Below are positions 1 through 64,000 of a stretch of 64,000 bases of DNA, one piece after another; the first letter of the stretch is position 1, and each line of letters begins with the position of its first letter. The notes under the pieces are model-generated. The model was not told the origin of the DNA and did no database searches. It saw nothing but the letters and a program-made list of their open reading frames with translations. The translations under genes and the position numbers were made by a program. The stretch is from Anadara kagoshimensis (lineage: Eukaryota; Mollusca; Bivalvia; Arcoida; Arcidae): positions 15,869,460 through 15,933,459 of the forward strand of contig CM037871.1 in NCBI GenBank assembly GCA_021292105.1. Reading direction: 5' to 3'.

Positions 1-1284
1 TAGAAACATTAATCTTAATTTCAATGCACTACCGTAACGGTGTGTGGGTTAGTATAAAAGAGTTAAGTTAAAATGGACATAAAAAGGGCTAGCCCGTGTT
101 GAAGATGATTCTCGCGTCTTTTATATCAATATTATCTCATGGTCATGTTCACTCCGCCAGTTTGACTTACACTGCTTATTTCTTAAATTGCTACGGTAAT
201 TAACGCGAAGATATTTTGAAATAGAAAGTGAATAATCAAACATGCTGCAGTTGATCTCTTATTGACCCCACTGGAGTACCGGGTTTCACTTACCGTGTAG
301 AAGTTCCCGTATACAACCCAATTCACAAATTTTCAACATAAGGGCCTTGGTATCTTGAAACTATATAATCGAAATTAGACGTTGACACAGTTGGCACGCA
401 AAACTGATAACCCTCACATTTGGTGATTGCGTATTTAGTTCAAAGATTCGTTGTCCCTATTTCACTTGTTAATATATAAAGATTTGAGGCCAATGTTGAA
501 TGCAGTACCTGCTTGCACGTATCCTTTAACGAAAGCTAACGTTGCGACATGGCATTGTAGTCACATTTTATTCCTTAATTTATGACAGAAAGTAACGCAC
601 CATTTCTGGATTGGCCACCATAGAATCATTAACATACAAGATAATATTACTAATCTCACGAAAGCTAACAGTTTTATGATCGTCATCAAGATATTGTTGA
701 TAAGCATCGATTTTCTATACCTATTATAACCCTGGATATATTTGAAGTCCCATAGTTCCAAGTTTTTCTAAATTTTAACTACTCGCCTGAGCTAACACGA
801 AATGAGACGCCTAGCCTCCCAATGTATTCAGCATCGCTTTTTTGTTTGACGTTCGGGAGTTTAACGTAATCTGCCAGGTTTCAACTGTTTTACTTCACTT
901 TTATGATTGTAAATTGTAATCTATAAGATTTGGAACAGTGGACGACATTGGAATAAGTTAAACACTGAAATATCTTTGTCAATCGCAAAAATGTCTTTCA
1001 GTTCAAATTCATCAGAGCGTGACAAAACTTGAGGTTGCCTGTCGTATGTAGATATGTAGTGGTATATCATTACAAATCAACCATTGAAACAGTACTCATC
1101 CGTTACGCAACATGCATTTTTGCTCAAAATGATTAAAGAGTTTAGGGAAGTATATAGGGTTACTATTACGTACGTACGTAATAGTTTAGTAAATCAAAAG
1201 CTTTGAAACAAACACAGTTTGTTTTGCTTAAAAATACTACGTGCGCACGTAATATAAAAAATTTCATGTCACCTCTGTGTCACC
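1..1284 (+). repeat. Array unit 1, strongly diverged
   Basis: It matches the start of unit 2 closely over its first ~120 bases, then runs through a diverged version of the repeat: the catgctgcag segment near 240, a B-type block (gtatcttgaaact, gctaacgttgcgacat) at 350-560 and a ttggccaccatagaatc block near 612. The part from 780 to 1284 is only weakly alignable. It has no (AAT)n tract and no good copy of the palindrome. Confidence 0.75.
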
Positions 1285-3300
1285 ATTGTACATATATAAT
1301 TTCAATGCACTACCGTAACGGTGTGTGGGTTAGTATAAAAGAGTTAAGTTAAAATGGACATAAAAAGGGCTAGCCCGTGTTGAAGATGATTCTCGCGTCT
1401 TTTATATTTATATTATCTCATGGTCATGTTTAATCCGCCTGTTTGACTTACATTGCTTACACTGCTGGGAGATCCCGTGTTCAACCTGATTTACACTTTT
1501 TCAATGATTTAACTGTTTTTGAACGCGGTTTGGTATCGCAAAACAATGCCAAGTCTAATTTTTGTATACGAAATTTGACAGATATGGATGAAGTTGAAGT
1601 AAATTTGACCCTGGTTACATTAGTGTAAAATGTTTTTTCTGTTCAAATCAACTTAGCCTGACCACACTTGAGTGTGCTTTTTAAGCAATTTGTTTTAAAG
1701 AAAACGTTCATCCGGGGTATTTCTGCGTGATATGTGTTAGTAAATAATTACTAATCGAACATTGAAAAAATATACACCAGTTGCATGACATTTTAGTTCC
1801 AAGCGATGATAGATAGAAATGTCGAAATTATAAAAGTTCATAAGGGTAGGACCATTCTTCTGATAATACAGAGACATTTAAGCATTCTGTGTACATGAGA
1901 CAACGTAATTTGATTACTTAGGCGTCTCGGAAAATCGGTTATATATTGGGACACCTTTCTATGACCGATGGCAATCCTTCACTCGCGACTTCAAGATAGG
2001 AGCGTCCGTATCGAGCAACTTTGTGACCAAAATAAGCCGGTGACAAAGTCGCAAAGGAAAAATGATAGTACTCATGTTCGGCCATTGTTTCAAAGAATTA
2101 TATTGTTAAAAGACAAGTTGTCCCTATGTCGGTCCCCTATTTATACAGTGGTGATGCCAATGTCGAATGTATAAGCTGTTTGCACGTATATATTTACGTA
2201 AGCTAACGTTGCGATATAACGACGCAAATTCAAATTTTGCTACCTTTCGCGTGAAAGTAACGTCACATTTCTGGATTGGCCACCATAAAATGTAAATGTG
2301 CCCCGATGGAACATTTTCGACACGAGCTAGACAGGCACACTTCAGCGTACAACATAATGTCACTGAACTCACGCAAGTCAAGACGATCTGGAAATGGCGT
2401 AGAGTACATTTGTTTTAACGTTATTCTTGAATATGCAGCCAGTGATGTTTACAACAAATAATATTTGTTATAAAATATTTGAATATTGGAACAATCGATA
2501 AATCTAAAAAATGGTTAACAGTCAAAGAATTATTGAAATCAATAATGATAAAACAAACTGCCGTTTCTTCTTTAAATTATTATTATAATTACTTAAAATA
2601 ATAATAACTATAACATTTGTTTTTTGGATCCAAAAAGATAATCTAAAATAAAAATAATTGTAAGTATGTAGCCATGGAATTTTGTGTGAGGCAAAATATT
2701 TTGTTTATTTTGGAGTCTTAAAATTGGTTATATATTGGGAGACCTTTCTATAACCGATTGCAACCCTTCCGTCGCGACTTCAAGATAAGGAATTTCGTAT
2801 CTTGAAACTTTGTAATCGAAATTAGACGCTCATGCATTCGGCACGCAAAACTGATAGCGCTCATGTTCGGTAATTGTGTTAAAGAAGTATTTTTCAAAGA
2901 CACGTTGTCTCTATGTCACACCTCTACTTATATAGAGTTGACGCCAATGTTGAATGCAATACCTGCTTGCACGTATCCTTTAACGTAAGCTAACGTTGCG
3001 ATATGAAAACGTAGTCCCATTTGGCTAATTTTTCTCCTTAATTTATGACAGAAATAAACGTCGCTTTTTTTAATTGGCCACCATAGAATCGTTAACATTA
3101 TATCACTAATCTCACGAAAGTGAAGGCGCTCTGGAAATGGCGTAGAGTACATCTATGTTTTAACGCTATTTTCAAATAGCGAGTGATATTTACAACAAAT
3201 AATATTGAAATATTCCTAATAATGAAATAATGAGTTAAGAATAAAAAAATCATTTAACTAACGATCAAAAACGAAATGCCGTTTCTTTTTTATCAGAAAA

Positions 3301-3343
<43 letters not shown>

Positions 3344-3750
3344 TATTATTTTTTTATTTGAGCCGAAAAAATAATTGAAGATGAGAATTGATTGTAAGAC
3401 TATAAAATAAACGTAATTAAGGAATACGTTAATTTGTACATGGCATGGTATGGCTGCCTTTGATTATATATTGAGGATAAGTGTAGATATTGTCAAGTGT
3501 AATAATTTTAAAAATGTTGATTAGATTATTAGTCATAAGTTTTATAAATTGGACTTTACGAAAGGGACGTAAACTTGACTCTATATGAATACAATTAATG
3601 GTGAGTGCTTCTTATTTTGATATCATTGCCTTTCAATACTTATGCAGCTGAAAATCAAACATAAATAGTTTTACAGTAACTGATAGGTAAACGTTTACAA
3701 TATTTAAATCCGAAATTGTTCAATGCGTTTCATGGCTTTGTTATAAAAAA
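1285..3750 (+). repeat. Array unit 2, long form with two related halves
   Basis: Half A (about 1900-2460) and half B (about 2700-3190) are diverged copies of one another. Both carry tatatattggga, cttcaagata, a Cttat/tttata-containing segment before gccaatgt, and cgtaagctaacgttgcg in the same order, roughly 790 bases apart. Half A is followed by a weak AT/ATT tract (2575-2610) and half B by (AAT)n (3307-3350). The 5' part lacks the gatgtattatcaaacatg segment found in later units. This looks like the ancestral organisation from which the short units arose. Confidence 0.85.
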
Positions 3751-5459
3751 TATTGATCTTAATTGCGGTGTTTGTTTTGTTTGCATGAATACGTAACAAG
3801 TTAAGTTCAAATGAACGCAAAAGAACAATCCCATGTTAAGATGATTGTCGCGATTGTTATATTAATATAAAATAATGATCATTTTCAATCTGGGGATTTA
3901 ATTCTATGAGATAAAGTAAATTAAACTGCTTCTTTTTTCAAATTGCTACGGTTATTAACTGGAAGATAATTTGAAGTCAATGATGTATTATCAAACATGC
4001 TGCAGGATATATATTATCAACTCTTTTGGACTAGTCGGTTTCACATACCTGGTGGGACTTTCTGTGTTCAACCTGATTTACACTTTTTCAATGATTTAAC
4101 TGTTTTTGAACGCGGTTTGGTATCGCAAAACAATGCCAAGTCTTATTTTTGTATATGACATTTGACAGATATGGATGAAGTTGAAGTCAATTTGACCTTG
4201 GTTCCTTTAGTGTAAAATGTTTTTTTTTCTGTTCAAATCAGCTTAGCCTGACCACACTTGAGTGTGGTTTTTAAGCAATTTGTTTTAAAGAAAACGTTCA
4301 TCCGGGGTATTTCGCGTGATATGTGTTAGTACATAATTACTAATCGAACATTGAAAATATACATCAGTTGCACAACATTTTAGTTCCAAGCGATGATAGA
4401 TAGAAATGTCGAAATTATAAAAGTTCATAAGGGTAGGACCATTCTTCTGATAATACAGAGACATTTAAGCATTCTGTGTACATGAGACAACGTAATTTGA
4501 TTACTTAGGCGTCTCGGAAAATCGGTTATATATTGGGACACCTTTCTATGACTGATGGCAATCCTTCACTCGCGACTTCAAGATAAAGGCGTCCGTATCG
4601 AGCAACTTTGTGACCAAAATTAGACGGTGACGCAGTCGCAAAGTAAAACTGATAGTACTCATGTTCGGCCATTGTTTCAAAGAATTATATTGTTAAAAGA
4701 CAAGTTGTCCCTATGTCGGTCCCCTATTTATACAGTGGTGATGCCAATGTCAAATGAATTAGCTGTTTGCACGTATATATTTACGTAAGCTAACGTTGCG
4801 ACATAACGGCGCGAATTCAAATTTTGCTACCATTTGTCGTGAAAGTAACGTCCCATTTCTGGATTGGCCACCATAAAATGTAAATGTGCCCCGATGGAAC
4901 ATTTGTGACACGAGCTAGACAGGCACACTTCAGCGTACAACATAATGTCACTGAACTCACTCAAGTGAAGACGGTCTGGAAATGGCGTAGAGTACAATTG
5001 TTTTAACGTTATTCTTGAATATGCAGCCAGTAATGTTTACAACAAATAATATTTGTTATAAAATATTTTGAATATCGGAACAATCGATATAAATCTAAAA
5101 TAATGGTTAACAGTCAAAGAATTATTGAAATCAATAATGATAGAACAAACTGCCGTCTCTTCTTTAATTTATTATTATTATTACTTAAAATAATAATAAT
5201 TATAACATTTGTTTTTTGGATCCAAAAAGATAATCTAAAATAAAAATGAATTGTAAGTATGCAGCCATGGAATTTTGTGTACGTGAGGCAAAATATTTTG
5301 TTTACTTTGGAGTCTTGAAATTGGGTATATATTGGGAGAGCTTTCTATAACCGATTGTAACCAATCCGTCGCAACTTCAAGACAAGAGGCCCAATGGGCC
5401 TTATACGCTCACCTGATAACTAATGGCTAGCTAATAGATTTAAAGTAAACGTAAATACT

Positions 5460-6530
5460 AAACCCCAACGACTTTTTTCTTTACATCAAAATAATCATTA
5501 TATCAATACCTACAACTTTCTAATATACATGCCTATACGAAACGTTTATTGTTTTCAAGATAATTAACCATTCCAGTATTGTTTACATCAGTGACCTTTA
5601 AACCCATGACCTTTTTCTATACATCAAAATGATTGTTTTATCGATACCTACAACATTCTAATATACATCCTTAAACAAAAAGTTTATAGTTTTCGAGATA
5701 ATTAAACATTTTGGTATTGTTTTGGCATCTGTGACCTTGATCCTTGAACCCATGACCTTTTTCTATACATCAAAATGATCGTTGTATCAATACCTACAAC
5801 ATTCTAATATACATGCCTTTACAAACAGTTTAAAGTTTTCGAGATAATTAACCATTTCTGTATTGTTTCGCATCTGTGACCTTGACCTTTGAACCCATGA
5901 CCTTTTTCTATACATCAAAATGATCGTTGTATCAATACCTGCAACATTCTTATATACATGCCTATACAAAAAATTTATAGTTTTTAAGATAATTAACCAT
6001 TTCGGTGTTGTTTTGTATCTCTGACCTTGACCTTTGAACCCATGACCTTTTTCTATACATCAAAATGATCGTTGTATCAATACCTACAACATTCTACTAT
6101 ATATGCCTATACAAAAATTTTATAGTTTTCGAGATAATTAACCATTTCAGTATCGATTCGCATCTGTGACCTTGACCTTTGAACCCATGACCTTTTTCTA
6201 TACATCAAAATGATCGTTGTATCAATACCTACAACATTCTAATATACATGCCTATACAAAAAGTTTATAGTTTTTAAGATAATTAACCATTTCAGTGTTG
6301 TTTCGCATCTGTGATCTTGACCTTTGAACCCATGACGTTTTTCTATACATCAAAATGACCGTTGTATCAATACCTACAACATTCTAATATACATGCCTAT
6401 ACAAAAAGTTTATAGTTTTTAAGATAATTAACCATTTCAGTGTTGTTTAGCATCTGTGACCTTGACCTTTGAACCCATAACCTTTTTCTATACATCAAAA
6501 TGATCATTGTATCAATATCTATGTAAAGGA
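5460..6530. repeat. Internal tandem array A, ~145-bp period, about 7-8 copies
   Basis: The phrase cctttttctatacatcaaaa recurs at about 5610, 5753, 5899, 6045, 6190, 6336 and 6482, with a degenerate first copy near 5468. Each copy continues with tatcaatacctacaac and aagataattaaccattt. Copies are highly similar, which implies recent expansion or homogenisation. Confidence 0.9.
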
Positions 6531-7600
6531 CCTTCTATACATCATTCCTGTAAAGTTTGATTCAATTTGCTTCACTAGCTTCAGAGGAGATAGCATATAT
6601 ATGCTTTTACCATAGAGTCCAATATTAAACTATCTTCAGCATTGGCGGCCATGTTTTTTGGCGGATCAGAAAAATTTTGGCAATCTAAGTAAAGGACCTT
6701 CTATACATCATTTCTGTAAAGTTTGGTTAAATTCGCTTCAGTCATTTCTGAGGAGATAGCCAAAAATTGGTTTTTCCCATAGGGTCCAATGTTAAATTAT
6801 CTTCTGCGCTGGCGGCCATGTTTTTAGGCGGATGAGAAAATTTTTGGCAATCTTTGTGAAGGACCTCCAATACATCATTTCTCTAAAGTTTGGTTAAGTT
6901 TGCTTCAGTAGTTTCAGAGGAGATAGCAAAAATGTGTTTTCCCATAGGGTCCAATGTTAAAAAATGTTCCCTGCTGGCAGCCATGTTTTTAGGCGGATCA
7001 GAAAAATTTCGGCAATCTTTGCAAAAGACCTTACATACATCAATCCTGTAAAGTTTAATTGAATTCGCTTCAGTCGTTTCAGAGGAGATAGCCAAAATGT
7101 GTGTTTTCCCATAGGGCCCAATGTTAAACTTTGTTTGGCCCTGGCGGCCATTTTTTTTGGCGGATCAGAAAAATTTGGGCATTCTTAGTAAATGACCTTA
7201 CATACATTATTCCTGTAAAGTTTGGTTCAAATTAGTTCAGCGGTTTCAAAGAAGATAGAAAATAAATGCTTTTCCCATAGGGTCCAATGTTAAAATATCT
7301 TCTGCTCTGGCGGACATGTTTTTGACGGATCAGAAAAATTTTGGCAATCAAAATAAAGGACCTTCCTTACACCATTCCTGTAAAGTTTGGTTAAATTTGC
7401 TTCAGTCATTTCTGAGGAAATCGTTAAAAATGCAGTTTTCCCATAGGGTCCAATGTTAAACTATCTTCTGTGCTGGCAGCCATGTTTTTTGGCGGATCAA
7501 AAAAATTTCAGCAATCTAAGTAAAGGACATTCCATACATCATTCCTGTAAAGTTTGGTTAAAATTGCTCCAGTGGTGTCAGAGGAAATAGTCAAAATGTG
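6527..7600. repeat. Internal tandem array B, ~166-bp period, about 7 copies
   Basis: Each copy holds aaaggacctt, gtaaagtttggtt, ttcccatagggtccaatg and ggcggccatg, at about 6530, 6695, 6860, 7025, 7192, 7358 and 7523. Short minus-strand ORFs near 6883-7151 are by-products of the periodicity. Confidence 0.9.
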
Positions 7601-8202
7601 AATAGTTTACGGACGGACGACGGACGACGGACGACGACGGACGCCAAGTGATGGCAAAAGCTCACATGGCCTTTGGCCAGGTGAGCTAATAAGGGATTTC
7701 GTATCTTGAAACTTTGTAATCGAAATTAGACGTTCACGCAGTCGGCAAGCAAAACTGATAGCGCTCATGTTCGGTAATTGTGTTAAAGAAGTATTTTTTC
7801 AAAGACACGTTGTCCCTATGTCACTCCTCTACTTATAGAGAGTTGACGCCAATGTTGAATGCAGTACCTGCTTGCACGTATATTTTAACGTAAGCTAACG
7901 TTGCGACATAAAATGTAGTCCCATTTTGCTAATTTTTCTCCTTAATTCATGACAAAAAGAAACGTCGCATTTCTGAATTGGCTACCATAGAATCGTTAAC
8001 ATTATATCACTAATCTCACGAAAGTCAAGACGCTCTGAAAATAGCGTAGAACACATCTATGTTTAAACGCTATTTTCAAATAGCGAGCGATATTTACAAC
8101 AAATGAAATTGAAATATTCTGAATAATGAAATAATGAGTTAAGAAAAAAAAATCATTTAACTAACGATCAAAACGAAATGCCGTTTCTTTTTTATCAGAA
8201 AA

Positions 8203-8253
<51 letters not shown>

Positions 8254-8690
8254 TCATAATAATAATAATAATAATAATTATTGTTATTATTATTTTTTAT
8301 TTGAGCCGGAAAAATAATTTAAGATGACAATTGATTGTAAGACTATAAAATATACGTAATTAAGGAATACGTTAATTTGTACATGGATGGTATGGCTGCC
8401 TTTGATTATATATTGAGGATAAGTGTAGATATTGTCAAGTGTAATAATTTTAAAAATGTTAATTAGATTATTAGTCATAAGTTATTAATTGGACTTTACG
8501 AAGGGGCGTAAATTTGACTGTATATGAATACAATTAATGGTGAGTGCTTCTTATTTTGATATCATTGCCTTTCAATACTTATGCAGCTGAAAATCAAACA
8601 TAAATAGTTTTACAGTAACTGATAGGTAAACGTTTACAATATTTAAATCCGAAATTGTTCAATGCGTTTCATGGCTTTGTTATAAAAAAA

Positions 8691-10114
8691 TATTGATCTT
8701 AATTGCGGTGTTTGTTTTGTTTGCATGAATACGTAACAAGTTAAGTTCAAATGAACGCAAAAGAACAATCCCGTGTTAAGATGATTGTCGCGATTGTTAT
8801 ATTAATATAAAATAATGATCATTTTCAATCTGGGGGTTTAATTCTATGAGATAAAGTAACTTAAACTGCTTCTTTTTCAAATTGCTACGGTTATTAACTG
8901 GAAGATTATTTGAATTCAATGATGTATTATCAAACATGCTGCAGGATATATATTATCGACTCTTCTGGGCTACTCGGTTTCACATACCTGGTGGGAGTTC
9001 CCGTGTTCAACCTGATTTACACTTTTTTCAATGATTTAACTGTTTTTGAACGCGGTTTGGTATCGCAAAACAATGCCAAGTCTATTTTTTGTATATGACA
9101 TTTGACAGATATGGATGAAGTTGAAGTCAATTTGACCCTGGTTACATTAATGTAAAATGTTTTTTCTGTTCAAATTAGCTTAGCCTGACCACACTTGAGT
9201 GTGCTTTTTAAGCAATTTGTTTTAAAGAAAACGTTCATCCGGGGTATTTTCGCGTGATATGTGTTAGTAAATAATTATTAATCGAACATTGAAAAAATAT
9301 ACATCAGTTGCACAACATTTTATTTCCAAGCGATGATACATGTAGATAGAAATGTCGAAATTATGAAAGATCACAGGGGTAGGACCATTCTTCTGATAAT
9401 ACAGAGACATTTTAGCATTTTGTGTACATGGGACAACGTAATTTGTTTACTTAGGCGTCTCGGAGAATCGGTTTTATATTGGGATACCTTTCTATGACGG
9501 ATGGCAATCATTCACTCGCGACTTCAAGATACGGGCGTCCGTATCGAGCAACTTTGTGACCAAAATTAGACGGTGACGCAGTCGCAAAGGAAAACTGATA
9601 GTACTCATGTTCGGCCATTGTTTTAAAGAATTATATTGTTTAAAGATAAGTTGTCCCTACGTCGGTTCCCCATTTATACAGTGGTGATGCCAATGTCAAA
9701 TAAATTAGCTGTTTGCACGTATATATTAATGGAAGCTAACGTTTCGCCATAACGACGCCAATTCAAATTTTGCTACCTTTTGTCGTGAAAGTAACGTCTC
9801 ATTTCTGGATTGGCCACCATAAAATGTAAATGTGACCCCGATGGAACATTTGTGACACGAGCTAGACAGGCACATTTGGCTGAATTGGCCACCATAGAAT
9901 CGTTAACATTATATCACTAATCTCACAAAAAACCAAAGCGCTCTGGAAATGGCGTAGAACACATCTATGTTTTAACGCTATTTTTAAATAGCGAGTGATA
10001 TTTAAAACAAATAATATTGAAATATTCTGAATAATGAAATAATGAGTTAAGAATAAAAAATCATTTAACTAACGATCAAAAACGAAATGCCGTTTCTTTT
10101 TTATCAGAAAAAAC

Positions 10115-10178
<64 letters not shown>

Positions 10179-13100
10179 CTTTTATTTGAGCCGGGAAGAT
10201 AATTTTAGATGACAACTGAGTATAAGACTAGAAAATAAACGTAATGAAGGAATACCTTAATTTGTACATGGACTGGTATGGCTGCCTTTGATTATATATT
10301 AAGTGTAGATATTGTCAAGTGTAATAATTAAAAAAATGATTAGATAATTACGTCATCAGTTTTATAAATTGGACTTTACTAAGGGGCGTACGACTTGACT
10401 GTATATGAATACAATTAATGGTGAGTGTTTCTTATTTTGATATCATTGCCTTTCAATACTTATGCAGCTGAAAATCAAACATGAATAAGTTTTACAGGAA
10501 CTAATAGGTAAACATTTACACTATTCAACTCCAAAATTGTTCAATGCGTTTCATGGCTTTGTTATAAGAAATATTAATCTTAATTTTCATGCATTGCGGT
10601 GTTTGTTTTAATTGCATGAATACGTAACAAGTTAAGTTAAAATGAACGAAACAAGAACAATCCCATGTTAAGATGATTGTCGCGACTGTTATATTAATAT
10701 AAAATAATGATCATTTTCAATCTGGGGTTTAATTCTATGAGTTTAAGTTACTTAAACTGCTTCTTTTTCAAATTGCTACGGTTATTAACTGGAAGGTAAT
10801 TTGAATTCAATGATGTATTATCAAACATGCTGCAGGATATATATTATCGACTCTTCTGGGCTACTCGGTTTAACATACCTGGTGGGAGTTCCCGTGTTCA
10901 ACCTGATTTACACTTTTTTCAATGATTTAACTGTTTTTTTGATAGCGATTTGGTATCGCAAAACAATGCCAAGTCTTATTTTTGTATATGACATTTGACA
11001 GATATGGATGAAGTTGAAGTCAATTTGACCCTGGTTACATTAATGTAAAATGTTTTTTCTGTTCAAATTAGCTTAGCCTGACCACACTTGAGTGTGCTTT
11101 TTAAGCAATTTGTTTTAAAGAAAACGTTCATCCGGGGTATTTCCGCGTGATATGTGTTAGTAAATAATTACTAATCGAACATTGAAAAAATATACATCAG
11201 TTGCACAACATTTTATTTCCAAGCGATGATAGATAGAAATGTCGAAATTGAAAGTTCACAGGGTAGGACCATTCTTCTGATAATACAGAGACATTTTAGC
11301 ATTTTGTGTACATGGGACAACGTAATTTGTTTACTTAGGCGTCTCGGAGAATCGGTTTTATATTTGGATACCTTTCTATGACGGATGGCAATCATTCACT
11401 CGCGACTTCAAGATAAGGGCGTCCGTATCGAGCAACTTTGTGACCAAAATTAGACGGTGACGCAGTCGCAAAGGAAAACTGATAGTACTCATGTTCGGCC
11501 ATTGTTTTAAAGAATTATATGTTTAAAGACAAGTTGTCCCTACGTCGGTTCCCCATTTATACAGTGGTGATGCCAATGTCGAATAAATTAGCCGTTTGCA
11601 CGTATATATTAATGGAAGCTAACGTTTCGCCATAACGACGCCAATTCAAATTTTGCTACCTTTTGTCGTGAAAGTAACGTCTCATTTCTGGATTGGCCAC
11701 CATAAAATGTAAATGTGACCCGATGGAACATTTTGTGACACGAGCTAGACAGGCACATTTGGCTGAATTGGCCACCATAGAATCGTTAACATTATATCAC
11801 TAATCTCACAAAAAACCAAAGCGCTCTGGAAATGGCGTAGAACACATCTATGTTTTAACGCTATTTTTAAATAGCGAGTGATATTTAAAACAAATAATAT
11901 TGAAATATTCTGAATAATGAAATAATGAGTTAAGAGTAAAAAATCATTTAACTAACGATCAAAAACGAAATGCCGTTTCTTTTTATCAGAAAAAACATAA
12001 TAATAATAATAATAATAATAATAATATAATAATAATATAATAAATAATAATAATCTTTTATTTGAGCCGGGAAGATAATTTTAGATGACAACTGAGTATA
12101 AGACTAGAAAATAAACGTAATGAAGGAATACCTTAATTTGTACATGGACTGGTATGGCTGCCTTTGATTATATATTAAGTGTAGATATTGTCAAGTGTAA
12201 TAATTAAAAAAAATGATTAGATAATTACGTCATCAGTTTTATAAATTGGACTTTACTAAGGGGCGTACGACTTGACTGTATATGAATACAATTAATGGTG
12301 AGTGTTTCTTATTTTGATATCATTGCCTTTCAATACTTATGCAGCTGAAAATCAAACATGAATAAGTTTTACAGGAACTAATAGGTAAACATTTACACTA
12401 TTCAACTCCAAAATTGTTCAATGCGTTTTGGCTTTGTTATAAGAAATATTAATCTTAATTTTCATGCATTGCGGTGTTTGTTTTAATTGCATGAATACGT
12501 AACAAGTTAAGTTAAAATGAACGAAACAAGAACAATCCCATGTTAAGATGATTGTCGCGACTGTTATATTAATATAAAATAATGATCATTTTCAATCTGG
12601 GGGTTTAATTCTATGAGTTTAAGTTACTTAAACTGCTTCTTTTTCAAATTGCTACGGTTATTAACTGGAATAATTTGAATTCAATGATGTATTATCAAAC
12701 ATGCTGCAGGATATATATTATCGACTCTTCTGGGCTACTCGGTTTCACATACCTGGTGGGAGTTCCCGTGTTCAACCTGATTTACACTTTTTTCAATGAT
12801 TTAACTGTTTTTTATAGCGATTTGGTATCGCAAAACAATGCCAAGTCTAATTTTTGTATATGACATTTGACAGATATGGATGAAGTTGAAGTCAATTTGA
12901 CCCTGGTTACATTAATGTAAAATGTTTTTTCTGTTCAAATTAGCTTAGCCTGACCACACTTGAGTGTGCTTTTTAAGCAATTTGTTTTAAAGAAAACGTT
13001 CATCCGGGGTATTTCCGCGTGATATGTGTTAGTAAATAATTACTAATCGAACATTGAAAAAATATACATCAGTTGCACAACATTTTATTTCCAAGCGATG

Positions 13101-13872
13101 ATAGATAGAAATGTCGAAATTATGAAAGTTCACAGGGGTAGGACCATTCTTCTGATAATACAGAGACATTTTAGCATTTTGTGTACATGGGACAACGTAA
13201 TTTGTTTACTTAGGCGTCTCGGAGAATCGGTTTTATATTGGGATACCTTTCTATGACGGATGGCAATCATTCACTCGCGACTTCAAGATAAGGGCGTCCG
13301 TATCGAGCAACTTTGTGACCAAAATTAGACGGTGACGCAGTCGCAAAGGAAAACTGATAGTACTCATGTTCGGCCATTGTTTTAAAGAATTATATTGTTT
13401 AAAGACAAGTTGTCCCTACGTCGGTTCCCCATTTATACAGTGGTGATGCCAATGTCGAATAAATTAGCTGTTTGCACGTATATATTAATGGAAGCTAACG
13501 TTTCGCCATAACGACGCCAATTCAAATTTTGCTACCTTTTGTCGTGAAAGTAACGTCTCATTTCTGGATTGGCCACCATAAAATGTAAATGTGACCCGAT
13601 GGAACATTTGTGACACGAGCTAGACAGGCACATTTGGCTGAATTGGCCACCATAGAATCGTTAACATTATATCACTAATCTCACAAAAAACCAAAGCGCT
13701 CTGGAAATGGCGTAGAACACATCTATGTTTTAACGCTATTTTTAAATAGCGAGTGATATTTAAAACAAATAATATTGAAATATTCTGAATAATGAAATAA
13801 TGAGTTAAGAGTAAAAAATCATTTAACTAACGATCAAAAACGAAATGCCGTTTCTTTTTTATCAGAAAAAAC

Positions 13873-13911
<39 letters not shown>

Positions 13912-15747
13912 TATAATAATAATAATCTTTTATTTGAGCCGGGAAGATAATTTTAGATGACAACTGAGTATAAGACTAGAAAATAAACGTAATGAAGGAA
14001 TACCTTAATTTGTACATGGACTGGTATGGCTGCCTTTGATTATATATTAAGTGTAGATATTGTCAAGTGTAATAATTAAAAAAAATGATTAGATAATTAC
14101 GTCATCAGTTTTATAAATTGGACTTTACTAAGGGGCGTACGACTTGACTGTATATGAATACAATTAATGGTGAGTGTTTCTTATTTTGATATCATTGCCT
14201 TTCAATACTTATGCAGCTGAAAATCAAACATGAATAAGTTTTACAGGAACTAATAGGTAAACATTTACACTATTCAACTCCAAAATTGTTCAATGCGTTT
14301 CATGGCTTTGTTATAAGAAATATTAATCTTAATTTTTATGCATTGCGGTGTTTGTTTTAATTGCATGAATACGTAACAAGTTAAGTTAAAATGAACGAAA
14401 CAAGAAAATCCCATGTTAAGATGTCGCGACTGTTATATTAATATAAAATAATGATCATTTTCAATCTGGGGGTTTAATTCTATGAGTTTAAGTTACTTAA
14501 ACTGCTTCTTTTTCAAATTGCTACGGTTATTAACTGGAAGGTAATTTGAATTCAATGATGTATTATCAAACATGCTGCAGGATATATATTATCGACTCTT
14601 CTGGGCTACTCGGTTTCACATACCTGGTGGGAGTTCCCGTGTTCAACCTGATTTACACTTTTTTCAATGATTTAACTGTTTTTTTATAGCGATTTGGTAT
14701 CGCAAAACAATGCCAAGTCTAATTTTTGTATATGACATTTGACAGATATGGATGAAGTTGAAGTCAATTTGACCCTGGTTACATTAATGTAAAATGTTTT
14801 TTCTGTTCAAATTAGCTTAGCCTGACCACACTTGAGTGTGCTTTTTAAGCAATTTGTTTTAAAGAAAACGTTCATCCGGGGTATTTCCGCGTGATATGTG
14901 TTAGTAAATAATTACTAATCGAACATTGAAAAAATATACATCAGTTGCACAACATTTTATTTCCAAGCGATGATAGATAGAAATGTCGAAATTATGAAAG
15001 TTCACAGGGGTAGGACCATTCTTCTGATAATACAGAGACATTTTAGCATTTTGTGTACATGGGACAACGTAATTTGTTTACTTAGGCGTCTCGGAGAATC
15101 GGTTTTATATTGGGATACCTTTCTATGACGGATGGCAATCATTCACTCGCGACTTCAAGATAAGGGCGTCCGTATCGAGCAACTTTGTGACCAAAATAAG
15201 ACGGTGACGCAGTCGCAAAGGAAAAATGATAGTACTCATGTTCGGCCATTGTTTTAAAGAATTATATTGTTTAAAGACAAGTTGTCCCTACGTCGGTTCC
15301 CCATTTATACAGTGGTGATGCCAATGTCGAATAAATTAAGCGTTTGCATTTCGTATATATTAATGGAAGCTAACGTTTCGCCATAACGACGCCAATTCAA
15401 ATTTTGCTACCTTTTGTCGTGAAAGTAACGTCTCATTTCTGGATTGGCCACCATAAAATGTAAATGTGACCCCGATGGAACATTTGTGACACGAGCTAGA
15501 CAGGCACATTTGGCTGAATTGGCCACCATAGAATCGTTAACATTATATCACTAATCTCACAAAAAACCAAAGCGCTCTGGAAATGGCGTAGAACACATCT
15601 ATGTTTTAACGCTATTTTTAAATAGCGAGTGATATTTAAAACAAATAATATTGAAATATTCTGAATAATGAAATAATGAGTTAAGAATAAAAAATCATTA
15701 ACTAACGATCAAAAACGAAATGCCGTTTCTTTTTTATCAGAAAAAAC

Positions 15748-15785
<38 letters not shown>

Positions 15786-17609
15786 CTTTTATTTGAGCCG
15801 GGAAGATAATTTTAGATGACAACTGAGTATAAGACTAGAAAATAAACGTAATGAAGGAATACCTTAATTTGTACATGGACTGGTATGGCTGCCTTTGATT
15901 ATATATTAAGTGTAGATATTGTCAAGTGTAATAATTAAAAAAAAAATGATTAGATAATTACGTCATCAGTTTTATAATTGGACTTACTAGGGCGTACGAC
16001 TTGACTGTATATGAATACAATTAATGGTGAGTGTTTCTTATTTTGATATCATTGCCTTTCAATACTTATGCAGCTGAAAATCAAACATGAATAAGTTTTA
16101 CAGGAACTAATAGGTAAACATTTACACTATTCAACTCCAAAATTGTTCAATGCGTTTCATGGCTTTGTTATAAGAAATATTAATCTTAATTTTCATGCAT
16201 TGCGGTGTTTGTTTTAATTGCATGAATACGTAACAAGTTAAGTTAAAATGAACGAAACAAGAACAATCCCATGTTAAGATGATTGTCGCGACTGTTATAT
16301 TAATATAAAATAATGATCATTTTCAATCTGGGGGTTTAATTCTATGAGTTTAAGTTACTTAAACTGCTTCTTTTTCAAATTGCTACGGTTATTAACTGGA
16401 AGGTAATTTGAATTCAATGATGTATTATCAAACATGCTGCAGGATATATATTATCGACTCTTCTGGGCTACTCGGTTTCACATACCTGGTGGGAGTTCCC
16501 GTGTTCAACCTGATTTACACTTTTTCAATGATTTAACTGTTTTTTTGATAGCGATTTGGTATCGCAAAACAATGCCAAGTCTAATTTTTGTATATGACAT
16601 TTGACAGATATGAATGAAGTTGAAGTCATATTGACCCTGGTTACATTAATGCAAAATATTTTTTCTGTTCAAATTAGCTTAGCCTGGCCACACTTGAGTG
16701 TGCTTTTTAAGCAATTTGTTTTAAAGAAAACGTTCATCCGGGGTATTTCCGCGTGATATGTGTTAGTAAATAATTACTAATCGAACATTGAAAAAATATA
16801 CATCAGTTGCACAACATTTTATTTCCAAGCGATGATAGATAGAAATGTCGAAATTCTGAAAGTTCACATGGGTAGGACCATTCTTCTGATAATACAGAGA
16901 CATTTTAGCATTTTGTGCACATGGGACAACGTAATTTGTTTACTTAGGCGTCTCGGAGAATCGGTTTTATATTGGAATACCTTTCTATGACGGATGGCAA
17001 TCATTCACTCGCGACTTCAAGATAAGGGCGTCCGTATCGAGCAACTTTGTGACCAAAATTAGACGGTGACGCAGTCGCAAAGGAAAACTGATAGTACTCA
17101 TGTTCGGCCATTGTTTTAAAGAATTATATTGTTTAAAGACAAGTTGTCCCTACGTCGGTTCCCCATTTATACAGTGGTGATGCCAATGTCGAATAAATTA
17201 GCCGTTTGCACGTATATATTAATGGAAGCTAACGTTTCGCCATAACGACGCCAATTAAAATTTTGCTACCTTTTGTCGTGAAAGTAACGTCTCATTTCTG
17301 GATTGGCCACCATAAAATGTAAATGTGACCCCGATGGAACATTTGTGACACGAGCTAGACAGGCACATTTGGCTGAATTGGCCACCATAGAATCGTTAAC
17401 ATTATATCACTAATCTCACAAAAAACCAAAGCGCTCTGGAAATGGCGTAGAACACATCTATGTTTAACGCTATTTTTAAATAGCGAGTGATATTTTAAAA
17501 CAAATAATATTGAAATATTCTGAATAATGAAATAATGAGTTAAGAATAAAAAATCATTTAACTAACGATCAAAACGAAATGCCGTTTCTTTTTTATCAGA
17601 AAAAACATA

Positions 17610-17651
<42 letters not shown>

Positions 17652-18054
17652 TTAATAATCTTTTATTTGAGCCGGGAAGATAATTTTAGATGACAACTGA
17701 GTATAAGACTAGAAAATAAACGTAATGAAGGAATACCTTAATTTGTACATGGACTGGTATGGCTGCCTTTGATTATATATTAAGTGTAGATATTGTCAAG
17801 TGTAATAATTAAAAAAAAATGATTAGATAATTACGTCATCAGTTTTATAAATTGGACTTTACTAAGGGGCGTACGACTTGACTGTATATGAATACAATTA
17901 ATGGTGAGTGTTTCTTATTTTGATATCATTGCCTTTCAATACTTATGCAGCTGAAAATCAAACATGAATAAGTTTTACAGGAACTAATAGGTAAACATTT
18001 ACACTATTCAACTCCAAAATTGTTCAATGCGTTTCATGGCTTTGTTATAAGAAA
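8691..18054 (+). repeat. Array units 4-8, homogeneous short form (1,881, 1,875, 1,874, 1,858 and 1,876 bp)
   Basis: These five units are near-identical. All share one deletion junction, aggcacatttggctgaattggcc when read in pieces at about 9867, 11754, 13630, 15505 and 17364, which fuses half A to half B of the long form. The differences between copies are mostly (AAT)n length (10116, 11997, 13873, 15748, 17608) and small indels. The ATG-initiated 62-65 codon ORF after ttgaattca is open only in some copies (8910, 10801, 12675). Confidence 0.92.
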
Positions 18055-19469
18055 TATTAATCTTAATTTTCATGCATTGCAGTGTTTGTTTTAATTGCAT
18101 GAATACGTAACAAGTTAAGTTAAAATGAACGAAACAAGAACAATCCCATGTTAAGATGATTGTCGCGACTGTTATATTAATATAAAATAATGATCATTTT
18201 CAATCTGGGGGTTTAATTCTATGAGTTTAAGTTACTTAAACTGCTTCTTTTTCAAATTGCTACGGTTATTAACTGGAAGGTAATTTGAATTCAATGATGT
18301 ATTATCAAACATGCTGCAGGATATATATTATCGACTCTTCTGGGCTACTCGGTTTCACATACCTGGTGGGAGTTCCCGTGTTCAACCTGATTTACACTTT
18401 TCAATGATTTAACTGTTTTTTGATAGCGATTTGGTATCGCAAAACAATGCCAAGTCTAATTTTTGTATATGACATTTGACAGATATGATGAAGTTGAAGT
18501 CAATTGACCCTGGTTACATTAATGTAAAATGTTTTTTCTGTTCAAATTAGCTTAGCCTGACCACACTTGAGTGTGCTTTTTAAGCAATTTGTTTTAAAGA
18601 ACGTTCATCCGGGGTATTTCCGCGTGATATGTGTTAGTAAATAATTACTAATCGAACATTGAAAAAATATACATCAGTTGCACAACATTTTATTTCCAAG
18701 CGATGATAGATAGAAATGTCGAAATCTGAAAGTTCACAGGGGTAGGACCATTCTTCTGATAATACAGAGACATTTTAGCATTTTGTGTACATGGGACAAC
18801 GTAATTTGTTTACTTAGGCGTCTCGGAGATCGGTTTTTATATGGATACCTTTCTATGACGGATGGCAATCATTCACTCGCGACTTCAAGATAAGGGCGTC
18901 CGTATCGAGCAACTTTGGACCAAAATTAGACGGTGACGCAGTCGCAAAGGAAAACTGATAGTACTCATGTTCGGCCATTGTTTTAAAGAATTGTATTGTT
19001 TAAAGACAAGTTGTCCCTACGTCGGTTCCCATTTATACAGTGGTGATGCCAATGTCGAATAAATTAGCCGTTTGCACGTATATATTAATGGAAGCTAACG
19101 TTTCGCCATAACGACGCCAATTCAAATTTTGCTACTTTTGTCGTGAAGTAACGTCTCATTTTCTGGATTGGCCACCATAAAATGTAAATGTGACCCCGAT
19201 GGAACATTTGTGACACGAGCTAGACAGGCACATTTGGCTGAATTGGCCACCATAGAATCGTTAACATTATATCACTAATCTCACAAAAACCAAAGCGCTC
19301 TGGAAATGGCGTAGAACACATCTATGTTTTAACGCTATTTTAAATAGCGAGTGATATTTAAAACAAATAATATTGAATATTCTGAATAATGAAATAATGA
19401 GTTAAGAATAAAAAATCATTTAACTAACGATCAAAAACGAAATGCCGTTTCTTTTTTATCAGAAAAAAC

Positions 19470-19507
<38 letters not shown>

Positions 19508-19945
19508 CTTTTATTTGAGCCGGGAAGATAATTTTAGATGACAACTGAGTATAAGACTAGAAAATAAACGTAATGAAGGAATACCTTAATTTGTACATGG
19601 ACTGGTATGGCTGCCTTTGATTATATATTAAGTGTAGATATTGTCAAGTGTAATAATTTAAAAAAAATGATTAGATAATTACGTCATAAGTTTTATAAAT
19701 TGGACTTTACTAAGGGGCGTACGACTTGACTGTATATGAATACAATTAATGGTGAGTGTTTCTTATTTTGATATCATTGCCTTTCAATACTTATGCAGCT
19801 GAAAATCAAATATGAATAAGTTTTACAGGAACTAATAGGTAAACATTTACACTATTCAATACGTTTTACAGGAACTAATAGATAAACATTTACACTATTC
19901 AACTCCAAAATTGTTCAATGCGTTTCATGGCTTTGTTATAAGAAA
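18055..19945 (+). repeat. Array unit 9, short form with 43-bp internal duplication
   Basis: The segment starting ttttacaggaactaatag occurs twice, at 19821 and 19864, in this unit. Unit 11 carries the same duplication; unit 10 between them does not. The unit also has many one-base deletions relative to its neighbours between 18400 and 19400. Confidence 0.9.
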
Positions 19946-21380
19946 TATTAATCTTAATTTTCATGCATTGCGGTGTTTGTTTTTAATTGCATGAATACGT
20001 AACAGGTTAAGTTAAAATGAACGAAACAAGAACAATCCCATGTTAAGATGATTGTCGCGACTGTTATATTAATATAAAATAATGATCATTTTCAATCTGG
20101 GGGTTTAATTCTATGAGTTTAAGTTACTTAAACTGCTTCTTTTTCAAATTGCTATGGTTATTAACTGGAAGATAATTTGAATTCAATGATGTATTATCAA
20201 ACATGCTGCAGGATATATTATCGACTCTTCTGGGCTACTCGGTTTCACATACCTGGTGGGAGTTCCCGTGTTCAACCTGATTTACACTTTTTTCAATGAT
20301 TTAACTGTTTTTTTGATAGCGATTTGGTATCGCAAAACAATGCCAAGTCTAATTTTTGCATATGACATTTGACAGATATGGATGAAGTTGAAGTCAATTT
20401 GACCCTGGTTACATTAATGTAAAATGTTTTTTTGTTCAAATTAGCTTAGCCTGACCACACTTGAGTGTGCTTTTTAAGCAATTTGTTTTAAAGAAAACGT
20501 TCATCCGGGGTATTTCCGCGTGATATGTGTTAGTAAATAATTACTAATCGAACATTGAAAAAATATACATCAGTTGCACAACATTTTATTTCCAAGCGAT
20601 GATAGATAGAAATGTCGAAATTATGAAAGTTCACAGGGGTAGGACCATTCTTCTGATAATACAGAGACATTTTAGCATTTTGTGTACATGGGACAACGTA
20701 ATTTGTTTACTTAGGCGTCTCGGAGAATCGGTTTTATATTGGGATACCTTTCTATGACGGATGGCAATCATTCACTTGCGACTTCAAGATAAGGGCGTCC
20801 GTATCGAGCAACTTTGTGACCAAAATTAGACGGTGACGCAGTCGCAAAGGAAAACTGATAGTACTCATGTTCGGCCATTGTTTTAAAGAATTATATTGTT
20901 TAAAGACAAGTTGTCCCTACGTCGGTTCCCCATTTATACAGTGGTGATGCCAATGTCGAATAAATTAGCTGTTTGCACGTATATATTAATGGAAGCTAAC
21001 GTTTCGCCATAGCGACGCCAATTCAAATTTTGCTACCTTTTGTCGTGAAAGTAACGTCTCATTTCTGGATTAGCCACCATAAAATGTAAATGTGACCGCG
21101 ATGGAACATTTGTGACTCGAGCTAGACAGGCACATTTGGCTGAATTGGCCACCATAGAATCGTTAACATTATATCACTAATCTCACAAAAAACCAAAGCG
21201 CTCTGGAAATGGCGTAGAACACATCTATGTTTTAACGCTATTTTTAAATAGCGAGTGATATTTAAAACAAATAATATTGAAATATTCTGAATAATGAAAT
21301 AATGAGTTAAGAATAAAAAATCATTTAACTAACGATCAAAAACGAAATGCCGTTTCTTTTTTATCAGAAAAAACATAATA

Positions 21381-21424
<44 letters not shown>

Positions 21425-21823
21425 GTAATCTTTTATTTGAGCGGGGAAGATAATTTTAGATGACAACTGAGTATAAGACTAGAAAATAAACGTAATGAAG
21501 GAATACCTTAATTTGTACATGGACTGGTATGGCTGCCTTTGATTATATATTAAGTGTAGATATTGTCAAGTGTAATAATTTAAAAAAATGATTAGATAAT
21601 TACGTCATAAGTTTTATAAATTGGACTTTACTAAGAGGCGTACGACTTGACTGTATATGAATACAATTAATGGTGAGTGTTTCTTATTTTGATATCATTG
21701 CCTTTCAATACTTATGCAGCTGAAAATCAAACATGAATAAGTTTTACAGGAACTAATAGATAAACATTTACACTATTCAACTCCAAAATTGTTAAATGCG
21801 TTTCATGGCTTTGTTATAAGAAA
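19946..21823 (+). repeat. Array unit 10, short form
   Basis: Standard short-form unit without the 43-bp duplication. It shares cgtcataag with units 9 and 11 (units 4-8 have cgtcatcag), placing it in the same right-hand subfamily. Confidence 0.9.
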
Positions 21824-23252
21824 TATTAATCTTAATTTTCATGCATTGCGGTGTTTGTTTTAATTGCATGAATACGTAACAAGTTAAGTTAAAATGAACG
21901 AAACAAGAACAATCCCATGTTAAGATGATTGTCGCGACTGTTATATTAATATAAAATAATGATCATTTTCAATCTGGGGGTTTAATTCTATGAGTTTAAG
22001 TTACTTAAACTGCTTCTTTTTCAAATTGCTATGGTTATTAACTGGAAGATAATTTGAATTCAATGATGTATTATCAAACATGCTGCAGGATATATATTAT
22101 CGACTCTTCTGGGCTACTCGGTTTAACATACCTGGTGGGAGTTCCCGTGTTCAACCTGATTTACACTTTTTTCAATGATTTAACTGTTTTTTTGATAGCG
22201 ATTTGGTATCGCAAAACAATGCCAAGTCTAATTTTTGTATATGACATTTGACAGATATGGATGAAGTTGAAGTCAATTTGACCCTGGTTACATTAATGTA
22301 AAATGTTTTTTTGTTCAAATTAGCTTAGCCTGACCACACTTGAGTGTGCTTTTTAAGCAATTTGTTTTAAAGAAAACGTTCATCCGGGGTATTTCCGCGT
22401 GATATGTGTTAGTAAATAATTACTAATCGAACATTGAAAAAATATACATCGGTTGCACAACATTTTATTTCCAAGCGATGATAGATAGAAATGTCGAAAT
22501 TATGAAAGTTCACAGGGGTAGGACCATTCTTCTGATAATACAGAGACATTTTAGCATTTTGTGTACATGGGACAACGTAATTTGTTTACTTAGGCGTCTC
22601 GGAAAATCGGTTTTATATTGGGATACCTTTCTATGACGGATGGCAATCATTCACTCGCGACTTCAAGATAAGGGCGTCCGTATCGAGCAACTTTGTGACC
22701 AAAATTAGACGGTGACGCAGTCGCAAAGGAAAACTGATAGTACTCATGTTCGGCCATTGTTTTAAAGAATTATATTGTTTAAAGACAAATTGTCCCTACG
22801 TCGGTTCCCTATTTATACAGTGGTGATGCCAATGTCGAATAAATTAGTTGTTTGCACGTATATATTAATGGAAGCTAACGTTTCGCCATAACGACGCCAA
22901 TTCAAATTTTGCTACCTTTTGTCGTGAAAGTAACGTCTCATTTCTGGATTGGCCACCATAAAATGTAAATGTGACCCCGATGGAACATTTGTGACACGAG
23001 CTAGACAGGCACATTTGGCTGAATTGGCCACCATAGAATCGTTAACATTATATCACTAATCTCACAAAAAACCAAAGCGCTCTGGAAATGGCGTAGAACA
23101 CATCTATGTTTTAACGCTATTTTTAAATAGCGAGTGATATTTAAAACAAATAATATTGAAATATTCTGAATAATGAAATAATGAGTTAAGAAAAAAAATC
23201 ATTTAACTAACGATCAAAAACGAAATGCCGTTTCTTTTTTATCAGAAAAAAC

Positions 23253-23296
<44 letters not shown>

Positions 23297-23734
23297 CTTT
23301 TATTTGAGCCGGGAAGATAATTTTAGATGACAACTGAGTATAAGACTAGAAAATAAACGTAATGAAGGAATACCTTAATTTGTACATGGACTGGTATGGC
23401 TGCCTTTGATTATATATTAAGTGTAGATATTGTCAAGTGTAATAATTTAAAAAAAATGATTAGATAATTACGTCATAAGTTTTATAAATTGGACTTTACT
23501 AAGGGGCGTACGACTTGACTGTATATGAATACAATTAATGGTGAGTGTTTCTTATTTTGATATCATTGCCTTTCAATACTTATGCAGCTGAAAATCAAAT
23601 ATGAATAAGTTTTACAGGAACTAATAGGTAAACATTTACACTATTCAATACGTTTTACAGGAACTAATAGATAAACATTTACACTATTCAACTCCAAAAT
23701 TGTTCAATGCGTTTCATGGCTTTGTTATAAGAAA
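21824..23734 (+). repeat. Array unit 11, short form with 43-bp internal duplication
   Basis: It has the same 43-bp duplication (23610 and 23653) and the same variants as unit 9 (tcaaatatgaataag, aacaggttaag). It is the longest short-form unit at 1,911 bp. Confidence 0.9.
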
Positions 23735-25164
23735 TATTAATCTTAATTTTCATGCATTGCGGTGTTTGTTTTAATTGCATGAATACGTAACAGGTTAAGT
23801 TAAAATGAACGAAACAAGAACAATCCCATGTTAAGATGATTGTCGCGACTGTTATATTAATATAAAATAATGATCATTTTCAATCTGGGGGTTTAATTCT
23901 ATGAGTTTAAGTTACTTAAACTGCTTCTTTTTCAAATTGCTATGGTTATTAACTGGAAGATAATTTGAATTCAATGATGTATTATCAAACATGCTGCAGG
24001 ATATATATTATCGACTGTTCTGGGCTACTCGGTTTCACATACCTGGTGGGAGTTCCCGTGTTCAACCTGATTTACACTTTTTTCAATGATTTAACTGTTT
24101 TTTGATAGCGATTTGGTATCGCAAAACAATGCCAAGTCTAATTTTTGTATATGACATTTGACAGATATGGATGAAGTTGAAGTCAATTTGACCCTGGTTA
24201 CATTAATGTAAAATGTTTTTTGTGTTCAAATAAGCTTAGCCTGACCACACTTGAGTGTGCTTTTTACGCAATTTGTTTTAAAGAAAACGTTCATCCGGGG
24301 TATTTCCGCGTAATATGTGTTAGTAAATAATTACTGATCGAACATTGAAAAAATATACATCAGTTGCACAACATTTTATTTCCAAGCGATGATAGATAGA
24401 AATGTCGAAATTATGAAAGTTCACAGGGGTAGGACCATTCTTCTGATAATACAGAGACATTTTAGCATTTTGTGTACATGGGACAACGTAATTTGTTTAC
24501 TTAGGCGTCTCGGAGAATCGGTTTTATATTGGGATACCTTTCTATGACGGATGGCAATCATTCACTCGCGACTTCAAGATAAGGGCGTCCGTATCGAGCA
24601 ACTTTGTGACCAAAATTAGACGGTGACGCAGTCGCAAAGGAAAACTGATAGTACTCATGTTCGGCCATTGTTTTAAAGAATTATATTGTTTAAAGACAAG
24701 TTGTGCCTACGTCGGATCCCCCTTTATACAGTGGTGATGCCAATGTCGAATAAATTAGCTGTTTGCACGTATATATTAATGTAAGCTAACGTTTCGCCAT
24801 AACGACGCCAATTCAAATTTTGCTACCTTTTGTCGTGAAAGTAACGTCTCATTTCTGGATTGGCCACCATAAAATGTAAATGTGACCCCGATGGAACATT
24901 TGTGACACGAGCTAGACAGGCACATTTGGCTGAATTGGCCACCATAGAATCGTTAACATTATATCACTAATCTCACAAAAAACCAAAGCGCTCTGGAAAT
25001 GGCGTAGAACACATCTATGTTTTAACGCTATTTTTAAATAGCGAGTGATATTTAAAACAAATAATATTGAAATATTCTGAATAATGAAATAATGAGTTAA
25101 GAATAAAAAATCATTTAACTAACGATCAAAAACGAAATGCCGTTTCTTTTTTATCAGAAAAAAC

Positions 25165-25214
<50 letters not shown>

Positions 25215-25608
25215 CTTTTATTTGAGCCGGGAAGATAATTTTAGATAACAACTGAGTATAAGACTAGAAAATACACGTAATGAAGGAATACCTGAATTTG
25301 TACATGGACTGGTATGGCTGCCTTTGATTATATATTAAGTGTAGATATTGTCAAGTGTAATAATTAAAAAAAAATGATTAGATAATTACGTCATAAGTTT
25401 CATAAATTGGACTTTACTAAGGGGCGTACGACTTGACTGTATATGAATTCAATTAATGGTGAGTGTTTCTTATTTTGATATCATTGCCTTTCAATACTTA
25501 TGCAGCTGAAAATCAAACATGAATAAGTTTTACAGGAACTAATAGGTAAACATTTACACTATTCAACTCCAAAATTGTTCAATGCGTTTCATGGCTTTGT
25601 TATAAAAT
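23735..25608 (+). repeat. Array unit 12, short form
   Basis: Short-form unit with the (AAT)n tract at about 25168-25215. It lacks the 43-bp duplication. Confidence 0.9.
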
Positions 25609-26150
25609 ATTAATCTTAATTTTTCATGCATTGCGGTGTTTGTTTTAATTGCATGAATACGTAACAAGTTAAGTTAAAATGAACGAAACAAGAACAATCC
25701 CATGTTAAGATGATTGTCGCGACTGTTATATTAATATAAAATAATGATCATTTTCAATCTGGGGGTTTAATTCTATGAGTTTAAGTTACTTAAACTGCTT
25801 CTTTTTCAAATTGCTACGGTTATTAACTGGAAGATAATTTGAATTCAATGATGTATTATCAAACATGCTGCAGGATATATATTATATTACTCTTCTGGGC
25901 TACTCAGTTTCACATACCTGGTGGGAGTTCCCGTGTTCAACCTGATTTACACTTTTTCAATGATTTATCTGTTTTTGATCGCGATTTAGTATTGCAAAAC
26001 AATGCCAAGTCTAATTTTTGTATATGACATTTGACAGATATGGATGAAGTTGAAGTCAAGTTGACCCTAGTTACATTAGTGTAATATGTTTTTCTGTAAC
26101 AATTAGATTAACCTGATTACACTTAAGTGTGCTTTCTAAGCAATTTTTTA
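25609..26150 (+). repeat. Array unit 13, truncated right end of the array
   Basis: The unit is cut after the palindrome, which is degenerate here (attacacttaagtgtgc near 26115), and ends in an A-run at about 26140-26160. It is more diverged than units 4-12, as expected for an array edge that escapes homogenisation. Confidence 0.85.
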
Positions 26151-26510
26151 AAAAAAAAAACCTTGAATGAAAAGTTAAAAGATTGCAATTTGGTACATTA
26201 GTTTAAACCCGGGAATTTTCACCAGGTAAGTGTATCTACGTACAGCAGAAAGGTAAAAGGTTGCTGCGGGATATTTAGATAAAATTTATTATTAATAAGG
26301 CAGTTTTATTACTATATATATGAAAGTTATTGGTTAATAGGTGTTTTTTTAAATAGAATATCAGCTAAAAATTATTTACCAGGTGAGCGTATCGAGGTTT
26401 TTGGACCTCGTTAATAGCATAGAATTGTTTTTTTTCTAATGAGATCATTTTTTCTTTTAGGTATCAAAATAAAATAGGAATTTGAAGAATGAAAACAACG
26501 AGGTATATAA

Positions 26511-26549
<39 letters not shown>

Positions 26550-26573
26550 GGGGGTAAGTATTTAAATTAACCA
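26151..26573. other. Spacer between array and Harbinger element
   Basis: AT-rich sequence without a recognisable gene. It contains a (ATT)n microsatellite at about 26511-26550. Confidence 0.6.
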
Positions 26574-28034
26574 GGAGCCGGTTGCATTAAATTCAACGAC
26601 TCGTTAAATTTAACGACTAATCACCTTTTGCTCAAAACGTGGTTAGTTTTTACGACTCGTTAAAATCTCTAGATTTTAATTGACCTTTGTACTATGATTA
26701 AAAATTTAATCAATGATTTAAAGTAATTCAAAATGACTGCCTATCTAAGATAATCATTGACCAACAATCAACAAAACAGCAAACCAAGTGAATTCCACAA
26801 GAACACACTCATTTTAACGGATATCTAACATAGAAGATACAGGTTTGGAAAGGAGGACATTGCCTTAATAAAAAAAAAATGTCAGGGAGGATGTTGAAAA
26901 GGATACAGAAAGAAAAAGCAAAGCATTGACAGTAAAGGAACAAGTTTTGTTTGCTCTTCGGTTTTATACCAGTGGAAGGTTCCTCCAAGTTATTGGAGAC
27001 ACCATGGGTAAGTCAAAACAAATCAATATATAGCAGAGTCAATAAATTATATCACCCCTATCCCATAAATATGACAAGCATTGACAAACTACATATGGCT
27101 ACATGATATAATTGACAAACTGAATTTGTTTCAGAATTGTAAAATTCATATAGCTGTACATTAACTTGTAAACATTTTACTGATAAATTATGTCAGATAC
27201 TCATTTTTTAGATACAAAATAGTTATTGCACGCCCCACTTTTTAAATGCAAATAAATCTGATAATGTTTTACATCCTCAATTAAATAAACTTGAACTTTA
27301 GGTTTTGATAAAAGCACAGTCTTGAAGGCAGTGAGAAATGTTACAGATACATTTGTACAGAATAGTGCATTAAACCTGAAATGGCCAGAGAGAGAGAGAC
27401 AGCATGTTGTTGGTGCAATTGATGGTACTCATGTGAGAATAATTGCACCATCCATTGATGAATCATCCTTTTTAAACAGGAAAGGGTGCCACTGTATCAT
27501 TGTCCAAGCTGTATGTAATCACACAGGTATGTCTCAGTCTTTTTTGTTGATGTTGTCTTGACGTTGACCTTTCCTAAGATATGACTAAAAAGTGTAACTA
27601 ATGTGGGTACTTGTTCTCTCTTGTAGAATAGGTGTACCTAACACATTTTATTTACTTAATACTATCACTCACAACATTAATATTTACTAGTCATTATGTA
27701 TTAAGCAGTTGGAATGTTACAAACATGGTAATCTTGAGCTTATAATTGCATCTTTATGGATATTCTGTACACTCCAACAATATAAACGTTAGATTTTGAA
27801 TTCATATAAACTCATTACAAGGAAACGAATTTGATTTTGATAAATTTAAAAACCCCTTTTCTTTTTTTACAGGAAAATTTACAAACATCAATGCCGTGTG
27901 GACATGGCCTTCGCATGACGCTTATATTTTCCTGTCATCACAGGTAAAATCTATTACAAATCCCCATATATTTGAAAACATACCAATCCATGTCCAAACC
28001 ACAATGCTAAAGCAAAATTAACACTTGGCAAATT

Positions 28035-28180
28035 ATGCTAAACACGTAAACTTCGAACAGGAAAGTGAGTCCGGTTCTCTGGAGAGGGTAGGCACATCCT
28101 GTTAAACTAGCTACACCTACAATGTATGTAATTCAAATTGGGAATATATGGATCATGGAACTGTATGTGGTTATACTTAA
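28035..28180 (-). repeat. Penelope-type 3' tail relic in transposase intron
   Basis: The segment aggcacatcctgttaaactagctacacc and the following ggaactgtatg match, in reverse, the tail after the RT at 42540-42640 (gtagctagctaaacaggaggtgc). It sits between transposase exons 3 and 4. Confidence 0.6.
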
Positions 28181-28499
28181 GTCTTATTTAGAAGCATAAA
28201 TCTTCGTATTTATTTTATTATTAAATGCATTCTTGCAGCAAATGTTATGTCTCTGATTTCAATTTTTTCTAAACATTTTAGGCAAGGACACATATGGAAC
28301 AGCCTTAGAGTTTTGACGATGGAATCCTTCTGGGCGACTCTAGGTTTCTATGTAAGCCTCCATGTAGTTTTGCAGACATACCATATAAACTAATTTACAA
28401 TGATAAGCACAGCAAGACAAGATGCATGATAAAAAGGGCATTTAGAATTTGGAAAAGACATTTCTTTATTTTACACAAGACAAGGAGGTATTTATAAAA

Positions 28500-29440
28500 T
28501 CAATACAGGAAACCATGCTAAACATTCAGAGGCTGTATTGGTATATACTGTAGTTTGTATTTTTGTGTGATCTATTACCTTCATTATTGAGACTTATATA
28601 ATTTGTACTTTTGATAATTAGTAGAATCAACCAAAGGCAATCTTTATTTACCTATAGCTATAAATGGTTTAATAAGAAACTTTACATATGTTTTAGGTCA
28701 AATATGATTCTTTATAAATTAAGGCATGGTATTTTGTATATTCAAAGTTAAAATATAAAAGTTTGTGTTGTATTATACAAGCAAATAATAAATGTACATA
28801 TTAATAGTAAGCGTAATTCAACATAAAGTCTACCACATTTGAAATGCTAATGGCATTTTAACTTTGTTCTTAAAGTTGTGATTACTTTCAATTTGGATCA
28901 TCTATAATAAAGTTTGTGTCCAACTCTTACAAAAATGTCAGAAATGTGTATGTTTGTGATCACTTTTGTTACATTTTTAACCTCGCTTTTTATTATCTCC
29001 ATTTAATTACTTTAATATGAAAAAATATAATTTTACCTTTGGGGTTTTACATTGAAGTAATTATTGTTCCTCTGTATATCATAAAATAACATTATATGTT
29101 TACTTTTTTAAATTTTCCATGATAAAATTCCATAATATGGATTTATTAGTTAAAGATAGTAGGCTTTTGTATAAAAGAACACTTCATTGTCATGGTTGTA
29201 TCAATTTATTATCAATAAAGTGTGAAGTCTTATATGTGATATGTTTGACTTTTGTATGGCCCTATTAATTACATACTCATTCAGAAATCTGTTATATGCA
29301 GTCAATATAATTCATGTTTTGTAGTTTCTTTCTCACATTCTGCATATTAACACATACATAAAGAAATAAATCTAATTTATGGGCTTTATAATCAATTCAT
29401 AATCCCAAATCATCTTAATTAATTAGACATGCTATATTAT
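28500..29440. other. AT-rich intron-like sequence
   Basis: Lies between the fourth and fifth transposase exons. I see no gene or clear repeat in it. Confidence 0.5.
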
Positions 29441-29802
29441 ATTTTAGATAAAGATGAAACCAGCAAAAGTTTGCAAAATAATTGTGGCATGTGTTGCATT
29501 GCATAATATAGCCATAGAGATAAAGGAACCTTTATTTGGTGCAGAAGACTTTGTGGAGTTAGAACAGCCAATTATTGAGCCCTTTAATGGGAGAGAAGAA
29601 TGGAATAGAATAAGGGATCATTATACAAAACAGTTTTTAATGCAAATGTTTAAAATATTTAGATATACGATAAAACCTCTCTATTATTATTATTATTGTT
29701 ATTTTTATTATTACCACACCGTTTTCTGTCTACCTCAGTTTATCACCAATCTTGTTACAACCCTTATATATTTATTGATAACAAGTATAACTGAGATTGT
29801 TT

Positions 29803-29812
29803 CACACACACA

Positions 29813-29857
<45 letters not shown>

Positions 29858-29860
29858 GTA
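29803..29860. repeat. (CA)n/(TA)n microsatellite
   Basis: A CA-dinucleotide tract with two TA interruptions, followed by tatatata. It is translated as poly-Thr-His only because the transposase stop was lost upstream. Confidence 0.95.
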
Positions 29861-29969
29861 TATTATCGAACAAAAAGAATATGTTAACAAAATTTACAAT
29901 AACAATTTTTTACAATTTTTACAATTTCATTCAACAGAAACAAATAACATTACACTTATATAATTGATA

Positions 29970-32486
29970 ACAATTGTTTACAATTTCAGGAGTCCTGCCA
30001 GTTTTGGGGTCCAAAAATATAGGAAAAATGGAAATATGGGGTCATAATTATAGGAGTTTTAAAGGGAATTAGACGAGTTTCTTTTGAAATTATATGAATA
30101 TTTTAAGTAGCTTACACATTAAATATGCTTGTATGTTGTCCCCCATTCAGCCATTACCTTTCAACGTTTTACTTTTAAACATAAAGGATTAGAAACTGCA
30201 ATGTACACTTACATTAGACATATTTACTAAATGCAGTAAAAATGTCCCCATCAGTCTTAATTGCTGAAGCTACCAGTAACTAAATTATTCGAAAACATAG
30301 GGGGTTTTTCAAAGTAATATTATAGGAAAATTTAGGAAAGGATGAAAATTATAGGACATATAGGAAATGTAGAACCCCTGCAATTTCATAAAAAAACATT
30401 AGATAATTGGTAACAATTTTAACAAATTAGTTTTACAAGAATACAAGGTTCAATTATCTCAAATTAGGGTTAAAATGATAATATGGTTCTTTTTTTATTG
30501 TTATGAAAATGCATTCATACCAATTCAAAAAAAAAAAAAATAAAAAAATAAAATAAAATACAGAAAAATAAATTAAAGGTTAAGTTTCTTTCAGAAGTGT
30601 ATGATACACATGGAATTCTAATAATTTTGGCATACAGAATCGTACAAAATGGACTGAAGTGATGAAATATATAAACAAGTATCAAAAATAGAAAATAATT
30701 ATACCTGTATCACTACAACAAAATATTAGATACACAAATGTATTAAATGTATAAGTGTTTGCTATAAAGAATATAATGCATAGTAAATATTAAAAATATA
30801 GAGACAAATTCAGATCATAAAAACATTTTATTACAGTTGAACTAAATTTACTTAAGGATGCAAGTGATATTCTAGTCTGGTTCAAATTCCGTTTGTAAAC
30901 ATTTTTTAAAAAACGTAACAAATGATATGATCACATTAAATTTTGTGAAAAAATATAATATTTATGAAATGTAGTTTTTGAGTATTGTTATTTCTATGTT
31001 CTTTGACTGAAAAAAAACATGCCAGATGAAAAAAGGAAAAAAAATTGTTGTTCTACAAAAATTGATTTTACGAAATTAATAATAAACATCCCATATCAAC
31101 TTATAATTTTAAAAATTCTATGCTATGTATTTTAACAATCACTTAATATCTAGAAAACTCTGTATTTAAGTCTTCCTTGTCCAAAAGCATTGAAAACCCA
31201 CAATTTAAAATCCTAACATTCATCATTGATTGGACCAGAAAAAACACCAAAAATGTTAAAACTTAAGAATATTAACATTAACATATATATTTTTGATTTT
31301 AATTAATTTATTTAATTTCATGAGATCTATCTCAGGGGAAAGTATGAATTAAGAATTAATGTAGGAACTGTGATTTTTTTTTACAAAAAACCCCTAAAAG
31401 GGTAAAAATATATTAAAAATTAAGATTCATTTACTGCAAAAGCACTAATAATACTTATACAGTATGACCTGTGTATAAAGACCATCCAGGGGACTGAGCA
31501 AAAGTGGACCTAGTAGACAGGTGAACTTTATATAGAAGATCATGTTATGAACGGGAAATACTTGGAATAATTGTTCAATTCCAAAAACTAAAAAAACCAC
31601 TTGATTTCAAATAAATGTATTTTATAAGCAGGTTGGGGAGTCATTCGGGACTACAATGGTGGTCTTTATTCACATTTGACAGGTGGAATTTACATAGAAG
31701 GCTATTATATAGTAAAATTTATTGGATATACGTAAAAGTTAATACATATTGCAGTGAGGAGGATGTAAAAGGTTATACATATAGCAGTAAGGGTTGTGTA
31801 AAAGTTAAAACATATACAAAAACAACCTCCTTTACTTTAATGTCAGAAGCTAAAAGGTTTAAAACCGAAGAATTTAGTTTTTTTAATAACTGGATTGCAA
31901 GTCAAGCTTTTGACTCTCCTTCATTAATATGTCATAGTGCAAATTAGTTATGACCTGGGCAGTGATCTTCTTCCTTTTTCTTGTTGTTAATGTAAGAAGA
32001 ATTTCACTGCAAATAAAATATAGAAAATTGTTTTGCAATTTTGTATTTAAATTAATATCAATGTAAAAAAACTTGTCTATGTATTATTATTTGTTTAAAT
32101 CATATTGTTAATTCATGATTGAAGCTATACCAACAGTAGACATAAGGTTGTTAAGGAAGCTCAGTACTCAATGGCTGGAGTTTTCCTATATCATGAAATG
32201 TGGTGAAATTTCCAAACTTTTTTATAATCTTTTTCAGCTTACCTAGCTATTGCACATTTTTAAGCGTTTCACTTTAAATGACAACTAAATATTATTGTAA
32301 TGGAACTGTTTTGTTCATTTAATTGTTCATTTTTTACTACAATATATGATATTGGCACAGTTTATTTATTAAGTGTAATCCTTATGCATGTGGCATAAGT
32401 ATGTTACTTGTTTTTTTCAAGCTTGTTTATAATCTTTGATACTTGTAATCAGTATAAAGGTAGCAACTTTGGATGTATGATTGATG
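29970..32486. other. AT-rich sequence without a convincing gene
   Basis: Contains an A-rich tract (30530-30575) and a 110-codon open frame at 31615-31947 of low-complexity, repeat-like composition. The text around 31480-31700 (tggtctttattcaca, acaggtgg) looks like a diverged short repeat. Nothing here supports a gene. Confidence 0.5.
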
Positions 32487-32723
32487 AGATTTAATGTTAT
32501 ATATTAAATCTGTTTATCTAAGTAAGGTGCTCTCATGTCCTTGTCCTAGTTTAGGTCAGCTCATGTGTCACGCACCTGTATAAAGCACGGTGTTATATAT
32601 CGTCGTGATTTGGCAGTACCGCGTGTGTCCTTGTCCTGAGTTTAGGTCAACTCTTATGTCAAGCCCCTGTATAAAAGCGCGATGTTATCTCCGTGAGTTT
32701 GCAGTTTTATAAAGATTTTCACG
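32487..32723 (+). repeat. Split repeat A1 with two tandem TATA-type promoters
   Basis: The block has an internal ~91-bp tandem duplication: both halves read gtccttgtcct, aggtca, tgtca and then a TATA box (tataaa at 32579, tataaaag at 32670) followed by a GTGTTAT- or ATGTTAT-type stretch. A2 repeats this. It looks like the element's promoter region, with two alternative transcription starts. Confidence 0.8.
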
Positions 32724-32899
32724 AGGTAAGTTCGTAGTATTTAACTTTTTAAAAGTTGTTCTTTCATTTTTATCTTGATATTTGTAAATTCTGTAACATA
32801 CAACTACCTGTCCTTATAAATACTTTTATAATTGCTTTTATTTCTATATTTTATCCCCTGTTTAAAATAATTTACCATTCACTGTTTTAATGGGTTTAA

Positions 32900-32965
32900 T
32901 AAGCATTTTATTTATTTATTTATTTATTTATTTATTATTTATTTATTTGTTTATTTATTTTTAAG
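32900..32965. repeat. (TTTA)n microsatellite
   Basis: About 15 units of tttatt/ttta with a few interruptions, just upstream of the gag fragment. Confidence 0.9.
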
Positions 32966-33017
32966 TATTTTACTGGTTTACTAAAATAGCGTTTTTGTTA
33001 TTGTTTGAGTTATTTAG

Positions 33018-33300
33018 TATGCCACGAGTTGGACGCGCCAAGTCCGGGCCATACCAGCCCCGGTGGTGACAAATGCAAGACTACGTCGGAATGCGGAAGC
33101 ACCTGCCAATATTCCCAGCCTGCGGCTCCACCGCAAAATGATGAACTAGTTTTACCAGCCCCTGTGAATCCCGTGCCACTTCAACTACCTGTAAACATGG
33201 ACGACTTAACACAAAGGGTCACCTCGGCCGTTCTGCAAAATATATTTTGCAGCAGCACGATTTTCAACCTGTAATTTCAAACCAGCTTCCTGAAAATCCA
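33018..33300 (+). pseudogene. Gag-like (ORF1) N-terminal fragment of the split-repeat retroelement
   Basis: An ATG at 33018 opens MPRVGRAKSGPYQPRW and then stops. The following +1 frame is open and reads NPVPLQLPVNMDDLTQRV, then a second shift restores QQHDFQPVISNQLPENP. I read this as one gag-like ORF with two frameshifts. The reading rests on general resemblance to bivalve tyrosine-recombinase retroelement ORF1 proteins, not on a search. A splice-donor-like caggtaatat follows at 33299. Confidence 0.5.
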
Positions 33301-35760
33301 GGTAATATGTTTTGTTAACATTTTCATGCTAATAATAATAATGACGTTAATAATGCTCAAATTGGAGTTTCATGATTTGGGATATAATATTGCTAATAGT
33401 ATTAACTGAAAATTATCATAATAGCTATTTATATCAAAACCATCTGATCCAAATGATTGTACCAATAATATCTCTTTAAAGGCATATGCTATGAAATAGA
33501 ACCACCACTCAAAACAAGCTATTTTTACACTGTTTGTTCTATATGAACATGCAAACAAAAATATGCAAAAATAATGGTAGGTCACCACATTTAATTTTTT
33601 AAACAACTCTTGTTCAATATTGCAGTATTTTAGGATTTGCATTTTTACCCGAAATTCGGTATAAATTGAAAAATCAACCTCAAACAAACTCAAAAATTCA
33701 TTAAAATGTTATAAACAGCAAAACTACATCATACCATATTTAACATGTTCAAAAATGTCAAAGTAGCAGTTTAATGGACATTTTAAAATAATTGGTAAAA
33801 AATACATAAGAGAAAGTGCTCATTTTAACGCCTTTTTCTAAAAATTTTCATACATTTTCATGTACAAAAAAATCTACCACGGGAAATCTTATCAAAATCT
33901 GCCAAAAGTTTAACCTAACTATGTACTTCACAAAAGCAAAAAACTGATACGTCACCAGGGTATTTTCGGATTTAAAAATAAAAAAATTACCCTACCCATA
34001 ATTTTTCAAATTTCCATTGATAAAATTTGAAATCCCCAAAAGATTTTTCTTTTCAGTTAATTCAAATATTAGCGTCAGATTCTTGACAATACACAAAACA
34101 AACTACTATTTTTACATATTATTTACAATATTAATCGATGTTTATATAATCTGGATATTAAACATAGCACTGCCGTGCTGTTGTACGGCGTAGTTGGGAA
34201 AATGGTGTTGTGGCAAGACAAAATATAACCGAAAATCTCCCCCACCCCCGGGAAAGGGGGGGGTCGATATATGCATAGTCCGACGGATGTTTTTTGGAAA
34301 AAGAAACAATGTACCAAACCATGCATTGCTAAATTAAATGGTAGAAAATAATAATTTCAAAAATTGATAAATATATGAAAAAGACAATCAGTAATTAAAA
34401 TTTAATAAAGTTTTATAAAGTCGTACCGATCGTTTTGTCATTTCGGATAGAGAGAAAGTAGTTTTGCAGACCCTACCGTCGCTATGAGGGGATACATTCT
34501 AGCGGTTGTATGTAACTGGGTCATTTGCTGTTAAATCTGGGTTTTAATAAACTGCTGATTATCACTCGCAATATTCCCGTTTCATGTTAATGGTGAAGTA
34601 TTTAAAATCCACATGTGGTCATTTGCACACAACACTACCAATTATCTCCCTTTCACAAAAGTGAAATCTAATCGATAAACAGTTTTAAAATATGACACAA
34701 TTGCCTCAACATCAAAATACGTTAATTATACCCTTCAAAATAAATTTAAATTACCGTTAATTTCATAAAGAATTAATTAAATCCACCTGCCATTGCTGTT
34801 TATTTCATAAAAAGTTATGATTTTACATCGTAGGACGCAAACTTCTCGACTACATTTTATTGTAAACACGAGATCAGTTCGCCAAATTGCAGAAATTATT
34901 GGTTTCATCCCGTCGCAATATTTTACTGATTCCAAAATGTATTCCGAAAATTTATTCCAAATCTGCATATGTAACCAAATGCATTACCCGTCTCAGTACA
35001 TATCTCACGATAAAACAGATATTTCTTTCACGCTCATTTACCAGGCGCACTATTTCCATGTACTTATCTTATAATTTCATAGCAAAGAAGCCCGATATCT
35101 TGGAAGAAAGCGATAGCAAAGTACGCGTTCACTGTCGTGAAACGCCGTACAAAAATAGATTCTTAATAGTAAAATATCTGCGAATCTATAGGAATTCAAA
35201 AACTCCAATGAAAAGAACAAAATACAACAGTTTTGTTCAACCATGTCAACATCCTAATATCTCTTTTAACTTGCATAAATTTCCATTACTTTGTGGCATG
35301 GTCAGAGAGATAACTCTATACCATGGTTAGTTTACATTTTGTGCATCTGTGTAAGTAATACTCGGATTATAGGCCGTACCGTTTTTTTGGATTACACAAG
35401 AAGATAGATCCTATGTGCTGCAACGTTGTGATGAAATTCGGGCAATTTACCGTTGTATTGCTATCATTTGTTTATGTTTACTGTAAAAGACATCATATTA
35501 TTATTTTTCGAAGCAAGTGGTTGAGAAGCACGTTCAGGTTTCGACAACAGTTGGACCAGATTTGTTCATTTAAATCATGCTGGCAGAACTGTCTTCTCGC
35601 CTTTTCTTTTTTGATACTTAAATAAACCGCCCTCTTCTTCTAAGAGGCATTTTGATCACTTATTGTACGATTTATATTACTGAATACTGATTAAAAGAAA
35701 ACCGGATGTTTACAGTCTTCGTATACTGCAAGTATATCATTTCATTTCAAATGTCGCACC
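33301..35760. other. AT-rich interior of the retroelement, origin unclear
   Basis: It separates the two gag fragments, starts with a donor-like gtaata and ends with an acceptor-like cttacacag, so it may be an intron or a later insertion. The open frames at 34817-35330 resemble no family I know. A G-run (34250-34262) is the only marked composition change. Confidence 0.4.
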
Positions 35761-35787
35761 ACTTACACAGACAATAACGCAAACTGG

Positions 35788-36160
35788 ATGCGCGAATTCG
35801 GTGCGCAATATAAAAAAAAACCGAAAATGTTTTTGAAAGATGGTAAACTGGTTATAACTCCCAAATCTCAATCATTTAAATCTCTGACATCCAAAAATGG
35901 ACTGATGCCTTTTGATTTTTCGTCTATATATACGTCAGCTCATCCGGAATGTGTTGCCGGTATTTTTAAATGCATGCATACCGTTAGATTAGGAGCAAAT
36001 CGAACTAATAATAACCGGGAGCAGGTTGGTCAAATTATAATCTTTTGTTTCGACTGAAAGAAAAAAAATCCTTATATGTCATGGAATGTTGTTGATCAAG
36101 AATTTGTATAGCAGTAACATTAATACCGCACCAGCCACGTCCCCTGATGTACTAAATTAA
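35788..36160 (+). pseudogene. Gag-like (ORF1) C-terminal fragment of the split-repeat retroelement
   Basis: The frame 35788-36057 includes SAHPECVAGIFKCMHTVRLG, and after a frameshift at about 36060 the next frame reads SWNVVDQEF. Both match the pattern I associate with ORF1 of mollusc tyrosine-recombinase retroelements (GIFKYMHTVRLGA followed downstream by a VVDQELW-like stretch). It is broken by the frameshift and then by stops. Confidence 0.5.
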
Positions 36161-36460
36161 TGCTATGATTATATCTTGTCCTAGTTGAGGAAAATGAGGA
36201 TCTTTTAATGTACATTTGTCATTTGGTAATTATTTTTTATTTATAATCTAGGTATTATATATTTATTTACTCAGTAAAAATTCATTGTTTCTCCCCCTGA
36301 CGGCTAATCTGGACCATGGCACTATTTACAATTTACATTTATTTACTTATTTATTTAGTTTGAATTTTTTTCAAACATTTTGATTTTTCATATATTGTGA
36401 TTTTTTTTGTTTGTCTGGTGGCGCTGACTAATTTTTTGGCGTTTAAAATTAGTCATGTGG

Positions 36461-36790
36461 CATATTTTTGCGCTACCAGCCTATTTATTCAAAATAGATT
36501 GGAAAATCATACATTTTATGCTGTACAACTGATACCAGGGTACAACATATTTTTTCTAAGGATGCCCATTACAGACTCATTTGGAGTCTCGGCTCCTTCA
36601 TTTTCGCCGTGGCCAGATTACGCCAAAAAATAAATAAATATATAATTGTTTTTGTTGTATTTTAAGCCAATAAATTTACTCCTTATTTTTCCCCATTTCA
36701 TTAGACTGCCTCGATATAGTGAAATATTTTGACTGGGGCTTAGCACGCCATTTCTTATTTCTTATCATTGAGCACTTATCTTTGATAATG
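36461..36790 (+). repeat. Split repeat B1
   Basis: Starts catatttttgcgctaccag and ends tttgataatg. It matches B2 almost throughout, with small indels. It abuts A2 directly, as the split-repeat architecture predicts. Confidence 0.9.
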
Positions 36791-37035
36791 AGATTTAATA
36801 TATATTAAATCCGTTTATCTAAGTAAGGTGCTCTTTATTGGACCTCTCATGTCCTTGTCCTAGTTAGGTCAGCTCATGTGTCACGCACCGTATAAAGCAC
36901 GGTGTTATATATCGTCGTGATTTGCTGTACCGCGTGTGTCCTTGTCCTGAGTTTAGGTCAACTCTTATGTCAAGCCCCTGTATAAAAGCGCGGTGTTATC
37001 TCCGTGAGTTTGCAGTTTTATAAAGATTTTCACCC
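36791..37035 (+). repeat. Split repeat A2
   Basis: Copy of A1, with tataaa at 36891 and tataaaag at 36981. It differs by an insertion (tttattggac near 36833) and loses similarity at gattttcac, where A1 goes on to gaggtaag and A2 to ccttcctcc. Confidence 0.9.
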
Positions 37036-37296
37036 TTCCTCCCCCTTTTCATTGTATCAGTTACTGCTGTTGTTTGTTCTTTCTATTTCAGAGTACTTGT
37101 ACATATATATACCTATATTTGAAGATTGGTCCATATGACCTTACGGCGGAATAAGGAGAACCTGAATACTAATTTTAAGTTAATTGGTACTTGTACATGT
37201 AGATTAGTCCATATAACGTCACGGCGGAATACAGGATAAACTGATTACTGATTTTAAGTTCATTGTAAGGACTTTGAATGTAAAGACTTTGAATGA
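37036..37296 (+). repeat. Spacer between A2 and B2 with an ~85-bp tandem pair
   Basis: Two diverged copies start at acttgtacat (about 37095 and 37190). Each contains a gtccatat motif, acggcggaata and ttttaagtt. Confidence 0.7.
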
Positions 37297-37636
37297 CATA
37301 TTTTTGCGCTACCAGCCTATTTATTCAAAATAGATTGGAAAATCATACATTTTATGCTGTACAACTGATACCAGGGTACAACATATTTTATTTTCTAAGG
37401 ATGCCCATTTCAGAGTCATTTGGAGTCTCGGCTCCTTCATTTTCACCGTGGCCAGGTTACGCCAATAAAAATAAATAAATATATATGATTGGTTTTTGTT
37501 GTATTTTTAAGCCAATAAATATACTCCTTATTTTTCCCCATTTCATTAGACTGCCTCGATATAAGTTAAATATTTTTACTAGGGCTTAGCACGTCATTTT
37601 TTATTTCTTATCATTGAGCACTTATCTTTGATAATG
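37297..37636 (+). repeat. Split repeat B2, right end of the retroelement
   Basis: Second copy of B. Similarity to B1 ends at tttgataatg, after which unrelated Harbinger sequence (gaagatgc) begins. Confidence 0.9.
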
Positions 37637-37672
37637 GAAGATGCAAAATTGTTTGTTATTCTCATGCTGCTT

Positions 37673-37899
37673 TTCTAAAAAAATATATTAAATGATTGCA
37701 AAAAAACCCCATACATTTGTGCATTACAGCCAATTTTATCATCTGGTATTATGGGAATAGTAGCTGAAGAAAGTGCAGGGGAACATGGTGCATCAACCCC
37801 GGGGCCAGATAGCACATGGACAAGTTCCTCCTCACTCGGCAGCTTCTGTGGCTCTTCTGAGCCAGTACCAGGTCTTCTGTACCAGGTATCTTTTTCTAA
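37673..37899 (-). pseudogene. Possible downstream exon of the Harbinger Myb/SANT gene
   Basis: On the minus strand a good acceptor (gattgttttag) precedes an open frame rich in Ser, Pro and Glu (EEPQKLPSEEELVHVLSG and on). It is much richer in G+C than its surroundings, suggesting past coding use. It lies downstream of the Myb/SANT exon on the same strand. Its identity is inferred from position only. Confidence 0.4.
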
Positions 37900-38600
37900 A
37901 ACAATCAAAATGAAAATTAATAAAATTGTGATATAGTGTATTTTTTACTTCAGTACTTCATTCTTTTTAAATTAAAAAATCACTGAATCAGATTACTTTA
38001 TTTTACTTTTATAATACAGGTACTTTATTCTTTCTGTCTTCAATATAAAACATGTTCTTATTGTTGTGGGAATTATAGGTGCATAATTGTTCACTGTGTA
38101 ACAAAGCTGTATGACCAAAACTATTTGCCAATACAAATTTTGAGTGTATTTTATGATTTAATTCAAAAGATGGTATATAACAGTTTTATATAGATTGCAC
38201 CTGAAAGATTTATATGCAGTGTTCTAATTTTGTTTTTCTGATTTCTTGTTTTGAGCAGTACTTTTCATTTGAAATGTATGTATTACATCTGCAATTGATA
38301 GGCCACTCCAGTTTCGTCCAACATTCATAAACTGGCTTTAGATTTAGGTGAAACAATCTTGACTGTCCCATGCATAAACGACATTTAAAAAACATTAACA
38401 CGTTCATTTAAATTTGAAAATTAATTTCAAAAACCAAATTAAAAGCTATAAAGATATATAGCCGTTAAAAAGACAGCATTAAACATTACCAGCAGTGAAT
38501 TCCTGTCCAAATATGTGTGAAATTTTTTTTAATTTGAAGAATACAAATTCAATCGCATTAAACAGTCAGCAGCTTGAATATTTTCATATTTATGAATTTT
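37900..38600. other. AT-rich intron-like sequence
   Basis: Lies between the two proposed Myb/SANT exons. No gene or repeat recognised. Confidence 0.5.
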
Positions 38601-38717
38601 AAAAGTTTACGTTTATGCCTCCAATTTATTCGCAAATTGTTCTTGAAAGGACTTTAACTTATCAACTTACGTGGTGTTGGCATCTGCATCTGCTTGGGTC
38701 AGGGCTAGACCCAACTC

Positions 38718-39113
38718 TTAACCGCCACATATCATTTGAAATGATACACTGTCAGAGTGCATGTCCAGTAAATGCATATCAGAATCTGACAGTGGTATAG
38801 GTGCTGGGCCATCTGTTCCATTTCTGTTTCTCTTATGTTCTACCCTATGTTGTACCAACTTGGACTTTGAATCTGTGTACATATTTCTCCATTTGTTCCT
38901 CACCTTCTCCACTGTCCTCTGTGCTGTACCAACATCATTAACATCGGTGGTTATCTGCTTCCGTACGACCGTCTGTCTCTGGTTTGTCACAACATTTGTA
39001 AACTAAAAGTTCAATAACTCTGAATTACTCTCCATCTCTTCACTTAGGGCATAAATTTCCTCAGGTGAAAAGGTGTTCGTCCTTTTTTGAGGTAGCGGTA
39101 TTGAGGCTGCCAT
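38718..39113 (-). pseudogene. Harbinger Myb/SANT-like DNA-binding protein, one in-frame stop
   Basis: Reading from an ATG at 39113: MAASIPLPQKRTNTFSPEEI, then an acidic helix (YALSEEMESNSELLNF), an in-frame TAG at 39003-39005, then in the same frame FTNVVTNQRQTVVRKQITTD and VEKVRNKWRNMYTDSKSK. The spacing of FSPEEI, TNQRQ and RNKWRNM is that of the Myb/SANT-like domain (regulatory protein of Harbinger elements), which helps import the transposase and bind the transposon. The single TAG replaces the residue before FTN. The frame ends at 38718. Confidence 0.75.
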
Positions 39114-39399
39114 CTTAGATTTGATACTGAAAGTGGTGGGTTATGAGTAATACTTTTATTTTTTCAATTGACTAAAATTTTAATCATTGAATAACTAGTC
39201 AATGCATTAAAATGTTTTAAGCAACAGCTTTTTAATTAGCTGATTTGTTAATCATTTGATTAGATTTTATCCATAAGATAAACTTTAACTGGTTAAATTT
39301 AATTATCTTTTATGCAACCGTCCCAAGTAGTCTGGCAGATTATGCTACTGCGTAGGATGCAGGATTGTCATTTTTGTTTAAATTTGATTCTGCCTTCAG

Positions 39400-39620
39400 T
39401 TTTCTCTTTTGTTCATGTCAGCAATATAGTTGATTCATCTACTGATGGTGTATTGTTTTACAACGAAGGTGTTATTGTAGAACTTGTTTTCTCACGGGAT
39501 TTTATTCAACAAAGCCATCTGCTTACTAATAAAATGTTCAATTGAGGAATGTTGACGTCTTAGCTAATATCAAGCCTTCAAAGAGTTTTATAGCCTTCAT
39601 CACAATATTGTTAATAAATC
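39400..39620 (+). repeat. Penelope-type 3' region relic
   Basis: The sequence ttacaacgaaggtg, ttgctaataaa-like cttactaataaaatgtt, tcaaagagttttatagcc and atcacaatattgttaa matches the order of the RT element's tail at 42380-42490. It lies just outside the Harbinger right end. Confidence 0.65.
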
Positions 39621-39818
39621 AAAAACAAACATATCATTTCATGTCTATTTTACAACTTAAAGCTTCAAACTTAAAAGTTTAATGTTTAAAAACCTGAACT
39701 TCCACTGGAGGAGTGAAATCGGGTACAATATCATGACGGATATAAATATAAAAATTGCATTTTTACTCAAAATTAGCCTACATATATTTAACGTTTAAGA
39801 TAAATTATTCAATTTTAG

Positions 39819-40041
39819 GTGAAATACAATGGGAGTCGACATTGGGACTTATCGATCCCGAATTGGCCATTTTAGGCAGGGCTATGGTTTGCAAGTTATT
39901 CAGATATTGGTTACATGCAATTTTACCGGGTCACTGAAAATTATTGGGAGTGTAGTCTTTATTGGAACTCTACTGTTGATGGCCGGAATAGAACCTAACC
40001 CTGGTCCTCTAACTGATGAAAAAAGCGAGGACACGTCAAAA
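39819..40041 (+). CDS. First coding exon of the very large GTPase gene: hydrophobic leader plus 2A-like motif
   Basis: An acceptor (attttag, 39812-39818) precedes the exon and a donor (gtatgt) follows 40041. The ATG at 39829 gives 71 codons ending in phase 0. Residues about 35-51 are hydrophobic (IIGSVVFIGTLLLM), then AGIEPNPGP, with NPGP at 57-60. Class 2A peptides have the consensus D(V/I)ExNPG then P and make the ribosome skip the Gly-Pro bond. Here the Asp is Gly, so activity is uncertain. In sea-urchin NLR proteins similar leaders act both as signal sequence and 2A. Assignment to the GTPase gene rests on phase: it joins 41059-41119 and then the linker exons without a shift. It could instead be the leader of a lost retroelement ORF, since 2A motifs are also common there. 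Confidence 0.6.
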
Positions 40042-40659
40042 GTATGTTTGATATTTACAAGTGTAAATACGAAAAACGCAATATTACATAAAAGGATTTA
40101 ATAATATTCGACAAAAAGTAAATGTTGTTATTTGAAATTATAATATTTATTCACTTATTCACATTTTGTAATTGCTCTGGTCTTGCGTTATTAATGTTAA
40201 ACGTGTTTTTTATAAAAAATATATAATAATTCAAAATTAATGTTTCTAAACTGATGGAGAGACATTAAAATGTCTACAGTTTCCAGTTTTATTAGACATG
40301 TCTTATGGGTCACTATTATATTTTTGATACAATAATATGTTTCGAAAGCGACAAAAAGTTCCGCATTCGCATGGAAAGCAAATAAAAAAAATAAAAGTGC
40401 ATAAGATATATAAAATTATTTGATTTTTCAGATGGCCTTTGTGATTATTCACCTTCTTTGCCTTTTGGCTTGGTCATAAATGGTAACGTGTAATTGTTCA
40501 TTGGTTTAATTTGTAAAAATCACAGCCTGAATTTATATTTTATTGCTAATTTTTAACAGTTTTGAAATATTCTGAAAAAAATATGTTTAAATGTTTACTA
40601 CTTTAAATAACTTTCATTTTCTTATTGTCAAATTTCCTTTTTAACAACAATATCTATAG

Positions 40660-40930
40660 AAAAGCATGTTCCCACTACTGGAACTTTATACAACGAAGGA
40701 AGCTTACAAATAAGTTTTTAACAGACTTTGCAACTCTAGGCTAAAAAACCCTCAAATAGATTTATGATCGCCATAACAATATTAACTATGATGTGTCTGT
40801 TTCCAAATCTACCTCGGATACAATTGACGTCCTTTAGTTACGTGGCGGGTGTAGCTAGTTGAAAAAATCGGGCTTATAATTCCAGTTTTTACTTTGCGTT
40901 TGGATTGCGACTTGGGTGTTAATTTGTAAG
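40660..40930 (+). repeat. Penelope-type 3' region relic in intron
   Basis: Contains ttatacaacgaagg, aataagtttttaacagac, gccataacaatattaac and gggtgtagctag, in the order of the tail at 42380-42600. It lies in the intron after the 2A-like exon. Confidence 0.7.
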
Positions 40931-41058
40931 TTTGTTTGTAAAATGATAGTTGTATTCTTGTATTGTCTCATTCAGATTTCTCAATCATTATTGGTCACAT
41001 GTTTTCTAAGTACGTGTATGTTATGAAATATCAAATATTATTTTGATTTCTATTCCAG

Positions 41059-41119
41059 GACATGTCATTAAGACATGACAAGGAACAGGACACTCAGTTA
41101 CAACCACTGCAATATACAG
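41059..41119 (+). CDS. Second coding exon of the very large GTPase gene (61 nt)
   Basis: The acceptor is ttgatttctattccag and the donor gtacga. Read in phase 0 it gives DMSLRHDKEQDTQLQPLQYT and leaves one base (g), that is phase 1, which is what the linker exons at 48729 and 49543 need. It is charged and Gln-rich. No homology is recognised; support is splice sites and phase. Confidence 0.5.
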
Positions 41120-41149
41120 GTACGATTATTTTTTTTTATTCTTTTACAA

Positions 41150-42720
41150 AAACGGTAACCAAGATACAAAAACTTAGAAATAAGTGCTAAACAGGAATTC
41201 TGGTTATCTTGTAAACACCATACGGACTCGACATAAGGACATCAAAGATAAGAGATTCTACCTTGAATGTCTTATTAAGGAGATTGGTTTCGATAGTATA
41301 TCAAATAACCCTGCATATTCTAGAACTAATTTTACCAAAGATGAAGTTCTTTCCAACCATAGGGGAGTTCTCGAGTCTTTCGGTATCAATCTTAAAGAGG
41401 AAGATCTTGATCTTCCTTACTTGTATTGGATTCCTAAACTCCATAAAAATCCATACAAGGAAAGATATAAAACAGACTCATCTAAATGTACTACTAAATC
41501 ATTATCGGTAACTCTAACACAAATTTTGACAATCGTCAAAGATGGTCTTCAGTCTTATTCAGAAAAAGTCTATTCTACATCTGGAATCAACCAAATGTGG
41601 ATTCTCAAAAATTCTAAAGAACTGCTTGAACATCTTGCTTCTAATACTTTATCTCATGTAAAAAGTATAAAAACATTTGATTTTTCTACACTATACACCA
41701 CTATCCCTCATTCTAAATTGAAAGAACGTCTTAAAGAAATTATTCACTTGTCTTTCTTCTACAAAAAAGGTAAGCCAAGATACAAATATCTGGTGCTGAA
41801 CAGGGATTCTGGTTATTTTGTCAAGCATCATACGGATTCCAAACAAAAATATACTGAAGATACCATCAACAAAATGTTGGAGTTTTTGATAGATAACATA
41901 TTTGTTGTGTTTCGTAATATAGTTTTTCAGCAAACAATCGGTATACCAATGGGTACAAACTGTGCACCATTGCTTGCTGATTTGTTTCTTTATTCTTACG
42001 AAGCAGAATTTATGCAGAACCTTGTTAAATCTGGAGAGAAAAATGTCGCCAAATCATTCAACTCAACATACAGATACATAGATGACGTTCTGTCTCTTAA
42101 CAATCCTAAATTTGGAGACTATGTAAATGTCATCTATACTAGTGAGCTTGAAATAAAAGACACGACTGATTCCTTAAGTTCTGCTTCATATTAAGACTTA
42201 TACCTGAATTATGACGCACAAGAAAGGCTACATTTTAAACTTTATGACAAACGTGATGACTTCAATTTTTCTATTGTCAACTTTCCTTTTTTATGCAGCA
42301 ATATACCTGCTTCTCCTGCTTATGGTGTATTTGTTTCCCAATTATTACGCTATGGTATTGTTACCACTACGGGGACTTTGTACAACGAAGTAGGCTGCTT
42401 GCAAATAAATTGTTGACTCGGGATATTGCAAGCCTAGGCTTATCAAGGCCCTCAAAAAGTTTTATGGCCGTCATCACAGTATTGTTGATAAGTTTGATGT
42501 CTCTGTGTCCAGGATTGCCTTGGATATATTTGACGTCTCATAGTTCCATGTTCCTTTCACACAATTTTGATTAAACACGTGACGGGTGTAGCTAGCTAAA
42601 CAGGAGGTGCTTACCCTAACGGAGCACCCGGCCTCACTTCCCTGGTGGAAGTTCACGTGTCTAACCTAACTTGTCAGTTCCAAAGTTTTTACTTTGCTTC
42701 TGGATTGTGATTCGAAAATG
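41150..42720 (+). pseudogene. Penelope-like (YIDD) reverse transcriptase element, 5'-truncated and broken
   Basis: The 336-codon frame 41184-42194 holds the RT fingers (LPYLYWIPKLHKNPY), motif A (KTFDFSTLYTTIPHSK), motif B (GIPMGTNCAPLLADLF) and motif C (YRYIDDVLSLNN). A TAA at 42192 replaces Leu in ASYLDLYL, and the same frame continues with YDKRDDFNFSIVNFPFLCSN before further stops. The tail to 42720 ends in the gtagctagctaaacaggaggtgc block whose relatives are scattered through the window. No GIY-YIG endonuclease is seen. The first ~75 bases (41155-41230) duplicate an internal RT segment (41775-41845), so the apparent ORF start is a rearrangement. It lies in sense orientation inside the GTPase gene's long intron. 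Class assignment to Penelope-like is from motif style. Confidence 0.75.
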
Positions 42721-43255
42721 GATAAGTATGTTTGTTTTTGATTTTTAAACTATCAACAACATGTTGCTAGTTTGATTGACATTACTTGGACACGGGTTGG
42801 TATGTTTGTTTTTAATACTGTTATATAATAGACTGTTTTATCTTTATTTACTATATACTATTATTGATGAAAGTTTTACTAAAAAGTTTCAAATTGATAA
42901 TTACGCATGCATATGGCCCTACGCGATTGGACGCGATTAAACATGATTTACAATTGAGGTGACATTCTTTTTAATGATCTGTGGCTGGTAAGACTTAAAT
43001 GGTTATACTTTGCCACAAAATGGTATAAATTTGCGTAAATTCACGAATGAATATATATATAATTGTATGTGACAAAATTGTTTTATTAATAAATCTAATA
43101 ACTTCTTTTACTAAAAATTAAGTATTTAATCTTTGAAGAAATTAAAACAGTCAATTTTAGAAACAGAAGGATGAACCTTCAAGTTATATCTTAAAATTAA
43201 AAGATGACAAAAATTAATATACCGAATTTAGGAAGTATAATTAATGTTTTTGCTT
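42721..43255. other. AT-rich intronic sequence
   Basis: No gene, repeat or motif recognised. Confidence 0.5.
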
Positions 43256-43259
43256 AATG

Positions 43260-44050
43260 CCTAAAATGCCGTCCTGCATTCATCTCACATCTGTAGTATT
43301 TTCCATGAGTCGATGCAAGGGACCCGGCAATTTCAGCAAAACATCAAAATTGGTTCTAACCAACGGTATATCGCAGATACCTTTTCTGGTTAAGAGAATG
43401 CCGTTTTCTGCAACAACTACGGGATATGTTAACTAACGATATATCGCAAATACCTTTTCTGTATTCAAGAGAGTTACCGTTTTCTGCGACATCTATGGGA
43501 TAGATGATATGTTGGTGGTTTTACACTGTGTTCTGCATTCGGTCAAAATCTGCACACAGATTGTAAATCTTCTATCTTTATTTACAAAAACTATCACGTC
43601 ATCCAGATATATGAGGAACATGTCCGTTTAATCAAGCAACAGCCGTTCCATTAAACGCTGAAAGGTAGACAGGGCATTTGCAAGTCCAAATGGCATAACG
43701 TTTCAATGAAAACACCTCTGCAAATAAGAGAGGCAGATTTGTCTTTGGCAGTTTGCACCTGCTAATATCCAGATGCTAATTGTATACTAAAAAACTATTT
43801 TGCACCATCAAGATTGTAAAAAGACTCATCAAACCTTGGGATTGAGTGAGGTTTCTTATGAGGTAAAGCGTTGAACTGTACTCAACTCAAAAGATGGACA
43901 AATCCTTCGCTCATTTTTCCAACACCATAGAAAACAACTTAGGGCTGTTAGATGGTTCGATTATTTTCCGCTCTAGCATTCTGTCAATTTCCAAATCGGC
44001 GCTATCTTGTTTTGCAAATGAAAGTCAGTATGGTTTCTGTGTCAACAATG
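43260..44050 (-). pseudogene. Ty3/Gypsy-type reverse transcriptase fragment, decayed
   Basis: Minus-strand pieces in several frames follow the order of a Gypsy RT: DRMLERKIIEPSNSP, LPHKKPHSIPRFDE, a Leu-Ala-Ser-Gly-Tyr stretch, MPFGLANALSTFQRLMERLL and MFLIYLDDVIVF, with the YLDD box encoded at 43598-43609. Frameshifts and stops separate the pieces. No LTRs, protease or integrase were recognised nearby. Confidence 0.75.
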
Positions 44051-44193
44051 CTGCATCTTTCGTATAATTTACTGTTTAACCGATTAAGTCCTCCACAGCT
44101 TGGTAATAGACACCACGTGACACATGATCGTAAATACTTTTAAAATATTGCTATGACGTTATCCTATGTTCTCTTTAGTCTAATATCCAACAA

Positions 44194-44298
44194 ACTGGAT
44201 CGGTGCCAACAATCCAATATGTTGTGACAACAGTCCAATATTTTCAAACTTATTGGCTGTTTTCACAATATATTCGATTGTTGGCACCAGTCCAGTTC
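44194..44298. repeat. Short hairpin element
   Basis: The left arm aactggatcggtgccaacaa is the near-perfect complement of the right arm ttgttggcaccagtccagtt, with ~60 bases between. The size suits a very small MITE or a solo hairpin. Confidence 0.7.
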
Positions 44299-44551
44299 AT
44301 GTACACTGGAATCGGAAAGAAAAACAGAAAACACAACAAAACATGAGTGTATTGATTTTACTAACACCAAAACTAAACATGATTTACAATCAAAACCGGA
44401 CAAATCATAACAAAATCCGATACGCGAAAGCAAATATCTCAAATTATGCAGGGTTCGTTACAACAACACGTATCTGTTTATTGCCCTTTTTTAAATTATT
44501 TGGACCTGCAAAATATAAATATTAAATATTTTTCAACAGACACAAACACAG

Positions 44552-44602
44552 TATCTCTCTCTCTTTCTCTCTCTCTCTTTCTCTCTCACACACACACACA
44601 AT
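44552..44602. repeat. (TC)n(CA)n microsatellite
   Basis: A CT-dinucleotide tract with T interruptions, then a CA tract. Confidence 0.95.
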
Positions 44603-45264
44603 ACACCATTCACTCGTATATACGCAGATTACACAGGTTGACCAACTTTTTATAAACTGTTTAACTAAATTAAATATGGGTATGGTATATTTTAGTCCGA
44701 CTAATCAGACCACTAAACCCCCATTTTAATTTTTGACTTGTTGGAGGTTTGTGGTCTGACAGCTTTCAATTATTGAATTCTTGAAATTTCTGGCGAAAAC
44801 GGCAGAAGCGAAAAGAAGCGTCGATAACTTCCAGTATTTCCTTACCTCGCTCTTGCTGACAACATGGAACACTTCCTAAAACATTATTCTACCGATCCAT
44901 TCTTAACTTTTAATTAAAAGTCATTGATATCGGTAGAAATACAAGGTTTTCTGATGTCTCTTCAGCTCAATTTCACTTTTGCATCGTGAAGTCATTACTT
45001 ATCTGCATTGACCAATCCGATCGCGCATTGCATTCAGATGGTGTGCTTTCTACCAACTCAGTAGGCAATAATTTTGTATTATTGTCAGAAATATACTATA
45101 ATTGTCTAAATTTCCTGAAAGTTAAAATTTGAAATTTCTCAAAAACTAAGGTATACTCCCTCATGCAAATTATTTCCTTAGCTTAATTTGGTAAAATATA
45201 TATTGGTCCTTTGGGTAAGTTTTCAACATCTTCAAAATAATCTTGGTTTCATAATTTTGGTCCA

Positions 45265-45310
45265 AGCACTACTGATGAGGAATTGTATTCCGAAACGGCC
45301 GTCTAGTGCT
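45265..45310 (+). ncRNA. Type I hammerhead ribozyme, copy 1
   Basis: Stem I pairs AGCACTA (45265-45271) with TAGTGCT (45304-45310), 7 of 7. The core CTGATGA is at 45272-45278. Stem II pairs GGAAT with ATTCC (45279-45283, 45287-45291) around a TGT loop. GAA is at 45292-45294. Stem III is the self-complementary ACGGCCGT (45295-45302), and C45303 is the cleavage-site base. Every universally conserved core base is present. The tiny stem III is typical of hammerheads in Penelope elements and animal retrozymes, which are thought to cut efficiently as dimers. Confidence 0.9.
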
Positions 45311-45604
45311 GTAAAAATTAAAACTGGTATAATATGGAATTTAAACCCCTGAGCCGATATCTCTTCTGGTGGCTGGTGCCCCGAGGATATCATCAACTCA
45401 GTAGGCAATAATTTTGTATTATTGTCAGAAATATACTATAATTGTCTAAATTTCCTGAAAGTTAAAATTTGAAATTTCTCAAAAACTAAGGTTTACTCCC
45501 TCATGCAAAGTATTTCCTTAGCTTAATTTGGTAAAATATATTTTAGTCCTTTGGGTAAGTTTTCAACATCTTCAAAATAATCTCGGTTTTATAATTTTGG
45601 TCAA

Positions 45605-45650
45605 AGCACTACTGATGAGGAGTTGTATTCCGAAACGGCCGTCTAGTGCT
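45605..45650 (+). ncRNA. Type I hammerhead ribozyme, copy 2
   Basis: Same fold as copy 1, 340 bases downstream: stem I AGCACTA/TAGTGCT, core CTGATGA (45612-45618), stem II GGAGT/ATTCC with one G-U wobble, GAA, stem III ACGGCCGT, and cleavage-site C45643. The only change, A to G in stem II, keeps the pairing. Confidence 0.9.
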
Positions 45651-46089
45651 GTAAAAATTAAAACTGGTATAATATGGAATTCTAAAGATGAAACTGCGAG
45701 TTTCATCATCCAAAGGCAAGACGCGATCTGATTGGTCAATGCAGATTAGTAATCTCTTCACGATGCGACAGAGAGCTGGAAAGACATCAGAAATCTTGTG
45801 GTCCCACCGATATCGAAGGATTTTAATTAAAACTTAAGCCTGGCTCGGTAGAATAATGTCTTAGAAAGTCTTCAATGTTGTCAGCAAGAGCAAGGTAGGG
45901 AAATACTGAAAGTTATCGAAGCGTGCTTTTGTTTCTGTCATTTTCGCCAAAAATTTCAAGAATTCAATAATGAAAGTTGTCAGACCACAAACCTTTTTTT
46001 AAAATGTTTTGATTTTGTGACATATATACATACAAATACAATTACAATCACCAAACTTTATCTAGTAACTAATACATGTACTTTAATAA

Positions 46090-47400
46090 CATAATTACAA
46101 TTACTTAAATACTACATAAAAAGTTGTGTATATACTAATTAAAACATTACTAAGTATAAGACTGGGAGTTAATGATTATGAAAAATTTTTCCGTAAATTT
46201 CAGCCAGTATTTCCTAAAAAGATCATTTTTTTGACTTTTTAACATTATGTCTTTTTCTAAAAGCAAATTGTTTCTTATATAGGTTTTGAGGCTACAAAAA
46301 TTGATTATCTTGTTATTCAATTTTGCCTGATAAATGTAAAATCTAGTTATTAATATTTTGAAATTTAAAGGTTTATATTTTTGAATAATCTTTGAAATTC
46401 AAAATAAAGCAACTTTAGGGTCCATTCAAAACGGTTCACTTATATTGATATTGACGAAATCTTCGAGACAATTCCATAGATCGACTATCAATCCACACTC
46501 ACAAAAAAGATGAAAAATAGGTTCGGGTACTTTTTTACAAAAATAGCATCTATCACATTTTCCAACCCACAAAAATTAAATAACATTGCTTTTAACTCTA
46601 CAATAAATTTTTCCGTCTGGTTTGGTTAAGTAATAAAAAGATAATTGAGTTTATTTATAATCAAACTCTTTATAACTGTAATTTTTCCAATAAATGTTAA
46701 TGATCTAATTTTTCTTGCTTTAAGAATATTATTGATTTCACTTACTTGTTTGTTGTAATTAATTTTAACTATATCATCTATAACTATACTTAACTATATA
46801 CTCAATAGTGTAAATTTATAGACGATGGTATTTTTCAATCTATGGTTAAAGGTTTCGCCACAATATTTTCTGCATCCGATCCAAATAGTTTTACATTTAG
46901 AAATATTTATAGAAAGACCGGAAATGTTAGCAAAAATATCAAGCGTTTTTATTGCTTCGTCATAAGAATTTTTCGAACCGTCAAGGATAAAAGTAGGAGC
47001 ATTAGCAAACTGTGATGTTTTATGTTCAACTTCATTTGTTTTTATTCCTTTTATTTCTATATTTTCTCTTATCAAAATTCTTAGTATTTCAGCACATAAT
47101 AACAATAAATAGCTAGAGATGGGGTCACCCTGTTTCACTCCTTTGTTGATTTTAAATGGAGCTGATAAAAAGTTATTCTGTCCTTTAGATGATTTGATGT
47201 TCGTATCAACAACTTTAATCCATTGTTTTATTGATGGACCAAAATTAAAAAAGTCTAAAACACCATGTAAAAATTTCCATAACACAGTATCGTAAGCTTT
47301 TTGAAAGTAAATTAAAAGTAGCATGCCTGGTATGTGGTTTTGTTTAGTATGTTCTATAATATTATAAATGAGTCTAATATTTCCCCCTATATATCTCCCT
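46090..47400 (-). pseudogene. LINE-type reverse transcriptase, 5'-truncated, catalytic motif lost
   Basis: On the minus strand: NIRLIYNIIEHTKQNHIPG (about 47390), FQKAYDTVLWKFL, FKINKGVKQGDPISSYLLLL and SQFANAPTFILDGS in the frame 46794-47324. After stops the C-terminal part follows, FIGKITVIKSLI and a zinc-knuckle-like CDRCYFCKKVPEPIFHLFCEC (split here at about 46540). The order fits a non-LTR retrotransposon RT with a C-terminal zf-RVT-like domain. The catalytic F-A-D-D box has become FANA, and there is no endonuclease, so it is a dead 3' fragment. Its 3' end nearly abuts the foldback element. Confidence 0.8.
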
Positions 47401-47880
47401 TAGGCTAGTATAATTCTATTCCAATTGTTCTTTATTTATATTATTTCAACCTGTATGTAAACGACACCTGCCCATAGAGGCCACTTTTACCTGTTCCCTC
47501 GGTTGGCTGTATATCTGATGTATTCAGAATGCAACAGGGCCCAGATGTAAAGCGTAAAGTGGTTAATATGAACAGTTAAAGCCTGTCGAGGATTGCCGCG
47601 GCTCAGTTGCAATTTTGGTTAAAACATGATAAAGTAGTAGACAATATGGACATAAAGGGACAACGTCATTCGCGAGGCTGTTAACCCGAGTTTGATATTG
47701 CTGGTTATATTGAACTAAGCCCGGTGGACGAGAACTAATGTGTCCCCCGTTTAACTCATACACAGTGTAGTTAAGTCTCAAATATTTACATATTTAATAA
47801 TTAAGATAAAATAAAAGTCTGAATCGATAACACAATCCAGAAACATAGTAAAAAAAATTTGAAAATCGCAAGTTAATTTA
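47400..47880. other. Intronic sequence without a recognised gene
   Basis: More G+C-rich than its surroundings between 47460 and 47720. No coding or repeat identity could be assigned. Confidence 0.45.
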
Positions 47881-47884
47881 AACA

Positions 47885-48180
47885 TGTAGACTTACACAAG
47901 AAAAGTGAGGCTGAGTGCTCCGGAAGAGTAAGTTTCTCCTGTTAAGCTCGCTACAACCGCCATGTGTGTAATCAAAATTTAGTGGAACATGGAACTATCG
48001 GAAGTCAAATATATCCTTGACAATTCTGAACACAGATACATGAAACTTATCAACAATACTGTGTTGACGACCATAAATTTTTTGAAGGTCCTGATAAGCC
48101 TAGGCTTACAGTATCACTGTATCATCAATTTATTTATAAGCAGCTGGCTTCGTTGTATAAAGTTCTTATAGTGGGAAAAA
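47885..48180 (-). repeat. Penelope-type 3' region relic, antisense
   Basis: Read in reverse it matches 42400-42640 over most of its length: taagcctaggcttatcagga, gtcaacacagtattgttgat, ggatatatttgacttcc and the gtagc/ggagaaac tail block. The same tail is in sense orientation at 40660, 41150 and 60885. Confidence 0.75.
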
Positions 48181-48728
48181 GAACTACTATAGCATGAATT
48201 GTGAAAGAAATATACCATAAGTACCATGTCTGTCATCTGAATAAGGGGAGATAATTGTATCATAGATAAATAGTATTTGAGTAATGCATTTTAAATTCTA
48301 ATTAAACATACACATCCATGTCTAAAATACAACCCCATAACAAAGTTAAACCTTTGAAGCTGAGAAACTATGTTAAACACGTGAACGTCCAGGAGGTAAG
48401 TAAAGAAGTGCGCTCGGAAGGGTAAGCATCACCTCATTAGTTAGCTAAATCCCAAACGCGCGGAAACGAATGATTATATTGACGTGCAGAATGTAGACAA
48501 TGCAATACCAAGATAACAATCGATTCAAAAAAATATAAGATCATCCAAACATCAAATCAAATAATATTTGGAAGGTTAATTAAGTAGTTGAAAATAATCA
48601 ACTTTATACTTGATACAGAATCTCTGTATGTTTTGTTTTTGCTTCGCTACATAAAACCGTTTTCTAATAGTTTTCATTGTTAGTAGAATGAATTCGGGGA
48701 AGTTTTTGAGAATCTATTACAATTTCAG

Positions 48729-48920
48729 AAAACAAAACAGATAAAGCAAAAAGTGCAGAATATTTAGATATGGGAGAATCAAAGAGTTCCATTGAGGAGC
48801 AGAATGCAAATGACACTGACAGGTCAAGTCAACAAACAATCTTAGATGAGGAAAACACTAATAAATCTCCTCCGGCATTAAATCCAAAACTAATTTATCA
48901 GACAGGTCCAGTTTGTTTAG
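48729..48920 (+). CDS. Linker exon C1 of the very large GTPase gene
   Basis: The acceptor is tattacaatttcag and the donor g/gtaaaata. It has 192 nt, starts and ends in phase 1, and encodes an acidic Ser/Gln/Asn-rich stretch including MGESKSSIEEQ and DRSSQQT, ending TGPVCL. No domain is recognised; it looks like a disordered linker. A phase 1-1 exon can be duplicated or skipped without changing frame. Joined to the previous exon its first codon is Glu. Confidence 0.65.
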
Positions 48921-49542
48921 GTAAAATAATATTGTATGTAAGCAGTTCTGCATTTGATTTCAGACACTACATTCCATTCACTCCTAAATGGGTGAAACGA
49001 TAAACATAAAAGAAGTTTACATTATATCTAACTTTCAACATGCGTTTAAATCTTGTTTTTTCTGAATTAGGAGACAATTGTATCATAGATATAAAATGAT
49101 ATTTATGTAATCAATTCTAAATTCGATTTAAACATACACATCCATGTCTAAAATGCAACCCCGTAACAAAATTAAACCTTCGAAGCAGGGTAACTATGTT
49201 AAACACGTGAACTTCCAGGAGGTAAGTAAAGACGGGTGCTCGGAAGGGTAAGCATCTCATGATGAGATACTTCAATCCAAAACGTGCGAAAACCAGTAAT
49301 TTAACTGACGTGCAGAATGTAGACAATAAAACGCCAAGACAACAATGGATTCAAAATAGCATAAGTTCATCTAAAACATAAAATTAAATAATATTTGGAA
49401 AGATAATTAAGTAGTTAAAATATACTAGATACAGAATCTTTGTATGTTGTGTGTATGCTTCGCTACATAGAACTATTTTTAATGTTTTTATTCTCAGTAG
49501 ATTGAATTTGGAGAAGTTCTAAATAATCAATTTGAATTTTAG

Positions 49543-49737
49543 ACAATAAAACAGATGGAGCAGCGAAAAGTGTAGAGGTTTTAGATATGGGAGAATCAAA
49601 GAGTTCAATTGAGAAACAGAATGCAAAGGACTCTGAAAGGTTGAGTCAACAAACAACTTTAGATGAGCAAAGCATCAATACAACACACCCGATACCTAAT
49701 CCAAATCCAATTGTTTTGACAGGTCAAGTTTGTTTAG
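49543..49737 (+). CDS. Linker exon C2 of the very large GTPase gene (paralogue of C1)
   Basis: The acceptor is aatttgaattttag and the donor g/gtaaaata. It has 195 nt in phase 1-1. It keeps MGESKSSIEKQ, QQTTLDEQ and the QVCL end seen in C1. Spliced to the large exon it gives CLGNKENMEKK in frame. The protein is more conserved between C1 and C2 than the flanking intron, which fits real exons. Confidence 0.65.
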
Positions 49738-50188
49738 GTAAAATAATATTATATCTTACCAGTTTTGCATTTGATTTCGGACACTACCTTCCATTTACTA
49801 TTCAATAGGGGAAATGATGACCAAACCAAAATTTATCTTAGATATTCCACTTTCAATATGCCTTAACAGTTCATTTTCAGTATTAAAAAACAATTTTATC
49901 ATATATTAAGTAATACTAAAATACTAAATTCTTAATTCGATTACACGTTCTATTTACTCTTGTATATAGAACACAGTGTTAAACTTAAGAAATATCCTAT
50001 GAACATGCAAAATATACCTTAGATATTACATGTATAATATACTTTTTGCTTTGTTCTGCAAAATGTTTAAAGAAACATTGCAAGGTTTTAAAAATTAAAA
50101 TTTATACGGTGTGTGTAAGCTTCGCTTCATAGAACCATTTTTAATAGTTTTCATTGTTAGTAGAATAAATAATAATTTTTTTTAACAG

Positions 50189-50372
50189 AAAACAAAACAG
50201 ATGAAACAAAAAATGTCGACATGGTAGTATCGAAGAGTTCAATTGAAGAGCAGAGTGCAAGGGACACTGAAAGGTCAAGTCAACAAACAACTTCAGAGGA
50301 GCAAAACACCAATGCATCACTCCCGACATCAAATCTAAAACCAGTTGATCAGACAGGTCCAGTTTGTTAAAA
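50189..50372 (+). pseudogene. Linker exon C3: donor lost, ends in TAA
   Basis: It has a strong acceptor (aattttttttaacag) and reads ENKTDETKNVDMVVSKSSIE and on to QTGPVC in the same phase as C1 and C2. A 5-base deletion at the 3' end turns the tgtttaggtaaaat donor region into tgttaaaat, removing the GT donor and creating an in-frame TAA. It is either a dead exon or an alternative last exon giving a short protein without the GTPase. Confidence 0.7.
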
Positions 50373-50660
50373 TAATATTATATCTAAACAGTTCTGTATT
50401 ATATTTCAGACATTACATTCGATTCACTCTTAAAGGGGAAAACGATGAACATACAAGATATTTACCTTAGATTTTTTACTTACAGCATGGTTGAAAAACT
50501 AAAAAAAATATTCTACAATCATGCAAGTTTACCCTATATATTTCATGTATAATATACATCTAAATTTTGTTTTGCTTTATGTTTGAAAAAAAAACGTGGT
50601 TAGGTTTTAAAAATAAGGTTCATATAACAGATGACAAAACTAATGACACAGAACATGGTA

Positions 50661-51242
50661 TATACAGGTCTGCCCAGAAAGTTTTGCGTCCCCTTATATA
50701 ACCTTTGCAAAACAGCAGTTATGGGGGTTTTAGTACTTGATGTTTTGTTAATTTATGTTTTCAAAAGGACACTTTTTATATGCTATATCGAATGTATTTC
50801 ATATGGCATAACTAAAAAAAGAATTAATGTTAGTTTTATTGAAGTGCAAGTTATAAAATAAATGTAAATATTTAAGTAAAAATCCATTTTCTTTAAATAT
50901 GGAGTCAATTGATTGATTGCTATATGTTTACTTTAAAAGTGATTTTTTATCCCATGAAATTAAGTATTATAGATATTTTCAGTATTTCTTCTAACTTTAT
51001 TCTATATTTGAAAAATTGGATTTCCTCCTAAATATTTTGCATTTGTTTTATCACCTGCAGTACACTATAACTAAAGGCGATCTTTTTATCAGTTATGTCA
51101 TCTGAAAAAACATTTTGGGTAATATATAAAAATAGTCCTTCGAAAAATATAAGTTAACAAAATATCAAGTACTAAAACTGTCAAAACTGTTGCTTTACAA
51201 AGGTAACATAATGGGGCACAAAACTTTCTGGACCTGTATATA
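50661..51242. mobile_element. Tc1/mariner-like MITE, 582 bp
   Basis: The left end tacaggtctgcccagaaag and the complement of the right end tacaggtccagaaagtttt start inverted repeats of about 100 bp that also share acctttg, ttttagtacttgat and ttttgttaa. TA flanks both ends. There is no transposase. It lies in the intron before the large GTPase exon, beside the partial fourth exon unit. Confidence 0.8.
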
Positions 51243-51309
51243 TGGTGTAAATAAAACAAACATACTAATCCATGTCTAAAATAAAATACCATAGAAAAAG
51301 TAAAACCTT

Positions 51310-51430
51310 GAAAACTGGGAAACTGTGTGAAAACGTGGAATTTTAGACAGAATTGAAGCCGAGTTCTCTAAAAGGGTAAGCAAATCCTGTTAAGCTAGCT
51401 AATTCCGTCACTTGTGGAAACAAATAATTT
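51310..51430 (-). repeat. Penelope-type 3' tail relic, antisense
   Basis: The blocks gaagccgagttctctaaaag and cctgttaagctagctaattc match the reverse of 42590-42640. Similar blocks sit at 48365-48470 and 49190-49300 in the exon units. Confidence 0.65.
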
Positions 51431-51739
51431 CAGTTTACTAGCAGAATGTATAAGACAATAAAAAATTCCAAGGCAACATGCAATTCAAAATAACATTTAA
51501 TCATCCCAAACAGCAATTCAAAAACATTTTTTACTGACACATCTTGTGTCCTAAGGTAAAGTAATAGAATAAAAAAATAGTTTTATGCTTAATGCAGAAT
51601 ATCTGCATGTTGTATGTTGCTTTGCTACAAAGAATAAATTTTAAGAGATGAAACAAATCATGTATATTACTTGAGGCTAAATACTAGATTATACTTTTGT
51701 CACTTATAAGTAAATAGTTAGAAAACCATTGAGAAATCA

Positions 51740-51776
51740 TTTTAGAAATTTTACAGTTGTGATGGAAAGGTAAGAG
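51740..51776 (+). other. Possible alternative 5' exon end with strong splice donor
   Basis: The sequence gtgatggaaag/gtaagagc near 51770 is a near-consensus donor, about 230 bases before the acceptor of the large exon. If used as a noncoding first exon it would allow a shorter transcript starting translation at the ATG at 52015. Only the donor is visible. Confidence 0.3.
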
Positions 51777-52000
51777 CTTTATCTATGAAGAGTTTAAATT
51801 GTATTTTAGGACTGAATATGTATATAATTTTTCATCTTGATATTGAAATAAGTTTTCTGTACTATATTAACACTATTGAATATTAATATCAGTACTAAAA
51901 CATTTTGTTGGATTTGTCTGGTATGTTCGTTCGAATTACATACCTTTTTCGTTGCTATTGTAAAGAAGCGCTAATAATTCAAATTTATATTGCGTTTTAG

Positions 52001-55000
52001 GTAACAAGGAAAATATGGAAAAGAAAACGACGAATGTTATGAACCCGCGTGATACAGTATTGAAAAAGTTTCAACTAGAGAAGTGGTTTCCAGGTAAAAT
52101 TAAGTTACAAGACGTAATGCAAATCATTGAAGATAATGAAATTATAAATATGTCAGATATTCCTTGGCTAGTATTGCGAAAGTTAATAATGCTTGATTTT
52201 AGAGCTAGGGATATTCTACTTTCAGAATCAATGAAACAGGTTAAGCAATCGACTAAAGTAGAAAGCCAAACACTGCCACGAAAACAAAAAAGACCATTTC
52301 TTGAAAAGTCTGAAGCAATAAATCCATTAGATTTTTTTCTTGTATTGTTTAGTTGTTGTAATCATTCATTACAGCAAACACTTGTAGAGAAGTTGTACAC
52401 TTGTCGCCTTGCAATTCCATTTTGTATCATTCAAAGTTACACACAGACACTTCAATTTCCTTTTTGGTGCATCCGTGGTCTTGAAATTGAATATTTTTCG
52501 AAGGAATGGGTGACTAATTTGTCTACTATTGACCTTCCAATGAATATAGTGTCGTTTATTAGACTGAATCGCCCATCAATTTCTAAATCCAAATACTTAA
52601 ACTTGGTATTAAATGAGGAACATCACCAAACATTCCTTGATAACGACTGTCCTTTTGGAAAATCTAAAAAAATACTTTCAGATGGTTTACTAGAGGCCGC
52701 ATGGTTTCTACCATCTGGGAAAGAAACCCAAATATTTTCAAAGCTATTAATGTTTCTGAATTTGCGGGGAAATGCTAAGGACCATAAGAAACAATTGGAA
52801 ATGTTAAAAGCAATATCTTGTGTATTTGTGGTCTTTATCAATATCGAGGATTTGAAAGGTGAATACTTTGAAACCCTAGAACAGATTCACAAATCAAATG
52901 TGCCTGTTATTCACGTTTTTACATCTCCAGAAAGTAATGAAAACGAAAATGAATTACATTTGGCAGAGTATGAGGAACGGATCCAAAAAATAAAACAAAA
53001 TACAGAAGATCTCCCGATCGTATATGTAACCGATGACAATACTACATCTGATATAAAAATTGAAGTTCGAATGTCAATCAATGATTGCTTAAATGGAACA
53101 ACACGTAAAACATTGTCTGACGTGAAACAAAGAACCACGCAATTAGGCATTGATTGTGACGAAGACTGTATTGAATGTGCCAAAGGAAAAACACTTGCTG
53201 AGAAAGTAATATCAAAAATTGAGAATGTTACCTTAGAAAAAATGAAAGAAGAGACAGTTCCAACCCAAGTCAATTATTGGGAAAAGTATACAACACTGCT
53301 CAAACAAAATCACAAATGCAGTGAATCGGTAAACAAAACCACAGAAACTGCTAGTCGGATGGATGAAGCATTGCAACAAGTAGCCAACATAAGTAATACC
53401 TTTACCCCATTGATGAATTTATTCACTGAAGTGATACTAGATGCAACCTTAGATTCTCAAACTATTTTTTATTTCATACAATGGTTGAAATACTTTCTTA
53501 ATGACCGATCAAAAAAGCAATTACCTGTCTTGAGAGAAAAATACCATAAAGCTTGGCAAGACGTAAAACAAGCAGAGAAAGGGAATGATAAAGCAAAAAT
53601 AAAACAACAAAAAGTACTTGCTAACGCTGCAGAACGTGCACTTGCCGATGCATCTTTTGGCTTTGAACATATTGTCCGAGAAATGGGTCATTATTTTGAG
53701 GCAGCATATTTAAATTCAAAACCACAAAATTGGGAGAAGATCAAGCTATTTCCAAAGATTACAGCAAAACTTCTTATCTCAGGACAGTCAATAGAATTAA
53801 TGGATGGCGATACAGCAAGTGTATCTATTAATTGGGTTAAAGCTGTAATGGATGAGACAAGAAATATGATCGGTAATGTTAAGGTAATAGCATTGTCGAT
53901 CGTTGGTATACAGAGTTCTGGGAAATCAACATTGTTAAATACAATGTTCGGTTTGAAATTTTCAGTAAGTGCAGGCAGATGCACAAGAGGAATATATATG
54001 CAGCTCATCAAAGTACATGACAATTGTAAATTAAAAAATGTAGATTATGTCATTATATTAGACACGGAAGGATTAAGAGCGCCTGAACTTGCGGACAAAA
54101 AACACGATCATGATAATGAATTGGCTACTTTTGTCATTGGACTTGGGGACATCACTATAGTCAATGTTAAAGGAGAAAATTATTCAGACATACAAAACAT
54201 ATTGCAAATAGTTGTGCATGCATTTATAAGATTGAGACTTGCAAATAAATCATTGAATCTTAACAAAGCTTGTACTTTCATACACCAAAATGTCTCTACT
54301 GTGAATGCTGCAGAACAATTAAGACAAGGTCAACAAAAACTTGTGGATATTTTAAATGAAATGACAGTCCAAGCAGCAGAGGAAGAAAATATTGCTGACA
54401 TATTTTTGTTTGAACAGGTGATAAATTTTGACCATGGACATACGTGGTATTTTTCCGATCTATGGAGAGGTGATCCGCCCATGGCTCCCTCAAATACCGG
54501 ATACAGTGAACATTGTGAAAAAGTTAAAAAAGCCCTTTTTGGCGACATAATCAAAGGTAGAAGTGGCTACATTACTCTAAATAATATGACCCAGCACATT
54601 GTAGATTTGTGGAATGGGATATTAGGCGAAAATTTTGTTTTTGGCTTTAGAAACAGTCTAGAAATTAAAGCTTATAATGAGATGGAAAATCTTTATATGA
54701 GACTAATTTGGAGTCAGGAGAGTCTTTTAGCGGAATGGACACAGAAAAAGGCATTAGAATGTAACCGTTATGACACAAGTCATGAACTTGTGGAATTTAT
54801 ACATCAAATAAGAAATGAATGTAAAAAAGTAGCAATTAAAAAACAGCAAGAAATTATGGTTCAGTTTGAGCACTTTTTTGAATCCCATCAACTTAAAGAT
54901 ATCTCAATGCGGTGGAAAGATATAAAAATAGCAGATATGAATATGCGAACAACTGAGCTCATAAACAGGACTTGTACCGAAATATCAAATATTGAGTCCC

Positions 55001-56832
55001 AGAAAATATTAGATCTTAAAACAAGAAAAACCCAAGGTTTACACCAAGCACAAATCAACACCGAAGCAGAAAAGTTGGCTTCACAATTCAAAGGAGAGAA
55101 ACAATCAGAGAAGGAACTTACCGACATTTTCGATGCTATGTTCGATGAGTGGCAAAAAGAACTTCAAGACGTACCTATTACCTTTGAACCGGTTATAAAA
55201 ACTATCAAATCGTATTTAACGGATAAGCTTTCGTCAGATAGTTTAATCCTTACGTCTACAATATTGATTTACCCTTTAGAACGAGAACTACAACATGAAC
55301 ATCTAAATGGAAGCTTATGTGTAACTGACATGTCAGACGATTTTATCAGTGTAAAAAACCTTTTAAAAAGATGGACGAATCAAATATTGCCAAACGATGA
55401 TAAATACAAAACAGCTGTTTTAAATAGGATCAATGTCTTATTTCAAAGTATTGATACAAAATTAAATCATTATATGCTGACTAATGATAAATTTCGTCCT
55501 TCGTTTGTGAATGAAATTTTGCAAATTTTACTAAATGGAATAAATGAATATAACAGCAACAAAGATGAAAAGTGTACCATAACAACAAAGGGTAAAATCT
55601 TCGTTATAGTACATGCTTTCCGATTCGCTAGACCAGTTTTTGAAAAAATGAATGCACGATTTGAAGAAAGCCATGGACTGAAATCAAAACTTACGCTATA
55701 CAAAAAAACAGCATGGAAATTATTTAAAGATATCGTTGAAAAGAAAAGTGAGGAAGAGATATTTACGACCCAGTTTTGTGACTGGATATATGAACCAATA
55801 AAAGACACTGTCTCTACGTTAATTCCAAATAAAGTCGTTAAGAAAATTGTACAGGAGAAATTCTCAAGTTCAAAGCATCAACTAATATTTTATATACTTG
55901 ACAAACTTGCAAATAAGGAGGATTTTCATTCATATATGGAATATATCTCGGATCCCTATCTGTTTGCTTTGAACTTGGTCACAGAAAACACTAACATGAT
56001 TTTATTCAATGGGCCAACATTCATGTATAAAAACTGGGCCATACCTCATATACAACAGATAATTAGCGATCTTAAAATTTGTATTTCTGAATCTACGAAA
56101 ATAATTAAGAACAAAGATAATTATACAGTAAAGTTTTGGTTAGAGGACGTCAAAGGAAGACTGAAACACTTAGTTATTCCATCTATGTCAATGCGCCATT
56201 TACTGAATCAGAAAAGGTATGACTTTCAGAGAATAGAAAAGCTATTGATGAAAAAAACAAAAATATTACAAAAACAACTAGAAGATCATTTTATATCCAT
56301 AACAATACAGAGTATTAGGTGGGATAGTCCTACACCTTATGAAAGCGTAATGGATCGAATCTGGGGGTGCAAAGCATTATGTCCTTTCTGCAAAGAACCT
56401 TGTTCGAAAACGGATACAAATCACTGTTCAACGAATGAAGCTCACACATGTTTACAACACCGTATCCAAGGAGTAGCAGGAGTACATGAAACATATTGTT
56501 TGGATATTGAGTCGTGTAATTTTAGTGTTCAGATGCTAAAAAGCACATTTATTTGTAGTGGAAGTTGGAAAGAACAATGCAAATTATGTAAAGATTCTGA
56601 TAAATATAAATGGCATTTGTTCACTGAATATAAAAAAAGTTTTCCTGAATGGGATATCGTGCCATCCCCTAACATGGACTCTTCAACTTATTGGAAATGG
56701 TTCATTGCAAAATTCGAAGACAAACTTGTACAACACTATGCAATAAAACATCCTGACCCTGAAACACTTAGCGTTTGGCGTAAAATAGATAAAAAGACGG
56801 CATTAGAAAGTTTGAGAAGTGTTTATGGTTAG
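52001..56832 (+). CDS. GVIN1-like: Interferon-induced very large GTPase (GVIN/VLIG, URGCP-like), large terminal exon
   Basis: The acceptor tgcgttttag ends at 52000. The exon enters in phase 1 (G/GT AAC AAG), matching linker exons C1 and C2; the first internal ATG (52015) opens 1,605 codons to TAG at 56830. Numbered from that Met: the N-terminal FQLEKWFPGKIKLQDV and IPWLVLRKLIMLDFRARD (about 16-66) match the conserved head of this family. The G domain has the P-loop GIQSSGKST (631-639), RCTRG as switch I, and DTEG (683-686); no N/TKxD is seen, HQNVS (757) lying in that region. A long helical region follows, and the C-terminal Cys/His cluster starts CPFCKEPC (1456-1463). One giant coding exon is characteristic of the family. 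Vertebrate members are interferon-induced cytosolic or nuclear proteins linked to immunity; function in invertebrates is unsettled. The frame is intact. Confidence 0.95.
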
Positions 56833-57660
56833 ATACTAATTGGAACATTGATACAATTTGTCAATAAGACAAAATTATTGTTTTTCAAGTTTAATTTTAT
56901 TTAGTGATTGAAACAATCAAACGAATATTCATCTTAACAACAACAAAAACATTAGTCTCGTTTGTGTTACGGAAGTCGTTATTATTAGATCTTATTAAAA
57001 ATTACATCGCTGTCTAATAGAGAAAAAATCTATGAAATTTAATGGTTTATCTTTTGAGTTTCTATTGAACAAGAAAATCTTCAAAAGTGCATGATGATTG
57101 TACAATTGATAATTGATATACGCTGATACCAAACATATATTGCAAAAAAATCAGAAAGTACTTGCATATTTGCATTTTGTATATTTTTATGTTTTTTATT
57201 TAGTCTATAAAAGAACGTTTGAGGTCTTCAGGATAATTTATTTAGTATACAATATACAGTTAAGATAATATGGATATGGACGATTTAACATATCTGTAAG
57301 ACAAAAATATGACTTTAATTTTAAGATATATGCTTATGAACATGTTAAAGATAATAATATATTACATCAAATAAACATGCAAAAATAATCTTTTAATTAC
57401 CAAGCTAACATTGACAACCTTTATTATCTTTGTATATTTCCATTAAATCGTTCCTTTTGAATACTGAAAACAAACTTATTCTAATTCTGGAATGATGAAT
57501 TATGTCTATATTATTGTATCATCTATATTCCGATCATTTTCTGATCTCGTACTGGTATCAATATCTCTCCTAGAAGGGAATTCAGATTAAACAAAATTAG
57601 ATACAATAAAACACCATTGAAAAATGCGACATATATTAACTGACTAATAAACTTTGATTT
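56833..57660 (+). other. Probable 3' UTR of the GTPase gene
   Basis: AT-rich and noncoding. The first clear AATAAA is in caataaaaca near 57605, with further ones at 57650 and 57730. The true polyadenylation site cannot be chosen from sequence alone. Confidence 0.4.
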
Positions 57661-57829
57661 GATTCTCCAGGTTCTTCTGCTTCAGACTTTTCACCTAATG
57701 GTATTCAATGTGTTTTATTAATTTGTAAATAATAAAACTTTGTTAGATTATTCATTTTCTTGTATATATTTTTATATTTAAGCTTAAGTGTGTTATTATG
57801 TATATAATGGACATATTCATTGACCAAAA

Positions 57830-58290
57830 TCATTCTATCCTTGTTATTCTTTACGAAACATTTTTTTATTTATACTGTTATTGTTTTGAGGACTGAATTA
57901 TATGTCGGGGTTACACTTATATTAGCCAACATGTATGCCCTAATTACGAGCTATATATTTGATTGGATAAACTTATTTTGAAGAATGTGTGACATCTTAA
58001 TGTTTTAATCAAGCTTGATTCAATCAGTCCATCAGATCATAGCTATTTTCTATTTGGTATGTTTTTTAATATTTACTATTACTATCGTACTATCCTCTCT
58101 ATTCTTCACAAAAACATTGTCTATTTATACTGTTATTGTTTGTTTTTGAAGACTGAATTATATGTCAGGGTTACACTTACATTTATATTAGCCAACATGT
58201 ATGCCCAAATTAAAAGCTTTATACTTGAAAAAACATTTGATTTCTGATTCAATCAGTTCAGTTCATAGTTATTCTCTATATGATATGTTT
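57830..58290. repeat. Diverged tandem duplication, ~250-bp period
   Basis: The phrases tttatttatactgttattgt, gactgaattatatgtc, gggttacactta, ttagccaacatgtatgccc and gattcaatcagt occur in the same order in both halves, at about 57850-58040 and 58105-58270. Confidence 0.8.
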
Positions 58291-58469
58291 AATTGGTTTT
58301 ACATCATCTGTTTTAGTTTTAGTTTTAAAGAGGTAACTATGATGTGTAAATAGAGTACTTGTGTAAATATAAACAATGTTAAAACTTCTCAAATTTCAGA
58401 ATTTATCGTATAACAGCAATATGGTGTTGTTTTGTTCAAATACAATGGCAGTAAAATCAAAGAAATGTT

Positions 58470-59800
58470 AATATATATATACGAGACTTGCACATTTTGT
58501 AAATTTTAACCAATCGCATACGCAGCTAAATAAGACAAGAGCTATGATGTTTGACAAATATATTTTGTTAATTGTGGGTTAGAATTTGGTTGATTGATGT
58601 TAAGAAATTGACTTGATATCATTTAAACCATCTTAGGAATATCTAAGATAAAGGTCCATGTTAGCTGTTGTATTTTTGCAACTTGATCAAGTTTGTTTTA
58701 ATTTGTTGATAAGATTATTTACTAAATTGTGAGTAATAATTTTGGTCATATTTGTAAATATCCTTTTTTTAAATATTTGTACATGTATAATTATGTAAAT
58801 GTAATCATGATTTAGACGTCGAGTGCTCGCTTGGGTACTATCAAGTTACACACCGTTGGTATTGTTATTATTAAATTATAATAGATATTTTTATGTCTCG
58901 ACGCTGGGTTATTCAAACAGTGAGTTTTCAATCATTTGATTTTAGTGCTGAAGTAATGGGATGGAAATATATTCTCGGTGTAACGTTGTCTGATATTAAA
59001 ATCTAACTAAAACATTAAGAATAACCAATTCGAATACTTTTTTATAATATATTTTATTTGATTTGAATGAGAAGGGAGATAACTGTTTCGCCAATATACA
59101 TTTGAACATTTTTGTAAAATTTAACCAGACATGTTTGCAGCTCAATGAGACACCAACTATGATGTTTGGCAGATACATTTATTGATTTTTTTGTTAGAAC
59201 TTGATTGACCGAAGTTTAGAATTATATTTGAATGTAAAATGACACCCATTATACTGTTATACACTATAATGTAAAGTTTCAAGTTTACACACTTGCAAAA
59301 CTTTACATTTATTTAGCAATTGGTTATTTTTTATTTCCTTTGTTCATTTGTTTTTTATTAATTGTAAATAACGTCTTAGGTCATATTTGTAAATATACTT
59401 TATGATATGTTAATAGATTTAATAATTTTGGTCCAAACACTACTGATGATGAATTTCATTTCTAAACGGCCGTCTAATGTTGCATAAGTACATAATATGC
59501 AATCACTCTGTAAACAGAATCTGGATTTTGACATCGCGTAGTCGATTGATTGCTATTAGGTCATATATTTCCCACAGACCGTTGTTTATTTTTAAATACT
59601 AATAGATATTTATTATACATCTGAAATGTATTTCGAACAATGTCATCATTCAATTATCGGATTTTAATGTTTTAGTGATCAAAGTATATATTTAGTCGAT
59701 ATGTTGTCTGCACTCAAAATCTAACCCACAAGTTCAGAATAGCCAATTCGAATACTTTATTTTGAATATTTCATTTGATTTGCATTAGAAGGGAGATGAC
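58470..59800. repeat. Diverged tandem duplication of ~720-bp segments, interleaved
   Basis: Matching blocks include aaatctaac followed by agaataaccaattcgaatac (58995-59040) against aaatctaaccc and agaatagccaattcgaatac (59720-59755), then gagaagggagataactg against tagaagggagatgactg. Also ggtcatatttgtaaatat at 58743 and 59380. Another block (cagctaaataagacaagagctatgatgtttgaca, in parts) recurs at 58525 and 59138. Confidence 0.65.
59436..59481 (+). ncRNA. Decayed hammerhead ribozyme (retrozyme relic)
   Basis: It aligns base for base with the copies at 45265 and 45605: ccaaacactactgatga and then aaacggccgtcta are kept, with flanking aataattttggtcc and ataatatg also shared. However, the G of the GAAA core is T, and the first stem II pair is lost (T against C). 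It should therefore be inactive. No second copy lies 340 bases away, so it is a solo relic. Confidence 0.75.
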
Positions 59801-59809
59801 TGCTTTGCT

Positions 59810-60880
59810 GCACAAGCGTATTAGGTAGACCTAAAGTTTTAACAGTAATTCCACTTTTTACTGCTCAGATGGAAAACATTCATCGCCGAATTTAACTTTT
59901 TATAAATGATACTTGACGATGGCACTACTCCCAAGGTGTTGATTTTGCTTTCCTCTTTATGTAAAACAATACACCTATAAATGTTATTGTTCATTTCAAA
60001 ATATTACGTAGATTAAATATAGCTACAAAGAGGCCAGGTACATAATTTGAAGCTAGTTTTTAGTGGCTGAATGAAATTTTTTGATTGTAAATCTATAAAC
60101 TTTTAGGTGAAAAACTGATAATTGTTTTTTTGTTCTGTCATTTGTTTTGTTTTAAATGTAGACCAAGGTTTGTATTGAATTTGTAAATATTTTATGTTCT
60201 GATGTTTTAAAAATTTATTTATGGACCAGAGTGGGATCTTATAAGTGGTTTTCATTAGATGTGGTAGAAACTAGGACTAAACTATTTGTATGGTTAAGAT
60301 TACAAATAAAATTTAATCGTAATCTTTTTAGTATACCAAAAAGCATTAGAGCAAATGGAATAAATATATATCTTGTAAAGGTAATAATATGTTTGGTAAA
60401 AAAGACAAATGAACCTTTAGCATATTTTGTTTGCAAAATAAATTGTTTTTATGTAGCACTATATCTAATTTTGATGATATTTGGCAACACTAAATGAAAA
60501 GTTGATATCTAGCAAATAATATATTTCCAACTCGAATACTGGACTATGAATTCAAAAATTTAGAATAATATAAACAATATCGTGTATCAAATGCAATGAT
60601 ATGAAGTCCAGTTAGGAAGTTAATTAATAAATAAATCAAATAATAATTTTAGCTTCAACTTTCTTGTATAAATTGAATTTTGAAAAAAACAATAGACGGT
60701 AAGGCGAAAAATTATTAATAAGATGAATTGTTCATTGTGCATAAATGGTAATTTCAACAAATACACGAGATCAATATCGCATTTCCTTAAAAAATAATTT
60801 TTTTAAAGCCCAATAATTTTAGAATATATTGCTTTTATGTATTTATAATAATTTATTTATTCCCTGCACTCTCAATTTCG
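59810..60880. other. AT-rich intergenic sequence
   Basis: An 88-codon frame at 60231-60497 starts with GTG, has no homology I recognise and no splice context, so it is not called as a gene. Confidence 0.5.
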
Positions 60881-60884
60881 GTTA

Positions 60885-61010
60885 CACAAGCAGCTAAACA
60901 GGGGATATTTATCCTTGCCATGTTGCGCACCCTGTCTTTCCTTTTGGTGGAAGTTGAAGTTTTACACCCAAATTGTCAGTTTCAATGTTTTAGCACTTTG
61001 CTTTGCTTTG
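60885..61010 (+). repeat. Penelope-type 3' tail relic
   Basis: The blocks agcagctaaacaggggatat, tggtggaagttgaag and caaattgtcagtttcaatg match 42590-42700 in sense orientation. Confidence 0.7.
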
Positions 61011-61264
61011 CTTTGAACATGTATTAGTATATATATTTTGCATATTCAATACATTAAATACCTTCTGTAATGCTGGATGTGTTTTTGAAATATTTTGTTC
61101 GTTGCCATGTGCAGACAGATTTAGAAAGAATTTAATGATTCATCATTTTCATTTTATTTTTGAGATGTTATTGCTATAATCGCTAACGTTTTTTTAAAAT
61201 GTATTTTTAATAATAATAAAATTAATTGATAAATAATTGATTGTGATATTTCAATGGATTGGTG

Positions 61265-61665
61265 GAAAATTTTTATTATTTTTCACGCACGTTATTCAGT
61301 TTGGTTTGCACGGCAATGAAATTTGTTGCAATATTCTAGCAATTTCTAGACATTTTTGACTTTTGATTGCATTAAGCTTGATTCAGACCAAATTAAGTTA
61401 TAGAATTACATAATACATATACGGAGTGACGTCATTTATATCTTGCTTATGCCTATACCCGTGACGGTATTAATCGCCTGGTCAAGCAATTAGAATTTTA
61501 TGTCGTATTCGACAGTATTTTGAATTTATCTCAGGATTAAGTAACAAAAATAAATTTTTAAAAATCGATTTGTAAAAATAACTATTGACTGTCTATTAAT
61601 GTCTTTAAGGTGCTTAAACTTTCATTGCCGTGCAAAGCAAACGAAAAAAATTATTAAGTTGATTC
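61265..61665. repeat. Foldback / MITE-like inverted repeat
   Basis: The left arm (ttattatttttcacgcacg, then gtttggtttgcacggcaatg at 61299) pairs with the right arm (cattgccgtgcaaagcaaac, 61623-61642, then gaaaaaaattattaa). The two arms face each other across ~300 bases of unique sequence. Confidence 0.7.
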
Positions 61666-61812
61666 AATTTTTATATCAATGCTGTTATCATTGGAAACAA
61701 AATGTGTATGGTTATATTGATATTTTGTACTAAGATGTGTACTTGATTAGTTATATTTTAGACACAGAACTGAACAGAATCTAGAATATAAGACATTAAT
61801 AAAAGGTAATAT

Positions 61813-62483
61813 ACAGGTTCCAAACAAAAGTGTAGAAGCCCCCTTATATAACCTATGTTGAACATCAGTTAAGAACTTTTAGTAATTTATGCTTTGTGAA
61901 TCTATCTGGTTAAATTTTAGTTCAAGTGAAGTGGAAGTGTTTAAGAAAATGAAACGAGAAATTCAGATTGCTTGTAATATTTTTACTTAATGAATAATAC
62001 ACTCTGAAAAGAGATATAAAATGTATTTCCATTTATTAAGGACTTTAGAAAAATAACATACCATTTTATCAGTAACAATCCATTATGTATTGAAAATTCT
62101 AAATGTTTAGAAATTTGGCAAAATCTGATTTTTGATAACAGTATTTAGTCCTTATTAATTTTTTGTGTAACATCAATTCCCTATTGCGAAACGATGTTCC
62201 AAAGGAACATATCTTGGAACATATCCTTTGTTCTTAGAAATCTGAATTTTTTTTGCTAAAGGACAGAAGTTTTTGTGCCTGAAATGTACAAACAGAGATA
62301 ATTGTCTCTCTTTTAAAATTGTGTTGCGTTAAAATGGTATGGTTTTGTTCTATGCGTATGTCACATGTAAGTAACTTCAAAACAAAGAATTGATAAAGCA
62401 TGTCAAAATTACCATAGCTGAAAAGTCAAGCCTAGTTATAAACTACGTTAATGGGGCTTCCAAACTTTCGGGTTGGACCTGTA
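61813..62483. mobile_element. Second Tc1/mariner-like MITE, 671 bp
   Basis: The left end tacaggttccaaacaaaag and the complement of the right end tacaggtccaacccgaaagt are inverted. Both ends resemble the MITE at 50661 (tip tacaggt, inner cccccttatataacct), and TA flanks each side. The two copies share ends but little interior. Confidence 0.75.
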
Positions 62484-62524
62484 TATGATCCGGGCCATGA
62501 ACATTTAACTCAGTTAAGCTAAAT

Positions 62525-62791
62525 TAAATCATTGTGTTTTATTTTTCTATTGATAGAGGTAGTAGTATGGCATGATTATTATAATATATTTTAATATGAA
62601 TTAAGTAATATTGGCTCATAAAACTATATCAAAGATTTATAATGATAATTGAAGTATTAAATCATTCTGTTCTATTTTTCTATTGATAGAGGTACCGGTA
62701 GGGCATGATTATTGTAATTCATTTTAATATGAATTAAGTAATATTGGCTCATAAAACTATATATAAGATTTATAATGATAATTGAAGTATT
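62525..62791. repeat. 133-bp tandem duplication (2 copies)
   Basis: Near-identical halves start at taaatcatt (62525 and 62658) and include tattgatagaggta, gcatgattatt and aagtaatattggctcataa. The few differences indicate a recent event. Confidence 0.95.
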
Positions 62792-62799
62792 TAATTTAA

Positions 62800-63192
62800 A
62801 AAGTATTGTGTTTGATTCACACACTTTCAGTTAATTTTCAGTTGTTGTAACGAAAGTTTTGTAAATTTCATCAATGTGTCATGCTTGATCAAGATAACTA
62901 AGACAAATTATTTTTTCAGTTAAATACATGTTTTTTAAACTTTAACCGGTCTTTTTGTCGTGACAAAACCCTTGTAAGTATATTTTTTATTATGTTCGGT
63001 TAACAATCAAAAACAAACATACTTATCCATTAACAAGGGAGATCACTTAGGCAAGTCATAAAAAACCTTGTTTAAGGATTGTCTAAAGAATGAAAACAAT
63101 TATCTAAATATAGACCCATGCCTTTCGTGTTACAATGAGACCTTATTTAACGTATAATGTTTGTGATGTTGAATTATATCTTATTATTATTA

Positions 63193-63225
<33 letters not shown>

Positions 63226-64000
63226 AATTGGTCTTTTCTCGTAAGACAACAGCATCTTGTGAACTCGTAATTAAAATACAAAATTAACGAACACTATCAT
63301 GACATTATTTTTTAAAACAAAAACAAAAACGTATATTTAGGAGAAGATTACATTAAAGACTAATCACTCTTTTTTTAATCATCGTAAATATACTTTCAAT
63401 TACGATCACAATAACGACAAAAATTTGATAAAAATATAAGAAGATCAAAGTTGCAGTATGTCGGAAAACATTTATTCAAGCATGGTAATGATGACTTACT
63501 GTAAACTTTCCATTTAACTTAACCGAGTTAAATATTCTTGTAACTGTATTTTAAATCAATAACTTTGTATTGTACTGATTTGTATTGATTTTTAGTCTTA
63601 TGTTTGTGTTTGAGAAATTATTTGCTTCTAGCTATTATTAATAAATAACTAGTATTAATCTTGATTTTTATCTTTTTTAAATGTTTGTCATTCATAGTTC
63701 CCTTATATTCAAAGCTATTTGTTGCCTTTGATATTACCCTTGACAGTGATTCCGACTAGTTCAATGATTTTTTAAATTGGGTTTTATGTCCAAGTCAAAA
63801 ATATTTTCTTATATCGAGACGTCATCAGCAAAAAGTGAAGTGGCAGAACTTTGACATTTTATTGCACTAAAAGCAATGTGCAAGGAGTGCTAATACGCCA
63901 CTTCTGTCGTGACAAGGGAGAGTGGATTTAAATGTATATTTCAAAGGAACCGTACCCTTTCATTTCTTAATACTGAGTGCTTGGCGTAAGCACAATTCGT
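62800..64000. other. AT-rich sequence without recognised genes
   Basis: Contains a (TA)n/(T)n tract at 63193-63222. Nothing else could be supported. Confidence 0.5.

Follow-up and report, generated by a model that had tools for sequence, protein, structure and literature searches.

Animal non-LTR retrozymes have been described as short, non-coding tandem repeats of low GC content that carry type I hammerhead ribozymes and exist as dimers to multimers in thousands of copies, and circular RNAs have been reported for them in coral, mussel and axolotl (PMC7229834). The families of Mytilus galloprovincialis are made up of repeats of 350–390 bp that together bear about 5,000 type I hammerheads (PMC7229834). 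According to a 2020 review from the same group, copying of a circular template would lead to cDNAs that exceed one unit; the review also presents the repeats of animal retrozymes as having no conserved motif that points to a helper element (PMC7761336). Plant LTR retrozymes are also non-autonomous and delimited by hammerheads, with circular RNA intermediates in plants, but they are described with type III hammerheads, LTRs, 4-bp target duplications and units of about 700 bp (PMC7229834).

We studied a stretch of 64,000 nt from the bivalve Anadara kagoshimensis (the window), which contains a tandem repeat that agrees with the animal non-LTR retrozymes in the sequence traits listed for them above. 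Its 340-bp monomer with 33% GC lies within the approximately 150–450 bp and below 50% GC given for that class. Target duplications of the class, when present, exceed 4 bp; around the window array, 3–5 bp are duplicated. The class is also characterised by self-cleaving RNA that is expressed as linear and circular monomers. The repeat length sets the family apart from those of the mussel, by description rather than by sequence comparison. The type I topology and the 340-bp unit do not agree with plant LTR retrozymes. Animal retrozymes lack LTRs, a primer binding site and a polypurine tract; in the window, we saw no flanking direct repeat that resembles an LTR. Animal retrozymes are thus already known. 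What is added here, relative to the published accounts that we consulted, is that insertion ends define a single putative start site of reverse transcription together with a conserved stem-loop. In the openly accessible literature searched, we came across no account of a defined start of reverse transcription in animal retrozymes.

A sequence-only reading of the window had noticed two intact type I hammerheads 340 bases apart. This observation is confirmed: a pattern scan of the window with CTGATGA-N13-GAAAC-N4-GTH gave matches without mismatch at 45272–45303 and 45612–45643, spaced by exactly 340 bases. With up to one mismatch allowed there are 3 matches in the window, compared with 0.02 expected from shuffles, and the third (59443–59474) is a decayed copy. 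The first hammerhead occupies 45265–45310 (+), with a predicted cut after 45303, and the second 45605–45650 (+), with a predicted cut after 45643. The complete core, 7-bp stem I, 5-bp stem II and minimal stem III that had been claimed were all found again on re-reading the letters. In the first copy, stem I pairs 45265–45271 with 45304–45310. Stem II is closed by a UGU loop and contains one G.U pair in the second hammerhead. Stem III is ACGGCCGT, which within one molecule can form at most 2 bp under a GGCC loop; it is also a perfect palindrome, so that pairing between two molecules would be possible.

Covariance and folding analyses gave a more mixed picture. The Rfam type I check that had been suggested did not bear the motif out at the curated cut-off, as nothing in the window reaches the gathering score of Hammerhead_1 (RF00163, 34 bits). 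A permissive search with the same model listed the second hammerhead at 21.1 bits (E 0.053) and left the first unlisted. Genome-wide, the model gave 0 matches, yet it also gave none in any of 14 control genomes, and this search is uninformative. The minimum-energy fold of the first hammerhead contains stems I and II plus an outer helix past an internal loop, while that of the second keeps stem I and loses stem II. When the family majority monomer is folded as a circle, the pairs of stems I and II reach probabilities of 0.69–0.96. The circular monomer of the window has a folding z of −1.15 and is not unusually stable.

The tandem repeat extends over 45054–45681 and amounts to 1.85 copies of the monomer. 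Tandem Repeats Finder reports a period of 340, 1.9 copies and 96% matches, so the claim that the hammerheads delimit a 340-nt tandem monomer held. Monomer 1, in the 5′ part of the array, spans 340 nt (45054–45393, +); monomer 2 spans 288 nt (45394–45681, +) and terminates at the family's fixed 3′ end, position 288. Identity between the two monomers is 97% over 288 nt, and relative to the monomer the array is shortened at its 5′ side.

The array is flanked symmetrically by arms of about 290 bp that belong to an older inverted-repeat transposon (left arm 44745–45043, +; right arm 45704–45994, −). The arm family is abundant, with the best 40 regions scored of 1,304 candidates genome-wide. Such symmetry might suggest that the array is the core of the transposon and that the two are mobile together. 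We regard this as scarcely credible, since two paralogous loci (L056 and L057) carry the uninterrupted, empty target and the arms were not detected in the 20 other array loci compared (L031–L050). Comparison with these empty paralogs reveals a target-site duplication of TTCTA, or of CTA if both T belong to the element, at 45048–45052 (+) and 45680–45684 (+). Judged from these sequences, the window array sits inside an inverted-repeat DNA transposon that was there before it.

The third match in the window lies in a decayed short relative at 59418–59482 (+), in which the GAAA of the hammerhead has become TAAA. The decayed hammerhead is part of a 65-nt match to the family at 86%, and it sits where an older degenerate repeat exceeds its neighbour copy by about 85 bp. 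This repeat comprises two degenerate copies of about 615–720 bp at 58488–59808, the second of which contains the decayed hammerhead as extra sequence; by eye, the 3′ end of the decayed copy resembles that of the retrozyme family. Four features were not part of the sequence-only reading: this third copy, the position of the array within an inverted-repeat element, the truncated 5′ side and the fixed 3′ end.

Elsewhere in the window, (ATA)n tracts recur every 1.86–1.91 kb or so between 8205 and 25165 (at 8205, 10115, 11997, 13873, 15748, 17610, 19470, 21375, 23253 and 25165), and an identical 43-bp repeat is found at 19815 and 23604. This region is probably a tandem of units of about 1.88 kb. 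An unbroken frame of 1,605 aa at 52015–56832 (+) carries URGCP and URGCP-like GTPase domains (Pfam).

Far from lacking further copies with a conserved core, a case for which the sequence-only reading had allowed, the motif has 4,688 exact matches in its own genome (2,400 plus 2,288; 1.115 Gb in 36 contigs searched), compared with 0 for the reversed control. In IMG/VR, the core pattern was unmatched. Among those listed genome-wide, variants of the core look like one-sided decay of the stems. The genome-wide search for the 340-bp monomer that had been suggested likewise returned many dispersed tandem arrays, and core matches and arrays are spread over many contigs. In this search the best 40 regions of 2,926 candidates were scored (the window, L031–L050 and L058–L076); extra loci (L051–L055 and L084–L092) were drawn from pattern matches. 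Together with the low GC content, these counts support the interpretation as a retrozyme, with self-cleavage as a prediction.

The longest array (L059) has at least 11 monomers, as it reaches the edge of the fetched stretch, and diverges internally by only 0.13%. However, for one contig 100 exact ribozyme 24-mers were listed, and only 13 of them have a listed neighbour on the same strand within 700 bp, which indicates that most copies lie outside exact arrays. Three loci (L051, L052 and L055) are single copies shorter than one monomer. Stem-loop matches without a listed hammerhead belong to the same family in the three cases checked (L090, L091 and L092), and six matches to the monomer body without one (L084–L089) all carry the monomer, with the exact core missing. 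The family thus appears to consist of arrays plus, more often, single shortened copies.

To map the ends, the arrays of the window, L031–L055 and L058–L076 were aligned to repeated monomers. Six arrays that touched an edge were left out, which gave 41 arrays longer than 150 nt and clear of edges, or 39 insertions after L065 and L074 were dropped as duplicates. Since only best-scoring candidates were taken, this sample is skewed to young, long copies. The 3′ end lies at monomer position 287–292 in 36 of the 41 arrays (35 of 39 without duplicates) and is usually 288, which is 38 bases beyond the predicted ribozyme cut. Exceptional 3′ ends occur at 107 (L042), 236 (L037), 295 (L048) and 325 (L060); for L042, BLAST shows a jump and a final piece that ends at 289.

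The 5′ ends, by contrast, are variable and span positions 1–334, and a uniform distribution is not rejected (KS p 0.11). Only one of 39 falls at 246–256, where a ribozyme-cut RNA would begin. In a first match list, many arrays seemed to start exactly at position 291, but longer flanks show several of them continuing, and 3 of 39 begin at 287–292. For the second copy of L054, the 5′ end is limited by the aligned stretch. In one array (L033), the 5′ end carries an inverted piece arranged head to head; inverted 5′ pieces are known from target-primed reverse transcription.

Exact 24-mers counted genome-wide, without selection of best candidates, follow the same direction. Counts fall with distance upstream of 288 around the monomer, from 4,060 (positions 224–247) through 3,340 (98–121) to 1,322 for the rarest probe (303–326), which sits 15–38 nt on the other side of 288. 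Conservation of the probes is similar across the examined arrays (123 of 151, 103 of 138 and 85 of 115, respectively), although older copies may differ in conservation from these. In 38 insertions (three without a 5′ flank), the maximum length of a string common to both flanks averaged 4.05, compared with 3.76 ± 0.14 when shuffled, and 5 of 200 shuffles were as high. This hints, weakly, that target-site duplications across insertions are short or absent.

In these respects the family resembles Penelope-like elements. Those of Anolis carolinensis (PMC11167929) and Adineta vaga (PMC3846280) are described with an internal start of reverse transcription downstream of the hammerhead cut, as is proposed here. 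Tandem and 5′-truncated copies, pieces in inverted orientation, target duplications that are short or missing, and AT-rich sites are further points in common. However, as described, Penelope-like elements encode a reverse transcriptase with an endonuclease, whereas the family studied here is a 340-nt non-coding repeat.

Two parts of the monomer stand out as least variable among the founders of 38 arrays. Minority calls number 6 of 1,695 in the ribozyme (212–257) and 3 of 1,644 in segment 289–340, compared with 1.3–3.3% in the five remaining segments. Variable columns make up 3 of 46 in the ribozyme and 60 of 294 in the rest (one-sided Fisher p 0.014), and among 295 sliding windows, 17 show as little variation as the ribozyme or less, its own counted. 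Segment 289–340 and positions 1–12 form a predicted stem-loop region (45342–45405, +) directly 3′ of the inferred start of reverse transcription. The fold of 45342–45410 has −21.4 kcal/mol and z −1.73, with 10 of 200 shuffles folding equally well, which we consider a modest signal. The in vitro-studied Penelope-like element is also reported to require RNA 3′ of its start (PMC11167929), a suggestive parallel with the stem-loop.

We considered whether the repeats might be ordinary satellite DNA that grows by unequal exchange, with fossil ribozymes that play no role in spreading. Unequal exchange also yields homogeneity within arrays, and two duplicated loci (L045 and L074) that have both flanks in common differ by one monomer, which indicates that array copy number changes after insertion. 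However, the dispersal, the fixed 3′ and variable 5′ ends, single copies below one monomer and the empty target site require insertion, and the ribozyme is less variable than the monomer body. We therefore judge an ordinary satellite very improbable. L045/L074, L037/L065 and L066/L073 are same-contig pairs with an identical or near-identical 5′ flank and the same 5′ end; these three pairs are duplicated stretches with arrays of different length.

Monomers within an array are far more alike than monomers of different arrays. Divergence within arrays has a mean of 1.0% and a median of 0.44% (244 pairs), compared with 3.8% and 3.6% between arrays (10,239 pairs, duplicates included). Two subfamilies are separated by five linked sites, and of the 37 arrays in which two or more monomers could be assigned, none contains clear monomers of both; L040 has an intermediate haplotype next to a differently labelled first partial monomer. 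Mixed arrays are rare at site 65 (0 of 37 vs 24.8 in shuffles), site 22 (1 of 36 vs 24.0), site 284 (1 of 37 vs 28.2) and, to a lesser degree, site 166 (5 of 36 vs 26.8). Given that monomers are alike and subfamilies are not clearly mixed in 37 arrays, each array seems to derive from one template sequence.

The state of that template can be narrowed further. A linear monomer cut by the ribozyme (5′ end at 251) and copied from 288 would yield only 38 nt of cDNA. All measured arrays exceed 38 nt, which suggests that the ribozyme junction of the template was closed, either by ligation or by never having been cut. In the second case, the template would be a linear multimer, transcribed from an existing array and left uncut, which would be copied from its last position 288 through several monomers. 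There is precedent for such a template, as the Penelope-like element of the anole mainly used unprocessed RNA and its ribozyme mutants inserted normally in vitro, according to the account in PMC11167929. Additionally, of 203 differences within the 38 arrays, 28 equal the founder base of another array, while random placement predicts 17.3 ± 3.9 and 1 of 200 shuffles is as high. The excess argues against a template that is strictly single, unless mutation recurred at some sites, and both it and the five arrays mixed at site 166 could be inherited template variation. On the other hand, arrays are mostly homogeneous, even at the length of L059, and active hammerheads should cleave long multimers. 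Given homogeneous arrays, a circle would be a likelier template than a long uncut multimer, an argument that is weaker if parent arrays are themselves homogeneous. On balance, we consider copying from an uncut multimer, the chief alternative, rather unlikely.

The reading that we prefer, with a probability of roughly 70%, is that of an animal non-LTR retrozyme in which a self-cleaved and ligated circle is reverse-transcribed from position 288, for at least one lap, by the enzyme of another element. Transcripts would cleave themselves at the hammerheads, and the 340-nt monomer would be circularised by a host ligase. The foreign reverse transcriptase would initiate at position 288, beside the conserved stem-loop, and go round the circle once or more. 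The resulting cDNA would then be inserted with little or no target-site duplication, in the case of the window copy into the older inverted-repeat DNA transposon.

As for the enzyme, we searched for GIY-YIG loci and found at least 50 matches in the genome (150 of 248 candidates scored). None of the examined flanks of seven such loci (L077–L083) contains a sense-flank hammerhead of the retrozyme type; at one of the seven (L081), a retrozyme hammerhead copy is opposite in strand to reverse-transcriptase-like frames. The helper element was not found among the GIY-YIG loci inspected. GIY-YIG matches often form inverted pairs 2–5 kb apart, and at L082 a stretch of 648 bp is repeated inverted at 97%. 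By eye, the frames of L077 (G000 contig C22) resemble a bacterial-type GIY-YIG nuclease gene, and the small contig that carries it may be a bacterial contaminant or symbiont.

A single reverse transcriptase family (YIDDVLSL) is represented by broken pieces on both strands of the window, at 39431–42748 and 47831–48447. This family, which we take to be Penelope-like, reaches 26.3 bits with Pfam RVT_1, under the cut-off of 29.6. Its 3′ end near 42743 recurs in nearly all 20 fetched loci, and for that reason it was rejected as a candidate partner of the retrozyme. Part of another, LINE-type reverse transcriptase is resembled, by eye, by a 176-aa frame at 46794–47324 (−).

The former family is present as fragments both in the window and at 9 of the 20 array loci searched, which could suggest that the repeats belong to a Penelope-like element as its pseudo-LTRs and do not form an independent family. 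Such elements are indeed known to contain minimal hammerheads of type I and to occur as partial tandems, as described in PMC7761336 and PMC11167929. Nevertheless, 3′ fragments of that family are near-ubiquitous in the 20 loci, and neither distance nor strand is constant among them. At two GIY-YIG loci that have long frames (L082 and L083), a pattern scan shows no hammerhead-like motif, and monomer matches are no better than E 0.25. No reverse transcriptase with a GIY-YIG endonuclease is coded in the window array (frames of at least 90 aa) or in the array of L035, where all frames of at least 60 aa are antisense (up to 106 aa) or run past the array end. A pseudo-LTR origin thus seems highly improbable.

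More tentatively, and at somewhat less than even odds, we suggest that a Penelope-type enzyme recognises the stem-loop and starts just 5′ of it, and that multi-lap copying of single circles yields the homogeneous arrays, with the circle as the transposition intermediate. If this is true, the circular RNA would be an intermediate of transposition and no by-product, and the genome would record multi-lap copying. The putative start and the conserved stem-loop could serve as bait for finding the helper enzyme. They also offer a sequence test of the circle as template, which could be repeated in other published animal genomes, and the way in which such repeats spread would thereby become testable.
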